This document shows, piece after piece, positions 1 to 64,000 of a stretch of 64,000 nt of DNA. Every line of letters starts with the position of its first letter. Within the stretch, counting starts at the first letter, position 1. Origin of the DNA: Comamonas sp. lk (GTDB taxonomy: Bacteria > Pseudomonadota > Gammaproteobacteria > Burkholderiales > Burkholderiaceae_C); NCBI GenBank assembly GCA_945869165.1, contig CAMBNY010000002.1, positions 1 to 64,000 of the forward strand, in the 5' to 3' direction. Position numbers and translations under genes: made by a program. The notes under the pieces were generated by a model. The model was not told the DNA's origin and searched no databases. It saw only the letters and a program-made list of their open reading frames with translations.

Positions 1-110
<110 letters not shown>

Positions 111-117
111 TTAGCCC

Positions 118-360
118 TTACGCGTTTTGCGCTGCCCATTCGGCAGGCGTAAAAGTTTTCATGGACAAGGCGTGCACCTCATCGGTCTGCATGCGCCTAC
201 CTAGCGTGGCATAGACCTGCTGGTGGCGCGCGATCGGGCGTTTGCCTTCAAAGGCGCTGGACACAATCGTGGCATACCAATGTCGGCCATCGCCTTCCAG
301 CGCAATATGCGTGCACGGCAGGCCGGCGGTAATCAGGGCTTGGAGTTGTTCTGCGGTCAT
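118..360 (-). CDS. ibaG: BolA family protein, IbaG-like
   Basis: An 80-residue BolA-fold protein. The family signature is visible in the second half: RHQQVYATLGRRM followed by EVHALSMKTFTP, where the first His and the HALS His are typical of BolA/IbaG. A Cys near residue 16 and the tail His are candidate ligands for the [2Fe-2S] cluster shared with monothiol glutaredoxins. I chose the internal Met (MTAEQLQ) because the longer ORF in the track starts inside the upstream permease gene and its extra 21 residues do not look like family sequence. Lying directly before murA and after the ABC exporter pair, it is probably the next-to-last gene of the mla transcript. In E. coli IbaG is linked to acid stress and iron-sulfur trafficking; the role here is inferred. 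Confidence 0.9.
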   Translation of the reverse strand: MTAEQLQALITAGLPCTHIALEGDGRHWYATIVSSAFEGKRPIARHQQVYATLGRRMQTDEVHALSMKTFTPAEWAAQNA

Positions 361-373
361 GAAAATAGAAGTT

Positions 374-1129
374 TTAGCTGCGGATTTTGTAACCGGTGCG
401 CAGCAAGTTAAGTGCAATCGCAAAGACCAGCAGCATAGAGCCGCCGACCACGCTTAGGCTGAGCCAAGGCGATACATCGCTTACGCCAAAAAAGCCGTAG
501 CGCAACCCATCAATCATGTAAAAGAAAGGGTTGCAATGGCTGACGATTTGCCAGAACGGCGGCAGCGAATGGATCGAATAAAAAACACCGCTTAAAAATG
601 TCATGGGCATGACCACGAAGTTTTGAAACGCAGCCAGTTGGTCAAACTTCTCGGCCCACAAACCGGCAATCAGCCCCAAGGTGCCCATCATGGCCGCGCC
701 CATCACCGCGAACAGGAAAATAAACAGGGGTTGCGCAAAGCTGATGTGCGTGAAAAACGCTGCAATCACAAACACCCCCATGCCCACCACCAAACCACGC
801 ACCACGGCAGCGCCCACATAAGCCACAAACCAGTGCCAATAGGACAGCGGCGTGAGCAAGATAAACACCAAGTTGCCCATGACCTTGCTCATGATGAGCG
901 AAGACGAACTATTGGCAAACGCGTTTTGCAAGAGGCTCATCATGGCCAGGCCAGGCACCAAGAAAGCGGTGTAGCTGACCTGGTCGTACACCTTCACATG
1001 GTCTTCCAGGGCGTGGCCGAAGATCAGCAAATACAACATGGCGGTGAGCACCGGGCCAGCTATAGTTTGGAAAGCAACTTTCCAAAAACGCAAAATTTCC
1101 TTGTAGAGCAGGGTTTGCCAGCCGTTCAT
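374..1129 (-). CDS. ABC-2 type transporter permease (YadH-like)
   Basis: A 251-residue integral membrane protein with about six hydrophobic segments and the ABC-2 permease pattern. It opens with a cytoplasmic stretch (YKEILRFWKVAFQTI), and near residues 190-210 carries FLSGVFYSIHSLPPFW followed by NPFFYMIDGLRYGFFG, a signature of the YadH/NodJ branch. Its ATG overlaps the stop of the ATPase gene by 4 nt, so the two are translationally coupled and form one exporter. The substrate is unknown; location downstream of the mla genes suggests an envelope lipid or glycan, but this is inference. Confidence 0.9.
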   Translation of the reverse strand: MNGWQTLLYKEILRFWKVAFQTIAGPVLTAMLYLLIFGHALEDHVKVYDQVSYTAFLVPGLAMMSLLQNAFANSSSSLIMSKVMGNLVFILLTPLSYWHWFVAYVGAAVVRGLVVGMGVFVIAAFFTHISFAQPLFIFLFAVMGAAMMGTLGLIAGLWAEKFDQLAAFQNFVVMPMTFLSGVFYSIHSLPPFWQIVSHCNPFFYMIDGLRYGFFGVSDVSPWLSLSVVGGSMLLVFAIALNLLRTGYKIRS

Positions 1130-2088
1130 GCTGCGGCTCCTGCGGTGTCAGCCACTGGCTGTGCGGCTTTGCCGGAATGCTTTTGCATCACGTCTAAAAA
1201 CACGTCTTCCAAATCGGCTTTGCGGATTTCTACGTCCTCGGCATGCAGACCGGCTTCGCGCACCGCGGCCAAATAGCGCTCTATCTCCAGCGCGTCATGC
1301 GCCGGAAATTGCACGATGCGCCCGGTAACGCGCGCTTGCGTACGCAAGGCCTCGGGCAGCGTGCCTTCCACCTTAAAGCGCAATACGTTGCTGGACGCGG
1401 CTTTGAGCAACTCGCTGGTATGGTCCAAAGCTACGATGCGGCCGGACTTGAGCATAGCGATGCGGCCACACAAGGCCTCAGCCTCTTCCAAATAGTGGGT
1501 CGTAAGCAAAACGGTATGGCCTTGTTTATTGAGTTTGGCGATAAACTGCCACAAGGTTTGGCGCAATTCAACGTCCACGCCAGCGGTGGGCTCATCGAGC
1601 ACGATGACCGGCGGCTTGTGCACCAGGGCTTGCGCCACCAAAAAACGCCGCTTCATGCCACCGGACAACTGGCGCATATTGGCCTGGGCTTTGTCGGCCA
1701 GGCCTAAGCTTTCTAACAACTCGTCGATCCAGGCCTCGTTATTGCGCACGCCGAAATAGCCGGACTGGATGCGCAAGGCTTCGCGGATATTGAAAAAGGG
1801 ATCGAATACCAGCTCTTGGGGCACCACGCCAAGCTTTCGCCGGGCCTGTGCGTAGTCGCGCTGCACATCGCTGCCTAACACGCTGACGCTACCTGCACTG
1901 GGCCGGGTCAGGCCCGCTAGCATGCTGATCATGGTAGTTTTGCCAGCGCCATTGGGGCCGAGCAAGCCGAAAAACTCGCCTTGCTCAATATCCAGACTGA
2001 CCTGGTCCACGGCTAGGAATTTGCTGCCTGGCGGCCCTTTGGGCGAGGCATACGCCTTGGAGATCGACTGGAAGGAAATGGCAGGCAT
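1126..2088 (-). CDS. ABC transporter ATP-binding protein (YadG-like)
   Basis: A 320-residue ATPase. Walker A is GPNGAGKTT near residue 45, the Q-loop is VPQELVFDP, the signature is LSGGMKRR near residue 142, Walker B is VIVLDEPTAGVD and the switch His is in TTHYLEEAE. After the nucleotide-binding domain, about 80 extra residues (HTSELLKAASS to the Ala-rich end) match the regulatory tail common in ABC-2 ATPases. It pairs with the overlapping permease gene downstream. It lies 56 nt after mlaB on the same strand and is probably part of the same transcript. The exported substrate cannot be read from sequence. Confidence 0.92.
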   Translation of the reverse strand: MPAISFQSISKAYASPKGPPGSKFLAVDQVSLDIEQGEFFGLLGPNGAGKTTMISMLAGLTRPSAGSVSVLGSDVQRDYAQARRKLGVVPQELVFDPFFNIREALRIQSGYFGVRNNEAWIDELLESLGLADKAQANMRQLSGGMKRRFLVAQALVHKPPVIVLDEPTAGVDVELRQTLWQFIAKLNKQGHTVLLTTHYLEEAEALCGRIAMLKSGRIVALDHTSELLKAASSNVLRFKVEGTLPEALRTQARVTGRIVQFPAHDALEIERYLAAVREAGLHAEDVEIRKADLEDVFLDVMQKHSGKAAQPVADTAGAAA

Positions 2089-2144
2089 AAACGCCGGATT
2101 TTACGCCGCAAGCCTTAGCACGCCCCGTGGGCTGAACGATGGGC

Positions 2145-2450
2145 TTAAACCGGTGCCGGAACTATGGTTTCGGTGTGGGCCTGCGCGCCGTCCTCGAGCA
2201 AAGCACGCACACCATAGAGCGAGGCCAAATGCATCAGCCGCACCGGCGCACCCTCGATAGTCAACTGCTTGCCCAAGCGCAGGCAAGCGCGGCGCAATTC
2301 CAGCAACACGGCCAGCGCCGAGGAATCGAATTCTTGCAAGGCTTGCGCGTCCAGCAACACGTGCTGAGGGCCTATTGCCATACCGGCAGCCAGCTGCTCT
2401 AGGCAGGGGCCGGCCTGGGCATGGGTGAGAACGGCGGGCAAGGCGAGCAC
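2145..2450 (-). CDS. mlaB: STAS-domain protein of the Mla lipid transport complex
   Basis: A 101-residue protein with one STAS domain. The conserved loop and helix appear as LLDAQALQEFDSSALAVLLEL, where the DSSA segment corresponds to the phosphorylatable Ser region of STAS proteins. The start is GTG, 1 nt after the mlaC stop, so translation is probably coupled. In the MlaFEDB complex, MlaB binds the MlaF ATPase at the inner face of the cytoplasmic membrane and supports assembly. Assignment rests on domain type plus position right after mlaC. Confidence 0.85.
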   Translation of the reverse strand: MLALPAVLTHAQAGPCLEQLAAGMAIGPQHVLLDAQALQEFDSSALAVLLELRRACLRLGKQLTIEGAPVRLMHLASLYGVRALLEDGAQAHTETIVPAPV

Positions 2451-2451
2451 G

Positions 2452-3111
2452 TCAGTTTTTCTTCGCGTTAGATTTATTGCGCGCCGCCAGGGATTCGATC
2501 AGGCCATCCACGCCCTTGGCATTGATTTCTTGGGCAAACTGGCTTTTATAGGTCTCCACCAGCCAGACCCCCATCACGTTCAAGTTATAGATGCGCCAGC
2601 CGCTGCCTTGGCCGGGCGTTTTTTCCAAACGGTAATCAAGCTGAATCGGGTCACCGCCGCCGCGCACTTCGCTGCGCACCACCACTTCTTTGTCATCGGG
2701 ACCCGCACGCAAGGGCTTCATCACGATGGTCTGGTCGCTGATTTGCGCCAAGGCCCCGGAATAGGTACGCACCAGGAGAATCTTAAATTCTTCCTGAAGT
2801 CGCTTTTGCTGCTCCGGCGTGGCCTGCCGCCAGCTCGGCCCGACGGCAGATGCCGTCATGCGCTGGAAGTCCATGTGGGGCATGATGCGTGTGTCTACCA
2901 AGTTGACTACCTTGGCAATATCGCTCCCTCGCATCGTCTTATCCGCTTTGATAAGGTCCAACACTTCGGTCGAGATCCGTTTGACAAAGACATCGGCGGA
3001 TTCATCAATGGCCCACACAGGCCCAGCCACCAATGGGCCCAAAACCATAAGCAAAATGGCAACAATATATTTCACGGATAGAAAGTACACCAAAAAGATC
3101 TCCCTGCGCAT
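2452..3111 (-). CDS. mlaC: Periplasmic phospholipid-binding protein MlaC
   Basis: A MlaC/Ttg2D protein that ferries phospholipid between the outer-membrane MlaA complex and inner-membrane MlaFEDB. Family features include HMDFQRMTASAVGPSWRQAT, RTYSGALAQ and GWRIYNLNVMGVWLV, the last being the conserved C-terminal lipid-pocket strand. A Sec signal peptide ends near AGPVWA|IDES. The start is uncertain. The ORF opens at 3180, but the first 23 residues look non-genuine. The ATG at 3111 has no good ribosome site, while an AGGGAG sits 6-9 nt before a TTG (3093) and a GTG (3090), giving an equally clean signal peptide. It lies between mlaA and mlaB. Confidence 0.92.
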   Translation of the reverse strand: MRREIFLVYFLSVKYIVAILLMVLGPLVAGPVWAIDESADVFVKRISTEVLDLIKADKTMRGSDIAKVVNLVDTRIMPHMDFQRMTASAVGPSWRQATPEQQKRLQEEFKILLVRTYSGALAQISDQTIVMKPLRAGPDDKEVVVRSEVRGGGDPIQLDYRLEKTPGQGSGWRIYNLNVMGVWLVETYKSQFAQEINAKGVDGLIESLAARNKSNAKKN

Positions 3112-3195
3112 GACTTGGTTCGCGTACTGCATCGATGGCACCGTATGCCCATCGGACGGTTGCAGCACAGCACCGGACATTATCCGCGAACGATT

Positions 3196-3930
3196 CTACG
3201 GCTGAACGCCTGGGTCTTCCTGATTTTCCCCGTCGTTCTGAAGGTATTGTCGGCGCTGAAGATAGGAATCTCTGGTGAAGGAATAGGGGTCCAAGGCCCC
3301 CGCCTTGACGACATCATCGGCCTGCAGATAGCTTGCCCGCAGGTCGGTAAAACTTAAAACCGTTAAAAAATCGCGAACGTCCACACTATCCAAATGATTG
3401 GCGAGGTTGCCTTTCCAGTCAATAGGATAGACAACGACCTCGACCATGGTGCGCGGCCCAAGCAAGGGCACGACTACATACGGACCCGCGGGCAGGCCCC
3501 AACGCGACAGCGTCAGGCCCAGGTCCGCAGGATGTCGGTCAATATCCAACTCGGTGGCCACGTCGATCAAGCCCAACATACCCACGGTGCTGTTGATCGC
3601 GACCCGCTTAAAGCTGTCGGATGTTGCCTTGCCCCGCAGAGCAAGCGCGTTATTCGGAATCGCCCACGCATCAGCCAAATTGCCAAAAAAATGATTCACG
3701 CTATTACGTACCCAGCGAGGTACGACCTCGGTATAAGCCAGCGCAACAGGCCTGAGAACGGCGTGGTCCACGATTTCGTTGAAGGCAAAGACCCCGCGAT
3801 TGAACACCTCAAAAGGGTCCTGCGCATTAAAAAGCGGCTCTGCCCGTGCGGATAGTGAAAATCCCGCACAAAATATTCCCACCAGACAGGCAAACGCCCG
3901 TAGGTGGCGACCGATCAGGCCCAGGCGCAT
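3196..3930 (-). CDS. mlaA: MlaA (VacJ) outer-membrane lipid asymmetry protein
   Basis: A 244-residue protein with the VacJ pattern: DPFEVFNRGVFAFNE near residue 38, RNSVNHFFGNLADAWAIPN, GLIDVATE and WGLPAGPYVVVPLLGP. MlaA removes misplaced phospholipids from the outer leaflet of the outer membrane and passes them to MlaC. Most family members are lipoproteins, but here the N-terminus lacks a lipobox. The two Cys in the signal region sit in AFAC and GIFC, neither fitting [LVI]xxC, and the sequence ends like a normal Sec peptide (SLSARA|EP). It lies between mlaD and mlaC in one operon. Confidence 0.93.
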   Translation of the reverse strand: MRLGLIGRHLRAFACLVGIFCAGFSLSARAEPLFNAQDPFEVFNRGVFAFNEIVDHAVLRPVALAYTEVVPRWVRNSVNHFFGNLADAWAIPNNALALRGKATSDSFKRVAINSTVGMLGLIDVATELDIDRHPADLGLTLSRWGLPAGPYVVVPLLGPRTMVEVVVYPIDWKGNLANHLDSVDVRDFLTVLSFTDLRASYLQADDVVKAGALDPYSFTRDSYLQRRQYLQNDGENQEDPGVQP

Positions 3931-3932
3931 GC

Positions 3933-4412
3933 TTATTCCACCGCTTTCGTACCAGCGGAGCCCGCCGCTTTGCTGTACAAAAACTGGCTAATCAGGCTCT
4001 CCAGTACTACCGCCGACTGGGTGGTGGTGATCAGGTCACCCGCAGCCAGCACGGCTTCTTCGGCACCGGCTTCTATGCCCAGGTATTGTTCACCGAGCAG
4101 GCCGCTGGTCAGAATTTTGAGCGAGCTGTCTTTGGGGAAACGGTAACGGCTTTCCATTGCAATATGCACCTGGGCTTGGAAGCTCTTGTCGTCAAAAACA
4201 ATTTTTTCCACCCGCCCCACCACGACGCCCGCACTGCGCACCGCCGCCTTGGCTTTGAGGCCGCCCACGTTATCGAACTTGGCCGTCACTTTGTAGGTGG
4301 ACTGGAAATTGAGGCTGAGCAAGTTGGCCGATTGCAGGGCTAAAAACAAAACCGCCACCGCGCCAATCAGCACAAATAGGCCAACCCACAGATCATTTTT
4401 AGTACGTTGCAT
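3933..4412 (-). CDS. mlaD: MlaD substrate-binding (MCE) protein
   Basis: A 159-residue MCE-domain protein. It has one N-terminal transmembrane helix (LWVGLFVLIGAVAVLFLAL, near residues 8-26), then the MCE fold with YKVTAKFDNVGGLKAKAAVR and the GLLGEQYLGIEAG loop near residue 105. MlaD forms a hexameric ring on the periplasmic side of MlaE and passes phospholipids through its central pore. The gene sits 26 nt after mlaE and directly before mlaA. Length is normal for the family. Confidence 0.95.
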   Translation of the reverse strand: MQRTKNDLWVGLFVLIGAVAVLFLALQSANLLSLNFQSTYKVTAKFDNVGGLKAKAAVRSAGVVVGRVEKIVFDDKSFQAQVHIAMESRYRFPKDSSLKILTSGLLGEQYLGIEAGAEEAVLAAGDLITTTQSAVVLESLISQFLYSKAAGSAGTKAVE

Positions 4413-4438
4413 TCGAATTCTTTCTAGTCAAGCGATCG

Positions 4439-5221
4439 CTAAATCGTAAACATCATGGCCGTCAAGACAAAGTCCATGACCAGCACCGACAAAGAGGCCA
4501 TCACCACGGTGCGGGTGGTAGCAGCCGCAACGCCTTCTGGCGTGGCCTGCGCCACATAACCCTGCAAAAGCGCGACAAAGGTGACGGCAAAGCCGAAGAT
4601 GATGCTCTTGATGATGCCATTGCCCACATCACGCCAGACGTCTACGCCGCCCTGGATTTGGCTCCAGAAGGAGCCGGAATCCACGCCAATCATCACCACG
4701 CCGACGACCCAGCCACCCACAATGCCCATGGCGCTAAAGACTGCTGCGAGCAAGGGCATGGCAATCACGCCGCCCCAAAAACGCGGTGCCAACACGCGCT
4801 GCACCGGGTCTACCGCCATCATTTCCATCACGCTGATTTGTTCACCGGCTTTCATGAGGCCGATTTCGGCGGTCAACGAGGTACCGGCGCGCCCGGCAAA
4901 CAGCAAAGCGGTAACGACCGGGCCCAGTTCGCGTACCAGGCTCAGCGCCACCAACAGGCCTAGCGCCTCGGACGAGCCATAGCGCTGCAGGGTGTAGTAG
5001 CCCTGCAGGCCAAACACAAAGCCGACAAACAAGCCGGAAAACGCAATGATGACCAGCGAGTAATTACCTAAAAAATGAATTTGGTCGCGGATCAGCCCGA
5101 AGCGTTGCAAACTGGACTTCAATGTAAACAACAAGCGCACAAACAAGCGCGCGCCGTAGCCGATGTGCGCCAGCTTTTCGCGCACCGAAAAGCCTAGATT
5201 GCGCAGGGCTTGGGCCATCAT
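4439..5221 (-). CDS. mlaE: MlaE lipid transport permease
   Basis: A 260-residue MlaE-family permease with five to six membrane segments. Typical blocks are LVRELGPVVTALLFAGRAGTSLTAEIG near residue 95, with the coupling-helix Glu that contacts MlaF, and EQISVMEMMAVDP just after. It forms the membrane core of the MlaFEDB ABC complex. Its start overlaps the mlaF stop by 4 nt, so ATPase and permease are made together. Confidence 0.95.
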   Translation of the reverse strand: MMAQALRNLGFSVREKLAHIGYGARLFVRLLFTLKSSLQRFGLIRDQIHFLGNYSLVIIAFSGLFVGFVFGLQGYYTLQRYGSSEALGLLVALSLVRELGPVVTALLFAGRAGTSLTAEIGLMKAGEQISVMEMMAVDPVQRVLAPRFWGGVIAMPLLAAVFSAMGIVGGWVVGVVMIGVDSGSFWSQIQGGVDVWRDVGNGIIKSIIFGFAVTFVALLQGYVAQATPEGVAAATTRTVVMASLSVLVMDFVLTAMMFTI

Positions 5222-6033
5222 GGTGCAGACCCCGCGCCAAAGTCCTGCGCCAGGTCCGGCGCCGGGTAATGAAAGCGCACCGGGCCGTCGGCTTGGGCAT
5301 GCACGTATTGGTAGACCAGCGGGTCGGTGCTTTCGCGCACATGCTGGGGCGTGCCTTCAGTGGCGACACGGCCATTGGCCAAAATCACCACATGGTCGGC
5401 GATACCAAAGGTTTGTTCCAATTCGTGGGACACAAAAATACTGGTCAGGCCCATGGTGTCGTTGAGCTGGCGAATTAAGTGGGCCGAGGTGCCCAGGGAG
5501 ATCGGGTCCAGACCGGAAAAGGGCTCGTCGTACATCACCAGTTCGGGGTCTAGTGCAATCGCGCGCGCTAAGGCGATGCGCCGCGCCATGCCGCCGGATA
5601 CCTCGCTAGGCATCAAGTCCCGCGCGCCGCGCAGGCCCACGGCTTGGAGCTTCATCAACACAATGTCACGAATAAGCGCTTCGGGCAGCTTTGTATGTTC
5701 GCGCAAGGGAAAAGCAACATTGTCAAAAACGGAAAGGTCGGCGAACAAGGCACCAAACTGGAACAGCATACCCATGCGCCTGCGTGCTGCATACAAAGCA
5801 CTTTGGTCCATGGCACCTATGTCCTGGCCATCAAACAGCACCTGGCCGCTTTGACCTCGGATCTGCCCGCCAATAAGTCGCAGCAAAGTAGTTTTTCCGC
5901 CACCGCTGGCGCCCATGAGCGCGGTGACTTTGCCACGCGGCACGCTAAAGCTCGTGCCGTCCAATATGAGGCGTTCGTGGTAAGCGAAGCTCAGATTGTC
6001 GATGCGTACAAGGGGGTCGGAGACGGCAGGCAT
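5218..6033 (-). CDS. mlaF: MlaF lipid transport ATPase
   Basis: A 271-residue ABC ATPase that powers phospholipid movement by the Mla complex. Walker A is GASGGGKTT near residue 41, the signature is VSGGMARR, Walker B is LVMYDEPFSGLDP, and the switch His lies in FVSHELEQT. It is the first gene of the mla transcript (mlaF-E-D-A-C-B). The promoter should lie in the roughly 115-nt gap toward gltD, which also holds the gltD terminator hairpin. Confidence 0.95.
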   Translation of the reverse strand: MPAVSDPLVRIDNLSFAYHERLILDGTSFSVPRGKVTALMGASGGGKTTLLRLIGGQIRGQSGQVLFDGQDIGAMDQSALYAARRRMGMLFQFGALFADLSVFDNVAFPLREHTKLPEALIRDIVLMKLQAVGLRGARDLMPSEVSGGMARRIALARAIALDPELVMYDEPFSGLDPISLGTSAHLIRQLNDTMGLTSIFVSHELEQTFGIADHVVILANGRVATEGTPQHVRESTDPLVYQYVHAQADGPVRFHYPAPDLAQDFGAGSAP

Positions 6034-6068
6034 AGTGCGAATAATTAGCCCCGCATCATAAGGGCTAG

Positions 6069-6105
6069 CCCTGCAAATGCCCGCCAGAGGGGGGCACTTG
6101 CAGGG
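6069..6105 (-). terminator. Hairpin terminator downstream of gltD
   Basis: CCCTGCAAATGCCC and GGGCACTTGCAGGG form a 14-bp stem with one mismatch around a 9-nt loop. It lies between the gltD stop and the mlaF start, both on the minus strand, so it probably ends the gltBD transcript. No clear T-tract follows on the minus strand. An overlapping perfect palindrome AGGGCTAGCCCT (6061-6072) extends the inverted symmetry. Confidence 0.65.
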
Positions 6106-6150
6106 ACTTGGGCCGGACTTTTACGGAGATTTATGCGGCCGAGCCCCCGC

Positions 6151-7617
6151 TTACCGCGGCAGTTCGCTGCTGCCCATCAAAAATTCGTCGACCGCGCGGG
6201 CGGCCTGGCGTCCTTCGCGGATCGCCCATACCACCAAGGACTGGCCGCGCCGCATGTCTCCGGCGGCAAACACTTTGGGCACGTTGGTGACATAGGCGTT
6301 AGCGCCTTCGTTGGCGGCTTTGGCATTGGCGCGGGCGTCTTTGGCGACCCCGAATGCGTCCAGCACGCTAGCGACCGGGTGTACAAAGCCCATAGCCAGC
6401 AGCACCATGTCGGCCTGGTAGGTTTTTTCCGTGCCGGGCACTTCGACCAATTTGCCGCCCTTCATTTCCACGTGTACCGTGGTCAGGCTTTTGACTTTGC
6501 CTTTTTCACCGGCAAAAGATTTGGTGGACACGGCAAATTCGCGCAAACAGCCTTCTTCATGGCTAGAACTCGTACGCAGCTTCAGCGGCCAGTAAGGCCA
6601 GGTCATCGGCCGGTCTTCCACTTCGGGCGGCTGGGGCATGACTTCAAACTGGGTCACGCTGGCCGCGCCATGGCGGTTGCTGGTGCCTACGCAGTCCGAG
6701 CCGGTATCACCGCCGCCGATGACGATGACATGTTTACCATCCGCGCGCAATTGGCCGGGGAATTTATCGCCGGCGTTGACTTTGTTCTGCTGCGGTAAAA
6801 ACTCCATGGCGAAATGGATGCCTTCCAAATCGCGCCCTGGGACCGGTAAGTCGCGGGACTGCTCCGAGCCGCCAGCCAGCAAAACCGCGTCAAAGTCTTT
6901 TTGCAATTGGGCTGCGGACACGGTTTCCTTGGCCCAGTTGGTGACTTTGGAATCTTTGGGCCACTCGCCCACCATCACGCCGGTACGCACCGTGACGCCT
7001 TCGGCCTGCAACTGCGCCATGCGCCGGTCGATGTGGCCTTTGTCCATTTTGAAATCGGGAATACCGTAGCGCAGCAAGCCGCCAACGCGGTCATTCTTTT
7101 CAAACACCGTCACCGCATGGCCGACACGCGCCAATTGCTGCGCCGCTGCCAGCCCAGCCGGGCCGGAGCCGATCACCGCGACTTTTTTACCCGTTTTTTG
7201 GGCTGCGGGCTGGGCCTGCACCCAGCCTTCGGCCCAAGCGCGGTCGATGATGGCGCGCTCGATGGATTTGATGCCCACCGCGTCGTCGTTCACATTCAGG
7301 GTACACGCAGCTTCGCAAGGTGCAGGGCAAATGCGGCCGGTGAACTCGGGGAAGTTGTTGGTGCTGTGCAAAACCTCGATCGCGGCTTTCCAGTCTTCGC
7401 GGAACACCAGGTCATTGAAGTCGGGGATGATGTTGTTGACCGGGCAGCCGCTGTTGCAAAACGGCGTGCCGCAGTCCATGCAGCGCGCGCTTTGGGTTTT
7501 GGCTTGCTGGTCATCTAAACCGATCACAAACTCTTTGTAATTTTTCACGCGCTCGGGTACCGGGGCATAGCCCTCTTCGACGCGCGCAAACTCCATGAAT
7601 CCGGTAATTTTTCCCAT
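6151..7617 (-). CDS. gltD: Glutamate synthase small (beta) subunit
   Basis: A 488-residue NADPH-dependent oxidoreductase that feeds electrons to GltB for converting glutamine plus 2-oxoglutarate into two glutamates. The N-terminal [4Fe-4S] ligands are in [17 protein letters not shown] and CPAPCEAAC. The FAD Rossmann motif is [13 protein letters not shown] near residue 150 and the NADPH motif is [13 protein letters not shown] near residue 300. The C-terminal FAD block is [21 protein letters not shown]. It lies 32 nt after gltB. Length is normal. Confidence 0.97.
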
Positions 7618-7649
7618 GATGCTGGTCCTGTATTGTCGGCAATGCGCGC

Positions 7650-10600
7650 TTACACCGCAGCGCTGCTTTTGGTTTTGGCCGCCGCCGGGGCGCTAGCCGC
7701 TGCGGATTTTTTGGCATGAATTTCACCCAAGGCCCGCTTGTATTCCAGCGGGAAAACCTTGACGAATTTGCCGCGCGCGCTATCCCATTGGTCTAGCAAT
7801 TCGCGGGCGCGTTTGCTGCCGGTCCAGCGGTTGTGCTCTTCCAGCAATTTGCGCAACTGCGCTTCGTCGGATTGGCCGCAGTGCCAGACGGCTTTGTCTA
7901 TTTGCGCCTCTTGCTCTTTGCTGCTGAGCACCGGCTCCATGCTGACCATGGCGGTATTGCAGCGGCTGGCGAACTGGCCGTCTTCGTCATAGACGTAGGC
8001 GATGCCGCCGCTCATACCCGCAGCAAAATTGCGTCCGGTTTTACCCAGCACCAACACAGTGCCGCCGGTCATGTACTCGCAGCCGTGGTCGCCCGTGCCT
8101 TCAACCACTGCCGTGGCGCCCGACAAGCGAACCGCAAAGCGCTCGCCGGCCACGCCGCTGAAAAACGCTTCGCCGCTGGTGGCGCCGTACATCACGGTAT
8201 TGCCCACAATGGTGTTGCGAATGGCTTCACCCCGGAAGTCAATACTAGGCCGTACCACCACGCGCCCGCCGGACAAGCCCTTGCCGGTGTAGTCGTTGGC
8301 GTCGCCAATCAAGTACAAGGTCACGCCATTGCACAAGAACGCCCCGAAAGACTGACCGCCCGTGCCTTCGAGCTGTATGCGGATGCTGTCATCAGGCAGG
8401 CCTTCTGGGTGCATTTTGGTAATCGCACCCGAGAGCATGGCGCCGACCGAGCGATTGACATTGCGCGCCACTTCCATGAACTGCACTTTTTCGCCTTTGT
8501 CGATGGCGGCGCGGCTCTTCTCGATCAAGCGCACATCGAGTGCTTTTTCCAGGCCATGCTCTTGGGTTTCGTTTTGGAAGCGCGATACGCTGGCAGGCAC
8601 TTGCGGCTGGGCAAACAGGCGGCTGAAATCCAGACCGCTGGACTTCCAGTGGTCAATGCCTTTGCGCATGTCCAGCAGGTCGGCCCGGCCAATCAAATCG
8701 TCAAATTTGCGTACGCCTAGTTGCGCCATGATGTGGCGCACTTCTTCGGCGACAAAGAAAAAGTAATTCACCACATGCTCTGGCTTGCCCGAGAATTTTT
8801 GGCGCAGCACCGGGTCTTGCGTCGCCACGCCCACGGGGCAGGTGTTGAGGTGGCATTTACGCATCATGATGCAGCCTTCCACCACCAGCGGCGCAGTGGC
8901 AAAGCCGAACTCGTCAGCGCCGAGCAAGGCGCCAATCGCCACATCGCGGCCGGTTTTCATCTGGCCATCGACTTGCACCCGGATACGGCTGCGCAAGCGG
9001 TTGAGCACCAGGGTTTGCTGCGTCTCGGCCAGGCCGATTTCCCAGGGGCTGCCTGCGTGCTTGATAGAGGACCAGGGCGACGCACCGGTGCCGCCGTCAT
9101 GGCCGGCGATGACCACATGGTCCGCCTTGCACTTGGCCACGCCTGCGGCTACCGTACCCACGCCGATTTCCGACACCAACTTCACGCTAATGTCGGAATG
9201 GGGCGCGACGTTTTTCAGGTCGTGAATGAGTTGCGCCAGGTCTTCGATGGAGTAAATATCGTGGTGCGGTGGCGGCGAGATCAGGCCCACGCCGGGCACC
9301 GAGTAGCGCAGCTTGCCGATGTACTCGGACACTTTGCTTCCCGGCAATTGCCCGCCTTCACCAGGCTTGGCGCCTTGGGCCATCTTGATCTGAATCTGGT
9401 CCGCGCTGACCAAATATTCCGCCGTCACGCCAAAGCGGCCCGAGGCCACTTGCTTGATTTTGGAGCGCATGGAATCGCCCGCTTGCAGGGCGTAATCGAC
9501 CTCAAAAATTTCCTTACCCAGTAGGTCCGACATGGTCTGGCCTTGCTTGATCGGGATGCCTTTGAGTTCATTGCGGTAACGCAGCGGGTCTTCGCCACCC
9601 TCACCGGTATTGCTCTTGCCGCCGATGCGATTCATGGCTACGGCCAAGGTGCTGTGCGCTTCGGTGGAGATAGAGCCTAGCGACATAGCGCCTGTGGCAA
9701 AGCGTTTGACGATTTCGGCAGCGGGTTCCACCTCGTCGATGGAGATCGCTTTGGCCGGGTCGATGCGGAACTCAAACAAGCCGCGCAGCGTTAGTTGGCG
9801 GCGCGTCTGGTCGTTGATGATTTGGGCGTACTCTTTGTAAGTGCTCCAGTTGTTGGCGCGCGTGCTGTGTTGCAGCTTGGCGATCGCATCGGGCGTCCAC
9901 ATATGCTCTTCGCCGCGCACGCGCCAGGCGTACTCGCCACCGGCGTCCAGGGCATTGGCCAGCACCGGGTCTTTGCCAAAGGCCAGCTTGTGGGTGCGGA
10001 TAGCTTCTTCGGCGATTTCAAAAACGCCTATGCCTTCCACGCGGCTGGGCGTGCCGGTGAAGTATTTACGCACGGTGTCGGTGGACAAACCAATCGCTTC
10101 AAACAACTGCGCGCCGCAATAGCTCATATAGGTGCTCACACCCATCTTGGACATGATTTTGGACAGGCCTTTGCCCACGGCTTTGACGTAGTTGTAAATC
10201 GCCTTGTCGGCGCTGAGCGCGCCGGGCAAGCCAGCGCTCATTTGCACCAGGGTTTGCATCGCCAAATAGGGATGCACAGCTTCCGCGCCATAACCGGCGA
10301 GCACCGCGAAGTGGTGCACCTCACGCGCGCTCCCGGTCTCCACCACCAGGCCTGCCGTGGTGCGCAAGCCTTCGAGCACCAGGTGCTGGTGAATAGCCGA
10401 CAGTGCCAGCAAAGCGGGTATCGCCACTTGGGTGGCGCCCATGGCGCGGTCGCTGATGATGAGAATGTTGTTACCGCTCTTGATAGCGTCCACCGCTTCG
10501 GCGCACAAGGAGGCCAGCTTGGCCTCCACGCCTTCGTGGCCCCAGTCCAGCGGGTAAGTAATGCCTAGGGTGTAGCTGCGGAATTTGCCATGGGTGTGAC

Positions 10601-12374
10601 GCTCAATATCACGCAGCTTGGCCATGTCGGTGAAGTCCAGCACGGGCTGCGTGACTTCCAGGCGCATGGGAGGGTTCACCTGGTTGATGTCCAGCAAATT
10701 GGGCTTGGGGCCTACAAAAGACACCAGCGACATCACGATGGCTTCGCGAATCGGGTCGATGGGCGGGTTGGTCACCTGCGCGAACAATTGTTTGAAGTAG
10801 CTGTACAGCGGCTTGTTTTTATCGCTGAGTACAGCCAAGGGGCTGTCGTTGCCCATAGAGCCCAGCGCTTCTTCGCCCAGACTGGCCATGGGGGCGATCA
10901 GGAATTTCAGGTCTTCCTGCGTATAGCCGAAGGCTTGCTGGCGGTCCAGTAAATCTGCAGCATTAGGCATGGCAGGGGCTGTGCTTTCGCCCTTAGCCAC
11001 ATGGTCAATTTTGATGCGCAGGTTTTCAATCCATTGCTTGTACGGACGGCTATTGGCCAGGCCCGATTTGAGCTCTTCGTCGTCAATCATGCGGCCTTGT
11101 TCCAGATCGATCAGGAACATCTTGCCCGGCTGCAAACGCCATTTGCGCACGATCTTGTTTTCGGGCACCGGCAGCACGCCGGACTCGGAGCCCATGATGA
11201 CCAAATCATCATCGGTGATGCAATAGCGCGAGGGGCGCAAGCCGTTGCGGTCCAGGGTGGCGCCGATCTGGCGGCCATCGGTGAACACAATGGAAGCCGG
11301 GCCGTCCCAGGGCTCGAGCATGGCGGCGTGGTATTCGTAAAACGCGCGGCGGCGCTCGTCCATGGTGCTGTGGTTTTCCCAGGGCTCGGGGATCATCATC
11401 ATCATGGCCTGGCTGATGGGGTAGCCGGCCATGGTCAGCAATTCCAGGCAGTTGTCAAACGTCGCGGTATCGGACTGGTCGGCAAAGCTGATGGGATACA
11501 GCTTTTTTAGGTCGGCGGCGAGTACCGGCGAAGACATCACGCCCTCACGCGCTTTCATCCAGTTGTAATTGCCTTTGACGGTGTTGATCTCGCCGTTGTG
11601 CGCCACATAGCGATAAGGATGGGCCAGCGGCCACTCGGGGAAAGTGTTGGTTGAAAAACGCTGGTGCACCAGGCCCAGTGCAGAGACGCAGCGTGCGTCT
11701 TGCAAGTCTTTGAAATAGGTGCCCACTTGGTCGGCCAGCAGCAAGCCTTTGTAAATGACCGTGCGGCTGGACATGCTGGGAACGTAGTATTCCTTGCTGT
11801 GCTTGAGATTGAGGTGCTGGATCGCCGCGCTGGCGGTTTTGCGAATGACATAGAGCTTGCGCTCCAGCGCGTCTTGCACGATGACATCGTTGCCCCGGCC
11901 GATAAACACCTGCCGTATGACCGGCTCTTTTTCCCGCACGGTGGGCGACATGGGCATGTCGGCATTGAGCGGCACATCGCGCCAGCCTAAAAGCACCTGG
12001 CCCTCGGCCTTGATGGCGCGCTCCATTTCCTGCTCGCAAGCCAGGCGCGAGGCGCGCTCTTTGGGCAGAAAAATCATGCCAACGCCGTATTCGCCAGCGG
12101 CAGGCAGTTGCACGCCCTGGGCAGCCATTTCTTCGCGGTAGAGCGCATCGGGCAATTGAATCAAGATGCCAGCACCATCGCCCATCAGCTTGTCCGCACC
12201 GACCGCGCCGCGGTGGTCCAGGTTTTCCAAAATCTTGAGCGCGTTGCTCACAATGCTGTGGCTTTTTTCGCCCCGGATATGCGCCACAAAGCCCACACCG
12301 CAGGCGTCATGCTCCTGCTGCCCCGCATACAAACCAAACTGCTCCAAATGTGCAATCTCAGACGCCGTGGTCAT
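7650..12374 (-). CDS. gltB: Glutamate synthase large (alpha) subunit
   Basis: A 1574-residue enzyme. The start chosen is the ATG at 12374 because AGGAG lies 7 nt upstream; the longer ORF adds 29 unrelated residues. A short propeptide ends before the catalytic Cys of CGVGFVAH, the N-terminal glutaminase nucleophile exposed on maturation. Further on are the FMN-binding synthase domain ([27 protein letters not shown]) and the [3Fe-4S] cysteines in [15 protein letters not shown]. The last third is the GXGXG repeat region ([17 protein letters not shown]). The C-terminus ends in an Ala/Lys/Ser-rich tail. It forms an operon with gltD. Its promoter region is only about 240 nt from the end of a transposase gene. 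Confidence 0.97.
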
Positions 12375-12444
12375 AGCCCACTCCTGGAAAAATAACAAAG
12401 GACCGTGAGCATACTGCAATGCAATATTGTTTTTCGAAAAATAA

Positions 12445-12463
12445 TGGGGGTCAGATCCCAATT
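12445..12463. repeat. REP-like motif flanking the RAYT gene, outer left copy
   Basis: TGGGGGTCAGATCCCAATT contains GGG(G)TCAGATCCC, a short imperfect inverted repeat. This motif type commonly borders REP-associated transposase genes. It lies between the gltB start and the transposase 3' end. Confidence 0.5.
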
Positions 12464-12492
12464 AAATGATCAAAAAATAGAAGTATGGATAA

Positions 12493-12506
12493 TTAGGGAC
12501 AGATTT
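12493..12506 (+). repeat. REP-like element, inner left copy
   Basis: TTAGGGACAGATTT resembles the motif AAATAGGGGACAGGT found on the minus strand at the other side of the transposase gene. Together they form imperfect inverted repeats bracketing it. Confidence 0.5.
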
Positions 12507-12612
12507 AATCAATGGCGGAAATTGCGCATAGGCGGTAAAACCTGGCGCTTATTGCTTGAATTTCAGCAGGTCGATGACGCCAGCCGCCGCGACGCACGAT
12601 GGATGAACGCCG

Positions 12613-13317
12613 CTAGGAGGGGATTTCCGGCCGCACCAAAGACGGTCTACCCGCTTTGGACTTGCTGACACGTCGTCCAGTGCGTTTTTGGAGATCTACA
12701 ACAAAATCTGCTTCACCCAAGGCCCAGCCACGCAGCGTGGCATCGGTTAGGGCTTGCTGCGCGGATCCCTCCACGCCGGCCTGCACCAGTGACTGGTAAG
12801 CGGCCTCGCGGGCGAATGGTGTGTTGCCCAATTCCCAATAAAGGGGGTGCGGGCTGACCAAGGGATCGGCGCGTTGGCCGGTGTTATGCGCAAACGAGGA
12901 CCAAGCGTAGTCTTGCGGCCCAGCCACCATGCCCGCACGCACCGGGTTGAGGTCGATATAGGCCATGCATTGCAGCAAATAGCGCTCCGTTTGCAAAACC
13001 GTTGAGCGGTACCGCCCTTCCCACAAGGTGCCGCTACGCTGATGCTGGCGATTGAAATACTGCACATAGCTGCGCCCCACAGCCTGCATCATGCGGGGTA
13101 AGCCCTCGCCTTCTTGCGGCGTGAGCAAGAGGTGGAAATGGTTGCCCATCAGCACATAGGCATGCACCGCGACCTGGCATTGGCGGGCATGCTGGCGCAG
13201 TAGATCGAGCAAAAATCGGTAATCCGCCGCGCTGCTGAAAATTGATTGGCGATTGTTGCCACGCTGAATAACGTGGTGCGGATAGCCGGGAAGGCTGAGG
13301 CGGGGGAGACGGGCCAT
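12613..13317 (-). CDS. REP-associated tyrosine transposase (RAYT, IS200-like Y1 HUH)
   Basis: A 234-residue transposase of the IS200/RAYT branch. The opening RLPRLSLPGYPHHVIQRGNNRQ is a typical RAYT N-terminus. The HUH metal site is GNHFHLLLTP near residue 98. The block RSGTLWEGRYRSTVLQ and then YLLQCMAYIDLNPVRAGM holds the helix with the candidate catalytic Tyr. The ATG at 13317 is preferred to the TTG at 13323. RAYTs are single-copy, domesticated-looking enzymes thought to move REP hairpins. REP-like motifs lie on both sides. No frameshift is visible, so it appears intact. Confidence 0.92.
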   Translation of the reverse strand: MARLPRLSLPGYPHHVIQRGNNRQSIFSSAADYRFLLDLLRQHARQCQVAVHAYVLMGNHFHLLLTPQEGEGLPRMMQAVGRSYVQYFNRQHQRSGTLWEGRYRSTVLQTERYLLQCMAYIDLNPVRAGMVAGPQDYAWSSFAHNTGQRADPLVSPHPLYWELGNTPFAREAAYQSLVQAGVEGSAQQALTDATLRGWALGEADFVVDLQKRTGRRVSKSKAGRPSLVRPEIPS

Positions 13318-13353
13318 AAGCAACTTAAAAAAATTGCCCCGATGCTAAACCCG

Positions 13354-13368
13354 ACCTGTCCCCTATTT
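13354..13368 (-). repeat. REP-like element, right side of RAYT
   Basis: On the minus strand this reads AAATAGGGGACAGGT, about 37 nt before the transposase ATG. It is the inverted partner of the left-hand TTAGGGACAGATTT. Confidence 0.5.
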
Positions 13369-13390
13369 TCTAAGCGCGGTTCAGGCAGCT

Positions 13391-13858
13391 TCAGCGCGGC
13401 GCGCGGGAAACACGTACTTTGCCGCTGGAGGTCACCATAATGACCGGATCGCCGGGGGCCAAGGTTTCATTACCTTTGGCTTGCACGATGGCGCGGCGCT
13501 CACCGTTGCGCAGTTGCACGATGATTTCGACGGCCTCTTCTTTGGTCGCCATACGCTCGATGGCATTGCCGGCTATGGCGCCGGCCAGTGCGCCCAATAC
13601 GCCCAGACCCGTTTGCTCCCGATGGACGCTGCTACCGCTGCTGCCGGCAATAGCCCCGACCACACCACCTGCAGCGCCACCCATACCGGATTGACTGCCA
13701 TCGACCGTCACCGCACGCACACTTACCACCACTGCATCTTGCACCTGGGATGCAACTTGGGCATCCTGGCGACTGACAACGTCAGGGCTGCTGGTGGAGC
13801 AGGCACTGAGAACCAAAAACAGAGAAATCAAAAAACCAGATTGAATGCATTTTTTCAT
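13391..13858 (-). CDS. Glycine-zipper outer-membrane lipoprotein (SlyB/Pcp-like)
   Basis: A 155-residue lipoprotein. The signal peptide ends in the lipobox LSAC with Cys20 as the lipidated residue. Residues about 60-105 are Gly/Ala-rich with repeated GxxxG spacing (GGAAGGVVGAIAG and GVLGALAGAIAG), the 2TM glycine-zipper pattern of SlyB/Pcp proteins. The C-terminal part (EIIVQLRNGERRAIVQ, GDPVIMVTSSGKVRV) is a small beta domain usual in this family. SlyB-like proteins sit in the outer membrane and contribute to envelope integrity. It appears monocistronic. Confidence 0.88.
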   Translation of the reverse strand: MKKCIQSGFLISLFLVLSACSTSSPDVVSRQDAQVASQVQDAVVVSVRAVTVDGSQSGMGGAAGGVVGAIAGSSGSSVHREQTGLGVLGALAGAIAGNAIERMATKEEAVEIIVQLRNGERRAIVQAKGNETLAPGDPVIMVTSSGKVRVSRAPR

Positions 13859-13942
13859 GGGGATAGAAACTCCGTCGGTGATATAAAAAAATTGCGCTTG
13901 GAGGCATCAAGCTCCAGGAGCCAGCGAAAAGCGCATAACGCG

Positions 13943-14914
13943 CTAGTGGCTGTCCGCGTTGTCTTCTGAATTGTGCGTTTGTCGTGTAAACCGCCTGTCA
14001 ATCAGGGCTTTGAGGCCGAACTGCGCACCGATTTCCACTATGCGCTCAGCCGCAGCGCGTTTTCGATGCCCAGTGTAGCGGGCGATGATGAGCTCATTTT
14101 TCATGCTGTGCTCCCAACCCACTAGTTCGGTGACGGTGACTTGGTAGCCATTCGCCTCCAAATACAGGCAGCGCAGCACATTGGTAATTTGGCTCCCCAT
14201 TTCACGGGTGTGCAAGGGGTGGCGCCACAATTCGGCCAGGGGGGTGCGCGAGAGCATGAGTGCCTTGTTGCTACCAAGTTGACGCGCCGCTTCCGCCTGA
14301 CAACAAGGCACTAGCGCAAAAGCGCGCGCTTGCTTGGAAAGGCCAAAGGCAATCGCGTCATCGGTGGCGCTATCGCAAGCATGCAAGGCGGTCACCAGGT
14401 CGATGCGTTGCGGTAATTCGGGCGTCCGGGTGGACTGCGCCACCGTGAGGTTGAGGAAACGCATGCGTGCAAAGCCTAATTGCGCAGCCAAGTCGCGGGA
14501 TTTGCCCACCAAATCGGCGCGGCTTTCAATGCCATAGACCATGCCTTGTGCCCGCGACTTGAAAAATAAGTCAAACAAAATAAAGCCCAGATAAGACTTA
14601 CCGGCGCCATGGTCTGCCACGGTCAATGGTGGCGCCAAGGCATCGGCAGCAGGCGCTTGCTCCAACTCGTGCAACAAGGTCTCCATGAATTGATAAAGGT
14701 GATACACCTGCTTGAGCTTGCGCCGAGAGTCCTGGTTGAGCTGGCCCTCGCGGGTGAGGATATGCAGTTGCTGCAACAGGGCGATGGATTGTCCAGGCCG
14801 CAAGAGCGCAGCGAGTTCCTTGGCGCGGGCTTCTTCACGGGCACGCGCACCTGTCTTACCGGTGCTTTGACGGCCGCGTCCTTCGTCACCGAGGCTCTGT
14901 AATTCTTGCTTCAA
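13943..14914 (-). CDS. Class I SAM-dependent methyltransferase, METTL25/Methyltransf_32-like
   Basis: A 323-residue predicted methyltransferase. SAM-binding motif I appears as VADHGAGKSYLGFILFD near residue 100, followed by YGIESRADLV. LVTALHACDSATDDAI near residue 178 and LVPCCQAE give the DACD/PCC pattern seen in the Methyltransf_32 group that includes eukaryotic METTL25/RRNAD1. The first 60 residues are charged and may bind nucleic acid or protein. The start overlaps the DUF1415 gene stop by 4 nt. The substrate is unknown; a role in RNA or protein methylation would be inference. Confidence 0.75.
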   Translation of the reverse strand: MKQELQSLGDEGRGRQSTGKTGARAREEARAKELAALLRPGQSIALLQQLHILTREGQLNQDSRRKLKQVYHLYQFMETLLHELEQAPAADALAPPLTVADHGAGKSYLGFILFDLFFKSRAQGMVYGIESRADLVGKSRDLAAQLGFARMRFLNLTVAQSTRTPELPQRIDLVTALHACDSATDDAIAFGLSKQARAFALVPCCQAEAARQLGSNKALMLSRTPLAELWRHPLHTREMGSQITNVLRCLYLEANGYQVTVTELVGWEHSMKNELIIARYTGHRKRAAAERIVEIGAQFGLKALIDRRFTRQTHNSEDNADSH

Positions 14915-15495
14915 GGCACCCGCTCCTGAGCCGCATCGGGGCCATCCACGTTGAGCGCCCGCCAGCCATCGGGACCGAGCGCACGCAAAGTGGCAATATT
15001 GCGCTCGTAAATCAAAGCGGCATCAGGCAATGCCTCCACCGCCTGGTCCAGGCTGGCTTCGCGCAATATATGCAACGTCGGATAGGGCGCCCGATTGGTG
15101 AAGTGGGCCATATCGCCGGGCGCTGCATCCGCAAACGCATAGCGCGGATGAAAACTGGCGATTTGCACTTCCCCTTCCCACCCTTTTTTGCGGAGCAACT
15201 TGTCCGCGCTGCGCAAAAATGCATTGAAATCCCAAAAATCAGGGAACGCGTCCGGCGCGATGAGCAAGGTGGTGTCGCGCAGCTGCGGATTTTGTAGGAG
15301 CAGATCGCTGATCTCCTGCTCCAGATCCTGCAGCAAGTTCCCCCCGTCGCAGGCAGCACTCACCGCATAATGAATTTGACCTTTACTATGTACTGCCTTG
15401 GCAAATGGACAAAGATTGAGCCCAATGACCGCCCGCTCGAGCCAGCGCTGCATAGCCTCGCATACGGCCTGGTCGCGCTGGGGAAGGTCTGTCAT
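14911..15495 (-). CDS. DUF1415 family protein
   Basis: A 194-residue protein matching DUF1415 by its N-terminal VIGLNLCPFAKAV motif, the block FWDFNAFLRSADKLL, and FHPRYAFADAAPGDMAHFTNRAPYPTLHILRE. The function of this family is unknown to me. The ATG at 15495 is chosen because it overlaps the dgt stop as ATGA, indicating coupling, and because the ORF's extra N-terminal 36 residues lie inside dgt. It forms a tight unit dgt-DUF1415-methyltransferase. Confidence 0.85.
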   Translation of the reverse strand: MTDLPQRDQAVCEAMQRWLERAVIGLNLCPFAKAVHSKGQIHYAVSAACDGGNLLQDLEQEISDLLLQNPQLRDTTLLIAPDAFPDFWDFNAFLRSADKLLRKKGWEGEVQIASFHPRYAFADAAPGDMAHFTNRAPYPTLHILREASLDQAVEALPDAALIYERNIATLRALGPDGWRALNVDGPDAAQERVP

Positions 15496-16652
15496 GCCAA
15501 CAATGTCAGGCCGGTCAGGCGCTGGTGTTCGCGGGATGCAAATCGGTCTGTCATACCGGCAATATAGTCGGCAACCCTGCGGTGCAAGTGCGCGCCGGGC
15601 CACGCCGCCTCTGCACCGGGCTGCATCGCCGCCGGGTCATTGGCATAAGCGGCGAACAAATCGCGCACCACCTGCGCAGCGCGCTGCATGGTCTCTTGCA
15701 CTCTGGCGTGGCGGTACAAAGAGGCAAACAAAAACGCCTTGAGTTGCGCGGTCTCCTCCTGCATCTGCGGGCTAAATTGCACCAGCGCAGCGCAGCGGCG
15801 CACGGCCCGCACATCCTCGGGTGCCACCAGCGCAATGGCTGCCTGCGTGCTTTTGATCACATCGTAAATCTGGGCGCTGAGCATCAAACGCACGGTTTCG
15901 TATAACCAGCGCCTGGGGCTTTGCGCCAACTTCGGATGCGCCTGTAATGCCGCTTGGCTGTAGCGCGCGAATAAAGGAAGCTGTTGCACTTGCTCCAATT
16001 GAATCAACCCAGAGCGCACGCCGTCGTCGATGTCATGGGCGTTGTAGGCGATTTCATCGGCTAGGTTGCACAACTGCGCCTCGAGGCTGGGTTGGCCGCG
16101 TTCCAAAAAGCGGACGGCCACACCACCGAGCCCATCCGCATAGGCAGGTTCCTGCGCCTCAATCGCTTGGGCGTTGTGGCGCGAGCAATGCTTCAGGATA
16201 CCTTCGCGGGTTTCAAAGCAGAGGTTTAACCCGTCGAAATTGGGATAGCGATGTTCCAAGGTATCGACCACGCGCAGGCTTTGCAAATTGTGTTCAAAAC
16301 CACCAAATTCCTGCATGCAGTCATTGAGCGCGTCCTGCCCCGCATGGCCAAAAGGCGTATGACCCAGGTCGTGCGCCAAGGCGATTGCCTCGACCAAGTC
16401 TTCATCCAAGCCTAATGTGCGCGCCACAGAGCGGCCCAACTGGGCTACTTCCAGCGAGTGCGTCAACCGGGTGCGAAACAGATCGCCTTCGTGGTTCAGA
16501 AACACCTGCGTTTTGTAAACCAAGCGGCGAAAGGCGGTGGAGTGGACGATGCGGTCGCGGTCGCGCTGAAATTCGGTGCGTGTGGGCGCGGGCCCCTGCG
16601 GGTAGCGGCGACCCCGGCTATGCGCAGGGTCGCTGGCGTAGCGGGCAGGCAT
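15492..16652 (-). CDS. dgt: Deoxyguanosinetriphosphate triphosphohydrolase-like protein
   Basis: A 386-residue HD-domain dNTPase. Metal ligands are visible as RLTHSLEVAQ (His), ALAHDLGHTPFGHAGQ (HD pair plus downstream His), and ADEIAYNAHDIDDG (Asp). The N-terminal FQRDRDRIVHSTAFRRLVYKTQV is the nucleotide-binding signature of the family. It hydrolyses dNTPs to the nucleoside plus triphosphate and helps set dNTP pools. Its start overlaps the aroB stop by one base, so it continues the aroK-aroB transcript, a common betaproteobacterial arrangement. Confidence 0.93.
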   Translation of the reverse strand: MPARYASDPAHSRGRRYPQGPAPTRTEFQRDRDRIVHSTAFRRLVYKTQVFLNHEGDLFRTRLTHSLEVAQLGRSVARTLGLDEDLVEAIALAHDLGHTPFGHAGQDALNDCMQEFGGFEHNLQSLRVVDTLEHRYPNFDGLNLCFETREGILKHCSRHNAQAIEAQEPAYADGLGGVAVRFLERGQPSLEAQLCNLADEIAYNAHDIDDGVRSGLIQLEQVQQLPLFARYSQAALQAHPKLAQSPRRWLYETVRLMLSAQIYDVIKSTQAAIALVAPEDVRAVRRCAALVQFSPQMQEETAQLKAFLFASLYRHARVQETMQRAAQVVRDLFAAYANDPAAMQPGAEAAWPGAHLHRRVADYIAGMTDRFASREHQRLTGLTLLA

Positions 16653-17761
16653 TAGGCGGCGCAGCAGCGGTCAATAACGGAGCGCACCGTGCCATCATCG
16701 GCGGCGCACATGCGGGCACGTCCAGGCCCGTCGATCACGACAAAGCGGATCGTCCCGGCCTCGGCTTTTTTGTCCACGCGCATCAAGTCCAAATAGAGTC
16801 CCGCGTTGTCGACCGCATCGAGCTGCGGTCCGCGCACCGGAAGGCCGGCCGCGGCGATTAAGCGCGTCAGGCGCTGCACAAAAGCCTCGTCCACCAAGCC
16901 CAGCGCTAACGAGAGATGTGCCGCCATAACCATACCGCAACCCACTGCTTCGCCATGCAGCCAATCACCGTAGCCCAGACCGGCTTCGATAGCGTGGCCA
17001 AAGGTGTGGCCGAAATTAAGAATGGCGCGCAAGCCGCCTTCACGCTCGTCTTGCGACACCACATCGGCCTTGATCTCGCAACTGCGGCGTACCGCATGGG
17101 CCAGGGCTTGCACATCGCGCGCCACCAGGGCACTGATATGGGCTTCGATCCAGTCAAAAAATACCATATCGGCAATCGGGCCGTACTTGATGACTTCGGC
17201 CAGCCCGGCACTGACCTCGCGCGCGGGCAGGGTTTTGAGGGTATCGAGATCGCACAACACACGCTGCGGTTGGTAAAACGCGCCGACCATGTTTTTACCC
17301 AGCGGATGGTTGATGCCGGTTTTGCCACCGACCGACGAATCCACCTGGGCTAGCAGCGTCGTGGGCACCTGTACAAAGGGTACGCCACGCATATAGCTCG
17401 CTGCCGCAAAACCTGTCATATCGCCGACCACGCCACCGCCCAGCGCGAACAGCACGGTTTTTCGGTCACACCCACTTTCCAGCAAGGCATCGAAGATCAA
17501 CTGCAAGGTTTGCCAATCTTTGTAAGCCTCACCATCGGGCAGCACCACCTGCAGGACCCGCGCGTAGTGCTTTTGCAAACCCGTCTGCAAGGCCTCCGCG
17601 TACAAGGGGGCTACGGTGCTATTGCTGACGATCAGGGCGCTAGAGGCCTGTGGCAGGTTTTGCAAACTGGTGGGGTTGGCCAGCAGGCCGCTACCGATAA
17701 GGATGGGGTAGCTGCGCTCGCCCAGTGCGATGGTGAGGGAATGCAGGAGCGGAGAGGTCAT
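16652..17761 (-). CDS. aroB: 3-dehydroquinate synthase
   Basis: A 369-residue enzyme that converts DAHP to 3-dehydroquinate, step two of the shikimate pathway. The NAD-binding block is [13 protein letters not shown] near residue 107. [20 protein letters not shown] follows with the catalytic Lys region. Zn ligands are in [18 protein letters not shown] and LHGEAV. It lies 6 nt after aroK on the same strand, with dgt downstream. Length and all key residues are normal. Confidence 0.96.
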
Positions 17762-17767
17762 AGCCCG

Positions 17768-18337
17768 CTAGTTTAGGCGCGGCGGCGGGGTGATGTGGAG
17801 TTGCCCCAGAATCGACTGGACCAGGTTGGACACCGACGGACGCCCAGTCTCGACGATGTGGTGGGCGGTTTCGCGGTAAAGGGGGTCGCGCTCTGCAAAC
17901 AGCTCGCGCAGGCGTGCCATCGGGTCGGCCACCTGTAGCAAGGGGCGTTTGCGGTCGTGGCGCAAGCGACGCATCAAATCCTCAGGCTGCGATTGCAAAT
18001 AGACCACGGTACCTGCGCCACGCAAGAGCGCGCGGTTGGCCGGCCGCAGTACCGCGCCCCCGCCGGTGGCCAACACGCCGGCCGCGTCGGCGCATAACTG
18101 CGCAATCACCTCTTCTTCGATGTCGCGAAACCGCGCCTCGCCTTCGCGCTCAAAAAACTCGCGAATCGGGCAACCCAGGCGCGCCTCTATCGCCTGGTCT
18201 GAATCGACAAAAGGCTCTTGTAAGCGCCGGGACAGATGCCGGCCAACGGTAGATTTTCCAGAGCCTGGGAGGCCGATGAGGATGATCAAAATAGGATTAC
18301 GCGCGATAACTGGGGGCGCCAAATCTAAGCCAGCCAA
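17768..18337 (-). CDS. aroK: Shikimate kinase
   Basis: A 189-residue kinase that phosphorylates shikimate in the chorismate pathway. The P-loop is GLPGSGKST near residue 22, a small variation of the usual GLMGAGKST. Shikimate-binding residues fall in DSDQAIEARLG and RFRDIE, Walker B-like GGGAVLR near residue 92 and the lid segment near RKRPLLQ. Some 14 residues precede the core and may mean the true start is slightly downstream. It forms an operon with aroB and dgt, and lies downstream of the pilus operon. Confidence 0.93.
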   Translation of the reverse strand: MAGLDLAPPVIARNPILIILIGLPGSGKSTVGRHLSRRLQEPFVDSDQAIEARLGCPIREFFEREGEARFRDIEEEVIAQLCADAAGVLATGGGAVLRPANRALLRGAGTVVYLQSQPEDLMRRLRHDRKRPLLQVADPMARLRELFAERDPLYRETAHHIVETGRPSVSNLVQSILGQLHITPPPRLN

Positions 18338-18422
18338 AGCGGGCTTGGATTAAAGAGTGGCGAGCGACTCCCGTCATTCTAGGTTTGTTCATTTACCGTA
18401 AAAAAGTAGTAAACCGAGCTGC

Positions 18423-18813
18423 TTAATTTGACGCATTACATTTTCCTGTTCCGTAAGGCGGCGTCCGAAACGTTCCCGTGTCCTTATCATCTTCGCTGGC
18501 CGAGGTCATGAATCGCCGGACCGTACTTCCCTCCGTGCCAATCGTATAAGTGGTTGCGCGCACCGTATAGGCGAGCCAGGTCGCATAATTTTTGCCCCAT
18601 GAAACTTGTAGGTCTATCTGTCCGTTGGCGTCGGTTTTGTTACTGGGCAATACTGACCGCAAGCGAAGCGGCAGCGCCATTGGCATCACTAGCGCCCGCT
18701 ACGGCGCTGCTGCCCACTTGTTCAGATGCTTCCGCAGTCCCCATCGCCGTACCCGGACTCCCGCCACATGCTGCGCATCCAGAGATAAATATTCCCATGG
18801 CAACACATGCCAT
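18423..18813 (-). pseudogene. Frameshifted remnant of a lipoprotein with Ig-like C-terminus
   Basis: Two overlapping minus-strand frames fill most of the aroK-pilQ gap. The first (18813 to 18640, 57 codons) encodes MACVAMGIFISGCAACGGSP, a short signal with lipobox ISGC, then a Ala/Ser-rich stretch ending in a TAA. The second frame (to 18423) carries ANGQIDLQVSWGKNYATWLA and ends TPPYGTGKCNASN, which resembles to me the C-terminus of larger Ig-like surface lipoproteins of Comamonadaceae (from memory, not searched). The frames differ by one base, and no domain-sized middle remains. I read it as a decayed gene with a large deletion plus a frameshift. A short functional lipoprotein is the alternative. 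Confidence 0.5.
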
Positions 18814-18879
18814 TTGTTTTAAAAAACCTTGGTTTTACGCCCTGAGTGATCTTAAAGATTCAAATAAATGAAGTTGCGG

Positions 18880-18891
18880 CGCGCTAGCGCG
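18880..18891. repeat. Perfect 12-bp palindrome over the pilQ stop codon
   Basis: CGCGCTAGCGCG is fully self-complementary and contains the pilQ TAG stop. It could form only a short loopless hairpin, so a terminator role is doubtful. Confidence 0.4.
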
Positions 18892-21082
18892 TCGAGGCCA
18901 ATTCATTGACCAATTTGGGTGTGATGAAGACCAGGGTTTCCGTTTTTTTGAGCGATTTCGTCTTGTTTCTGAACAGGAACCCAATGCCTGGCAGATCACC
19001 AAAGAAGGGAACTTTGGTATCGGTCGTTTGGTCATCTTCGGTGTAGATGCCGCCGATCACTACCGTGCCCCCGTTTTCTACCAGTACCTGTGTTTTGATG
19101 TGCTTGGTATTGATCGATGGCCCGGCTGCGGTGATGGTGCCAACGCTGTCCTTGGACACATCTAGTTCTAGGCTGACATTACCGTCCGGTGTAATCTGGG
19201 GCGTGACTTCGAGCTTGAGCACCGCCTTGCGAAAACTCACCGCTGTGGCGCCACTGCTAGTCGCCATTTGGTAGGGGACTTCGGTTCCTTGCTCTATTAA
19301 GGCTTTGGTTTTGTCATACGCGATCACGCGCGGGCTCGAAACTACTCTGCCCTTGCCGTCGGACTCTAAGGCCGATAGCTCCAGCGCCAACAAGCGATTG
19401 GAGGCCGCACTAAACAGCGTGAAAGCAAAAGTGGAGGCATTGAAGCCGCCTAAACCCCCTGCCGGCAGGTTAACGAAGTTACTGGTGGCATCCATAGTGG
19501 TGCTGGCACCGGCAGAGCCCAAAGCATTGGCGTAGTTGGTGCCAAAGGCCACCCGATTTTCCCCAGCGATCTGGTAACCGCCGTCACCACCACCCTTGTT
19601 CGCGCGCATATCAAGGGCGCCCAGCTTGGCGCCCAAGGTTTTACCAAAATCGTTGTTGGCCTCCACCACACGCGCTTCGATCAGAACCTGCCGCACGGAG
19701 ACATCCACCTTGGCGATTAACTGTGCGACTTGATCCAATTTGCTGGCGATGTCGGTAACGAAGAGTTGGTTAGTTCGCGGCTCAGCAATCACACTACCGC
19801 GCTCGCTCAAGATGCGCGCGCCAGCAGAGCCCGGCGTGCTAGCGCTTCCACCGGCAGCGGCCATTAGCTGGGGCGCTACGTCAACCGCCTTGGCGTAGTT
19901 GAGCTGAAAGGACTGGGTGCGAAGCGGCTCAATCTTTTCGTTGGTAATTTGCGACTCGAACTCCAGCTTTTCTTTAGCCGCAATTTCTTCCTTGGGCGCG
20001 ACCCACAGAACGTTTCCATTTTTGCGCATCGCCAAGCCTTTGCTGCGCATGATGATGTCCAAAATCTGGTCCCACGGCACATTTTGCACGCGCAAAGTCA
20101 CCGTACCGGCCACTGAATCGGAGGTGACGACATTGAAATTGGTGAAGTCTGCGATCACTTGCAGGACCTGGCGCACATCAATACTTTGGAAGTTGAGCGA
20201 CAGTTTCTCACCGGTAAAGATGTCTTTTTGTGCGGCATTTTTGGGGTCAGCGCTTTGTGGCTTTATCTCTAGGACAAGCTCGGTATCGGTCTGGTAGGCA
20301 ATATGTTCCCATGCTCCCTGCGGCATGACCAGCATGCGAACCCGTGCACCTAACTGATTGGCGGTGATGGTTTGCACCGGCGTTGCGAAGTCGGTGACAT
20401 CGAATTTTTTGCGCAGACGCTCAGGAAGGCTGACATTGCCGAAATCGACTACCAAATTGGTTCCGAGTTGGCGGATATCCGCGGTCACCAGCTTGTTGGG
20501 CAAAGCCACCACAATGCGGCCGGCGCCATCGGACCCGCGCTTAAATTGAATGTCGCCCAGGGGTGGCGGCGCCTGTGACTCAGAGGCACCCGCGCTTGCT
20601 GATGCTTGCGCAGCGGATTGGCCTGCGGTTGGAGCCGCCGCCGCAACTGCGCCCGGCCCGTTGACTTGTGCTGAACTTGCGTCGCCCAAAGGGCTTAAGG
20701 TAACGAGCAGGCTTTTGCCGGTAATTTCTAGCCGGTGGCTGGCCGATTGGCGCAAATAGATGACAACGCGGCTGCGCTCGTCCGACTGCGCGACAAGTGC
20801 CGAATCAACCAGTGCCTGCGCAATGGCGACGCGCCCCATTCCCATGGCACTACCGAGCCCGGCGAAATCTAACGCCAGGCGCGAGGGATTTCGCGTCATA
20901 AACGCCTTTGGTAAAGCAGTGAGCTCTCGCCTAAAGTCGATGCGCACCTGTTCCACATTGCCATTGCGCAAACCTGTAATGGCGACTACGGAGTTTTCCG
21001 CATGCGCCAACCCCGTCAACAGCATGGCCGCCAGCGCGCTCAAAGCCAAGAGGCTGCGTTTAGCCATTTTTAAGATATTCAT
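18884..21082 (-). CDS. pilQ: Type IV pilus secretin
   Basis: A 732-residue outer-membrane secretin that forms the gated pore through which type IV pili extend. A Sec signal peptide ends at GLAHA|ENS. Two AMIN-type beta domains (about 30-130 and 190-290) that bind peptidoglycan are followed by a secretin/TonB short domain (LSLNFQSIDVRQVLQVIADF), an N-domain (LNYAKAVDVAPQLMAAAGG) and the secretin core with GTEVPYQMATS and VVIGGIYTEDDQ. It ends with FGDLPGIGFLFRNK and LVFITPKLV. Its ATG overlaps the pilP stop by 4 nt. Confidence 0.96.
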   Translation of the reverse strand: MNILKMAKRSLLALSALAAMLLTGLAHAENSVVAITGLRNGNVEQVRIDFRRELTALPKAFMTRNPSRLALDFAGLGSAMGMGRVAIAQALVDSALVAQSDERSRVVIYLRQSASHRLEITGKSLLVTLSPLGDASSAQVNGPGAVAAAAPTAGQSAAQASASAGASESQAPPPLGDIQFKRGSDGAGRIVVALPNKLVTADIRQLGTNLVVDFGNVSLPERLRKKFDVTDFATPVQTITANQLGARVRMLVMPQGAWEHIAYQTDTELVLEIKPQSADPKNAAQKDIFTGEKLSLNFQSIDVRQVLQVIADFTNFNVVTSDSVAGTVTLRVQNVPWDQILDIIMRSKGLAMRKNGNVLWVAPKEEIAAKEKLEFESQITNEKIEPLRTQSFQLNYAKAVDVAPQLMAAAGGSASTPGSAGARILSERGSVIAEPRTNQLFVTDIASKLDQVAQLIAKVDVSVRQVLIEARVVEANNDFGKTLGAKLGALDMRANKGGGDGGYQIAGENRVAFGTNYANALGSAGASTTMDATSNFVNLPAGGLGGFNASTFAFTLFSAASNRLLALELSALESDGKGRVVSSPRVIAYDKTKALIEQGTEVPYQMATSSGATAVSFRKAVLKLEVTPQITPDGNVSLELDVSKDSVGTITAAGPSINTKHIKTQVLVENGGTVVIGGIYTEDDQTTDTKVPFFGDLPGIGFLFRNKTKSLKKTETLVFITPKLVNELASTR

Positions 21083-21618
21083 TTACTCTCCCCTTGAATA
21101 CGCAAAGTCGCATCGCGTTGCAACCAGTTACCGTCCTGGTCTTTTGCCAGTTCACGCAGTTGAATCGAAGTGTCATCAATGCGTAGAATTTTTCCAAAGT
21201 TTTTGCCTATGTACTGTCCAGCCAAGACTTGGTAGACCTTCCCCTGCGCGCGCACTAGGCCAACTGAGCGGCCTTGCTTTTCCATCGTGCCAACAAATGC
21301 GATGGATTCGAGCGCATACTCCTCCAAGGGATCTCGCTTGCGCGACTTGTGGGCTAGACTTAAATCAGGACTATTCTTTAGTTGCTCAGTGGCGGCAGCG
21401 ACGATAAAGAACTGCCTGGAAAATGGGTCTGCGTTTCCATCTTCGTCATAGGCAAGGTGGTGAAAAGGCTTGGGGTCAGGAATTTTTTTGACCGTCGGCG
21501 TGATCGATTTACGTTCCTCCACCATCCAGTCTTTCAAGGTGTCCTGGCGTGATGGTCCGCAGGCATACAAAACCCAAGGTAGCAGGACCATACAGGCGCG
21601 ATAGTGCAGTCTGTTCAT
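21079..21618 (-). CDS. pilP: Type IV pilus assembly lipoprotein PilP
   Basis: A 179-residue inner-membrane lipoprotein. The lipobox is LYAC with Cys20 as the acylated residue. The C-terminal beta domain has the PilP pattern LEEYALESIAFVGTM, VRAQGKVYQVLAGQYIGKNFGKI and IQLRELAKDQDGNW. PilP links the PilMNO platform to the PilQ secretin. The gene overlaps both pilO (upstream) and pilQ (downstream) by ATGA, so stoichiometric translation is expected. Confidence 0.95.
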   Translation of the reverse strand: MNRLHYRACMVLLPWVLYACGPSRQDTLKDWMVEERKSITPTVKKIPDPKPFHHLAYDEDGNADPFSRQFFIVAAATEQLKNSPDLSLAHKSRKRDPLEEYALESIAFVGTMEKQGRSVGLVRAQGKVYQVLAGQYIGKNFGKILRIDDTSIQLRELAKDQDGNWLQRDATLRIQGESK

Positions 21619-22265
21619 TTAGAGGCCTTGGAGTTATTTGCCTGTGCGGCGACCTCAGCCGGATCAAGATAGCGATAGGTCTTTACCGTGACTTCAAAAG
21701 ACAATATTCCATCAGTTTTAGGTGAAATGCCGATATTGCTTAAGTTGACAATGCGAGGCAATTGAGCGACATCGGAAGCGAATTTCGCAAAATCATGGAA
21801 GCGGCCGGTCGCCTTGTAGGTTACCGGAATCACTGCGTAATAGGGTTTGAAAACCACCGGGTCCGGTTGAAATAACTCGGTTTGTAAATTGCGGCTGATA
21901 CCCATTTGACTGACGCTGAGCAAGAGACCGGACATCTCAGCGCGGTTAGGCAGTTGCTTTTCCAATCCTTCGACCGTCACCGCTACCGTATCGCGTTGCT
22001 TTTTTAGTAATTGCAGACTAGCCGACTTTCCCAATTTATCCTTAAAGTCCGTTTGCAAGGTGAGCTGATGCTCAGCCAATTTATCCAATTGCGCAGAAAA
22101 TTCGCTCAAGGGATAAAACCACAAAGCGGCAAGCGTTACGCAATAAGCACCTAAAAAGACTACTGAGCGCGGTATAAACGGCCATGACGATGGATCGCCC
22201 CGGTCCAACCCCCGGAACTGCCCGATGACGCTGGACAACCAAGTTCTAAAATTATGTTTGGACAT
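21615..22265 (-). CDS. pilO: Type IV pilus assembly protein PilO
   Basis: A 216-residue inner-membrane protein. A cytoplasmic N-terminus precedes one membrane helix (SVVFLGAYCVTLAALWFYPL, residues about 34-53), then a coiled-coil (QLDKLAEHQLTLQTDFKDKL) and a ferredoxin-like domain ending ISFEV-type TVKTYRYLDP. It pairs with PilN to form the alignment subcomplex. The start follows pilN by 36 nt. Confidence 0.94.
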   Translation of the reverse strand: MSKHNFRTWLSSVIGQFRGLDRGDPSSWPFIPRSVVFLGAYCVTLAALWFYPLSEFSAQLDKLAEHQLTLQTDFKDKLGKSASLQLLKKQRDTVAVTVEGLEKQLPNRAEMSGLLLSVSQMGISRNLQTELFQPDPVVFKPYYAVIPVTYKATGRFHDFAKFASDVAQLPRIVNLSNIGISPKTDGILSFEVTVKTYRYLDPAEVAAQANNSKASK

Positions 22266-22301
22266 TTTTTAGATACCTTTTCGTGGGTAATTCAAGTGCG
22301 C

Positions 22302-22931
22302 TCATCCCTTGTTGGCAATCTGCGGAGCTAAGGGCGCTGCAGATGCCGGACTTGTAGGCGAGGCGGACTGCGCCGAGCGCATCAATACGGCCTTAACCGT
22401 GAACTTATAGGTGCTTTTCTGTGCCTTGCCGGCGCCACTCAGGCTCTCAGCTGAACTTACGACCAACTCGGGTTTGCCGAACCAGCCATCAGATTTGCCC
22501 AAGTTATCCAAAAACTCTGAGAGCGTTTCGTTGGATTTGGCAATTCCCTCTAAAGTTATCTCTTGGTCTTTCTGCGAAAGTTTGGTGATTGCTACGCCCT
22601 GCGGCGTGCTTTTCACTAATTCCGATAGCAATCGGACCGGGGAATTTCGATCCGACTGAATGTCTTCTACCGCCTTTTGTCTTGCGAGCAAAGAGGCGAT
22701 TTGGCTCTCTAGGTCTTTGATTTCGATAATCTCCTTTTCAAAACGCTTGATTTCCTGTCCCAAGGTTTCTTGATTCTGGTGTTGTGCATCGAGCGAGGTA
22801 CTCATTGCCCCGTAAATTGCAAATGCTGTGATGCCGGCCAAAATGGCCGCTAAAAGCAATGATTTATTGAATTGGTCACGCTGTAAGGCTCGCGTGGCCT
22901 CCCTGTGGGGCAGAAGATTAAAGTAAATCAT
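22302..22931 (-). CDS. pilN: Type IV pilus assembly protein PilN
   Basis: A 209-residue bitopic membrane protein. The N-terminal IYFNLLPHREATR contains the conserved INLLPxR-type peptide that binds the PilM cleft. One membrane helix (about 25-45) and a coiled-coil (residues about 50-90, rich in Glu/Lys) precede a periplasmic ferredoxin-like domain. The C-terminus is Ala/Ser/Pro-rich. It overlaps pilM by 4 nt. Confidence 0.95.
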   Translation of the reverse strand: MIYFNLLPHREATRALQRDQFNKSLLLAAILAGITAFAIYGAMSTSLDAQHQNQETLGQEIKRFEKEIIEIKDLESQIASLLARQKAVEDIQSDRNSPVRLLSELVKSTPQGVAITKLSQKDQEITLEGIAKSNETLSEFLDNLGKSDGWFGKPELVVSSAESLSGAGKAQKSTYKFTVKAVLMRSAQSASPTSPASAAPLAPQIANKG

Positions 22932-24001
22932 GCGGTGAACCGGCGTAAAGCTAGACCGCAGGCGCTAAGAAAGAGAGGGGCATCTTGTAATGGCATATTG
23001 CGCCGAATTTGCGGCTCAATCCGCATGCCTTCAAACGGGTTGATAAGCGAACAAGGTGTGTGTAAAACGCTAGAAACCTCCTCCGGTAAACCCGGAACCA
23101 TAGCGCCGCCGCCGGCCAGAAATATGTGATTTACGGTGCTGTAGGGGGTACTGTTAAAGAGAAACTGCATGCCGCGCTCGAGCATCACAGCGACGTTTTC
23201 TTTATAGGCCTTCAATACCCTGGAGTCAATTTTCTGATTTTGAATACCTGATATTTTTTTGTCTTCCGCTTGCGCCCCACTGATTCCATAGTGGTTTGCA
23301 ATACTTTGCGTGAGCAAATTACCGCCGATGCTTTGATCGCGCTCATAGACAACTTCATCACCAACGGCAAGCTGCATCAAAGTGCGATTTGCGCCAATTT
23401 TTATCAGCAGTACTAACGCATTGTCCTGTCCTGGCAAATGTATGCCTGACACGCGCTTTAAGGCGAGACGTAATGAGTAGGATTGAACATCAACGACAGT
23501 CGCGTCTAGGCCGACGGTTTCCATTAATTCCTGCGCTGCTTCGACACGTTCACGGCGTGCAGCTGCAATAATGACATCGACCATATCTTCCCGCAGTGGA
23601 TTGGCCCCGATATTGCAAAAATCAAGGCTCACCTCATCCAAGGGGAAGGGTATATATTGCCTGGCCTCTTCCTCGACTTGCATTTCCATATCTTGGGGTC
23701 TTAGGTCTGCCCGCACCATGATTTTTTTTGTAATAACTGCCGATGAGGGCAGCGCAAGCGCGGCTTTTTTCGCTTTCACTTTATTTTTTTGCAGCAATGA
23801 TTGCAAGGCTTGCGCTACCTCATCCATCTTGACGATATTTCCCTCCACCACACAACCTGGCAGCAGATAAGCGCTGTCCATAGTCTCGACGGCCGGACTG
23901 TCCAAAGACCCGCTAAATGCAACGATTTTGATGCCCCAGCTACTGATGTCTAACCCGATCAAAGCGTCTTGCGTACGGCCGAAATAAGACCTGATATCCA
24001 T
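22928..24001 (-). CDS. pilM: Type IV pilus assembly ATPase-like protein PilM
   Basis: A 357-residue actin-like cytoplasmic protein. Nucleotide-fold segments include ALIGLDISSWGIKIVAFSG at the N-terminus, DATVVDVQSYSLRLAL and HIFLAGGGAMVPGLPEEVS near residue 290. It binds the PilN N-terminal peptide and links the pilus platform to cytoplasmic motors. I chose the ATG at 24001 because AGGG lies 8 nt upstream; the track's GTG at 24010 overlaps that site. It is the first gene of pilMNOPQ and is divergent from mrcA across an AT-rich gap. Confidence 0.95.
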   Translation of the reverse strand: MDIRSYFGRTQDALIGLDISSWGIKIVAFSGSLDSPAVETMDSAYLLPGCVVEGNIVKMDEVAQALQSLLQKNKVKAKKAALALPSSAVITKKIMVRADLRPQDMEMQVEEEARQYIPFPLDEVSLDFCNIGANPLREDMVDVIIAAARRERVEAAQELMETVGLDATVVDVQSYSLRLALKRVSGIHLPGQDNALVLLIKIGANRTLMQLAVGDEVVYERDQSIGGNLLTQSIANHYGISGAQAEDKKISGIQNQKIDSRVLKAYKENVAVMLERGMQFLFNSTPYSTVNHIFLAGGGAMVPGLPEEVSSVLHTPCSLINPFEGMRIEPQIRRNMPLQDAPLFLSACGLALRRFTA

Positions 24002-24202
24002 AATTTGCACCCTAGTTCTTGAAATTTTTATGTTTTTTATGTAATGTTTATTGATATTACCATTAAATTTGATTAGTTTTAAAAATAGTTGCTCCTTGGG
24101 ATCGGCGCTCCTGCGATACCATAGGGGTTTACACGGTCAAAAATGCAGCCTGGGCCAGGTTTTGGCTAAGCAGCTTTCGATCTTTGTGCCTTTGACTTCA
24201 AC

Positions 24203-24220
24203 AAGAGTCCCTCGACTCTT
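24203..24220 (+). other. Hairpin in the mrcA 5' leader
   Basis: AAGAGTC-CCTC-GACTCTT is a perfect 7-bp stem with a 4-nt loop, 25 nt before the mrcA start. It is bordered on both sides by the direct repeat TTCAACAA. The rest of the pilM-mrcA gap is AT-rich near pilM; I see no confident -35/-10 pair. Confidence 0.5.
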
Positions 24221-24245
24221 CAACAATCCGTAGAGCACTGCATTC

Positions 24246-26654
24246 ATGGCCGATTCTTCAAATCCTGCGTCAAAAAAGCCCGCCCCAAAGTCGGAGCCGC
24301 CTCGCTCTATCTGGGCTTGGATGGGATATGTAGTTTTGGCCTTATCCGGATTGGCATTGGCTGGCCTCGCATCCTTGCTGTTTCTTGTCGCGATCGTGAT
24401 GGCGCTGGCTTACCCGAATTTGCCAGACATTTCAGACCTCGAGGATTACCACCCCAAATTGCCCTTAAGGGTTTATTCAGCAGAAGGGGATTTGATAGGG
24501 GAGTTTGGCGAAGAGCACCGCACACTTACGCCAATTAATGAAATCCCGCTGGTCATGAAGAATGCGATTTTGGCAATTGAGGATGCTCGTTTTTTTCAGC
24601 ATGGAGGCATCGACTACCTGGGTATGGTCCGCGCAGCAGCGGCCAATATAGGCCGCTCTAAGAGCCAGGGAGCATCGACCATCACGATGCAGGTGGCGCG
24701 CAATGTGTATCTCTCATCAGAGAAAACATTTACTCGGAAAATTTATGAAATCTTGCTCACTTTCAAGCTTGAGCACAATCTGAGCAAAGACCAGATTCTT
24801 GAGATTTACATGAACCAGATTTACTTGGGAAATCGGTCCTATGGCTTTGCCGCCGCATGTGAGACCTATTTTGGGAAACCACTGAGGAATATTAGTATTG
24901 CCGAAGCGGCGATGCTGGCAGGCTTGCCCAAGGCGCCCTCGGCATATAACCCCATCAAAAATCCGCGCCGTGCGCGAATCCGCCAGCAATACATTATTGA
25001 GCGCATGCAGGAAAATGGGTTTATCACTGCGCAGGAGGCACAAACCGCCAAGGCGCAGGTCCTACAGATAAAGTCCGCGGCGAACCGGCCACAACTGGTA
25101 CACGCTGAATATGTCTCCGAAATGGTGCGCCAATTAATGTTCGATCAATATGGCGATGCAACCTATACCCGAGGCTTGGACGTAGTAACTACGGTTGTCA
25201 GCGCCCAGCAAGAGGCTGCTTACAAGGCTTTGCGGCGCGGGATTATGGACTTTGAACGGCGCCAGGTCTACCGGGGACCTGAAAAGTTCATTACCTTGCC
25301 CAGTGATGCCCAGGAGCTGGAAGACGCGATTGATGAGGCGCTGGACGAACATCCCGATAACGGCGACGTATTCGCGGCGGTAGTACTTCAGGCGGACACC
25401 AAACGCGTTCTTGCCCAGCGCCAAGCGGGCGAAGTCGTGGAGGTAACAGGAGAGGGTTTGAAGCCCGCCTTGTCTGGGCTTTCCGACAAATCAGCGCCCA
25501 ACATCAAGATCCGCCCGGGCGCCATCATCCGCGTATCAAAAACCTCCAAAGGTGGCTGGGAAATTACCCAATTGCCAGAGGTGGAAGGTGCCTTTTTGGC
25601 GATGGACCCGCGTGACGGCGCGATCAAGGCACTGGTTGGCGGTTTTGACTACGATAAGAACAAATTCAATCACGTCACGCAGGCCTGGCGCCAACCCGGG
25701 TCGAGCTTCAAGCCCTTTATTTATTCGGCGGCATTAGACAAAGGCTTTACGCCAAGCACCGTGATCAACGACATGCCCCTGTTTTTTGACGCGGGCACCA
25801 CGGGCGGGCAGCCGTGGGAGCCGAAAAATTACGATGGCACCTTTGAAGGCCCCATGACTCTGCGCAGAGCGCTGGCCAAGTCCAAAAACATGATTTCTAT
25901 TCAGGTTTTGCAATCCATAGGTACACACGACGCGCAACAATGGATTAGCCGCTTTGGGTTTGATGCCGAGAAGCACCCCCCCTACCTGACGATGGCGCTG
26001 GGCGCCGGTTCCGTCACCCCCATGCAAATGGCGACCGGTTACTCGGTATTCGCTAATGGCGGCTACCGCGTCAGCCCTTGGCTGATTTCCAAAGTCAGCG
26101 AACAGCGCGGCAAAGTGCTGTTGGAAACCGTCAAACCGGTGCTAGGCGAAGCCAATATCGCCATTGAGCCCCGCAATGCCTTCCTTATGACCAGCCTGCT
26201 CCAGGAAGTGACGCGCTCGGGCACGGCAGCCAAGGCCCAAGCCACGCTCAAGCGCCCGGATATTTATGGTAAGACCGGTACGACCAATGACTCGATGGAT
26301 GCGTGGTTTGCCGGATACCACCCAACGCTGACAGCAGTGACTTGGATAGGCTACGACACACCGCGCAAATTGGGCGACAAAGAGACCGGTGGTGGCCTGA
26401 GTCTGCCGGTGTGGATTAGCTTTATGGAAACCGCATTGAGAAACGTGCCCATCATGGAAGCCGAGCCACCTGAAGGCATCGTGCGGGTCAACAACGAGTG
26501 GTATTACGAGGAGTTTTCCAAGGGTAACGGCATTGGCGCTGTAGGCACGGACGCAACGGACAAGGCCACGGTAAGCACCCCCGCAGCCAGCGCCACTAAG
26601 CCCCCGACGCAGTCCGAAGAGCAGCGCAGTATTTTGGATTTGTTCAGAAACTGA
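24246..26654 (+). CDS. mrcA: Bifunctional class A penicillin-binding protein 1A
   Basis: An 802-residue peptidoglycan polymerase and cross-linker. One membrane helix lies near residues 25-55. The glycosyltransferase (GT51) domain shows EDARFFQHGGIDYLG with the catalytic Glu, GASTITMQVARN, and NQIYLGNRSYGFAAAC. The transpeptidase has SXXK in PGSSFKPFIY near residue 485, SKN in AKSKNMIS and KTG in YGKTGTTND near residue 675. An OB-like insert lies between the domains. The C-terminus is Thr/Ala/Pro-rich. It lies divergent from the pilMNOPQ operon, a conserved proteobacterial arrangement. Confidence 0.96.
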   Translation: MADSSNPASKKPAPKSEPPRSIWAWMGYVVLALSGLALAGLASLLFLVAIVMALAYPNLPDISDLEDYHPKLPLRVYSAEGDLIGEFGEEHRTLTPINEIPLVMKNAILAIEDARFFQHGGIDYLGMVRAAAANIGRSKSQGASTITMQVARNVYLSSEKTFTRKIYEILLTFKLEHNLSKDQILEIYMNQIYLGNRSYGFAAACETYFGKPLRNISIAEAAMLAGLPKAPSAYNPIKNPRRARIRQQYIIERMQENGFITAQEAQTAKAQVLQIKSAANRPQLVHAEYVSEMVRQLMFDQYGDATYTRGLDVVTTVVSAQQEAAYKALRRGIMDFERRQVYRGPEKFITLPSDAQELEDAIDEALDEHPDNGDVFAAVVLQADTKRVLAQRQAGEVVEVTGEGLKPALSGLSDKSAPNIKIRPGAIIRVSKTSKGGWEITQLPEVEGAFLAMDPRDGAIKALVGGFDYDKNKFNHVTQAWRQPGSSFKPFIYSAALDKGFTPSTVINDMPLFFDAGTTGGQPWEPKNYDGTFEGPMTLRRALAKSKNMISIQVLQSIGTHDAQQWISRFGFDAEKHPPYLTMALGAGSVTPMQMATGYSVFANGGYRVSPWLISKVSEQRGKVLLETVKPVLGEANIAIEPRNAFLMTSLLQEVTRSGTAAKAQATLKRPDIYGKTGTTNDSMDAWFAGYHPTLTAVTWIGYDTPRKLGDKETGGGLSLPVWISFMETALRNVPIMEAEPPEGIVRVNNEWYYEEFSKGNGIGAVGTDATDKATVSTPAASATKPPTQSEEQRSILDLFRN

Positions 26655-26715
26655 TCGCGGCGGGCCTCAGGATGGCTTGGGGGCCGGAGCGCGAGCGCTT
26701 AGAGCCAGTGCTTGG

Positions 26716-27045
26716 TCAGGCCTCAAACGGCAAGGCTACACCTGCTTGCGCGCTGGCGTCATGCCCCAGTAGCGTAAAAAAATCGCCCTGCGCTTTGGTG
26801 TCCTGCCAGCGGCCATCGCGCCAGCAAAAATGGTAGCCGCCCGAGCGCGAGGCCATCCAGACCTCGTGCAATGGTTTTTGCAGATTGATAATGATCTGGC
26901 TGCGGTTGGCAAACACCAATGTCACCATGCTGCCAACGCGCTGGTTGTCAATATCCGCGATACCTGCATCGTTGATCGCATCGCAAGTGCTTTCCACCCT
27001 ATGCAGAAGCGATTCGGCCAGATCCATAAACTCGGGGTCGGTCAT
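26716..27045 (-). CDS. cyaY: Iron-sulfur assembly protein CyaY (bacterial frataxin)
   Basis: A 109-residue frataxin. The N-terminal helix [18 protein letters not shown] and the acidic ridge residues are followed by [33 protein letters not shown], the beta-sheet signature with the conserved Trp. It regulates iron supply to the cysteine desulfurase complex. Its start lies only 12 nt from the divergent lptM start, so each promoter must overlap the other gene's 5' coding sequence. Confidence 0.94.
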
Positions 27046-27057
27046 TACAATTTCACC

Positions 27058-27243
27058 ATGTCAAAAACAAAAAAATCAGCGGGCGCGTTGTGTCTGAGCC
27101 TGGCGGCCTGTGTGCTATTGGGTGCCTGCGGCCAAAAAGGGCCCCTGTATCTGCCACCTAAAGCGGGGCTTATCAGCAGCCCGTGCCAAACAACTACAAG
27201 CCACACCATAACGGATCGGCAGCCTAGCTGCCGCGCAGCATGA
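27058..27243 (+). CDS. lptM: Small lipoprotein LptM (YifL)-like
   Basis: A 61-residue lipoprotein. The lipobox LGAC (Cys24) is followed at once by [10 protein letters not shown], the near-invariant motif of the LptM/YifL family. In E. coli LptM helps mature the LptD LPS translocon. The rest (residues 35-61) is low in recognisable sequence and diverges from the usual Pro-rich tail. The ATG at 27058 is used; the ORF in the track begins far upstream in antisense to cyaY. The last codons overlap lysA as ATGA, the widely conserved lptM-lysA pair. Confidence 0.9.
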
Positions 27244-28520
27244 ACAATACCTTGCCCGGAACACCCTATTTCCACTATGGCGACACCGGCCTGATGGTGG
27301 AGAAACTGAGCCTTTCTGCGTTAGCCCTAGAGCACGGCACTCCCTTATATGTTTACTCCAAGGCCGCCATGTTGGGCGCTCTGGCCGCCTACCAAAAAGG
27401 TTTTGCTGGGCGCAAAGCGCAGATTTGCTATGCCATGAAGGCTAATTCTTCGCTGGGCGTATTGCAAGTGTTTGCCCGTGCCGGCTGCGGCTTTGACATT
27501 GTCTCTGGCGGCGAATTGGCGCGGGTACGCGCCGCCGGTGGCGACATGGCTAAAGTGATTTTTTCTGGCGTGGGCAAAACGCGCCATGAAATGCGCGAAG
27601 CGCTGGCGGCGGGCATTGGCTGCTTCAATGTAGAAAGCGAAGCGGAGATCGAGGTACTCAATTCAGTTGCCGTAGCGATGGGACTGCGCGCGCCCATCAG
27701 TATCCGCGTCAACCCCAATGTGGACCCCAAAACTCACCCCTATATTTCCACCGGCCTCAAAGGCAATAAATTCGGCATTGCACATGAGCGCACGCTGGCG
27801 ACTTACCAGCACGCTGCGACTCTGCCCGGCCTGCGCATCGTGGGCATTGACTGCCACATCGGTTCGCAAATCACGGAAGAAGCGCCCTACTTGGATGCAT
27901 TGGACCGCATGCTCGACCTGGTGAAGGCGATTGAAGCGGCGGGCATACCGCTGGAACATGTCGATTTCGGCGGCGGTTTGGGCATTCAATACCAAAGTGA
28001 GGCGCCCCCGTCCGCCGATGCGCTTTGGGCCAAGTTACTGGAAAAAATCGATGCACGCGGTCTAGGCAACCACACCTTAATGATCGAGCCCGGCCGCTCT
28101 TTGGTGGGTAATGCCGGGGTATGCCTGACCGAAGTTTTATACATCAAACCTGGCGAGCAGAAAAACTTCTGCATCGTGGACGCCGCCATGAACGACCTCC
28201 CGCGCCCCGCCATGTACCAGGCCTTCCATGCGATTGTTCCGCTGGAGCATCCAAAGGCCCAAGCCCAGGCCACGGTGTATGACGTCGTCGGTCCGGTGTG
28301 CGAAAGCGGCGATTGGATTGGCCGGGACCGGACTCTGGCGCTTCAAGCTGGCGAGCGTCTGGCAGTGATGTCGGCCGGGGCGTATTGCATGAGCATGGCC
28401 AGCAACTACAACACCCGGGGCCGCGCCGCCGAGGTCTTAGTGGATGGCGGCCGGGCCATAGTCATACGCCAGCGGGAAGCGATTAGCGACTTGTTCCTGG
28501 GTGAGCGCCTCGCCGATTAA
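27240..28520 (+). CDS. lysA: Diaminopimelate decarboxylase
   Basis: A 426-residue PLP enzyme that converts meso-diaminopimelate to lysine. The PLP Lys sits in ICYAMKANSSLGVLQ near residue 63. HIGSQI, the Gly-rich phosphate loop VDFGGGLGI, EPGRSLVGNAG and the substrate motif CESGDWIGRDR are all present. Fold-type III alanine-racemase-like barrel plus C-terminal beta domain. It is coupled to lptM and its last 38 nt overlap the 3' end of convergent msrQ. Confidence 0.97.
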   Translation: MNNTLPGTPYFHYGDTGLMVEKLSLSALALEHGTPLYVYSKAAMLGALAAYQKGFAGRKAQICYAMKANSSLGVLQVFARAGCGFDIVSGGELARVRAAGGDMAKVIFSGVGKTRHEMREALAAGIGCFNVESEAEIEVLNSVAVAMGLRAPISIRVNPNVDPKTHPYISTGLKGNKFGIAHERTLATYQHAATLPGLRIVGIDCHIGSQITEEAPYLDALDRMLDLVKAIEAAGIPLEHVDFGGGLGIQYQSEAPPSADALWAKLLEKIDARGLGNHTLMIEPGRSLVGNAGVCLTEVLYIKPGEQKNFCIVDAAMNDLPRPAMYQAFHAIVPLEHPKAQAQATVYDVVGPVCESGDWIGRDRTLALQAGERLAVMSAGAYCMSMASNYNTRGRAAEVLVDGGRAIVIRQREAISDLFLGERLAD

Positions 28521-29121
28521 AAAAACGGCGCAAACGCCAGGCCAGTAATAGGCCGATGATGACCGCGTAGAGGGCCACTTGGTCGAAGTTACGCTTTCCC
28601 GCGCGCATCCAGAAAAAATGCAGAATGGCCAGCAAGGCGACCAGGTACACCGCCTGGTGCAGCCTGCGCCAGCGCACTGCACCTAGCCAGCGGATGGCCG
28701 CATTAAAAGACGTTAGCGCCAATGGCAGCAAGAGCATCAAAGCCAGCAGGCCCACCAAAATAAACGGGCGCTTGGGAATATCTAGCAAGATGTCCTCCCA
28801 CTGCCCGCTCTGGTCCAGCCAAACATAGGCGAAAACATGGACTACTGCATAAAAAAATACAAACAGGCCCAGCATGCGGCGCAAACGCGCCAGCGCGGTC
28901 CAGCCCATAGCCTCGCGCAATGGACTCACCAGTAATAGCACGCAAAGCATGCGCAGCGTCCACAGGCCGGTGCCGCGCAAAAGAGCTTCTGCCGGATTAG
29001 CGCCCAGCGCGTCGTGCAGCAAGGCAAACAGCAAGTAGCCCAGCGGCGCTAAGGCCAGCAAAAAAATAAAGGGTTTGGCCAAGCGCGAAGCCAAGGCGCG
29101 CTGCATCAGGGCGGACAACAC
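28483..29121 (-). CDS. msrQ: Protein-methionine-sulfoxide reductase heme subunit MsrQ
   Basis: A 212-residue membrane protein with about six helices in the ferric-reductase-like fold. Conserved His residues for heme sit in VHVFAYVWLDQ and RRLHQAVYLVALLAILHFFWM. It supplies electrons from the quinone pool to periplasmic MsrP. It lies 6 nt after msrP on the same strand. Its 3' end overlaps convergent lysA. Confidence 0.94.
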   Translation of the reverse strand: MLSALMQRALASRLAKPFIFLLALAPLGYLLFALLHDALGANPAEALLRGTGLWTLRMLCVLLLVSPLREAMGWTALARLRRMLGLFVFFYAVVHVFAYVWLDQSGQWEDILLDIPKRPFILVGLLALMLLLPLALTSFNAAIRWLGAVRWRRLHQAVYLVALLAILHFFWMRAGKRNFDQVALYAVIIGLLLAWRLRRFFNRRGAHPGTSR

Positions 29122-29127
29122 CGGCGT

Positions 29128-30135
29128 TTAATAGAACTTTTTCAGATCCATGCCCGCGTACAACTGGCCGACCTGCGCCTCATAGCCGTTGAACATCAAG
29201 GTTTTGCGCTTTTTGCCGAACACGCCGTCTTCACCCAGCCTGCGCTCGGTGGCCTGGCTCCAACGCGGATGGTCCACTTCGGGGTTCACGTTGGAGAAGA
29301 ATCCATACTCCTGCGGCGCCGCCTTGTTCCAAGCTGTCACAGGCTGCCGCTCGCTAAAGCGGATTTTGACGATGCTCTTGGCGCTTTTGAAGCCGTATTT
29401 CCAAGGCACCACCAAGCGCAGCGGTGCGCCGTTCTGGTTGGGCAGTATTTCGCCATACATGCCAAAAGCCAGCAGCGTCAGCGGATGCATAGCCTCATCC
29501 ATGCGCAAGCCTTCTGCATACGGCCAGTCCAGGACGCGGCTGCCCACAAAAGGCATAGTTTTGGGGTCGGCCAAGGTGACAAACTCCACATATTTGGCGC
29601 TGCCCAAAGGCTCTACCCGCTTGATCAGTTCCGCCAGCGAGTAGCCCACCCAAGGGATGACCATGGACCAGCCCTCGACACAGCGAAGGCGGTAAATGCG
29701 CTCTTCCATGGGGCTCAATGCGAGCAAATCTTCTAAAGCCCAGCGCCCCGGCTTTTTCACCAAACCCTCGATGTCTACGGTCCAGGGCGTGGTTTTCAGG
29801 GTGTGTGCGTTGGCAGCCGGGTCAGATTTGTCGGTGCCGAATTCGTAAAAATTGTTATAGCCGGACGCATCCTTGTAAGCTGTCAGCTTGTCCATGGCCA
29901 GGGCACCAGGCACTGCGCTGGATTTGGCGGGCAGTGGCGCTAATTTGCCCGGCTTGGGCGTAGGGGCGAGTACCTGGGCTGCGCCTAGGGACGGCAGGCT
30001 GCCCAAGGCCAGGGCGCCAGTGCCCGAGAGCATGCGCCGCAGCGCGTCACGGCGGCCTTCTACCAGGGCGCGGGGGGTTATGTCTGAACTTCGAGGATTC
30101 ACAGGGGCTCCAGGCAGAAAATCATGCCGATACAA
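29128..30135 (-). CDS. msrP: Protein-methionine-sulfoxide reductase catalytic subunit MsrP
   Basis: A 335-residue molybdopterin enzyme that repairs oxidised methionines in periplasmic proteins. A twin-arginine-type region ([18 protein letters not shown]) precedes the mature domain, consistent with folded export via Tat. The molybdenum Cys lies in [33 protein letters not shown] and [20 protein letters not shown] are family blocks. The start is uncertain: the first 20 residues may be extra. It forms a pair with msrQ. Confidence 0.95.
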
Positions 30136-30171
30136 GCATCCTGCGGAAGGTACGCGCCGGGGGAGGCGGAT

Positions 30172-30804
30172 TTAGCGCAGACCGGCGACGTAGTCCGCAA
30201 GGGCTCTGATTTCGCGGTCATTGAGCTTGGCCGCAATTTGGTTCATTTGCAGGCTGTTTTTGCGCACGCCATCGCGGAAAGCCGTCAACTGGGCACCAGC
30301 ATATTCGGCATGCTGGCCGCCAATACGCGGGTATTGCGCGGGGATACCAGCGCCGTTGGGGCTGTGGCAACCGGCACAAGCAGGCACCTGGCGGTCTGCG
30401 ATGCCGCCGCGGTAAATACGTTCACCCAGCGCCACTGCATCTTTGTCTTTAGCAAAACCGGGTTTGGCCGCTTTGCTAGCCAGCCAGAATGCAATATTGC
30501 GCATATCGTCTTCAGACAGGGCGCTAGCAAAACCCATCATGATGGCGTTGGCACGCTTACCGGACTTGTATTCTTGCAGTTGCTTCACCAAATACTGAGG
30601 ATGCTGCTGGGCTAGTTTAGGAAAAGTCGGGGTGCCCGAATTGCCGTCTGCCCCGTGGCAGGCTGCGCAGACTGCGCCATAGCTGGCTTCGCCTTTTGCC
30701 AGATCGGGTTGGGCCGCTTTGGCAGGCTCTGCAGTGTTGGCCGAGGCGCAAAACGCGCTGGCGAGCATGGCTGCGACGAGAAACAATTTGGCAAACGACT
30801 TCAT
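30172..30804 (-). CDS. Diheme cytochrome c4
   Basis: A 210-residue periplasmic cytochrome with a Sec signal peptide (to about SANTAEP). Two CXXCH heme sites, CAACHG and CAGCHS, are spaced about 100 residues apart, one per class I cytochrome c domain. Axial Met candidates are in IMMGFASAL and SLQMNQIAAKL. Such proteins donate electrons to terminal oxidases. It is divergent from engB and stands alone. Confidence 0.92.
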   Translation of the reverse strand: MKSFAKLFLVAAMLASAFCASANTAEPAKAAQPDLAKGEASYGAVCAACHGADGNSGTPTFPKLAQQHPQYLVKQLQEYKSGKRANAIMMGFASALSEDDMRNIAFWLASKAAKPGFAKDKDAVALGERIYRGGIADRQVPACAGCHSPNGAGIPAQYPRIGGQHAEYAGAQLTAFRDGVRKNSLQMNQIAAKLNDREIRALADYVAGLR

Positions 30805-30888
30805 GATGCGAGGGCTCTTCTGTAGGGCAAAAACACCGCCATTCTACAATGCGATATAGGGCCTGCCCGCCATAACAACCATAAGCAC

Positions 30889-31608
30889 ATGACCACCCCA
30901 AGCCCTTCCACGTCCGCCCAGCCAGCCAGAGCTGCTGCTGCGCCCAAAAGCGCGGCCCTGCAAGCCCTGGGCTGGCTGCACACGGCGCGCTTTTTGACCA
31001 CCGCCCCCCAACTACATTTTTTGCCGGAGTTAGACGTCCCGGAAATCGCCTTTGTCGGACGCTCCAATGCCGGTAAATCCACTTGCATCAACACCTTAAC
31101 CCAGCAAAAACAATTGGCTTTTGCGTCCAAACGGCCCGGTCGAACGCAGCATATCAATTTGTTTGCCTTGGGCAAGCAGGGTTTGATGGACGCGGTATTG
31201 ACGGATTTGCCCGGCTACGGCTACGCGGCGGTGCCCAAACAGGACAAGATCCGTTGGCAACAGGTGATGGCCAATTACCTGGTCAGCCGCAAAAACCTGC
31301 AGGCTATTGTGCTGATGTGCGATCCTCGCCACGGCATGACCGAACTGGACGAAATACTGCTGGACGTCATCCACCCCCGTGTGGAAGAGGGTCTGAAATT
31401 TCTGGTGGTACTAACCAAGGCCGACAAACTCACCCGCAGCGAAGGCGCTAAAGCCCTGTCGATTGCCAAGCTGCAAGCGGGCGGCGGCGAGGTGCGGCTT
31501 TTTTCCGCCACCAAACGCACCGGTTTGGAAGATGTGGCCACGCTGCTGTGGGATTGGGCCCATCCAGTTGGCGCGGCGTCTGTGACGGCCCAAGCGATCT
31601 CGGTGTAA
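30889..31608 (+). CDS. engB: Ribosome biogenesis GTPase YsxC/EngB (YihA)
   Basis: A 239-residue TRAFAC-class GTPase needed for 50S subunit assembly. G1 is GRSNAGKST near residue 56, G3 is DLPGYGYA, G4 is TKAD and G5 is SATK. An Ala/Pro/Ser-rich N-terminal tail of about 25 residues precedes the core. It is divergent from the cytochrome c4 gene. The 178 nt after its stop hold no gene or strong hairpin that I can see before the convergent acyltransferase. Confidence 0.95.
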   Translation: MTTPSPSTSAQPARAAAAPKSAALQALGWLHTARFLTTAPQLHFLPELDVPEIAFVGRSNAGKSTCINTLTQQKQLAFASKRPGRTQHINLFALGKQGLMDAVLTDLPGYGYAAVPKQDKIRWQQVMANYLVSRKNLQAIVLMCDPRHGMTELDEILLDVIHPRVEEGLKFLVVLTKADKLTRSEGAKALSIAKLQAGGGEVRLFSATKRTGLEDVATLLWDWAHPVGAASVTAQAISV

Positions 31609-31786
31609 AGGCTTCCCGCAGGCTGCTGAAATGCTTCGGGCCATCGGGGACCGCTATCGCCGCCTTGATGCCTAAGCAACCTTAGTGGACACGCCGCACG
31701 CCCCAATGTGCTTGGCTCCAAGGCGGATGCAATGCTCGCGTGAACGCGCACCGAATCGCCCTCATTGCACCGTGGTAGTCCCTCAC

Positions 31787-32650
31787 TTACCCGTACATGG
31801 CAGGCGAACCCGGCGGCCGCGACTTGAAACGTTTATGCACCCAGTAGTACTGCGCCGGGTCCTGGTCAATCCATTGTTCCAAGCTTTGATTCATGCGCAA
31901 GGTGTCGGCTTGCAGGTCCTCGCTGGGGAAATCGTGCCAGGCTGCGCTCAGGGTGACCTCGTAGCCACCGGGCACCAGACGGGTAATCAAAGCACAAACG
32001 CGTGCGCGCCCAAGCTTGGCAAAGCGCGACAGTGCGGGAACGGTAGCGGCGGGTACACCATAAAACGGTACCCATAGCGCGCCATCCGCGCCGAAATCCA
32101 TATCCGGCGACAAGTGCAAACGGATGCCCTTGCGCAAACCGCGCAGTACCGGTTGCGGCCCGTCTTTGCGGGCAATAGAAAACACGTTCCCTGAACGGTT
32201 GCGGCCTTGAACCATCCATTCTTCTGCCCAGGCGTTGGATAAGGGCACGTAGATGCAAGCCGTCCTGATTTGCTGCAACTCAGTGAGCACCACGCCGCCC
32301 ACATCCAAACCCACCGTATGGGGCGCCATAAATATCAAGGGATCGGGATTGCGTAATTCCTCCAAAGCGCCCGCAAAATGGATGCGATGGCGCAATACGG
32401 AGGGCGGCGCATGCCAAAGCCAGGCGCGGTCCAGCAAGGACTGGGCGAATAAGCGGAAGTGGCGGCGCGCCATCGCGGTGCGCTGCACCGCAGTCAAATG
32501 CCCGAAACAGGCCGCAAGGTTGGTCTGCACAACGCCGCGCCGGCGCCGGGCGAACCCATACAAAAGCACGCCCAATACGCTGCCGATAGCGCGCAACACT
32601 GGCAGCGGCAAAAAAGCCAACAAACGCATGAAAAGAATCAACGGGTTCAA
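31787..32650 (-). CDS. Lipid A acyltransferase, LpxL/HtrB family (second of a tandem pair)
   Basis: A 287-residue membrane-anchored acyltransferase adding a secondary fatty acid to lipid A. The HX4D catalytic motif is HTVGLD near residue 113. One N-terminal helix (LLAFLPLPVLRAIGSVLGVLLY) anchors it. I use the TTG at 32650: AGGAG lies 8 nt upstream and the TTG overlaps the preceding gene's TGA, whereas the track's longer ORF starts inside that gene. An alternative start is the ATG at 32629. Which acyl position it modifies cannot be decided from sequence. Confidence 0.9.
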   Translation of the reverse strand: MNPLILFMRLLAFLPLPVLRAIGSVLGVLLYGFARRRRGVVQTNLAACFGHLTAVQRTAMARRHFRLFAQSLLDRAWLWHAPPSVLRHRIHFAGALEELRNPDPLIFMAPHTVGLDVGGVVLTELQQIRTACIYVPLSNAWAEEWMVQGRNRSGNVFSIARKDGPQPVLRGLRKGIRLHLSPDMDFGADGALWVPFYGVPAATVPALSRFAKLGRARVCALITRLVPGGYEVTLSAAWHDFPSEDLQADTLRMNQSLEQWIDQDPAQYYWVHKRFKSRPPGSPAMYG

Positions 32651-33483
32651 GCAAGAGGCTCCTGGCGCGGCTGCTTGTAGCGTTCGTAACCCCACAAATA
32701 CTGGGTTGGGCACTGGCGCACCAAGCCTTCCATGGCGCTGTTGATGTGCGCGACCATGGAAGCAATATCTGATTGCATGTCCACATCGAATTTGCAGGCA
32801 TGGATGCAATAGCCGCGGCCCCAGGGGAGCCGCTCACCCCAAGCAATCACTACGTCGGCCCCGGTTTGCAAAACTAGTTTGGCCGCAAGCGTCATGGTGT
32901 AGGCCGGGCGACCCCACACCGGCGACCAAATCCCCATCCCCAGTGGCGGCACCTGATCGGGCAATAGACCGACGGCCTCGCCATTGCGCAATGCCTTGAG
33001 TAATTTACGCACGCCTTGCAAATTGGTGGGCACCGTCAGCATGCCCTGGCGACTGCGCGAGGCTTGCAACATCGACGCCAACCAAGCTTGCCTGGGCGGG
33101 CGGTACAAGACCGTCATCGGGCCATAGCGTGGGGCAAACAAAGTTGCCGCAGTCGGTGCCGTCACTTCAAAACAACCTAAATGCGGCGTCAAAAAAATCA
33201 CTCCTCTACCGCTGGCGTAAGCGGCCTGGACTACTTCCTGCCCATCCCAGTGCACCGGCACCGGGGCTCCAAACCACAAGCGGGGCGATTCGAGCACGCT
33301 ACAGCCCGCCTGCCCAAGGGCGCGCCAAGCCTGGCGCCAGCCATAGCCAGCTTGGTGCAACTGTTCCTTAAACCGCTGCCGGTAGTCCCGTGACAACAGG
33401 TAGGTCAGAAAACCCAGCAAAAAACCGGCACCATGCAATAGCCACAATGGGCAACGGGAGAGCAGACGAATCCAAAGATGCAT
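32647..33483 (-). CDS. Lipid A acyltransferase, LpxL/HtrB family (first of a tandem pair)
   Basis: A 278-residue LpxL-type acyltransferase. The HX4E motif is HLGCFE near residue 101. LYRPPRQAWL and the block VGLLPDQVPP (the usual DQ pair) fit the family. One membrane helix lies at residues 10-32. It forms a two-gene operon with the second copy through a TTGA overlap, suggesting the two secondary acyl chains of lipid A are added by this pair. The gene starts 10 nt from the predicted metK -10 element on the other strand. Confidence 0.93.
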   Translation of the reverse strand: MHLWIRLLSRCPLWLLHGAGFLLGFLTYLLSRDYRQRFKEQLHQAGYGWRQAWRALGQAGCSVLESPRLWFGAPVPVHWDGQEVVQAAYASGRGVIFLTPHLGCFEVTAPTAATLFAPRYGPMTVLYRPPRQAWLASMLQASRSRQGMLTVPTNLQGVRKLLKALRNGEAVGLLPDQVPPLGMGIWSPVWGRPAYTMTLAAKLVLQTGADVVIAWGERLPWGRGYCIHACKFDVDMQSDIASMVAHINSAMEGLVRQCPTQYLWGYERYKQPRQEPLA

Positions 33484-33493
33484 AGGGCTTTGC

Positions 33494-33499
33494 TAGAAT
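33494..33499 (+). promoter_or_regulatory. Candidate -10 element of metK
   Basis: TAGAAT closely fits TATAAT and lies in the 180-nt gap before metK. No good -35 is evident at the usual spacing (TCCAAA sits there). Transcription from here would begin near 33506, just at the start of the structured leader. Confidence 0.4.
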
Positions 33500-33505
33500 G
33501 AAACG

Positions 33506-33657
33506 GTCGCCGAGTTAAACGAGCAACTTGCAGGGCGACGACACAATCAACCGGCGTGATCGGCCAATTGTGCCTTGTCCCAAGGGGCAAATCTGCTAAA
33601 GCGTTCGCCAGCTCCCGAGATTGGCAACGCATGTCAACCTCATATTTTTTGGAGAGC
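33506..33657 (+). promoter_or_regulatory. Structured 5' leader of metK (candidate cis-regulatory RNA)
   Basis: Four stem-loops can be drawn in order. P1: GTCGCC (33506-33511) with GGCGAC (33534-33539), enclosing AGTT/AACT. P2: CACAAT (33542-33547) with ATTGTG (33567-33572), enclosing CCG/CGG. P3: CCTTG (33573-33577) with CAAGG (33581-33585), which competes with TTGTCC/GGGCAA (33575-33580/33585-33590). P4: GCGTT-c-GCCA (33601-33610) with TGGC-AACGC (33622-33630). The P4 loop contains CTCC (33612-33615), complementary to the GGAG ribosome site (33651-33654). I do not recognise a known SAM or SAH riboswitch consensus. Helices were found by eye. Confidence 0.5.
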
Positions 33658-33661
33658 AAGC

Positions 33662-34843
33662 ATGGCGAACGATTTTCTTTTTACCTCCGAGTCGGTGTCC
33701 GAAGGACATCCGGACAAAGTATCCGACCAGATTTCCGATGCGATTCTGGACGCGATTTTCAAGCAAGACCCCAAGTCCCGCGTCGCAGCGGAAACCCTTT
33801 GCAACACCGGACTGGTGGTTCTAGCCGGTGAGATCACCACCAACGCGCATGTGGACTACATTCAAGTAGCACGCGACACCATCAAACGTATCGGCTACGA
33901 CAACACCGAGTACGGCATCGATTACAAGGGCTGCGCCGTGATGGTGTGCTACGACAAGCAATCCAACGACATCGCACAAGGCGTGGACCATGCCTCGGAC
34001 GACCACCTGAACACGGGCGCCGGCGATCAGGGTTTGATGTTTGGCTATGCCTGCAACGAAACGCCCGAGCTGATGCCCGCGCCGATTTACTACGCACACC
34101 GCCTGGTCGAACGCCAAGCCCAGCTGCGCAAGGACGGCCGCCTGCCATTTTTGCGCCCTGACGCGAAGAGCCAGGTCACCATGCGCTATGTGGATGGGAA
34201 GCCGCACAGCATCGACACCGTCGTGCTATCTAGCCAACACAGCCCCGACCAGTCGGAGACCGCCACCAAGATGAAGGACTCGTTTCGCGAGGCCATCATC
34301 GAAGAGATTATCAAGCCGGTGCTGCCCAAAGAATGGCTCAAAGACACGCGCTTTCTGATCAACCCGACCGGTCGCTTTGTGGTCGGCGGCCCCCAGGGAG
34401 ACTGCGGCCTGACCGGTCGCAAAATCATTGTGGACACCTACGGCGGTGCCTGCCCCCACGGTGGCGGTGCGTTTTCAGGGAAAGACCCCAGCAAAGTAGA
34501 CCGCTCGGCCGCTTACGCTGCGCGCTATGTAGCGAAAAATATTGTCGCGGCCGGTTTGGCCAAGCAATGCCAAATTCAGGTGGCCTACGCCATCGGTGTG
34601 GCCCAGCCCATGAATGTGACTGTGTATACCGAGGGCACTGGCGTGATTTCCGACGAGAAAATCGCCGCGCTGATCAGCGAGCACTTCGACCTGCGCCCCA
34701 AAGGCATCATCCAGATGCTGGACCTGCTGCGCCCGATTTACGAAAAAACCGCGTCCTATGGCCACTTCGGCCGCGAAGAACCCGAATTCACCTGGGAACG
34801 CACGGACAAAGCAGCGGCGCTGCGTGCAGCGGCAGGCCTATGA
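33662..34843 (+). CDS. metK: S-adenosylmethionine synthetase
   Basis: A 393-residue enzyme making SAM from methionine and ATP. Signature blocks are [18 protein letters not shown] near residue 11, [12 protein letters not shown] near 120 and [19 protein letters not shown] near 270. I chose the ATG at 33662 since GGAG precedes it by 7 nt and family proteins start [11 protein letters not shown]. The C-terminus [11 protein letters not shown] is encoded by a 31-bp segment that is repeated 80 bp downstream. A structured leader precedes the gene. Confidence 0.96.
34806..34836 (+). repeat. Direct repeat copy 1 (inside metK 3' end)
   Basis: A 31-bp sequence beginning ACAAAGCAGCGGCGCTGCGT, encoding the end of MetK, recurs exactly at 34886-34916. 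The offset is 80 bp. Confidence 0.85.
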
Positions 34844-34866
34844 GGCCTGTGTTTGCGACAGCAAAC
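34833..34866 (+). terminator. Tandem hairpins at the metK stop codon
   Basis: CAGGCCT-ATG-AGGCCTG (34833-34849) is a perfect 7-bp stem with the TGA stop inside. It is followed at once by GTTTGC-GACA-GCAAAC (34851-34866), a perfect 6-bp stem with a tetraloop. A third weak pair, CTTTG/CAAAG, spans 34872-34891. There is no T-tract, so a Rho-independent terminator is possible but not clear. Confidence 0.45.
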
Positions 34867-34885
34867 CGGGGCTTTGCGCTGAGGC

Positions 34886-34916
34886 ACAAAGCAGCGGCGC
34901 TGCGTGCAGCGGCAGG
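34886..34916 (+). repeat. Direct repeat copy 2 (metK 3' end duplicate)
   Basis: An exact second copy of the 31-bp metK 3' segment, located between the metK stop and the GT9 gene. It still reads [11 protein letters not shown] followed by a stop in its own frame. Confidence 0.85.
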
Positions 34917-34935
34917 GCTGTAATACACAACGCGC

Positions 34936-36186
34936 ATGAAGCTGCAGACACAACGCCTGATAGACCGCTGGCTAGGTCAGGTTCTGTGCGGCGCAGTATC
35001 GGGCTGGGTGCAACTGACTAACTTATGGCGCAAGCCTGCGGTGATGCCGCAGGATGCGCGCCATATTTTGGTCATCCTGCTGTCGGAGATGGGCAGCATT
35101 GTTTTAGCCGGCCCGATGTTCGCTGCGCTGCGCCAGCGCTACCCGCAAGCGGCGATTCACATTCTTCAGCTCAAAAAAAACCAAGAAGTCACACGCTTGC
35201 TGTCGCTCACTGACACGGCGCATATGCATTCGATTGACGACCGCAGCGGTGGGGCGTTGGTGAGCGACATCTTGCGCGTGAGCGCAAAACTGCATGGCAT
35301 AGGTATCGATGCAGTCATCGACTGCGAATTGTTTTCCCGGGTAAGTGCGCTCCTGTCATTTGCCTGCGGTGCACCGGTGCGCACGGGCTTCACGCCGCAT
35401 ACCCAGGAAGGCCTGTATCGGGGCAGCTTTATCACGCACGCCATTCCTTACAACCCGTACCAGCACATCAGCTTGCAGTTTTTGTCGCTAGTCGATGCGC
35501 TGCAAGCGGCCGGCACGCCGCGTAACAAAGCTGCACCGATCCGCTCGGTACCGCAACATAGTGACTTGTCGGTGCCCTTCACGCCAGCAGAGCTTTCTTC
35601 GTACCGTGAAAAACTGGTCCAGGACCATCAGGCCGCGCAATCCAAACGCCTGGTCCTTTTGTATGCGGGTGGCGGCATCCTGCCCGAGCGCGCCTGGCCC
35701 AAGGAGCACTATGCGCGCGTTGCTCAGGGCCTGTGCCAGCAAGGCTACGCCGTCGGACTGATAGGTCTGAAGGATGATGCCGCTTTGGCGCAGCACCTTA
35801 CGACCCTGGTAGGCAGCGATTTATGTATCGACCTGACCGGCTACACCCGCAGCATCCGTGAGTTGTTGATGTTGTTTTATGCGGCCGATTTACTCATTAC
35901 CAACGATGGCGGTCCCGGCCATTTCGCCACCTTAACGCCGATCCAAACCATGGTGTTTTTCGGGCCTGAAACCGGCAAGCTCTACGGCCCCTTGGGTAAA
36001 CGCAACATAGTGCTTGAATCGGGTATCGCCTGCTCGCCTTGCCTGAGCGCTTACAACCACCGCCTGACTTTTTGCGATGGCGATAACCAGTGCCTCAAGC
36101 GTATCGCGCCGGACCCGGTGCTGGACCAGGCCCTGGCCTTCCTGCAAACGCAGCGTGGCGTGCAGGCGGCAGCAGCGGGCGCATGA
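34936..36186 (+). CDS. Glycosyltransferase family 9 (heptosyltransferase-like)
   Basis: A 416-residue GT-B enzyme. The N-domain opens with HILVILLSEMGSIVLAGPMFAAL near residue 36, the usual GT9 block. The C-domain has LLYAGGGILPERAWPKEHYARVA near residue 235 and the NDGGPGHFATL motif near residue 315 that binds the sugar nucleotide. GT9 members mostly build LPS core heptose. Its stop overlaps the GtrA-like gene as ATGA. The exact acceptor is unknown. Confidence 0.88.
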   Translation: MKLQTQRLIDRWLGQVLCGAVSGWVQLTNLWRKPAVMPQDARHILVILLSEMGSIVLAGPMFAALRQRYPQAAIHILQLKKNQEVTRLLSLTDTAHMHSIDDRSGGALVSDILRVSAKLHGIGIDAVIDCELFSRVSALLSFACGAPVRTGFTPHTQEGLYRGSFITHAIPYNPYQHISLQFLSLVDALQAAGTPRNKAAPIRSVPQHSDLSVPFTPAELSSYREKLVQDHQAAQSKRLVLLYAGGGILPERAWPKEHYARVAQGLCQQGYAVGLIGLKDDAALAQHLTTLVGSDLCIDLTGYTRSIRELLMLFYAADLLITNDGGPGHFATLTPIQTMVFFGPETGKLYGPLGKRNIVLESGIACSPCLSAYNHRLTFCDGDNQCLKRIAPDPVLDQALAFLQTQRGVQAAAAGA

Positions 36187-36671
36187 TCACTGAACGCATC
36201 TGGCGTGAGCGCCTGCTGGCAATGCTGCGCTGGCTGCTTGGCATCCGCTACATCAAATTCGGCATGGTGGGGGCGAGCGGCACCGTGGTCAATATCGTGG
36301 TGCTTTATCTGGGGCACGAGTATTTGTTTCAAAGCCTTGAGGGACCACAAGGGAAGCCTTATGCCTCACTGGCCCTGGCGATTGCCGTGGCCACCGTCAA
36401 CAACTTCACCTGGAACCGGCTGTGGACTTGGGCCGACCGCGTTACCCAGGCGCCTCTGGAGGCGGGCCTCGAAACACCGCCCCCATCCAGTCTGGCAGCA
36501 CAGTTAGCCAAGTACACACTAGCATCCTTGTTTGGTAGCGGTTTGCAATACGTGCTTACGCTGTGGCTGACACACAGCATGCACTACATGCTGGCCAATC
36601 TGATTGCGATCATCATCGCCAGTCTGAGTAATTTTTTAGCCAACGACCGCTGGACTTTTCGCAAGCGCTAA
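36183..36671 (+). CDS. GtrA-like membrane protein
   Basis: A 162-residue membrane protein with four helices and the GtrA family pattern: YIKFGMVGASGTVVNIVVLYLG near the start, VNNFTWNRLWTWAD after helix 2, and SNFLANDRWTFRKR at the end. GtrA-like proteins are thought to flip polyprenyl-linked sugars used by GT-C transferases. The ATG at 36183 overlaps the GT9 stop; the longer ORF begins inside that gene. It is 10 nt before the GT39 gene, which could use the flipped sugar. Confidence 0.9.
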   Translation: MITERIWRERLLAMLRWLLGIRYIKFGMVGASGTVVNIVVLYLGHEYLFQSLEGPQGKPYASLALAIAVATVNNFTWNRLWTWADRVTQAPLEAGLETPPPSSLAAQLAKYTLASLFGSGLQYVLTLWLTHSMHYMLANLIAIIIASLSNFLANDRWTFRKR

Positions 36672-36681
36672 AGTATCCCGC

Positions 36682-38478
36682 ATGGTGTCCGACCCGCAGC
36701 CCCTCACCAGCGTGACAGAACGCGCACTTTGGCCTTGGTGGGTCTTGCTCTTTTGCGCGGTCGGGCTTTATTTTTTTGGATTGTCCAGCCCTTACGCGCC
36801 CACCAACGGGGACGAAATGGTCTACATCCATATCGCCCGGCTCACAGCCGCTTCCGGGCATTGGTTGCCGCTGGTGTCAGACCTGGACCATATGCGTAAC
36901 ACCAAACCGCCGCTTTTATTCTGGCAAGCCATCGCCAGCGGTGACTGGGGTGCCCAGGGCACACTTTTTTCATTGCGCTGGCCCAGCGTGGTCTACACCT
37001 TGTTAAGCGCAGCTGCCGTGGGGTGGATGACGCTGCGCATTGGCGTTCAGTGGCGTACCGCCGCTGTGGCGGCCATCGCCTATCTCGCATTTTTCTCTAC
37101 CTACCGTTATGGCCGCGCGTACCTCACCAGTGCACCTGAGACCTTTTGGTTGGCCTTGCCGCTTTGGTACTTGCTCTTGCAGCAAAGTGCAGCCGCCCCA
37201 TCGGATGGGCACAGGCAATCCCAGAGTGATCAGCGCAGCGCCTGGTCTGTTGGAACTTACACCGTATGCGGCGCCCTCATGGGCGTGGGCCTGCTCTATA
37301 AGTCTTTTGCGCTGATCGCCCCTGCCGCCGCCACACTCGCCTGCGCACTGTGGCTTTCACAAGCACCGCCCAAGCTGCGTGGCTTGGTGCGCGTTGGGGT
37401 CGGCGTGTCATGGGCTGCGCTTATTGCTTTGTGCGTCTTTGCGCTGTGGTTTGTTGTGGACCCCGATCCGGGAGCTATTTGGCAGGAGTTTGTGATTGGC
37501 GAGAACGCCGGCAAGTTGCAAGCGAGTGGAGGCTATTGGCATGCGGCTTTGGCCGGCGATAACCCGCTTTGGCTACAGGCCCTGGCCTATCCAGAAAACG
37601 CCGGCTTGCTGCTGCCGGTTGCTTTAGGCTTGTGCCTGTACGGATTACGGGCCGGCTGGCGTGGACATTGGCGGGCCTGGGTAGGAAAGCCGCAAGGCAC
37701 TTTGCTGGTCTGGCTCATCGTCTGGTTGCTGGTTTTTTGCATCCCCAGCCAGCGCTCGGCACGCTACCTGATACCGGCGATGCCGGCCTTTGCCGTCCTG
37801 CTGGCACTGCATTGGGAACGGTTGGGGCGCGGCTGGTTTGCCGTGACTTTGGTGATCGCCGCCTTGGCCCTGGGCATGCTCGCGCGCATTGCTTGGGTTA
37901 TGCACGACATGGGCATCGCAGAGGACCGCAATCTGTGGACCACACTTTTTTTTGCCGGAATTGGGCTGGGTGCCTGTGTTGCGGGGATGCTTAAGCCAGC
38001 TTGGACCCGCGATGCGACGCTGCCGGCCTGCCTTGCCTTGTATGCGTGTTTCACCGCGATGACCGCCCCCTTGTCGGGCGCGCAAGGGGAATATGACAGC
38101 GAGGTCAAAGCACGCATGCACGGGCTGCGCATCGCCGTGCCTAGCGGATTTAACGCCCAATACGAGCGCTTTGAATTCCTATTGCCCGGAAACACTTTGC
38201 TGCCCTACGCCGCAAAGAACAGCGATAGCGCGGCCTTGGGCACCGACTTAGTACCTGAGCAGCGCTTGGACAACCTACTTCAAAATCACGATGCAGTGGT
38301 CTGGCTGGAGCCAGATGTGGCAAACAGCCGGGTAAGTTGTTTGCCACGATGTGTCGTGCTGGGGCAGCGCTGGCATGTGAAAAGCCGTCACCGGGCAGGC
38401 GAGGTGAACTTGTCCAATCTGTGGCGACCGCAAGAATGGCTATTTGGCAAAGAACTGCTGATTGTCCCAGCCCCTTAG
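36682..38478 (+). CDS. Glycosyltransferase family 39 (ArnT/PMT-like) membrane protein
   Basis: A 598-residue GT-C transferase with about 12 membrane helices. The first periplasmic loop contains GDEMVYIHIARL and DHMRNTKPPLLFWQAIA, matching the DExxY...KPPL pattern with catalytic acid of ArnT-type enzymes. SQRSARYLIPAMPAFAVLLALHWERL is the later ArnT block. A periplasmic C-terminal region of about 130 residues follows. It would transfer a sugar from polyprenyl phosphate to lipid A, a glycan or protein; the acceptor is not evident. It follows GT9 and gtrA-like genes. Confidence 0.87.
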   Translation: MVSDPQPLTSVTERALWPWWVLLFCAVGLYFFGLSSPYAPTNGDEMVYIHIARLTAASGHWLPLVSDLDHMRNTKPPLLFWQAIASGDWGAQGTLFSLRWPSVVYTLLSAAAVGWMTLRIGVQWRTAAVAAIAYLAFFSTYRYGRAYLTSAPETFWLALPLWYLLLQQSAAAPSDGHRQSQSDQRSAWSVGTYTVCGALMGVGLLYKSFALIAPAAATLACALWLSQAPPKLRGLVRVGVGVSWAALIALCVFALWFVVDPDPGAIWQEFVIGENAGKLQASGGYWHAALAGDNPLWLQALAYPENAGLLLPVALGLCLYGLRAGWRGHWRAWVGKPQGTLLVWLIVWLLVFCIPSQRSARYLIPAMPAFAVLLALHWERLGRGWFAVTLVIAALALGMLARIAWVMHDMGIAEDRNLWTTLFFAGIGLGACVAGMLKPAWTRDATLPACLALYACFTAMTAPLSGAQGEYDSEVKARMHGLRIAVPSGFNAQYERFEFLLPGNTLLPYAAKNSDSAALGTDLVPEQRLDNLLQNHDAVVWLEPDVANSRVSCLPRCVVLGQRWHVKSRHRAGEVNLSNLWRPQEWLFGKELLIVPAP

Positions 38479-38496
38479 GGCGCACTTTGAGCAAAC

Positions 38497-39207
38497 TCAG
38501 CCTTGTCGGCTTCGCACAAAACGCCGGATAGCAAAGCTGTGCAGCGCTATCCACAAACAGGGATCGAGTACCGCGTCCCACACATTCCCGCTGGGCCAGC
38601 GCGAAAACCAAAACACCAGCAAAACTAGCAACAACAAAGCTGGCATTGCGCCAGATACGTGATGCCAACGACCACTTCGCACCCAAGCCAATAATGCGCA
38701 GGCCAGCAAGCCAGCGCTGCACACGGGGTGGAAACCCCACACGTAGACGCTGAAGGGCAAGAAACCAAAGGTATCGATTAACAAGATCCAGCCCAGCGCC
38801 AGTGCCCCTACAAGAAATACAGGCCCGGTACGCGCTATACCCGTGGCGGCGGGAGACATCGGATAAGTGGTAGAGCTGAGGGACGGATTGCGCTCACCAA
38901 AGTAGCCAACTACATAATGCAGTGCCAATGCACAGGCCATCAAACTAGGCTTCTGAAAAGCCAAACCTAGCCAGTAGCTCAGACCCCACGGGCCCAGGTA
39001 AAAAGTCCAAACTGCAAGGCTTGCCGCCATGAACACACGGGCTTTTGAAACCTTCGGCCTTTGCAGCCCCAAACCGCCCAGCAGCACCGCCGCTACGACC
39101 AGGGCCCAGCCGACTTGGCCTAACCAAGGCAAGTAGGCCGGATCGGGTAGCAGCGGCGCAGCATCCTGCGCAAGGTGGGCAATTGGCGAAAAATCAAGCG
39201 GCGTCAT
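38497..39207 (-). CDS. Multipass membrane protein of unknown function
   Basis: A 236-residue protein with about seven or eight hydrophobic helices, a short N-terminus and a basic end (FAIRRFVRSRQG). A conserved-looking loop reads GPWGLSYWLGLAFQKPSLM and YVWGFHPVCS. I do not recognise a family. The ATG at 39207 is taken because it overlaps the stop of the sialidase-like gene as ATGA, so the two are translated together and probably act together. It converges with the GT39 gene at an 18-nt gap. Confidence 0.75.
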   Translation of the reverse strand: MTPLDFSPIAHLAQDAAPLLPDPAYLPWLGQVGWALVVAAVLLGGLGLQRPKVSKARVFMAASLAVWTFYLGPWGLSYWLGLAFQKPSLMACALALHYVVGYFGERNPSLSSTTYPMSPAATGIARTGPVFLVGALALGWILLIDTFGFLPFSVYVWGFHPVCSAGLLACALLAWVRSGRWHHVSGAMPALLLLVLLVFWFSRWPSGNVWDAVLDPCLWIALHSFAIRRFVRSRQG

Positions 39208-40439
39208 GGCAGGCCCGCCGACTGTGCCACGATCGATGGCGGCCCCGCGACCCAGGCAAAGCGCTGCCACACGATGAACTTTCGATCCTCGGTGTAGCTC
39301 AGCCACAAATGGCCGTCGGCCATTGCGATGGCCGGGTAAGAAAATTCACGCGCTGTGCTGCCCTGCGCTAAATGGGCGATCGTGACCCATCGCTGTTCAT
39401 CCTGCATTGCCGCCAAGTCCAAAACATGGCGACCCGCTTTCAGCGGGTTATAGACCAGCAAATGCTGATCTCCAATACTCAATGTAGCGACGCTGGAGTT
39501 AGGATTGTCCAAGGCTAAGTCGCCACCATCAGTCCAATGGCGGCCACCGTTGTGGGTTTTTGCTACGCGAATCTGGCCGTTAGGGCCGGCATCGCGCATC
39601 AAGGCCCACCAGTACGATTCGTCCAAAGCCAGCAAGGCCGGTTGCAAATTTCGTTGATCATTGGCCAAGATCCGACGGACTCCGGCAAAGTTACCCTGAC
39701 TGTTCAAGCGCACAGCCACCGCACTTTTTCGGACCAACTCGAAATATGCGGGTAATACGGCCCCGCCGTCGGCCAGCGCCAAGGGCGCTGTGCGGACCAG
39801 ATAACTGATATTCCACATCCATGAAAGTGGTAGCACATCTAACGGCTCAAAGTGAATGGCCTGGCCTGCTTGCGCAGGGCGTTGACGCAAATGTAAAACG
39901 CGCCCAGCCGCCCAGCCGCCTAGACCGGTGCCCACCACATACAAATGCACCTGGCCCTGAGGATCGAGCCAGGCCACGGGATTGCCCAGGCGGCGTATGC
40001 CAAAGCCCAGTTGCCCCGCCAGGTCCCACCGGTCCACCACCAAGCTGGCATCGGACCAGGTGCCACTGGCACGGTCTAAGGTCGACATCGCGATTTGCAC
40101 ATTGGGCGCGCTTTCGCGGTCACCGGCAAACCAGAACGCCATCAGGCTCGCCGGGTTACTCTGTGGCAAAGCGACCAAAGTGCTGGCATGGGCTGCCAAA
40201 ACGCCTGGCGGCATAGGAATACGCCCTTGCCCTATTCGCTCCCAATGACCGATGCCCTGTGGCAGCACCTGCTGTGACGACGTTTGCGATGGCGTCTGCA
40301 TTGCTGCCAAAGAGGGCAAAGGCTCGATGCGAGCACGTGCCGGCAGCAGCTCAGCGCGACGGGCGCCATCAGCCCATACGAGCAGCGAACAAAGGCCGAG
40401 CGCAATCGCACCACGCAACAAAACGAATAAAACGTGCAT
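39204..40439 (-). CDS. Sialidase-like (BNR/Asp-box) secreted or anchored protein
   Basis: A 411-residue predicted beta-propeller of the exo-alpha-sialidase type. A hydrophobic N-terminus (VLFVLLRGAIALGLCSLLVW) may act as signal or anchor. An Asp-box-like repeat is AKTHNGGRHWTDGG near residue 288. Other propeller strands include LMAFWFAGDRES near residue 103 and FSYPAIAMADGHLWLSYTEDR near 370, with Arg residues that may fit the sialidase triad. Substrate and activity are unproven. It is upstream of and overlaps the membrane protein gene. Confidence 0.75.
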   Translation of the reverse strand: MHVLFVLLRGAIALGLCSLLVWADGARRAELLPARARIEPLPSLAAMQTPSQTSSQQVLPQGIGHWERIGQGRIPMPPGVLAAHASTLVALPQSNPASLMAFWFAGDRESAPNVQIAMSTLDRASGTWSDASLVVDRWDLAGQLGFGIRRLGNPVAWLDPQGQVHLYVVGTGLGGWAAGRVLHLRQRPAQAGQAIHFEPLDVLPLSWMWNISYLVRTAPLALADGGAVLPAYFELVRKSAVAVRLNSQGNFAGVRRILANDQRNLQPALLALDESYWWALMRDAGPNGQIRVAKTHNGGRHWTDGGDLALDNPNSSVATLSIGDQHLLVYNPLKAGRHVLDLAAMQDEQRWVTIAHLAQGSTAREFSYPAIAMADGHLWLSYTEDRKFIVWQRFAWVAGPPSIVAQSAGLP

Positions 40440-40504
40440 AACTCGATCTTAGCTGCCCGCGATTTTTCCAGAGGTAATTTGCAAGCAAGGGCTAAACTGC
40501 CCGC

Positions 40505-41563
40505 ATGCCAAACAGCAACATGCCATTGCACGCGACGCCCACCATGCCCACCTCTAGTGTTCTTGCCGTCATGCCCTTAGGCTTCCCCTGGCAAACCATG
40601 GACCCGTTTTTGTTTTGTGTCCACCATGACGATGCCTACCCCCGCGGTAACGCTGACATGGGGCCCGACGCTAGCTTAGACGGCAGAAACATGGGACAGG
40701 ACTTCGAGGGCAAGGACGGATGGCGCATGTACCACGGCAGCACGGTGCCGGGCTTTCCCGCGCATCCGCACCGGGGTTTTGAAACCGTCACCATCGTGCG
40801 CCAGGGCTTTATCGACCATTCGGACTCTTTGGGTGCGACGGCTCGTTTCGGGCCAGGCGATGTGCAATGGCTCACGGCGGGCAAGGGCATTGTGCATTGC
40901 GAAATGTTTCCCCTGCGCAGCGCCGAGGCTCCCAACCCAGCCGAGTTATTCCAGATCTGGCTGAATTTACCAGCCCGTAAAAAAATGGCAGAACCCCACT
41001 TCACCATGCTCTGGGCCGACAGCGTTCCGCTTCTTGAATTAAGCGATGCGCAAGGGCGCAAGACCTTCGTGCAAGTGGTCGCAGGGGCGCTTGGGCATGC
41101 GCGCGGGGCAGCACCACCACCCGACTCCTGGGCCTCAGAAGTAGACTCCGACCTGGCCATTTGGACAATTCGTTTGCAGGCAGGTGCGCAGTGGACGATG
41201 CCGGGCGCACGCCATGCGCAAACCCGTCGGCGCTTGTATTACTTTCGGGGCAACGGGCTTAGCATCAACGGGCAATCCATACCCCCGCAATCGGTGGTGG
41301 AAGTGAAGGCCCAGGATGCGATTGCGCTACAAGGCGGCAGCGACGAGACGCAATTGTTGGTCCTACAAGGACGCCCTATCGGGGAGCCGGTGGCGCAGTA
41401 TGGCCCTTTTGTCATGAATACCCAGGCCGAAATCCATCAAGCCTTTGCCGATTACCGCCGTACCGAGTTCGGCGGATGGCCTTGGGGGCGTAGCGACCCG
41501 GTGCATGCGAGCGATAAAGGTCGATTTGCCCGGCACGCCGATGGCCGGATAGAGGAGCGCTGA
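40505..41563 (+). CDS. Pirin family protein
   Basis: A 352-residue bicupin. The N-terminal cupin carries the metal ligands: HPHRGFETVTIV (two His) with a later His (GIVHCEMFPL) and Glu. The second cupin is less conserved. Pirins include quercetinase-like dioxygenases and transcription cofactors. The annotated start has several in-frame Mets (residues 1, 6, 14, 23), so the N-terminal boundary is unsure; family homology begins near MPLGFPWQT. It is divergent from the sialidase-like gene across 65 nt. It ends in an uncommonly basic tail. Confidence 0.88.
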   Translation: MPNSNMPLHATPTMPTSSVLAVMPLGFPWQTMDPFLFCVHHDDAYPRGNADMGPDASLDGRNMGQDFEGKDGWRMYHGSTVPGFPAHPHRGFETVTIVRQGFIDHSDSLGATARFGPGDVQWLTAGKGIVHCEMFPLRSAEAPNPAELFQIWLNLPARKKMAEPHFTMLWADSVPLLELSDAQGRKTFVQVVAGALGHARGAAPPPDSWASEVDSDLAIWTIRLQAGAQWTMPGARHAQTRRRLYYFRGNGLSINGQSIPPQSVVEVKAQDAIALQGGSDETQLLVLQGRPIGEPVAQYGPFVMNTQAEIHQAFADYRRTEFGGWPWGRSDPVHASDKGRFARHADGRIEER

Positions 41564-41687
41564 AGACAGCCCGTCCCTGGCGCCCGCCCGCGACACGTGC
41601 GAGCCCATCGCAATTCTTCAAAACCCTACCGCAAGCTGGCCGCTTGCTGCAAAATGCGCCCCTTCATGGTTTCACTAAGACGCATTC

Positions 41688-42782
41688 ATGTCACTCATTC
41701 CGGCGACCATACTTACAGGTTTTTTAGGCGCAGGTAAAACCACCTTGCTCAAACGCATCCTCACGGAGGCGCACGGGCAGAAGATCGCAGTGATCGAAAA
41801 CGAGTTTGGCGAGGAGAACATCGACAGCGATATTTTGGTGTCCGATACGCAAGAACAAATCATCCAGATGAGTAATGGCTGTGTCTGCTGCACCATCCGA
41901 GAAGACTTGCGCACCACCTTGCAGGAATTGGCGGAGAAAAAGCGTAAAGGAGAACTGAATTTTGACCGCGTGGTCATCGAAACCACCGGTTTGGCCGATC
42001 CCGGACCCGTAGCGCAAACCTTTTTCATGGATGATGAAGTAGCCGAATCCTATTTGCTGGACGCCATCTTGACTTTGGTGGACGCCAAACATGCGCCCGA
42101 GCAACTCAACGAACGCCAAGAAGCGCGCCGCCAAGTGGGATTTGCAGACCAAATTTTCATCAGCAAATCGGATTTGGTGAGCGCCGATGCACTAGGCGCG
42201 CTGACACACCGGCTCAAACACATGAATCCGCGCGCGCCGCAACATATTGCGCATTTTGGTCACATGGACATCAAAAACGTGCTCGACTTACACGGTTTTA
42301 ATCTCAATGCCACACTGGACATTGACCCGGAGTTTCTGAGCCCCGCAGACCATGACCATAACCATGACCATGCGGGTCACGATCACGGGCATGACCACGA
42401 TCATGGCCATCACCACCATGGGCCGGACTGCGACCATCCTTCGCACGGCGACGCGCAGGCGCATGGACACCACCACCATGTAGACGATGACGTCAAGAGT
42501 TTTGTATTTAAATCCGAGCGGCCCTTCGATCCGGGCAAGCTCGAAGACTTTCTGGGCGCTATCGTCAATATTTACGGCCCGCGCATGCTGCGCTATAAGG
42601 GTGTTTTGTACATGCAAGGCAGTGACCGAAAAGTCATATTCCAAGGCGTGCATCAACTAATGGGCAGCGACCTGGGCCCGCTGTGGGCAGCCCACGAACG
42701 TAAATCGAGCAAACTGGTATTTATCGGCATTGACCTGCCCAAAGACATACTTTTGCAGGGGATGGAACAGTCATTAGTATGA
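41688..42782 (+). CDS. COG0523 (CobW/YjiA) GTP-binding metallochaperone
   Basis: A 364-residue GTPase. The P-loop is GFLGAGKTTLL near residue 10, CVCCTIRED (CXCC) near residue 65 is the metal-binding signature, and ISKSDLV near residue 157 is the G4 motif with a Ser instead of Asn. Between the GTPase and C-terminal domains (residues about 220-265) is a His/Asp-rich stretch, DHNHDHAGHDHGHDHDHG, typical of zinc-handling members. I see no palindromic Zur box upstream. It is followed by a gap of about 150 nt and dksA. It probably delivers zinc or senses metal, as inferred from the family. Confidence 0.9.
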   Translation: MSLIPATILTGFLGAGKTTLLKRILTEAHGQKIAVIENEFGEENIDSDILVSDTQEQIIQMSNGCVCCTIREDLRTTLQELAEKKRKGELNFDRVVIETTGLADPGPVAQTFFMDDEVAESYLLDAILTLVDAKHAPEQLNERQEARRQVGFADQIFISKSDLVSADALGALTHRLKHMNPRAPQHIAHFGHMDIKNVLDLHGFNLNATLDIDPEFLSPADHDHNHDHAGHDHGHDHDHGHHHHGPDCDHPSHGDAQAHGHHHHVDDDVKSFVFKSERPFDPGKLEDFLGAIVNIYGPRMLRYKGVLYMQGSDRKVIFQGVHQLMGSDLGPLWAAHERKSSKLVFIGIDLPKDILLQGMEQSLV

Positions 42783-42933
42783 AGGTTTTTGCCGTTTTCC
42801 GCGAAGCGGGCCCAGAGCCAGCGCTTGCCTGTACACTCGCGCGCCGACCAAGGGGGCCGGCAGATCAGGCAGGCCGCAAAACCGGCCTTCCCGATAGGGT
42901 CCCGCCTGAGCGCTTACTGAGAGGAGACACGAA

Positions 42934-43923
42934 TTGAACGCCACCAGCACCAAAAAGGCCAAGCCCCACGTGGCCGCCAAGCCGCAGCCAAAAGCTAAGG
43001 CGGTCGCGGCCAAGAGCACTAAGGCGGTAGCTACAGCGGCGAAAAAGCCGGTAGCACCGGTGAAATCCGTTGCCAAATCTCCACCAAAAGCCAACCCGCC
43101 TTCGGCAAAAAAAACAGTGACTACACCTGTGAAAAGTAAACCAGTAAGCAAAGTTGTCACTCCCCGGGCTGCACCCTTAGCCACAAAGCCCAAGGCGCCG
43201 GCGGCAACCGCAGCTAAACCTAAAGCGGTGCTCGCAAAACCTCCCGCACCGGCGGTCACTGTGGTGGCGCCCCCTAAATTGCTGGCAACACCCGCCGCGA
43301 CGGTCGGCCCAGCAGCGGTCCCAGTGAAATCCGGTCGGCCCTCTTCTCGCCTTGCGCAATTGACAGTGCCCTCTATGGCGCAGTCGGTGGCCTCGACGGC
43401 TGCGAAATCGAGTTTTGGCCCCTCGGGTGATCTCGAACCGCTGACACCTGTGATCCCGGCGCTAGTAAAGAAGGACAGCAAACTAGCCAACAACTGGAAA
43501 ACCAAACCCGTACACGAGCTCAGCGACGCCGAATTGCTCGCGATGCCGGATTCGGAATACATGAACGTTGTGCAAATGGCTGCCTTCCGACTTAAATTGG
43601 TTGTGCTCAAGCGCGATATTCTGAGCAATGCCGGTGAAACCACCGAACATCTTCGCGAAGACACTTCTGTCGTGCCCGACCCAGCAGACCGCGCGACCAT
43701 CGAGGAAGAACATGCACTGGAGTTGCGCACACGTGACCGTGAGCGCAAACTGTTGAAAAAAATCGAACAATCCATCGGTCGTATCGACGCCGGGGATTAC
43801 GGCTATTGCGATGAAACCGGCGAAGCCATCGGGGTCGGCCGCCTGCTGGCAAGGCCCACAGCCACGCTGTCCCTGGAAGCCCAGCAACGGCGCGAGCTCA
43901 AACAAAAAATGTTTGGTGATTGA
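42934..43923 (+). CDS. dksA: RNA polymerase-binding DksA family protein with long N-terminal extension
   Basis: A 329-residue protein, twice the usual DksA length. Residues 1-200 are Lys/Ala/Pro-rich and low in complexity (AAKPQPKAKAVAAKSTKAV). The C-terminal 130 residues are DksA: coiled-coil tip DPADRA (DxxDxA), then YGYCDETGEAIGVGRLLARPT. Only one of the four zinc Cys is kept (C in GYCDET; the others are T, S and A), as in zinc-independent DksA proteins. It uses TTG as start with GAGGAG 8 nt before. It modulates rRNA and amino-acid promoters with ppGpp. Confidence 0.9.
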   Translation: MNATSTKKAKPHVAAKPQPKAKAVAAKSTKAVATAAKKPVAPVKSVAKSPPKANPPSAKKTVTTPVKSKPVSKVVTPRAAPLATKPKAPAATAAKPKAVLAKPPAPAVTVVAPPKLLATPAATVGPAAVPVKSGRPSSRLAQLTVPSMAQSVASTAAKSSFGPSGDLEPLTPVIPALVKKDSKLANNWKTKPVHELSDAELLAMPDSEYMNVVQMAAFRLKLVVLKRDILSNAGETTEHLREDTSVVPDPADRATIEEEHALELRTRDRERKLLKKIEQSIGRIDAGDYGYCDETGEAIGVGRLLARPTATLSLEAQQRRELKQKMFGD

Positions 43924-43949
43924 ACATTTCGGAACAAACACCCTGAGCC

Positions 43950-44945
43950 ATGCGCCCCGAAGATACCTCTGATACGAACACCGGCGCCAAGACACAAATG
44001 GCGTACTCGGGTGTGGGTGGAAGTGATAGGGCGCGAGTCCTCCGAGTCTCGCGCCAACAGGAGTTTGCTCATTTACGTTTGCACATGGGTTCAGTCCAGG
44101 GCGTAAATACCGTGGCAGGAGTGCGCAGCCATACCGTACGGGACAAATCTATTTCACGCCAAGCGCTGGAAAAAATAGATCGGATCGGCGCCCAGTTGGA
44201 AAACCATTGGAGCCCAAGAGAAGTCAAAACCGCACCGATTGAGGCGCAAGCTGCGGTGTCTAGATTGGAAACGACCCTGTTGCCCGATCCGCCTTTCATG
44301 CTAGCGAAGCTGCCAGAAACGGCAATCCACAAATCCGTGGAGGTCCCCATGCTTACGCTGCCTAACCGTGCTAAACCGGCGTCCCACGAACAACCCGCGC
44401 AGAACCGAATGGAATGGATATCGAACCCAACGCTCGGTGAAGTAGCCCTCCTGTGTTTGCAACGTAAGGACGCTGCTGCGCAATCGCGATTGCGTGCCGC
44501 TTTGACCACGCAAAACGAGCGTACCCCGCTTGCATACCATCAAGCGCTACTACTCCTGGAAATCTGTCGCCTCCAAAACGACATGACAAGCTTTGACGAC
44601 ACCGTGATGGAGTATGTGCACTGGTGGAATGACACAGCGCCACTTTGGGAGGTGAAACCCGCGCCAAGGGCGCAATCGCCTTGGCACCTGCGAGGCGATA
44701 TGCAAGACGCAGACAACTTGCAATTACCCGAATTGAATTTAAGCCAAGAAGCAAAAACCTTGACTATTGACTGCACGGCATTGCTGCGCATGGACCAGCA
44801 GGCAGCGAAAGCACTTTTAGTCTGGTTACGGCGCGCGCAGTTGCTTAACTATGCCCTGCGCATGGAGACATCGTCGGTGCTGGTTTACTTGCAATGGACT
44901 GTCACAGGCATGGAAAAATTCGCCACGCTGCGAAAAACCTTCTAA
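43950..44945 (+). CDS. Uncharacterised protein with possible STAS-like C-terminus
   Basis: A 331-residue cytoplasmic protein downstream of dksA by 26 nt, no membrane segments. I do not recognise the first 200 residues, which are polar and rich in Gln/Ala. A helix-rich block (TLGEVALLCLQRKDAAAQSR, YHQALLLLEICRLQND) precedes a C-terminal segment, LTIDCTALLRMDQQAAKALL, that resembles the beta-alpha unit of STAS domains. This may make it a regulator or binding partner, but I would not assign a function. Start choice is open (Met1 or Met17); there is no clear ribosome site. Confidence 0.65.
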   Translation: MRPEDTSDTNTGAKTQMAYSGVGGSDRARVLRVSRQQEFAHLRLHMGSVQGVNTVAGVRSHTVRDKSISRQALEKIDRIGAQLENHWSPREVKTAPIEAQAAVSRLETTLLPDPPFMLAKLPETAIHKSVEVPMLTLPNRAKPASHEQPAQNRMEWISNPTLGEVALLCLQRKDAAAQSRLRAALTTQNERTPLAYHQALLLLEICRLQNDMTSFDDTVMEYVHWWNDTAPLWEVKPAPRAQSPWHLRGDMQDADNLQLPELNLSQEAKTLTIDCTALLRMDQQAAKALLVWLRRAQLLNYALRMETSSVLVYLQWTVTGMEKFATLRKTF

Positions 44946-45168
44946 GTACCTAGCCCACCACCAAAGCGGCAGGATGACAGCCACCAGGCTCGGCGATTGA
45001 AGCCCGCCAGCGCTCAAATCCAATTCACCCGTTACTTTCACTGAAGATGCTAAGTGCTTAATTTAGAACATATTTTCTCTTGATTTCAGGAGAAAAACAG
45101 TTTCTAAGTCTTTGATTTCATTGGAAAAAACTTACACAAATCCTATTCCAAACCGCAATTTGCTGGTA
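44946..45168. other. Gap upstream of the dcw cluster (no gene)
   Basis: About 220 nt without a plausible protein gene. AT-rich from 45050 onward. Candidate promoter elements, all weak: TTGGAA with TATTCC 17 nt later (about 45121-45149). Two imperfect direct repeats (TTGATTTCA) are noted separately. No clear terminator for the upstream hypothetical gene. Confidence 0.5.
45080..45120 (+). repeat. Imperfect direct repeat upstream of mraZ
   Basis: TTGATTTCA occurs at 45080-45088 and again at 45112-45120 (offset 32 bp), each followed by a purine-rich stretch ending GAAAAAC or GAAAAAAC. It is upstream of the MraZ boxes. Confidence 0.5.
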
Positions 45169-45203
45169 AAGTGCAATTAAGTGCAAATAAGTGGAGGAAA
45201 GTG
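45169..45203 (+). promoter_or_regulatory. MraZ operator: four AAGTG boxes at 10-bp spacing
   Basis: AAGTG occurs four times, at 45169, 45179, 45189 and 45199, exactly one helical turn apart. The last copy ends about 46 nt before mraZ. MraZ proteins in other bacteria bind short GTG-containing direct repeats at this position and control their own operon. It is therefore the likely autoregulatory site of the dcw cluster. Confidence 0.8.
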
Positions 45204-45249
45204 CCAAAAACAAGGCCTTTCTCTCGTTAAGCTGGAATAAGAGGTTGTT

Positions 45250-45681
45250 GTGGTGTTTCAAGGTGCTTCTTCGCTCACGCTCGACGGAAAAGGGCGCCTT
45301 TCGGTGCCCACCCGGCACCGCGATGTTCTGAGCGCCACCGCCCAGGGCTTGCTGACCATCACCAAGCACCCGCATGGTTGCCTGATGGTTTTCCCCCGTC
45401 CCGAATGGGATGTTTTTCGTGACCGAATTTCGGCACTGCCCATGTCGGCGCAATGGTGGAAACGCATTTTTCTGGGTAATGCGATGGATGTTGAGCTTGA
45501 CGGTACGGGCCGCGTCCTGATCTCCCCCGAATTGCGCCAGGGTGCGGGCATCACAAAAGACACCATCTTGCTGGGCATGGGCAACCATTTCGAGCTTTGG
45601 GACAAAGCGGCTTACGAGGCGCAAGAAGCGAAGGCCATGCAAGAGCAAATGCCTGACGTGTTCAAAGACTTTTCTTTCTGA
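45250..45681 (+). CDS. mraZ: Transcriptional regulator MraZ
   Basis: A 143-residue protein with two AbrB-like half repeats. Visible signatures are [22 protein letters not shown] and [18 protein letters not shown], the DxxGR motif of each. MraZ forms a ring-shaped oligomer that binds DNA repeats ahead of its own gene and tunes the cell-wall operon. The start is GTG at 45250, with GTG again at 45253; AGAGG lies just upstream. First gene of the dcw cluster. Confidence 0.95.
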
Positions 45682-45689
45682 GCGTGCCC

Positions 45690-46643
45690 ATGGACGCGGC
45701 TGCGCAACACACCACTGTCTTGCTTACAGAAGCGGTTGACGCGCTTTTGACGTGCGCAGACACCGCGGACACCACCGCGCAGGACGGCTTGTACGTAGAT
45801 GCGACGTTTGGCCGCGGCGGCCACACCCGTTTGCTGCTAAGCCGACTGTCCCCATCTGCAAGGGTGCTGGCATTTGACCGCGATCCCGACGCCGTGGCCC
45901 AGGCGTCCTCGCTGCACGATCCCCGCTTCTCCATTCGCCAGCAAAGTTTTTCCCATATTGCTGAGCTAGAAGCGTCCAGCGCCGCAGGTATTTTGATGGA
46001 CCTCGGCGTGAGTTCACCCCAAATTGATACCCCGTCGCGCGGCTTTAGTTTTCGCTTTGACGGCCCCCTGGATATGCGCATGGACACTACGCGCGGGCAA
46101 AGCGTGGCCCAGTGGTTGGTCGATGCAACCGTAGAGAAAATTGCGGAGGTAATACGTGAGTATGGCGAAGAGCGGTTTGCTGGCCAGATTGCAAAGGCAA
46201 TTGTCGCGCACAGGCAGGAACGTGGGCCGATTGAAAGTACCACCGAGCTTGCCCAACTCGTGGCTGACACCGTCAAGACCCGCGAGCCGGGGCAGAACCC
46301 TGCTACACGCACCTTCCAAGCGTTTCGGATTTTCATCAACGCCGAATTGGAAGAGCTTGGGCAAGCGCTAGAGGCCTCACTTGATGTGCTTGCGCCGGGC
46401 GGCCGCTTGGTGGTCATTAGTTTTCACTCGCTGGAAGACCGTATCGTCAAGCAATTCATTGCGCGCCACTCCAAGGACGAATACGACCGGCGTCGGCCTT
46501 TTGCAGCGCCGCGGCCCATGCGACTGCGAGCCCTGGGGCGCAGTCGCCCAAGTGCCGCAGAAATTAGCGCCAATGCGCGCGCGCGTAGCGCCATCATGCG
46601 TGTTGCCGTGCGCAATAGCGCTGTCTTGGGCTTGGCTGCATGA
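45690..46643 (+). CDS. rsmH: 16S rRNA (cytosine(1402)-N(4))-methyltransferase
   Basis: A 317-residue SAM methyltransferase that N4-methylates C1402 in the ribosomal P site. The N-terminus [17 protein letters not shown] motif [17 protein letters not shown] near residue 33, FDRDPDAV and [18 protein letters not shown] are diagnostic. Later, [17 protein letters not shown] is present. I prefer the ATG at 45690; a GTG 6 nt earlier (45684) is possible. It follows mraZ by 8 nt and overlaps ftsL as ATGA. Confidence 0.95.
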
Positions 46644-46924
46644 CACGGGTCAGTTTGCTGCTCATCATTGCCACGCTGGGCAGCGCCATGTACCTAGTGA
46701 GCGTGCAGTACGAGTCGCGCCGCCTGTTCACCGAGCTCGAGCGCGCGCAGCGCGAAGGGCGTCGCTTGAAGACTGAATTTGAACGCCTCGAAGTGGAAAA
46801 GCGCAGCCAGGCCACGCCCGCGCGCGTGGAACGCGTGGCACGCGAGAAACTGCAAATGCACCAGGTGACGCCTGGCATTACCCTGTACATGGGACAGGCC
46901 CAAAGTCCGGAGCAGCACCCATGA
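46640..46924 (+). CDS. ftsL: Cell division protein FtsL
   Basis: A 94-residue bitopic protein: short cytoplasmic start, one membrane helix ([24 protein letters not shown]) and a periplasmic coiled coil ([23 protein letters not shown]). It joins FtsB and FtsQ at the divisome. Overlaps rsmH and ftsI by 4 nt each, so its translation depends on its neighbours. The length and layout match the family. Confidence 0.92.
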
Positions 46925-48663
46925 GCCGCAGCATCCGCTACACCGCCAGCCCCTTGCTTACCAGCCGCACACCGGTATGGCGCAGCAAATTGGTGGTTTC
47001 AGCCTTGGCGTTAGGCTTTGTGGGTCTGGGCGCCCGCGCGGCCTACATTCAGGTGTTTAACAACGACTTTTTCCAACGTCAGGGTGAGGTGCGCTACAGC
47101 CGCACACTGGAGCTGCCGGCCAACCGGGGGCGCATTCTGGATCGCAACGGCCTGATTTTGGCCTCCAGCGTGCCCTCGCCCAGTATTTGGGCTATTCCCG
47201 AGGAAGTGGACCTCGATGACGCCCAGCGCAATAACTTGGCCAAATTGCTGGAACTGCCCTTGGCCGAGTTGAATAAAAAACTCGCCGATGAAGACAAAAG
47301 CTTTGTCTGGCTCAAGCGCCATGTGGAGCCGGAGAAAGCCAAGCAAATCGCAGAGGCCGGCTTCAAAGGCATATCCCAGCGTACCGAATTCAAACGCCAA
47401 TACCCCGAAGGTGAAGCCGCTGCCCATGTAGTGGGTTTCACCAATGTGGAAGACAACGGACAAGAAGGCATTGAACTGCTCTACAACAGCACTTTGCTGG
47501 GCCGCCCCGGCTCGCGCCATGTAATTAAAGATCGCCTGGGCCAGGCCGTAGAGCAAGTCGGTGAAAGTGTGCCTCCGGTGGCAGGCAAAGACGTGCAACT
47601 GAGCATCGACACCAAGGTGCAGTTTTTTGCCTACCAAAAGCTGCGTGATGCCGTCGTGAATAATCGCGCCCAAGCGGGTAGTGTTGTAGTCTTGGACGCC
47701 AACACGGGTGAGGTCCTCGCCTTGGCCAATTACCCCAGCTACAACCCGGAAAAACGGCTCAACCTGAGCGGAGCGCAACTGCGCAACCGCGCGCTGACGG
47801 ATACCTTTGAGCCTGGTTCGGTGATGAAACCATTCACCATCGGTCTGGCACTGGAAACCGGGCGTGTCCAAACCTCCACCATCATTGACACGGCGCCCGG
47901 TTCAGTCACGATAACCGGCACGACGCTTCGTGACACCCACCCGCATGGTGCCTTGACCGTCGAGCAAGTCATACAAGTCTCCAGCAATGTGGGTACCACC
48001 AAGATCGCCATGCAGATGCCCGCCAGCGAAATGTGGGAGACCTTCTCTGGCGCAGGATTCGGACAAAAGCCGCAAATCGAATTCCCCGGCGCGGTGCCCG
48101 GCAAACTGCGGCCTTACAAAAGTTGGCGACCGATTGAACAGGCCTCCGCCTCTTACGGCTATGGTCTGTCGGCATCCTTGTTTCAAATGGTGCGTTCCTA
48201 CACGGTGTTCTCGCATGATGGGCAAATCATTCGCGCCACGCTGCTCAAAAACGACGAGCCGGCAGTCGGTGTCCCTGTGTTTTCCAGCGACACCGCCGCC
48301 AAAGTACGCAAGATGCTGCAAATGGCCGCTGGACCTGGGGGCACAGGTCCCAAAGCGCAAACTGCCGGTTATTCGGTGGGCGGAAAATCCGGCACCGTTT
48401 ACAGGCAAATGGGCAAAGGCTATGGCAGCGATGGCAACCGCAAATACCGTAGTTTCTTTGTCGGCATGGCGCCCATCGACAAGCCGCGCATCATCGTGGG
48501 CGTCATGCTCGACGAACCCAGCGCAGGCAAATACTTTGGTGGCGAGGTAGCCGCGCCGGTGTTCAGCCAGACAGTACAGCAAACCCTGCGCGTCATGGGC
48601 GTACAGCCCGATATCAGCATCCGCCCGCAAATCGTAGCCACCGCCGTGCAGGAAAGCTTTTGA
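46921..48663 (+). CDS. ftsI: Peptidoglycan D,D-transpeptidase FtsI (PBP3)
   Basis: A 580-residue class B penicillin-binding protein that cross-links septal peptidoglycan. One membrane helix (LVVSALALGFVGLGARAAYIQV) near residue 30, then a pedestal domain (RGRILDRNG). The transpeptidase has SXXK in FEPGSVMKPFTIG near residue 300, SSN in VSSNVGTTK near 355 and KSG in GGKSGTVYRQ near 490. TGA of ftsI overlaps the murE ATG as TGATG. Confidence 0.96.
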   Translation: MSRSIRYTASPLLTSRTPVWRSKLVVSALALGFVGLGARAAYIQVFNNDFFQRQGEVRYSRTLELPANRGRILDRNGLILASSVPSPSIWAIPEEVDLDDAQRNNLAKLLELPLAELNKKLADEDKSFVWLKRHVEPEKAKQIAEAGFKGISQRTEFKRQYPEGEAAAHVVGFTNVEDNGQEGIELLYNSTLLGRPGSRHVIKDRLGQAVEQVGESVPPVAGKDVQLSIDTKVQFFAYQKLRDAVVNNRAQAGSVVVLDANTGEVLALANYPSYNPEKRLNLSGAQLRNRALTDTFEPGSVMKPFTIGLALETGRVQTSTIIDTAPGSVTITGTTLRDTHPHGALTVEQVIQVSSNVGTTKIAMQMPASEMWETFSGAGFGQKPQIEFPGAVPGKLRPYKSWRPIEQASASYGYGLSASLFQMVRSYTVFSHDGQIIRATLLKNDEPAVGVPVFSSDTAAKVRKMLQMAAGPGGTGPKAQTAGYSVGGKSGTVYRQMGKGYGSDGNRKYRSFFVGMAPIDKPRIIVGVMLDEPSAGKYFGGEVAAPVFSQTVQQTLRVMGVQPDISIRPQIVATAVQESF

Positions 48664-50180
48664 TGCAGGCCAGTTTGCATAGCCCCCAAGAAGCCGCACA
48701 ATGGTTGCGCGGGCGCGCCGTTTCAGCACTGCGTACAGACCATCGCAAGCTGCAAGCGGGCGAAGGCTATCTGGCTTATACCGGCCACACCGTGGACGCA
48801 AGGCGTTTTGTAAGTCAGGCGCTGCAAGCTGGTGCCCATGCCTGTCTGATAGAAGCGCAGGATGCAGATCAAATTGCCCAAGATCCGCAGCGCATCGCCA
48901 GCTACGCAAATCTTAAAGCGCACAGCGGGAAAATCGCCGCCGCGTTTTACGGTAACCCGTCACGTCAACTGCAGGTGCTGGCAGTAACCGGCACCAATGG
49001 CAAAACATCGACGGCCTGGTGGCTCGCGCAGGCACTCAACAGCCTAGGCAAAACGGACCAGTGCGCGCTCATTGGTACGCTGGGCATCGGCATCCCAGAG
49101 CGCAATAGCAGCAGCCTCCATGGCTTGTCTGGCAGTGGTTTAACTACACCGGATGGGGTTCTGTTGCAACACAGTTTGCGGGTTTTCCTAGACCAGGGTT
49201 TGCAATTTTGCGCGCTAGAAGCCTCTTCCATCGGAATCGAAGAAAGTCGCCTGGACGGCACTGGCTTGCGCCTTGCCATCTTCACCAATTTCACGCAGGA
49301 CCATCTGGACTATCACGGCACGATGCAAGCCTACTGGGCAGCCAAACGGCGCTTGTTCGATTGGCCGGGTCTGCAGGCGGCAGTCGTGAATATCGATGAT
49401 GACCACGGAGCGCTATTAGCACAGGACTTGGGCGAAGCGTCAGCGCACATCGACCTGTGGACGGTGTCCATGCTGAAACCGGCACGCTTACAGGCATGTG
49501 ATGTCAGCAGCACTGCGCAAGGACTGCGTTTCTCGGTCCGCGAAGGAAAGCAGCGCTGTGCAGTGCAAACCCGCATCATCGGCAGCTACAACGTCTCCAA
49601 CCTATTGGGCGTATTGGGCGCACTGCGCGCCTCGGGCATGGACCTGGCGAGTGCGGTACAAGCTTGTAGTGCACTCACCTCGGTTCCGGGGCGTTTGCAA
49701 TGCGTCGGGGGTGACGATGCGCCTCTGGCAGTGATCGACTACGCGCACACCCCCGATGCTTTACAAAAAACCTTAGAGGTACTTAGGCCTGTGGCACAAG
49801 CACGTGGCGGCGCACTGTGGTGCCTGTTTGGCTGCGGCGGTGATCGCGACAACGCCAAGCGTCCGCTGATGGGCGCAATCGCCGCAAGTCTGGCCGACGA
49901 CATCGTGGTGACCAGCGACAACCCCCGGCTTGAGAGCACTTCGTCCATCATCGCCCATATTCTCGCCGGCATGGGTGGACGCAAAGCGGTGCACGTACAA
50001 GCGGACCGGGCATTGGCTATTTCCCACACACTTGCGCATGCAGCGCCGCAGGATGTAGTGTTGATCGCGGGCAAAGGCCACGAGTCAAGCCAAGAAATTG
50101 CCGGGAAAAAAATTGATTTTTCCGATTTGGCGCATGCCGAGCAGGCATTGGCAGCACGGCAAACCAAGGTGATTGCATGA
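48663..50180 (+). CDS. murE: UDP-MurNAc-L-Ala-D-Glu:meso-DAP ligase
   Basis: A 505-residue Mur ligase adding meso-diaminopimelate to the nucleotide precursor. The ATP loop is TGTNGKTSTAWW near residue 108, ALEASSIGIEESRL follows, and the DNPRLE motif near residue 420 is typical of DAP-specific (not Lys-specific) MurE. I chose the ATG at 48663 that overlaps the ftsI stop; the track's TTG one codon earlier is less likely. Overlaps murF as ATGA. Confidence 0.96.
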   Translation: MQASLHSPQEAAQWLRGRAVSALRTDHRKLQAGEGYLAYTGHTVDARRFVSQALQAGAHACLIEAQDADQIAQDPQRIASYANLKAHSGKIAAAFYGNPSRQLQVLAVTGTNGKTSTAWWLAQALNSLGKTDQCALIGTLGIGIPERNSSSLHGLSGSGLTTPDGVLLQHSLRVFLDQGLQFCALEASSIGIEESRLDGTGLRLAIFTNFTQDHLDYHGTMQAYWAAKRRLFDWPGLQAAVVNIDDDHGALLAQDLGEASAHIDLWTVSMLKPARLQACDVSSTAQGLRFSVREGKQRCAVQTRIIGSYNVSNLLGVLGALRASGMDLASAVQACSALTSVPGRLQCVGGDDAPLAVIDYAHTPDALQKTLEVLRPVAQARGGALWCLFGCGGDRDNAKRPLMGAIAASLADDIVVTSDNPRLESTSSIIAHILAGMGGRKAVHVQADRALAISHTLAHAAPQDVVLIAGKGHESSQEIAGKKIDFSDLAHAEQALAARQTKVIA

Positions 50181-51655
50181 GCGCGGCACTTGGTTACTTG
50201 TCACAGGTATTGCAATGGCTACAGCAAGGCAGTGCGAGCTTGTGTCCACGCTTGCAGGGCGCCGCCGAGGCGGGCTTTAGCCGCGTCCACACGGACAGCC
50301 GCAGCATCGAAGCGGGCGATTTATTTGTTGCCTTGCGCGGCGACAGCTTTGACGCCAACGACTTTTTACAAGAAGCCAAAGAACGCGGCGCTAGCGCACT
50401 GATTTGTCATAGCGGCTTAGCGCCAAACCAATACCCTGACGGCATACCACGCATAGAGGTAAGCGATAGCACCTTGGCCCTAGGTCAGTTGGCGCTCTGC
50501 TGGCGCGCGCAATTCAGCGTTCCACTTATCGCCGTTACCGGTAGCAATGGCAAAACAACGGTCACGCAAATGATCGCTTCCATATTGCACCAACACGCTC
50601 CACATGGCGCGGCGCTGGCAACGCAGGGTAATTTGAATAACGCCATCGGCGTGCCCCTTACCTTGCTGCGGCTACGCGCGTCACACCGCATTGCGGTAGT
50701 GGAACTGGGCATGAACCACCCGGGCGAGATTGCGCAACTGGCGGCAATGGCCCAAGCCACGGTGGGCCTGGTCAACAACGCGCAACGCGAGCATTTGGAA
50801 TTCATGCGTACCGTCGACGCCGTCGCCACCGAAAACGGCGCCGTATTGGAAGCGCTGCCTGCAAGCGGCTGCGCGGTGTTCGGGCTGGACGATAGCTACA
50901 GCGGCCACTGGATGGCACAAAATAAAGCACAGCGCATGATCGGCTTTGCCGCTACACCCGCCAATGGAAATGACGGCGTCTTCGGTGAAACAGCCCTTTG
51001 GCAAGATGGCGGCTGGCTGGTCCAAGCACACTGGCGCCTGGGCGCGGACAGCGGCCGGTTGCAATACCGGCTGGCTATCGCTGGTCAGCATAACGTGCGC
51101 AACTCCTGGGCCGCCGCTGCCTGCGCATTGGCTGCAGGGGTCAGCCCTGCCGCGATTGAACGCGGTTTGCAAGCTTTTGTACCCGTCAAAGGGCGCTCGC
51201 GTGCGCTGCAATTGCAATGGGGTGAGCGCAACGTCCAGGTGGTGGACGATAGCTACAACGCCAACCCTGATTCAGTGCAGGCGGCCATCGATGTATTGCG
51301 TGACCTGCCTGCACCACGCCTTTTGGTGCTCGGTGACATGGGCGAGGTGGGTGAAGACGGACCGCACTTACATGCGCAAGCCGGTCTGTACGCCCACCAA
51401 CAAGGTATTGAGCAACTCCTGGCTACAGGCCCACTGAGCCAATCTGCTACTCAAGCCTTCACACAAGCAGGTGGGCGCGCGCAACACTGCGCCGACCTGC
51501 CCGCTTTAACCCATGCGGTAGAAAAGGCGCTGGCGCACAGCGCAAGTATGTTGGTCAAGGGTTCGCGCTTCATGGGTATGGAAAAAATCCTAGAGACTCT
51601 GCAACAGCATGCAGCGACGCAGCATGCCCCCGAGGAGTCTGTCCATGTGGCCTGA
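50177..51655 (+). CDS. murF: UDP-MurNAc-tripeptide:D-Ala-D-Ala ligase
   Basis: A 492-residue Mur ligase that attaches D-Ala-D-Ala. The P-loop is TGSNGKTTVTQMIAS near residue 122. Later blocks: VELGMNHPGEIAQLA and VDDSYNANPDSVQAAIDVL near residue 358. The N-terminal substrate domain has SRRSIEAGDLFVAL-type sequence (DSRSIEAGDLFVALRG). It sits between murE and mraY; the gap to mraY is 21 nt. Confidence 0.96.
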   Translation: MSAALGYLSQVLQWLQQGSASLCPRLQGAAEAGFSRVHTDSRSIEAGDLFVALRGDSFDANDFLQEAKERGASALICHSGLAPNQYPDGIPRIEVSDSTLALGQLALCWRAQFSVPLIAVTGSNGKTTVTQMIASILHQHAPHGAALATQGNLNNAIGVPLTLLRLRASHRIAVVELGMNHPGEIAQLAAMAQATVGLVNNAQREHLEFMRTVDAVATENGAVLEALPASGCAVFGLDDSYSGHWMAQNKAQRMIGFAATPANGNDGVFGETALWQDGGWLVQAHWRLGADSGRLQYRLAIAGQHNVRNSWAAAACALAAGVSPAAIERGLQAFVPVKGRSRALQLQWGERNVQVVDDSYNANPDSVQAAIDVLRDLPAPRLLVLGDMGEVGEDGPHLHAQAGLYAHQQGIEQLLATGPLSQSATQAFTQAGGRAQHCADLPALTHAVEKALAHSASMLVKGSRFMGMEKILETLQQHAATQHAPEESVHVA

Positions 51656-51676
51656 TGACAAGCGCGAGGAGGCTCT

Positions 51677-52855
51677 ATGCTGCTGAGCCTGGCGCAATGG
51701 TTGCAAAGCTTGTACCCGGAATGGGGTTTTCTCCGCGTTTTTCAGTACCTTACCTTTCGCGCCGTCATGGCCGCTGCAACTGCGCTTTTGATCGGTTTGG
51801 CCGCAGGTCCTGCCGTGATCCGGCGACTGCGTGCACTGAAGATTGGCCAACCCATACGCGGCTACGGCATGGAGTCCCATTTCAGTAAAAGCGGCACACC
51901 GACCATGGGCGGTGTGCTGATATTGATTGCCATAACCAGCTCTACTTTGCTGTGGGTAGATGTATCGAACCGGTTTATTTGGATCAGCCTCATCGTGACC
52001 CTGGGTTTTGGCGCGATCGGCTGGGCCGATGACTGGCGCAAAGTGGTGAACAAAGACCCCGAAGGTATGCCTTCGCGCGAAAAATACCTGTGGCAATCCA
52101 TCATCGGCTTATTGGCGGCGCTATGGCTGGTGTTCAGTATTTCAGAGAACTCCAATGGTCGGGTGCTTGAGCTGTTTATCAACTGGGTCAGCTCCGGTTT
52201 TGACGTTAATCTGCCGCCCAAAGCCGGACTGATGCTTCCCTTCTTCAAGCAAGTCAGTTATCCACTTGGCGTGCTCGGCTTTGTCGTGCTGACTTATTTG
52301 GTGATAGTGGGCTCCAGCAACGCGGTCAACTTGACCGATGGCCTGGACGGCTTGGCCATCATGCCGGTGGTGATGGTGGGCTCTGCGCTCGGTGTGTTTG
52401 CCTATGTCACCGGCAGTGTTATTTACTCCAAATACCTGTTTTTGCCGCACATTCCCGGAGCCGGTGAACTATTGATTTTTTGCGCCGCCATTGCCGGTGC
52501 TGGCCTTGCATTTTTATGGTTCAACACGCATCCGGCCCAAGTATTTATGGGCGATGTGGGTGCGCTGGCCCTCGGTGGCGCACTGGGCACGGTGGCTGTC
52601 ATCGTACGCCAGGAGATCGTGTTGGCCATGATGGGTGGCGTGTTTGTGGCCGAGGCCATGTCGGTGATGCTGCAAGTGATGTACTTCAAGTACACCCGCA
52701 AAAAATACGGCGAAGGCCGCCGCCTGTTCCGCATGGCGCCTTTGCACCACCATTTCGAAAAGCAAGGTTGGAAGGAAACGCAAGTCGTGGTGCGTTTTTG
52801 GATCATCACCATGCTGCTGTGCCTGCTGGGCTTGTCCACCCTGAAGCTGAGGTGA
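51677..52855 (+). CDS. mraY: Phospho-N-acetylmuramoyl-pentapeptide transferase
   Basis: A 392-residue membrane enzyme with about 10 helices that makes lipid I. Key blocks are [29 protein letters not shown] near residue 115 (the DD pair), [13 protein letters not shown] near 220 and [13 protein letters not shown] near 295. [15 protein letters not shown] is the conserved cytoplasmic HHH loop. GAGGAGG lies just before the ATG. It joins murF and murD, whose start is 4 nt beyond. Confidence 0.97.
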
Positions 52856-52859
52856 GCCG

Positions 52860-54377
52860 ATGAACATGCAAGGGCAACAGGTGCTAGTCGTCGGTCTGGG
52901 AGCTTCCGGCCTGGCGATGGCAGTCTGGTGCGCGCGCGCCGGGGCGCAAGTGACGGTGCTCGATGACCGCGCCTCACCACCACAAGCGGTAACCCTGGCG
53001 CAAGAAATTCCGAATGCACGCCTATTACATGGCGCGCTCGATGCACATGCCTTAGCGAATGGCCCCTTTCAGCGCATCTGCATCAGCCCCGGGCTGACAC
53101 CGGTACGCGTCAGTTCCTTGGTCGATGCGGCCCGCGCGCAGGGCCTATGGGTAGGCAGCGAACTGGGCTTGTTTGCACAAGCGTTGCAAGACCTTCGCAA
53201 CACGCAGGCCTACCAGCCCCAAGTGATTGCGATAACCGGTACCAACGGCAAAACCACCGTCACGGCACTGACGGGTCAATTGGTAGCGCGTGCCGGTAAA
53301 ACGGTGGCCGTGGCCGGCAACATCGGTCCGACCCTGCTGGACACGCTGGCCCAGGCTTTAGCGGCGCATGCATTGCCGCAGGTCTGGGTCTTGGAGTTGT
53401 CGAGCTTTCAGTTGCACTATGCAGAAGACTTTGAACCGACGGTGGCCACCGTGCTCAACCTCAGCCAAGACCACCTAGATTGGCATACCAACTTAGCGGA
53501 CTATGCACGCGCCAAGGCCCGCATCTTTGGCAGCAAGGGCGTGATGCTGCTCAACCGCGACGATGTACAAGTCATGGCCATGCTGCCCGAGCCGCGGCGC
53601 GTAAAACTACAAAAGCCGGTGCAACGCGCCCATATTTGCTTTAGCGCACAAACGCCGACCCACGCGGACGACTACGGCCTTGAAGAAGTCAATGGCGTAG
53701 TGTGGCTGGTACGCGCAGCGCCCGCAGATGAAACCCTCAAACGCGGGCGCAATACAGCGGTCGAAGACTTATTTTTACAACGCCTGATGCCAGCCGATGC
53801 GCTACGCATCCGCGGTCGACATAACGCCTGCAACGCATTAGCGGCTCTAGCCCTGGCGAGCGCTACGGGCTGCGCGCTAGGACCCATGTTGTTCGGGCTG
53901 CGCGAATACAGCGGCGAGCCACACCGGGTGCAGTCGCTAGGTGTGGTCAACGCAGTCGAATACTTTGACGATAGCAAAGGCACCAACGTGGGCGCCACCG
54001 TGGCCGCCTTGCAAGGCTTGGGGCCGGACCGATCTTTGATTTTGATTTTGGGTGGTGAGGGCAAAGGGCAAGACTTTGCACCCCTGGCAGCGCCCGTGCG
54101 CCAGCATGTGCGCGCGGTGCTGCTGATCGGCCGCGACGCCGCGCTGATCCGCCAAGCCTTGCACAGCACTGGCGTGGCACTGCACGATGCCGCGTCGATG
54201 GACGATGCGGTACAGCAAGCCGCTGAACTCGCACAGGCAGGCGATGCGGTGCTGATGTCGCCGGCCTGCGCCAGCTTTGACATGTTCAAAGATTATGCCC
54301 ACCGCGCCGCCGCGTTTGCGCAGGCCGTGCAAGCGCTAGCTTTGGCGCAAGGTCAGATGCTGGAGGTGGCGCTATGA
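52860..54377 (+). CDS. murD: UDP-N-acetylmuramoylalanine--D-glutamate ligase
   Basis: A 505-residue Mur ligase that adds D-glutamate. The N-domain begins [16 protein letters not shown], the ATP loop is [16 protein letters not shown] near residue 123, and the later blocks include ELSSFQLHY and [17 protein letters not shown] near residue 360. It is a little longer than the E. coli enzyme (438 residues), mainly in a central insertion. It overlaps ftsW as ATGA. Confidence 0.96.
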
Positions 54378-55630
54378 GCATTACTGCCAGCTGGTTGGGC
54401 CGCTGGGGTCTGGGCAAAGACGCCCAGCAGACAGATGCCTTGCCAGTGCGCCTGGGCCGACGTGCCAATTACGCCAATGCCCAAAGCATCAGCCGGGTCA
54501 GCAGCCTGGATCATGCTTTGATCGCCGTGGTTTGCACGCTCTTGGTCTGGGGCGCGATCATGGTCTATTCAGCGACCATCGCCATGCCCGATAACCCCAA
54601 GTTTCTGGGCTACACGCACAATCATTTTTTAGTTCGCCATTTCGCCTCCATTGCCACAGGCCTGCTGGCCGGTCTGATCGCTTTCCAGGTGCCAGTGCAA
54701 ACCTGGGAGAAGCTCGCGCCCCTATTGTTTATGGCGTCGCTCGTTCTGTTGGCGGCGGTGCTGATCCCCCATATCGGCAAAGGCGTGAACGGCGCCAGGC
54801 GCTGGATCTCGCTGGGTATTACCAGTTTCCAGCCCTCGGAGCTGGCCAAGTTTTCTGCCGTGGTCTATGCCTCTGGCTATATGGTGCGCAAGATGGAAGT
54901 CAAAGAAGACTTTTTGCGTGCGGTATGGCCGATGGCCGCTGCCGTTGGCGTGATGGGTGTCTTATTGTTGGCTGAGCCGGACATGGGTGCATTCCTGGTG
55001 ATTGCCATCATCGCCATGGGTATTTTGTTTTTGGGTGGCGTCAACGCCAAAATGTTCTTCTTAATCTCGGGCGTGCTCGTCGGTGCTTTTGCGCTGATGA
55101 TCGCCTTTAATGACTACCGACGCGAGCGCATTTTCGCCTACCTAGATCCATGGAGTGAGCACAATGCTCTGGCCAAGGGCTACCAGTTGACACACTCGCT
55201 CATTGCCCTGGGGCGCGGCGAGATATTCGGCGTGGGTTTGGGCGGCAGCGTAGAGAAGCTGCATTGGCTACCAGAAGCGCATACCGACTTTCTCGTGGCA
55301 GTGATCGGTGAAGAGTTCGGCCTGGTTGGCATCTTAGCGCTCATCGTCTTATTCCTCTGGATGACGCGGCGCATCATCCATATCGGTCGCCGGGCGGTGG
55401 CGCTGGAGCGCGTGTTTGCCGGTCTGGTGGCCCAAGGTGTGGGCATATGGATGGGCTTTCAAGGCTTTATCAATATGGGGGTGAACCTGGGTGCGCTGCC
55501 TACCAAAGGGCTGACACTGCCGCTGATGAGCTATGGCGGCTCGGCGATTTTGGTCAATCTGGTCGCGCTGGCCTTGGTACTGCGCATTGAGTATGAAAAC
55601 CGAAAGCTGATGCAAGGAGCGCCCGCATGA
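54374..55630 (+). CDS. ftsW: Septal peptidoglycan polymerase FtsW
   Basis: A 418-residue SEDS-family glycosyltransferase with about 10 helices. Family blocks are [24 protein letters not shown] near residue 137, [14 protein letters not shown] with the catalytic Asp near 202, [21 protein letters not shown] near 300 and [18 protein letters not shown] near 378. The N-terminal 50 residues are cytoplasmic. It partners with FtsI. It overlaps murG as ATGA. Confidence 0.96.
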
Positions 55631-56709
55631 TGGCCGCCCACAGCAAAGGCACACCTTGCGCGCTGGTGATGGCTGGCGGCACCGGCGGACACATCTTCCC
55701 AGGCCTGGCGATTGCGCAAGCGCTACGCGACAAGGGCTGGCGCGTGCATTGGTTAGGTGCGCCAGGCAGCATGGAGAGTCGGCTCGTGCCGCCTCGTGGC
55801 TTTGCGCTTGAAACCATCGAATTCTCTGGGGTCCGCGGCAAGGGCCCGTCTAGCCTGCTATGGTTACCGTTGCGCCTGCTTCGCGCTTGCTGGCAAAGCA
55901 AGGCCGTGCTGGGCCGCGTAAAGCCCGACGTCGTGCTCGGCTTTGGCGGCTACATCAGCCTACCCGGTGGCTTAATGAGCGCACTCAAACGCATACCGCT
56001 GCTGGTGCACGAACAAAACTCGGTGGCTGGCGCTGCCAATAAAGTATTGGCCCGCGTGGCGCGCCAAGTCTTTAGCGCCTTTCCCGGCGCGTTGGGTACA
56101 GCCCTGCATGTGGGCAATCCCCTGCGCGCTGAGTTTCTGGCCCAAGGCGCGCCGGAGCGACGCTTTGCCAATCGCAGTGGTCCTTTGCACATTTTGGTGC
56201 TGGGCGGCAGCTTGGGGGCTAGTGCGCTCAATACCATGGTGCCGCAAGCCCTGGCTATGTTGACAGCAGAGACGCGCCCGGTCGTCATCCATCAAAGCGG
56301 CGAGCAGCATATCGATGCACTGCGCAGCAACTACCAGGACGCTGGCGTGCAAGCCACGCTCGTACCTTTTATCGAAGACACCGCCAGCGCCATGGCGCAG
56401 GCCGATCTGGTTATTTGTCGCGCTGGTGCGAGCACCGTGACCGAAATCGCGGCCGTGGGCGCAGCGGCTTTGTTCGTCCCCTTCCCCGCGGCCGTGGATG
56501 ATCACCAAACGCATAACGCCCGCTTCCTGGTGGACCAGGATGCCGCTTGTTTAATGCCGCAGCACCGCTTGACTCCCGAGGCCTTGGCGCAGTGGCTACA
56601 AACCTGCGACCGGGCCACTTTGTTGCGCTATGCACAAGCAGCTAAAGGCCTGCAAAATCTGGCGGCTACCACGGCCATGGTGCAGGCTTGCGAGGACATC
56701 GTGGCATGA
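55627..56709 (+). CDS. murG: UDP-GlcNAc:lipid I N-acetylglucosaminyltransferase
   Basis: A 360-residue GT-B enzyme making lipid II. The first Gly loop is [19 protein letters not shown] near residue 15. Others: [37 protein letters not shown] and [34 protein letters not shown] and [17 protein letters not shown] bind UDP-GlcNAc. It associates peripherally with the inner face of the membrane. It overlaps murC as ATGA. Confidence 0.96.
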
Positions 56710-58130
56710 AGCACGCGGTACGCCATATCCACTTTGTCGGTATCGGCGGCTCAGGTATGTCGGGTATTGCCGAAATACTCCATAACCTGGGCTACCGCAT
56801 CAGCGGCTCCGACCTAAGCGACAGCGCTGTGCTGCAACGTTTGGGAGCTTTAGGCATACGTACTTTTGTCGGCCACCACACCGACCATGTGGCCGGTGCC
56901 AATGCGGTAGTCACCTCCACCGCCGTGCAGTCCACCAACCCCGAGGTGCTGCAAGCGCGCGCCATGCATATTCCGGTGGTACCGCGCGCATTGATGCTGG
57001 CCGAATTGATGCGACTCAAACAAGGTATTGCGATTGCCGGTACACACGGTAAGACCACCACCACCAGCCTAGTGGCCAGCGTGCTGGCTGAAGCCGGGCT
57101 GGACCCCACCTTCGTGATCGGCGGACGCTTGAATAGTGCCGGCGCCAATGCGCGCCTGGGTCAGGGCGATTACATCGTCGTCGAGGCCGACGAGTCCGAC
57201 GCCTCCTTCCTCAATCTCTTGCCGGTCATGGCGGTCGTCACCAACATCGATGCCGACCATATGGAAACCTATGGACACGACTTTGGCCGCTTGCAGCAAG
57301 CTTTTGTCGATTTCCTGCACCGCATGCCGTTCTATGGTACCGCCGTGCTGTGTACCGACGACGCCGCGGTACGCGCTATCGTGGACCAAGTGACCTGCCC
57401 GGTAACCAGCTATGGCACGAACGAGGATGCCCAAGTGCGCGCACTCGATATCCGACCGGTCAACGGGCGCATGCATTTCCGAGTGCAAAGGCGCAATGGC
57501 ATCACCTTGCCAGACCTGGATATTGTGCTCAACCTGCCGGGCCACCATAACGTGCTCAATGCGCTCTCAGCCATCGCGATTGCAGTGGAGCTCAACATCC
57601 CCGATGCGGCGGTGCAAAAAGCCTTGCGCGAATTCAAGGGAGTAGCTCGGCGCTTCCAGCGCTATGGCGACCATGGCCTGCCAGACGGCGGCACCGTGGC
57701 GGTGGTGGACGATTACGGCCACCATCCCGTGGAAATGGCGGCCACGCTAGAAGCTGCGCGTGGCGCCTTCCCGGGTCGACGTCTCATACTGGCTTTCCAG
57801 CCACACCGCTACACCCGGACCCGCGATTGTTTTGAAGATTTTGTCAAAGTCATGGGCTTGGCTGACGTGGTGTTGCTCGGTGAAGTCTATGCGGCTGGTG
57901 AAGCACCCATCATCGCCGCCGACAGTCGCGCCCTGGCACGCGCCATGCGCGTTGCCGGCCAAGTGGACCCGGTGTTTGTGGACGACATTGGTGCCATGGC
58001 TGGTATGGCCCTGCGTAATGCGCGGGCGGGGGATGTGTTGTTGTGTATGGGTGCAGGCTCGATCAGTGCGGTGCCCGCTCAAATCGTTACCTTGCTGCAG
58101 ACCCCGGCTGGTGTGGAGACCGCAGCATGA
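56706..58130 (+). CDS. murC: UDP-N-acetylmuramate--L-alanine ligase
   Basis: A 474-residue Mur ligase adding the first alanine. The Rossmann-like start is [21 protein letters not shown], the ATP loop is [16 protein letters not shown] near residue 109, followed by [15 protein letters not shown] and [30 protein letters not shown] is the C-terminal motif. I use the ATG at 56706 that overlaps the murG stop; the earlier start in the track lies inside murG. Overlaps ddl as ATGA. Confidence 0.96.
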
Positions 58131-59122
58131 GCGCCTACAGCCTCCAAGACGTGCATCCCCAATCCTTTGGCAAAGTCGCCGTGCTCATGGGCGGCAGCTC
58201 TGCTGAACGTGAAATTTCTCTACTTTCTGGTCAAGGCGTTCTCAACGCGCTGCGCGAGCGGGGCGTCGATGCGTACGGCTTCGATCCACAGCAAAAACCC
58301 CTTTGGGATTTAAAAACAGAAGGCTTCATGCGCTGTTTTATCGCACTGCACGGCCGCCATGGCGAGGACGGGACCGTACAAGGTGCACTGGAATTAATGG
58401 GTATACCTTACACCGGTTCAGGCGTCATGGCCTCGAGCATCGCAGTCGACAAGGTAATGACCAAACGCATTTGGGCTGCACACGGTTTACCCACGCCCCC
58501 GGACGTGGTTCTTAGCCCTGCCGATCAAACTGCGCAAAACATCAACGCACTGACGAAAACATTGGGTTTGCCCTTTATCGTCAAACCGCCACACGAAGGC
58601 TCATCAATCGGCGTGAGCAAAGTACAAGACATTGCGCAAGCCCAGGCCGCAGTACAACTTGCCGCGCGCTATGACCGCGATGTCTTGTGCGAAGCATTTA
58701 TTGCAGGCCAAGAGCTGACCTGCGCCGTCCTAGGAAGCGGCACCGCAGCGCGTGCTTTGCCCATTGTCCGCATTGAGGCTCCGCAGGGCGCCTATGACTA
58801 CCAGAACAAATACTTTACCGATGTGGTGCGCTACCACTGCCCCAGCGGCCTGGCGGCCTCGCAGGAGCAGTCCATTCAAGCCATGGTGTTAGAGGCCTAC
58901 CGGGCGCTGGGGTGCAGAGGCTGGGGTCGCGCCGATTTGATGCTGCGCGCCAGTGACCATAAAGCATTTTTATTAGAAATGAATACCTCGCCAGGGATGA
59001 CCAGTCATTCACTGGTTCCGATGTCGGCCAAGGCCGATGGTCTGCCTTACGAAGATCTTTGTCTTTTATTGTTGGCACAAGCCACGCTGGATCAGCAATA
59101 CACCAAAGGGGCCACCACGTGA
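58127..59122 (+). CDS. ddl: D-alanine--D-alanine ligase
   Basis: A 331-residue ATP-grasp enzyme making the D-Ala-D-Ala dipeptide used by Mur[22 protein letters not shown] is the N-terminal signature, [26 protein letters not shown] follows near residue 72 and [21 protein letters not shown] near residue 145. The C-terminal motif is [21 protein letters not shown]. The start at 58127 overlaps the murC stop; its TGA in turn overlaps the ftsQ GTG. Confidence 0.96.
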
Positions 59123-59907
59123 ACCGTGAAGCGCCTGTGGCGATGGATGTCCGTTTGATGAATACGGCCGCGGGCATCTTATTCCTGGTATTTGTGTTGG
59201 CTAGTTTGTTCGCCATGACGCGATGGGCGTCAGCACATAACGCGTTTGCGTTCCAACGCATCACCGTCCTGGGCGATGTGAACCATTGCAACGTCGCCAC
59301 CGTGCGGGCACACGTCGCCTCGCGGGTCAAAGGAACCTTTTTCAACATGGACTTAGCCAGCACCCGCGAGGCCTTTGAAACCATTCCCTGGGTGCGGCAT
59401 GCGGTGGTGCACCGCGATTTTCCGAACCGCTTGCGCGTGCAGCTGCAAGAGCATCAGGTAGTGGCTTTCTGGGGTGAAGAAAGCGAACAACGTTTGCTCA
59501 ATAGTTATGGCGAAGTATTTGATGCCAATGTCGGAGAAGTCGAGCAGTCCAGTCTGCCACGGCTTAACGGCCCACAAAGCCAAAGCGCTTTGGTTCTCGC
59601 GGGTTACCAGCTTATCGAGCCGCAGTTTTCAGCGCTCAATTTAAAAATTGAGGCCTTGGAATTGAGTAGCCAAGGCAGTTGGCACATCATCCTGCCTAGC
59701 GGCGCCACCATCCAAGCCGGTCGTGGTGACGCCGATGCGCTCTCGACCCGCACGCAAGTGTTTTTGAAATCTCTATCGAGCGTAGTCAAAAGCTACAAGC
59801 TCCCCTTGAGCGCACTTGAATCGGCCGACTTGCGGCATGAAAACGGTTATGCCATCCGCTTGCGCGGCTTCAACACGATAGCGGCAACGCCCTCCCCCAC
59901 TCCATGA
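59119..59907 (+). CDS. ftsQ: Cell division protein FtsQ
   Basis: A 262-residue bitopic divisome protein. The GTG at 59119 overlaps the ddl stop (GTGA). One helix ([19 protein letters not shown], residues about 19-37) is followed by a POTRA domain ([22 protein letters not shown]) and the beta domain ([30 protein letters not shown]). It organises FtsL and FtsB. The C-terminus ends in a Pro/Ser/Thr tail. Confidence 0.94.
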
Positions 59908-59932
59908 TGCACAACACAACAGGTAACTAGCT

Positions 59933-61162
59933 ATGGCCCGAGAATACAAAGACTTAGTCGTTGGACTGGACATCGGCACCGCCAAAGTGATGGCGGTCGT
60001 GGCCGAGGTACTGCCCGACGGTAGCTTGCGCCTTGCGGGCTTCGGCTCGGCACCAAGCAATGGCCTTAAGCGCGGCGTGGTGGTCAATATCGACGCCACA
60101 GTGCACAGCATTCAGCAGGCCCTCAAAGAAGCCGAGTTGATGGCCGATTGCAAAATCACCCGCGTCTATACCGGCATCACGGGCAGCCATATCCGCGGCC
60201 TCAATTCCAGCGGCATGGTGGCGATCAAAGACCGTGAAGTGAGCCAGGCCGATGTCACCCGCGTCGTGGAAACTGCTAAGGCCATCCATATTTCCAGCGA
60301 CCAGCGCCTGCTGCTGGTCGAGCCGCAAGAATTTGTGATCGATGGCCAGGATGTCAAAGAACCTATCGGCATGAGTGGCATGCGCCTAGAGGCCAAGGTA
60401 CATATCGTCACCGGGGCGCAAAGCGCGGCCGAAAACATCATTAAATGCGTGCGCCGCTGCGGCTTGGAAGTAGAGCAGCTCATGCTCAACCCGCTAGCCT
60501 CTAGCCTTTCGGTACTGACCGAAGACGAGCGTGAACTCGGCGTGGCGCTGGTGGACATTGGCGCGGGTACTACCGACATCGCCATCTTCACCAACGGCTC
60601 GATTCGCCACACCGCCGTGATCCCCATTGCCGGTGATCTGATCACCAGCGATATCGCTATGGCGCTGCGCACTCCGACCAAAGATGCAGAGGAAATCAAA
60701 GTCGAAAGCGGCCACGCCAAGCAAGTTCTGGTAGACCCGGAAGTGCAAGTCGAAGTACCTGGCCTGGGCGACCGGGGCCCGCGCATGCTCAGCCGCCAGG
60801 CCCTGGCCGGTGTGATCGAACCGCGTATCGAAGAAATATTCACGCTCGTCAATCAAGTAATGCGCGAGTCCGGCTACGAAGAAGTGCTGTCCTCGGGCAT
60901 TGTGTTGACCGGCGGCAGTTGCCTGATGCCAGGCATGGTCGAACTGGGCGAAGACATTTTCCTCAAACCGGTGCGCCGGGGCATTCCCCAGTACGCCAAT
61001 GCCTTGTCAGACATGGTGGCGCAGCCCCGTGCCGCTACGGTGATGGGCTTTTTGGAAGAAGCCCGTATCGCGCGTTTGCGCGGTATCAAAGTGGCCCAAA
61101 AAGGCGGCAGCGTAAAAAGCGCATTTGCCCAGATTCGTGATTTTTTTGCAGGAACTTTCTAA
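59933..61162 (+). CDS. ftsA: Cell division protein FtsA
   Basis: A 409-residue actin-like protein tethering FtsZ to the membrane. Nucleotide blocks are VVGLDIGTAKVMAVVAEV at the start, VALVDIGAGTTDIAIFTNGS near residue 205 and GIVLTGGSCLMPGMVELGE near 325. The C-terminal amphipathic helix is in VKSAFAQIRDFFAGTF. It follows ftsQ by 25 nt and is followed by a 157-nt gap with a small ORF before ftsZ. Confidence 0.96.
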   Translation: MAREYKDLVVGLDIGTAKVMAVVAEVLPDGSLRLAGFGSAPSNGLKRGVVVNIDATVHSIQQALKEAELMADCKITRVYTGITGSHIRGLNSSGMVAIKDREVSQADVTRVVETAKAIHISSDQRLLLVEPQEFVIDGQDVKEPIGMSGMRLEAKVHIVTGAQSAAENIIKCVRRCGLEVEQLMLNPLASSLSVLTEDERELGVALVDIGAGTTDIAIFTNGSIRHTAVIPIAGDLITSDIAMALRTPTKDAEEIKVESGHAKQVLVDPEVQVEVPGLGDRGPRMLSRQALAGVIEPRIEEIFTLVNQVMRESGYEEVLSSGIVLTGGSCLMPGMVELGEDIFLKPVRRGIPQYANALSDMVAQPRAATVMGFLEEARIARLRGIKVAQKGGSVKSAFAQIRDFFAGTF

Positions 61163-61330
61163 ATGAAAACCTCCCCACTCGCGCGCCGCCGTCGTTGGTA
61201 CCACAGCGCTTCGTTCTATCTGTGGATGGCGCGCGCCGGGCCGCCGCCCGACCCCGCTTTTTGTTTCCCTGTCCCTTTCTCATTTTTCCGTATCGCCACA
61301 TCTACATTAGGAGCCGCACATGACTATTGA
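61163..61330 (+). CDS. Possible 55-codon small ORF bridging ftsA and ftsZ
   Basis: The ATG at 61163 directly follows the ftsA TAA, and the frame stays open to a TGA 11 nt inside ftsZ. It reads MKTSPLARRRRWYHSASFYL and continues WMARAGPPPD, with a hydrophobic end (FCFPVPFSFFRIATSTLG). Its own ribosome site would be inside ftsA (AGGAACTTTCTA). The product has no recognised family. It may be chance, or a leader whose translation affects ftsZ start access. It was too short for the ORF track. Confidence 0.25.
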   Translation: MKTSPLARRRRWYHSASFYLWMARAGPPPDPAFCFPVPFSFFRIATSTLGAAHDY

Positions 61331-62609
61331 ACTCATCGAAGAAGAAATCTTCAACCAGGGAACCCTCATCAAAGTCATTGGCGTGGGCGGTGGCGGCGGC
61401 AATGCGGTGGAGTACATGATCCAGTCCCATGTCACCGGCGTGGAATTCATCTGCGCCAACACCGATGCACAAGCGCTCAAGCGCAGCACCGCGCATCGCA
61501 CGATTCAACTGGGTGAAACCGGTTTAGGTGCGGGCAGCCGTCCGCACAAAGGGCGTGCGGCAGCGGAGTTGGCCGAGGCGGACATCCGCAACGCTATCGA
61601 AGGCGCCAATATGCTGTTTATCACTGCCGGCATGGGCGGCGGCACCGGTACCGGTGCGGCACCCATCATCGCGCGGGTAGCCAAGGAAATGGGCATTTTG
61701 ACGGTGGGCGTGGTGACCAAGCCTTTCGAGTTTGAAGGCGGCCCGCGCATGAGAAATGCCGATGAAGGGCTGGCCGAGTTGGAAGCCAATGTCGATTCGC
61801 TGATCGTGGTGCTCAACGAAAAACTGCTGGAAGTACTGGGCGACGACATCAGCCAGGACGAAGCCTTTGACTATGCCAACGATGTACTGAAAAACGCGGT
61901 CGGCGGTATTGCCGAGATCATCAACGTGCCCGGCCATGTGAACGTGGACTTTGAAGACGTGCGTACCGTGATGGGCGAGCCCGGCAAAGCCATGATGGGC
62001 ACCGCCCTGGCCAAGGGCCCGGACCGCGCGCGCATTGCGGCCGAACAAGCCGTGGCCTGCCCGCTGCTCGAAGGCATCGACCTGTCGGGCGCCAAAGGCG
62101 TGTTGGTGCTGATCACCGCAGCCAAGGGCTCCCTCAAGTTGAGCGAATCCAAACTGGCGATGAACACCATCCGCGCCTACGCTTCGCCTGAAGCGCATGT
62201 GATTTACGGCACGGCTTACGACGACTCGCTGGGCGAAGACGTGCGCGTCACCGTGGTAGCTACGGGACTGAGCCGTCCACGCCGCACCGCGCCTCCGCTG
62301 CAAGTGCTGCGCACAGGCACCTATGACGCCTCCCCCTCGCCCATGGCCAACACCAACGCAGCGCTTTCCGCAGGGACGATGCAACGCGGCCTGGGCAACA
62401 CCACCATGGCCTCGGCCAGCGGCATGGGTAGCAGCACCGGCATCAGCGCACCATCGCAAGCGGGCGCCGCCACCGACTACGGCACCCTCAGCACCCCCGC
62501 CGTTTGGCGCGGCAGCCGTACGACCGCAGCACAAAAAGTCGATGCACTTTCCAGCGGCGGTATGGATGACTACGAAATCCCGGCCTTCTTGCGCAAGCAG
62601 GCGGATTGA
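61320..62609 (+). CDS. ftsZ: Cell division GTPase FtsZ
   Basis: A 429-residue tubulin homologue forming the Z-ring. The GTP signature is GGGTGTGAAPIIARVAKEMG near residue 103; the T-loops VGGGGGNAVEYM and the T7 synergy loop (VNVDFEDVRTVM) follow. A Ser/Ala/Thr-rich linker (residues about 325-415) leads to the conserved tail DDYEIPAFLRKQAD, which binds FtsA and ZipA. AGGAG lies 8 nt upstream. The strong hairpin after its stop ends the dcw transcript. Confidence 0.97.
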   Translation: MTIELIEEEIFNQGTLIKVIGVGGGGGNAVEYMIQSHVTGVEFICANTDAQALKRSTAHRTIQLGETGLGAGSRPHKGRAAAELAEADIRNAIEGANMLFITAGMGGGTGTGAAPIIARVAKEMGILTVGVVTKPFEFEGGPRMRNADEGLAELEANVDSLIVVLNEKLLEVLGDDISQDEAFDYANDVLKNAVGGIAEIINVPGHVNVDFEDVRTVMGEPGKAMMGTALAKGPDRARIAAEQAVACPLLEGIDLSGAKGVLVLITAAKGSLKLSESKLAMNTIRAYASPEAHVIYGTAYDDSLGEDVRVTVVATGLSRPRRTAPPLQVLRTGTYDASPSPMANTNAALSAGTMQRGLGNTTMASASGMGSSTGISAPSQAGAATDYGTLSTPAVWRGSRTTAAQKVDALSSGGMDDYEIPAFLRKQAD

Positions 62610-62642
62610 TTTTTCCATCGGTCACTCAAGTCAGTGTTTCCT

Positions 62643-62680
62643 AGCGGGCCGGTGCGGGCATATCACCCCACCGGCCCGCT
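62643..62680 (+). terminator. Strong hairpin terminator after ftsZ
   Basis: AGCGGGCCGGTG and CACCGGCCCGCT form a perfect 12-bp GC-rich stem. It can extend by GGG/CCC with one bulged C. It lies 34 nt after the ftsZ stop. No long T-tract follows. It separates the dcw operon from lpxC. Confidence 0.8.
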
Positions 62681-62699
62681 TGAAGCCTAGACCCGCTTT

Positions 62700-62705
62700 T
62701 ACAAT
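62700..62705 (+). promoter_or_regulatory. Candidate -10 element of lpxC
   Basis: TACAAT lies 7 nt upstream of the lpxC GTG. If used, transcription would begin at or next to the start codon. A TTGAAG at 62680-62685 is too close (14 nt) to be a standard -35. Confidence 0.35.
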
Positions 62706-62711
62706 CGCCCG

Positions 62712-63635
62712 GTGCTGCAACAAAGAACCCTTAAATCCATCACCCGCGCCGTTGGCGTAGGCCTGCACAGCGGTCAACGCGTGGAAATCACTTTGCGTCC
62801 GGCAGCGCCCGGTACCGGTATTGTGTTTCGGCGCGTAGACCTCCCACATCCGGTCGAGATTACGGTGTCGCCGCAGGCCGTCACCGACACGCGGCTAGCC
62901 TCTACCCTGTCCAACGGCGGCGCCAAAGTACATACCGTAGAGCACCTCATGTCCGCTTGCGCTGGATTGGGCGTGGACAATATGGTCGTCGATATCAATG
63001 CCGAGGAAGTTCCTATCCTGGACGGCTCGGCAGCATCGTTTGTGTTTTTGCTGCAAAGCGCAGGTATCGAAATGCAAAACGCGGCCCGTCGCTTTGTCCG
63101 TGTTAAGGCGCCCATTTCGGTGCAACACGGCCAGGGCAGCGATCTCAAGTGGGCCACGCTAGAGCCCCACCATGGCTTTAAGCTCAGTTTCGCAATCGAC
63201 TTTGCGCACCCTGCCGTGGACTCTACCGGGCAAAGCGTGGACTTCGACCTGAGCCAAGGTTCGTATGCGCGCGATATTGCGCGGGCCCGCACCTTTGGCT
63301 TTACCAAAGACGTAGAAATGATGCGCCAAAACGGCCTGGCGTTGGGCGGTGGGCTGGACAATGCCATCGTCATGGACGACTATAAGGTGCTCAATTCGGA
63401 CGGACTGCGCTATGACGATGAGTTTGTGAAACACAAAATCCTCGACGCCATGGGCGATCTGTATTTGCTGGGTATGCCGCTGCTCGCCCATTACCGCGCC
63501 CACCGCTCGGGCCATGCGCTGAACAACCAATTGCTCCGCCAGCTACATGCACAGCCCCAAGATTGGGAAGTGGTGACCTTTGAAGACGTACGCAGTGCCC
63601 CCAAGGGCTTTGGGCAGCTGGCACCGGCCTGGTAA
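62712..63635 (+). CDS. lpxC: UDP-3-O-acyl-N-acetylglucosamine deacetylase
   Basis: A 307-residue zinc deacetylase, the committed step of lipid A synthesis. The start GTG is backed by the family N-terminus ([21 protein letters not shown]). The catalytic Zn motif includes [10 protein letters not shown] near residue 78 and [14 protein letters not shown] with later HRSGHALNN. No Shine-Dalgarno sequence is visible, and the hairpin terminator for ftsZ is upstream. It is separate from the dcw transcript, as its own promoter suggests. Confidence 0.96.
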
Positions 63636-63651
63636 ATCAGCCTAGAGGCGA

Positions 63652-63672
63652 GCGCAGCCTCAGTGGCTGCGC
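63652..63672. terminator. Bidirectional hairpin between lpxC and ruvC
   Basis: GCGCAGCC-TCAGT-GGCTGCGC is a perfect 8-bp stem with a 5-nt loop. It sits between convergent lpxC and ruvC and includes the ruvC stop codon. A T-tract is absent on both sides. Confidence 0.6.
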
Positions 63673-64000
63673 CCCGATTTGTAACCCGCGCCTGCGCCAA
63701 TACCCTGCGCCTTAGCGATGCGCGCCATGGCCGCGCCGGCGTGGGCGTGGGTAATGGCCAAACCTAGCGCATCGGCCGCATCCGGGCCGGGCAGGCCGGG
63801 CAGGTCTAACAAGCGGCGCACCATCTCGCGGATTTGCATTTTGTCGGCGCGGCCATAACCAGCGACGGCTTGCTTCATTTGCAAAGCGGTGTATTCAGCC
63901 ACTGGCAATTTGGCGTTCACCAGCGCGCTGATCAAAGCACCGCGCGCCTGACCCAGCAGCAAGGTGGACTGTGGGTTGACGTTCACAAACACGATTTCCA
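63660..64000 (-). CDS. ruvC: Crossover junction endodeoxyribonuclease RuvC, C-terminal fragment
   Basis: The gene enters from the right edge; its N-terminus lies outside. The visible part reads [51 protein letters not shown] and ends [17 protein letters not shown]. This is the RuvC core with the late acidic pair (DAADAL). RuvC cleaves Holliday junctions made by RuvAB. The ORF in the track begins at the Met at 63992, but the frame stays open to the window end. Confidence 0.92.

Follow-up and report, generated by a model that had tools for sequence, protein, structure and literature searches.

The leader of metK, the gene for S-adenosylmethionine (SAM) synthetase, probably acts as a riboswitch that turns translation OFF in response to SAM and whose aptamer is a variant of SAM-II. 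In the 64-kb stretch of DNA analysed here (the window), this leader is the region between metK and a divergent gene for a lysophospholipid acyltransferase. Comparison of related leaders brings out a pseudoknot with a SAM-II pocket, an alternative helix (P3), a pairing of an anti-Shine–Dalgarno (anti-SD) segment with the Shine–Dalgarno (SD) sequence and a further pairing over the start codon; from there, we infer SAM as the ligand, an OFF direction and a kinetic choice made during transcription. A preliminary description of the same DNA had placed a structured cis-regulatory leader at 33506-33657, with helices lying between a candidate -10 element and the metK start. This feature is confirmed as real, with all named elements present where they had been placed, from 33494-33499 through the ATG at 33662, and its earlier interpretation as a whole is partly supported. 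That account did not include the pseudoknot, the start-codon pairing or the identity as SAM-II, nor did it recognise the second and third hairpins as an insertion in loop L3.

The metK locus and its transcript start

The metK gene occupies positions 33662-34843 of the plus strand and is identified by matches to TIGR01034 (589 bits) and Pfam PF00438/02772/02773, with its start codon, ATG, at 33662. The acyltransferase gene runs on the minus strand from 33483 to 32647. A -10 element, TAGAAT (extended TGCTAGAAT), lies on the plus strand at 33494-33499, and comparable hexamers recur in relatives: a -10-like hexamer (score of at least 4/6) stands upstream of P1, the first stem of the aptamer, in 201 of 208 metK leaders, at a distance of about 7 nt in 131 of them and 8 nt in 36. 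Since the box in the window is likewise about 7 nt ahead of P1, transcription should begin at the aptamer, and the predicted 5' end of the metK transcript is likely at or adjoining 33505-33506. This agrees with the earlier expectation that the start probably lies upstream of the helices. A sigma-70 scan site inside the leader (33621-33648, 9/12) had been the sole candidate of the first scan; the conserved -10 element ahead of P1 is better supported. The acyltransferase gene begins so close to the presumed start of the metK transcript, about 22 nt away (region 33460-33506), that the metK promoter overlaps the beginning of that gene. At the other end of the locus, the metK 3' end (acaaagcagcggcgctgcgtgcagcggcagg) is directly repeated just past the stop codon, at 34807-34838 and 34887-34918.

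Conservation and distribution

Of 151 genomes of the family searched at the DNA level, 146 gave a metK-region match, and the upstream region was read out at 90 loci (Burkholderiaceae metK leaders). The sequence C[TCA]GCTAAAGCGTTCGC is present in all 90 of them, preceded by GTCGCYGAGTTA..GRRCWACTTGCRGGGCGAY at a spacer length that is highly variable. In other families of the order, the same element stands ahead of metK, with GCGTCGCC replacing GCGTTCGCC. A pattern scan of named genomes returned at least 120 stretches, 80 of which were typed; among these listed matches, 69 precede metK, and they come from Acidovorax, Comamonas, Polaromonas, Ramlibacter, Cupriavidus, Polynucleobacter, Dechloromonas, Thauera, Limnobacter and other genera. 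All leader counts given here refer to phylogenetically related sequences and are not numbers of independent events.

The evidence for structure beyond chance is comparative. The folding energy of the leader is unimpressive (z = -1.75, with 11 of 200 shuffles as good), and it is the invariance at 90 loci, the covariation and an independent covariance-model match that counter the earlier worry that short pairs found by eye might be accidental. The same findings bear out the view of the region as a structured regulatory leader.

Architecture of the aptamer

On comparative evidence, the metK leader is a SAM-II-type aptamer, namely an H-type pseudoknot with the helices P1, P2a and P2b, all on the plus strand. 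The P1 stem-loop (GTCGCC/GGGCGAC) pairs 33506-33511 with 33534-33539, the 3' segment GGGCGAC covering 33533-33539, and encloses the loop L1 (33512-33533). Within L1 lie a third strand, G-U-U (33514-33516), corresponding to SAM-II positions 10-12 in the register of the cmscan alignment to RF00521; the 5' strand of P2b, GAGC (33521-33524), whose partner is GUUC at 33603-33606; and the 5' strand of P2a, UUGCAG (33528-33533), which supplies U20, U21, G22 and C23 of SAM-II together with two extra pairs. The 3' strand of P2a, which is also the strand of the ligand pocket, is CUGCUAAA at 33593-33600 (PMC3764141, PMC6061858); its GCTAAA is invariant in 90 of 90 leaders, and G42, C43, U44, A45, A46 and A47 of SAM-II fall on 33595-33600. 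P2a thus pairs CUUGCAG with CUGCUAAAG, in the window 33528-33533 with 33593-33599, leaving U33597, the equivalent of U44, bulged.

Covariation in these helices, which the preliminary description had proposed as a check, was found in two alignments, one of 31 metK leaders (A1) and one that spans several families with 30 diverse sequences (A2). In A1, each of the 31 sequences forms the full set of 16 pairs in P1, P2a and P2b, and the 14 pairs followed in A2 are paired in 99.8% of cells. The outer pair of P1 is GC in 17 and AU in 14 sequences of A1, where another varies between CG, UG and UA, and outer P1 pairs change between UA, CG, AU and GC in A2. A pair of P2a is AU in 17, GC in 6 and GU in 4 sequences of A1 (AU 11, GC 10 and GU 6 in A2), and the middle pair of P2b remains 100% paired as GC in 15, AU in 14 and GU in 1. 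When the partner strands of A2 are slid out of register, pairing drops to 35-46%. Some of this covariation, especially in P2b, may reflect few events on the tree.

Such changes bear on the idea that the conserved blocks are DNA sites, a promoter and a repressor operator, with the helices incidental. The promoter does adjoin P1, and the acyltransferase gene diverges from the same region; however, the compensatory changes in P1, P2a, P2b, the P3 strand and the anti-SD/SD pair indicate pairing of RNA over up to 60 nt and across variable spacers, which leaves this explanation hardly credible.

In the window, loop L3 (33540-33592, plus strand) carries a lineage-specific insertion, aligned in 11 relatives, followed by the A-rich AAAU. 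The insertion contains the hairpins CACAAT/ATTGTG (33542-33547 with 33567-33572) and TTGTCC/GGGCAA (33575-33580 with 33585-33590), and these are the second and third hairpins of the preliminary description. Of the two competing pairings proposed there for the third hairpin, TTGTCC/GGGCAA is conserved, its inner pairs being retained in 9-10 of the 11 relatives with CG/AT/GC change, whereas the CCTTG/CAAGG register is kept in only 1-4 of 11 and was rejected. The two-hairpin insertion is common to about a dozen relatives; 49 of the 90 lack it, and L3 is short and A-rich in these.

Relationship to SAM-II and the likely ligand

The Rfam search that had been suggested for the window gave no match at E<10, RF00521 (SAM_alpha) included, because the L3 insertion and sequence divergence hide the aptamer. 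A loose-threshold scan of 20 relatives, chosen mostly for a short L3, returned RF00521 matches in 13, in register in the alignments printed; the best reached 26.8 bits (E 0.0093), and all stayed under the gathering cut-off of 36 bits. At the metK positions located by the DNA search, this cut-off was reached in none of 61 family genomes searched, 14 of which pass it elsewhere. In the opposite direction, a covariance model (R1) was built from 31 metK leaders with P1 as its only structure and with the window excluded. It matches the window at 33503-33564 with 41.6 bits (E = 3.9e-10) and, across the order, has matches in 265 of 399 genomes. Moreover, this metK-only model finds, at E about 1e-8, two leaders that exceed the Rfam cut-off, namely a metH leader (L141; 42.2 bits, E 1.4e-8, with 38.9 bits for RF00521) and a metZ-type leader (L142; 38.6 bits, with 37.2 bits for RF00521). 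Homology to SAM-II is therefore supported from both sides, by RF00521 on metK leaders and by R1 on accepted members.

Thirteen positions are completely conserved in SAM-II: U10-U12, U20, U21, G22, C23, G42, C43, U44 and A45-A47 (PMC3764141). Twelve of them are kept in the metK leader, and U11, U12, U20, U21, G22, C23, G42, C43, U44 and A45-A47 are invariant at the homologous columns of A2. The exception is position 10: among 203 metK leaders readable there, 201 have G, while U occurs in L016 (GGUUU) and in the f18 metK leader L134. In SAM-V, U8 forms a hydrogen bond with U47, which is itself the pairing partner of the SAM adenine (PMC6061858). By the alignment made here, U8 of SAM-V would correspond to U10 of SAM-II, which would place the U10G change in the second shell of the pocket. 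Owing to this change and to scores below the Rfam cut-off, the leader is filed as a SAM-II-type variant and not as a plain member of the class. The model of SAM-V (RF01826) has no match in the window, where the SD lies about 45 nt downstream of P2b instead of directly 3' of P2, and that of the SAH riboswitch (RF01057) has none in the metK leader.

The ligand would thus presumably be SAM. The preliminary description had recognised no known motif and held that no ligand could be inferred; the first gives way to the SAM-II identity and the second to the pocket nucleotides, which point to SAM, while its guess at a SAM-binding leader was a good one. It is quite unlikely that the aptamer senses another compound, such as SAH or another nucleoside, as a consequence of the change at position 10. 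The complete conservation of U10 in SAM-II, the bonding of its SAM-V counterpart and the near-universal G10 of the present leaders speak for that possibility, but U11, U21, U44, A45-A47 and G22, which make SAM contacts or pocket triples, are all kept, and the two U10 leaders imply that both bases serve the same gene. The N1-H of G could also supply the same bond. Explanations that dispense with a ligand, in which the leader is bound by a protein, targeted by a small RNA or acts as a thermosensor, may invoke the long invariant strand as a binding site or a closed hairpin that could melt with temperature. Against the SAM-II topology and pocket homology, the covarying pseudoknot and the metK context, which make a sensor far likelier, they are very improbable.

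Expression platform

Immediately after the pocket strand lies a switching strand, GCGUUCGCC (33601-33609, plus strand), invariant in 90 of 90 leaders to GCGTTCGC, which has three mutually exclusive partners. It provides the 3' strand of P2b, the 5' strand of P3 and the 5' strand of a start-codon sequestor formed with metK codons 1-4.

P3, the fourth helix (P4) of the preliminary description, joins GCGTT(C)GCC at 33601-33609 to GGC-AACGC at 33623-33630 (plus strand), where its 3' strand, GGCAACGC, acts as a putative anti-sequestor. The full helix is found in 125 of 141 leaders of the GCGUU type, where shuffled loops would lead one to expect 6.3; for the GCGUC (sister) type, the figures are 48 of 67 leaders and 11.4 expected. 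The 3' strand is GGCAACGC in 105 of the 141 GCGUU-type leaders, and in 137 of these 141 the extra U in the P2b/P3 strand is accompanied by a 4-nt GRRC strand in L1.

The P3 loop contains the anti-SD, CUCC (33612-33615), which is complementary to the SD of metK, GGAG (33651-33654), placed 7 nt from the ATG, both on the plus strand. This complementarity, pointed out in the preliminary description along with the helix, is real and conserved: it exceeds that of shuffled loops in 124 of 139 leaders of one type and 55 of 67 of the other. Compensated variants also occur, with CTTCAGACTCCA x TGGAGTCTGAAG in L160, GCAGGTTCT x AGGAGCCTGC in L127 and GTTCC x AGGAAT in L104. As far as sequence goes, then, the helices covary, the complementarity is conserved and the predicted transcript start does not lie downstream of the helices. 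Less likely is the idea that the loop contacts the SD across an intact P4 in order to block translation, as the OFF state probably looks different. The more convincing reading of P3 is as the helix of the ON state, one that competes with the pseudoknot and keeps the anti-SD enclosed in its loop; in the OFF state, the anti-SD and SD would then form a nested pairing that arises when P3 is prevented.

The third partner is the coding start itself. Codons 1-4 of metK begin with ATGGCGAACG (33662-33671, plus strand), and UGGCGAACG at 33663-33671 pairs with CGUUCGCCA at 33602-33610. The complementarity score of the start codon region is maximal (24) in 70 of 89 leaders, with a mean of 22.1 compared with 14.1 (sd 0.55) when synonymous codons are resampled. 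Where codon 2 encodes alanine, it is GCG in 75 of 80 leaders, as against 404 of 1469 alanines (27%) in the body of metK. A general preference for GCG at codon 2 is unsupported, as in neighbouring genes, taken from individual contigs, 4 of 12 codon-2 alanines are GCG (a small sample). Families with GCGUC leaders show no GCG codon 2 among the metK genes listed and may serve as a natural control, though one from clades that also differ in codon use.

Proposed mechanism

Transcription would start at P1. In the SAM-bound state, the pseudoknot (P2a and P2b) would form between L1 and the CUGCUAAAGCGUUC strand, and SAM binding would protect L1 and GCUAAAGCGUUC. The pseudoknot would consume GCGUU and so bar P3, leaving the downstream anti-SD (AGCUCC) free to pair with the SD (GGAG; GGAGUUU in relatives), and metK translation would fall with the SD sequestered. 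Without SAM, the emerging GCGUUCGCC would pair with GGCAACGC in P3, the anti-SD would be held in the P3 loop, and the SD and AUG would remain open. In Burkholderiaceae, GCGUUCGCC has a further possible partner in metK codons 1-4, and the resulting closed hairpin, which is very stable, would cover the SD and AUG; the open state would then have to arise while the RNA is being transcribed or through the loading of ribosomes.

Folding of the alternative states shows what this scheme requires. In free folds, the closed start-codon hairpin dominates both states, with a mean pairing to the start of 0.92, and its mean energy is -33.0 kcal/mol compared with -23.9 kcal/mol for P3. Because the closed hairpin is thermodynamically favoured, the ON state would have to be kinetic or ribosome-aided. 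When folds with P3 forced are compared with folds in which P2b is blocked, the SD is more open in 67 of 89 leaders and less open in 9, the mean unpaired fraction being 0.29 and 0.09, respectively. Only the forcing of P3 separates the SD states; blocking the P2b strand alone gives 0.094 versus 0.090 unpaired. For the window sequence taken alone, the states are not separated (0.23 with P3 forced, 0.25 with P2b blocked).

The start-codon pairing could also be read in reverse, so that SAM opens the metK start. In an ON switch of this kind, a ligand-free hairpin of GCGUUCGCC x GGCGAACG would close the start, and the ligand would open metK by pulling GUUC into P2b. Its attraction is that the closed hairpin is the ground state of the free folds and that P2b competes for GUUC. 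However, the SD stays closed with the P2b strand blocked, since the anti-SD is independent of GUUC, and leaders of other families retain P3 and the anti-SD without any start-codon pairing. Activation by SAM of its own synthesis would be odd as well, known SAM-II switches being OFF switches (PMC1273637, PMC9373788). An ON switch is accordingly unlikely, and the OFF sign is favoured by that precedent and by the fit with feedback of SAM on metK.

Relation to known systems

With SAM-II (RF00521; PMC1273637; 2QWY), the metK leader shares the H-type pseudoknot, the CUUGCA and GCUAAA strands with 12 of 13 pocket positions, a P2b at the homologous position (GGCC x GGCC in SAM-II, GAAC x GUUC or GAC x GUC in metK leaders) and a methionine/SAM gene context. 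It differs in G10, in a P2a that is two pairs longer, in scores under the Rfam cut-off, in the regulated gene, as metK is absent from the SAM-II papers compared, and, in the window copy, in the two-hairpin insertion of L3. The platform differs too: SAM-II relies on a terminator or on placing the SD within its pseudoknot, whereas the metK leader has a separate P3/anti-SD switch. The translational SAM-II element of Sinorhizobium metA (PMC9373788) and SAM-V (PMC6061858) have the same SAM-II/V fold and likewise hide the SD upon SAM binding, but with the SD in or beside P2, while that of metK would be hidden by a separate anti-SD. The SAM/SAH riboswitch of Rhodobacterales (RF01727, PMC2864571) is also a small pseudoknot ahead of metK, yet it has another consensus and is unmatched by the window.

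For beta-proteobacteria, the main comparative study (PMC4239095) reports only SAH and metXZ elements and MetR, states explicitly that the SAH element is not at metK, and leaves the control of SAM synthetase open. Its metXZ element, which it does not call SAM-II, resembles the metK leader in being a pseudoknotted methionine-gene leader of the same bacteria, but it stands ahead of metX/metZ with terminators, and the copy in the genome studied here has U10. This copy, in the leader of metX (NF047916), is a second SAM-II-like aptamer of 25.1 bits, below the cut-off, located at G000 C11:43228-43304 (L091 1729-1805, minus strand) and followed by a terminator-like hairpin and a U run. Judged from it, the metXZ element looks like a SAM-II riboswitch.

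SAM-II as such is already known in beta-proteobacteria, from Bordetella (PMC1273637), and Rfam accepts several elements among the loci studied here. In the main text of open-licence papers, no report was found of SAM-II ahead of a beta-proteobacterial metK; nor did they turn up a subtype with G10, a platform that combines P3 with an anti-SD, a link between such a leader and the codons of metK, or regulation of metK by SAM-II at all, as proposed here. If the present reading is true, a SAM-II variant ahead of metK across the order, below the Rfam cut-off, would close the feedback loop. Furthermore, the metK leaders would offer a natural test of the U10 position in the SAM-II pocket, and a switching strand with three partners would mean that synonymous codon choice is constrained by the gene's own riboswitch. 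More tentatively, and with somewhat less than even confidence, the leaders might be regarded as a distinct betaproteobacterial metK subclass of SAM-II in which G10 tunes the affinity for SAM, and in which the switching strand of Burkholderiaceae has gained its third partner by drawing in the opening codons of metK, the coding start co-evolving with the riboswitch.

Additional observations

Tandem SAM-II-type aptamers, pairs of which are already known (PMC9481103), were observed at L112, L139, L140, L144, L145, L148, L156 and L157 (also L103, L146 and L153). The first aptamer is of a type with GATTTG and the second is like the metK type. At several of these loci, the aptamers precede a small protein starting with MFDC or MYDC near a MATE-type exporter gene; one full-length and one fragmentary copy of this protein gave no Pfam match. 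In addition, RF02424 (Bp2_287, a Burkholderia sRNA) matches the opposite strand of SAM-II aptamers below its cut-off (L145 59-195, L140 224-382, L141 864-984 and others), and this family may be a SAM-II riboswitch misread in antisense. Finally, L104 carries a clear SAH riboswitch (51.4 bits) on its minus strand, at 77-175. It follows downstream of the metK leader at a distance of about 1.3 kb, and metK and the next unit there thus carry SAM- and then SAH-type switches in a row.
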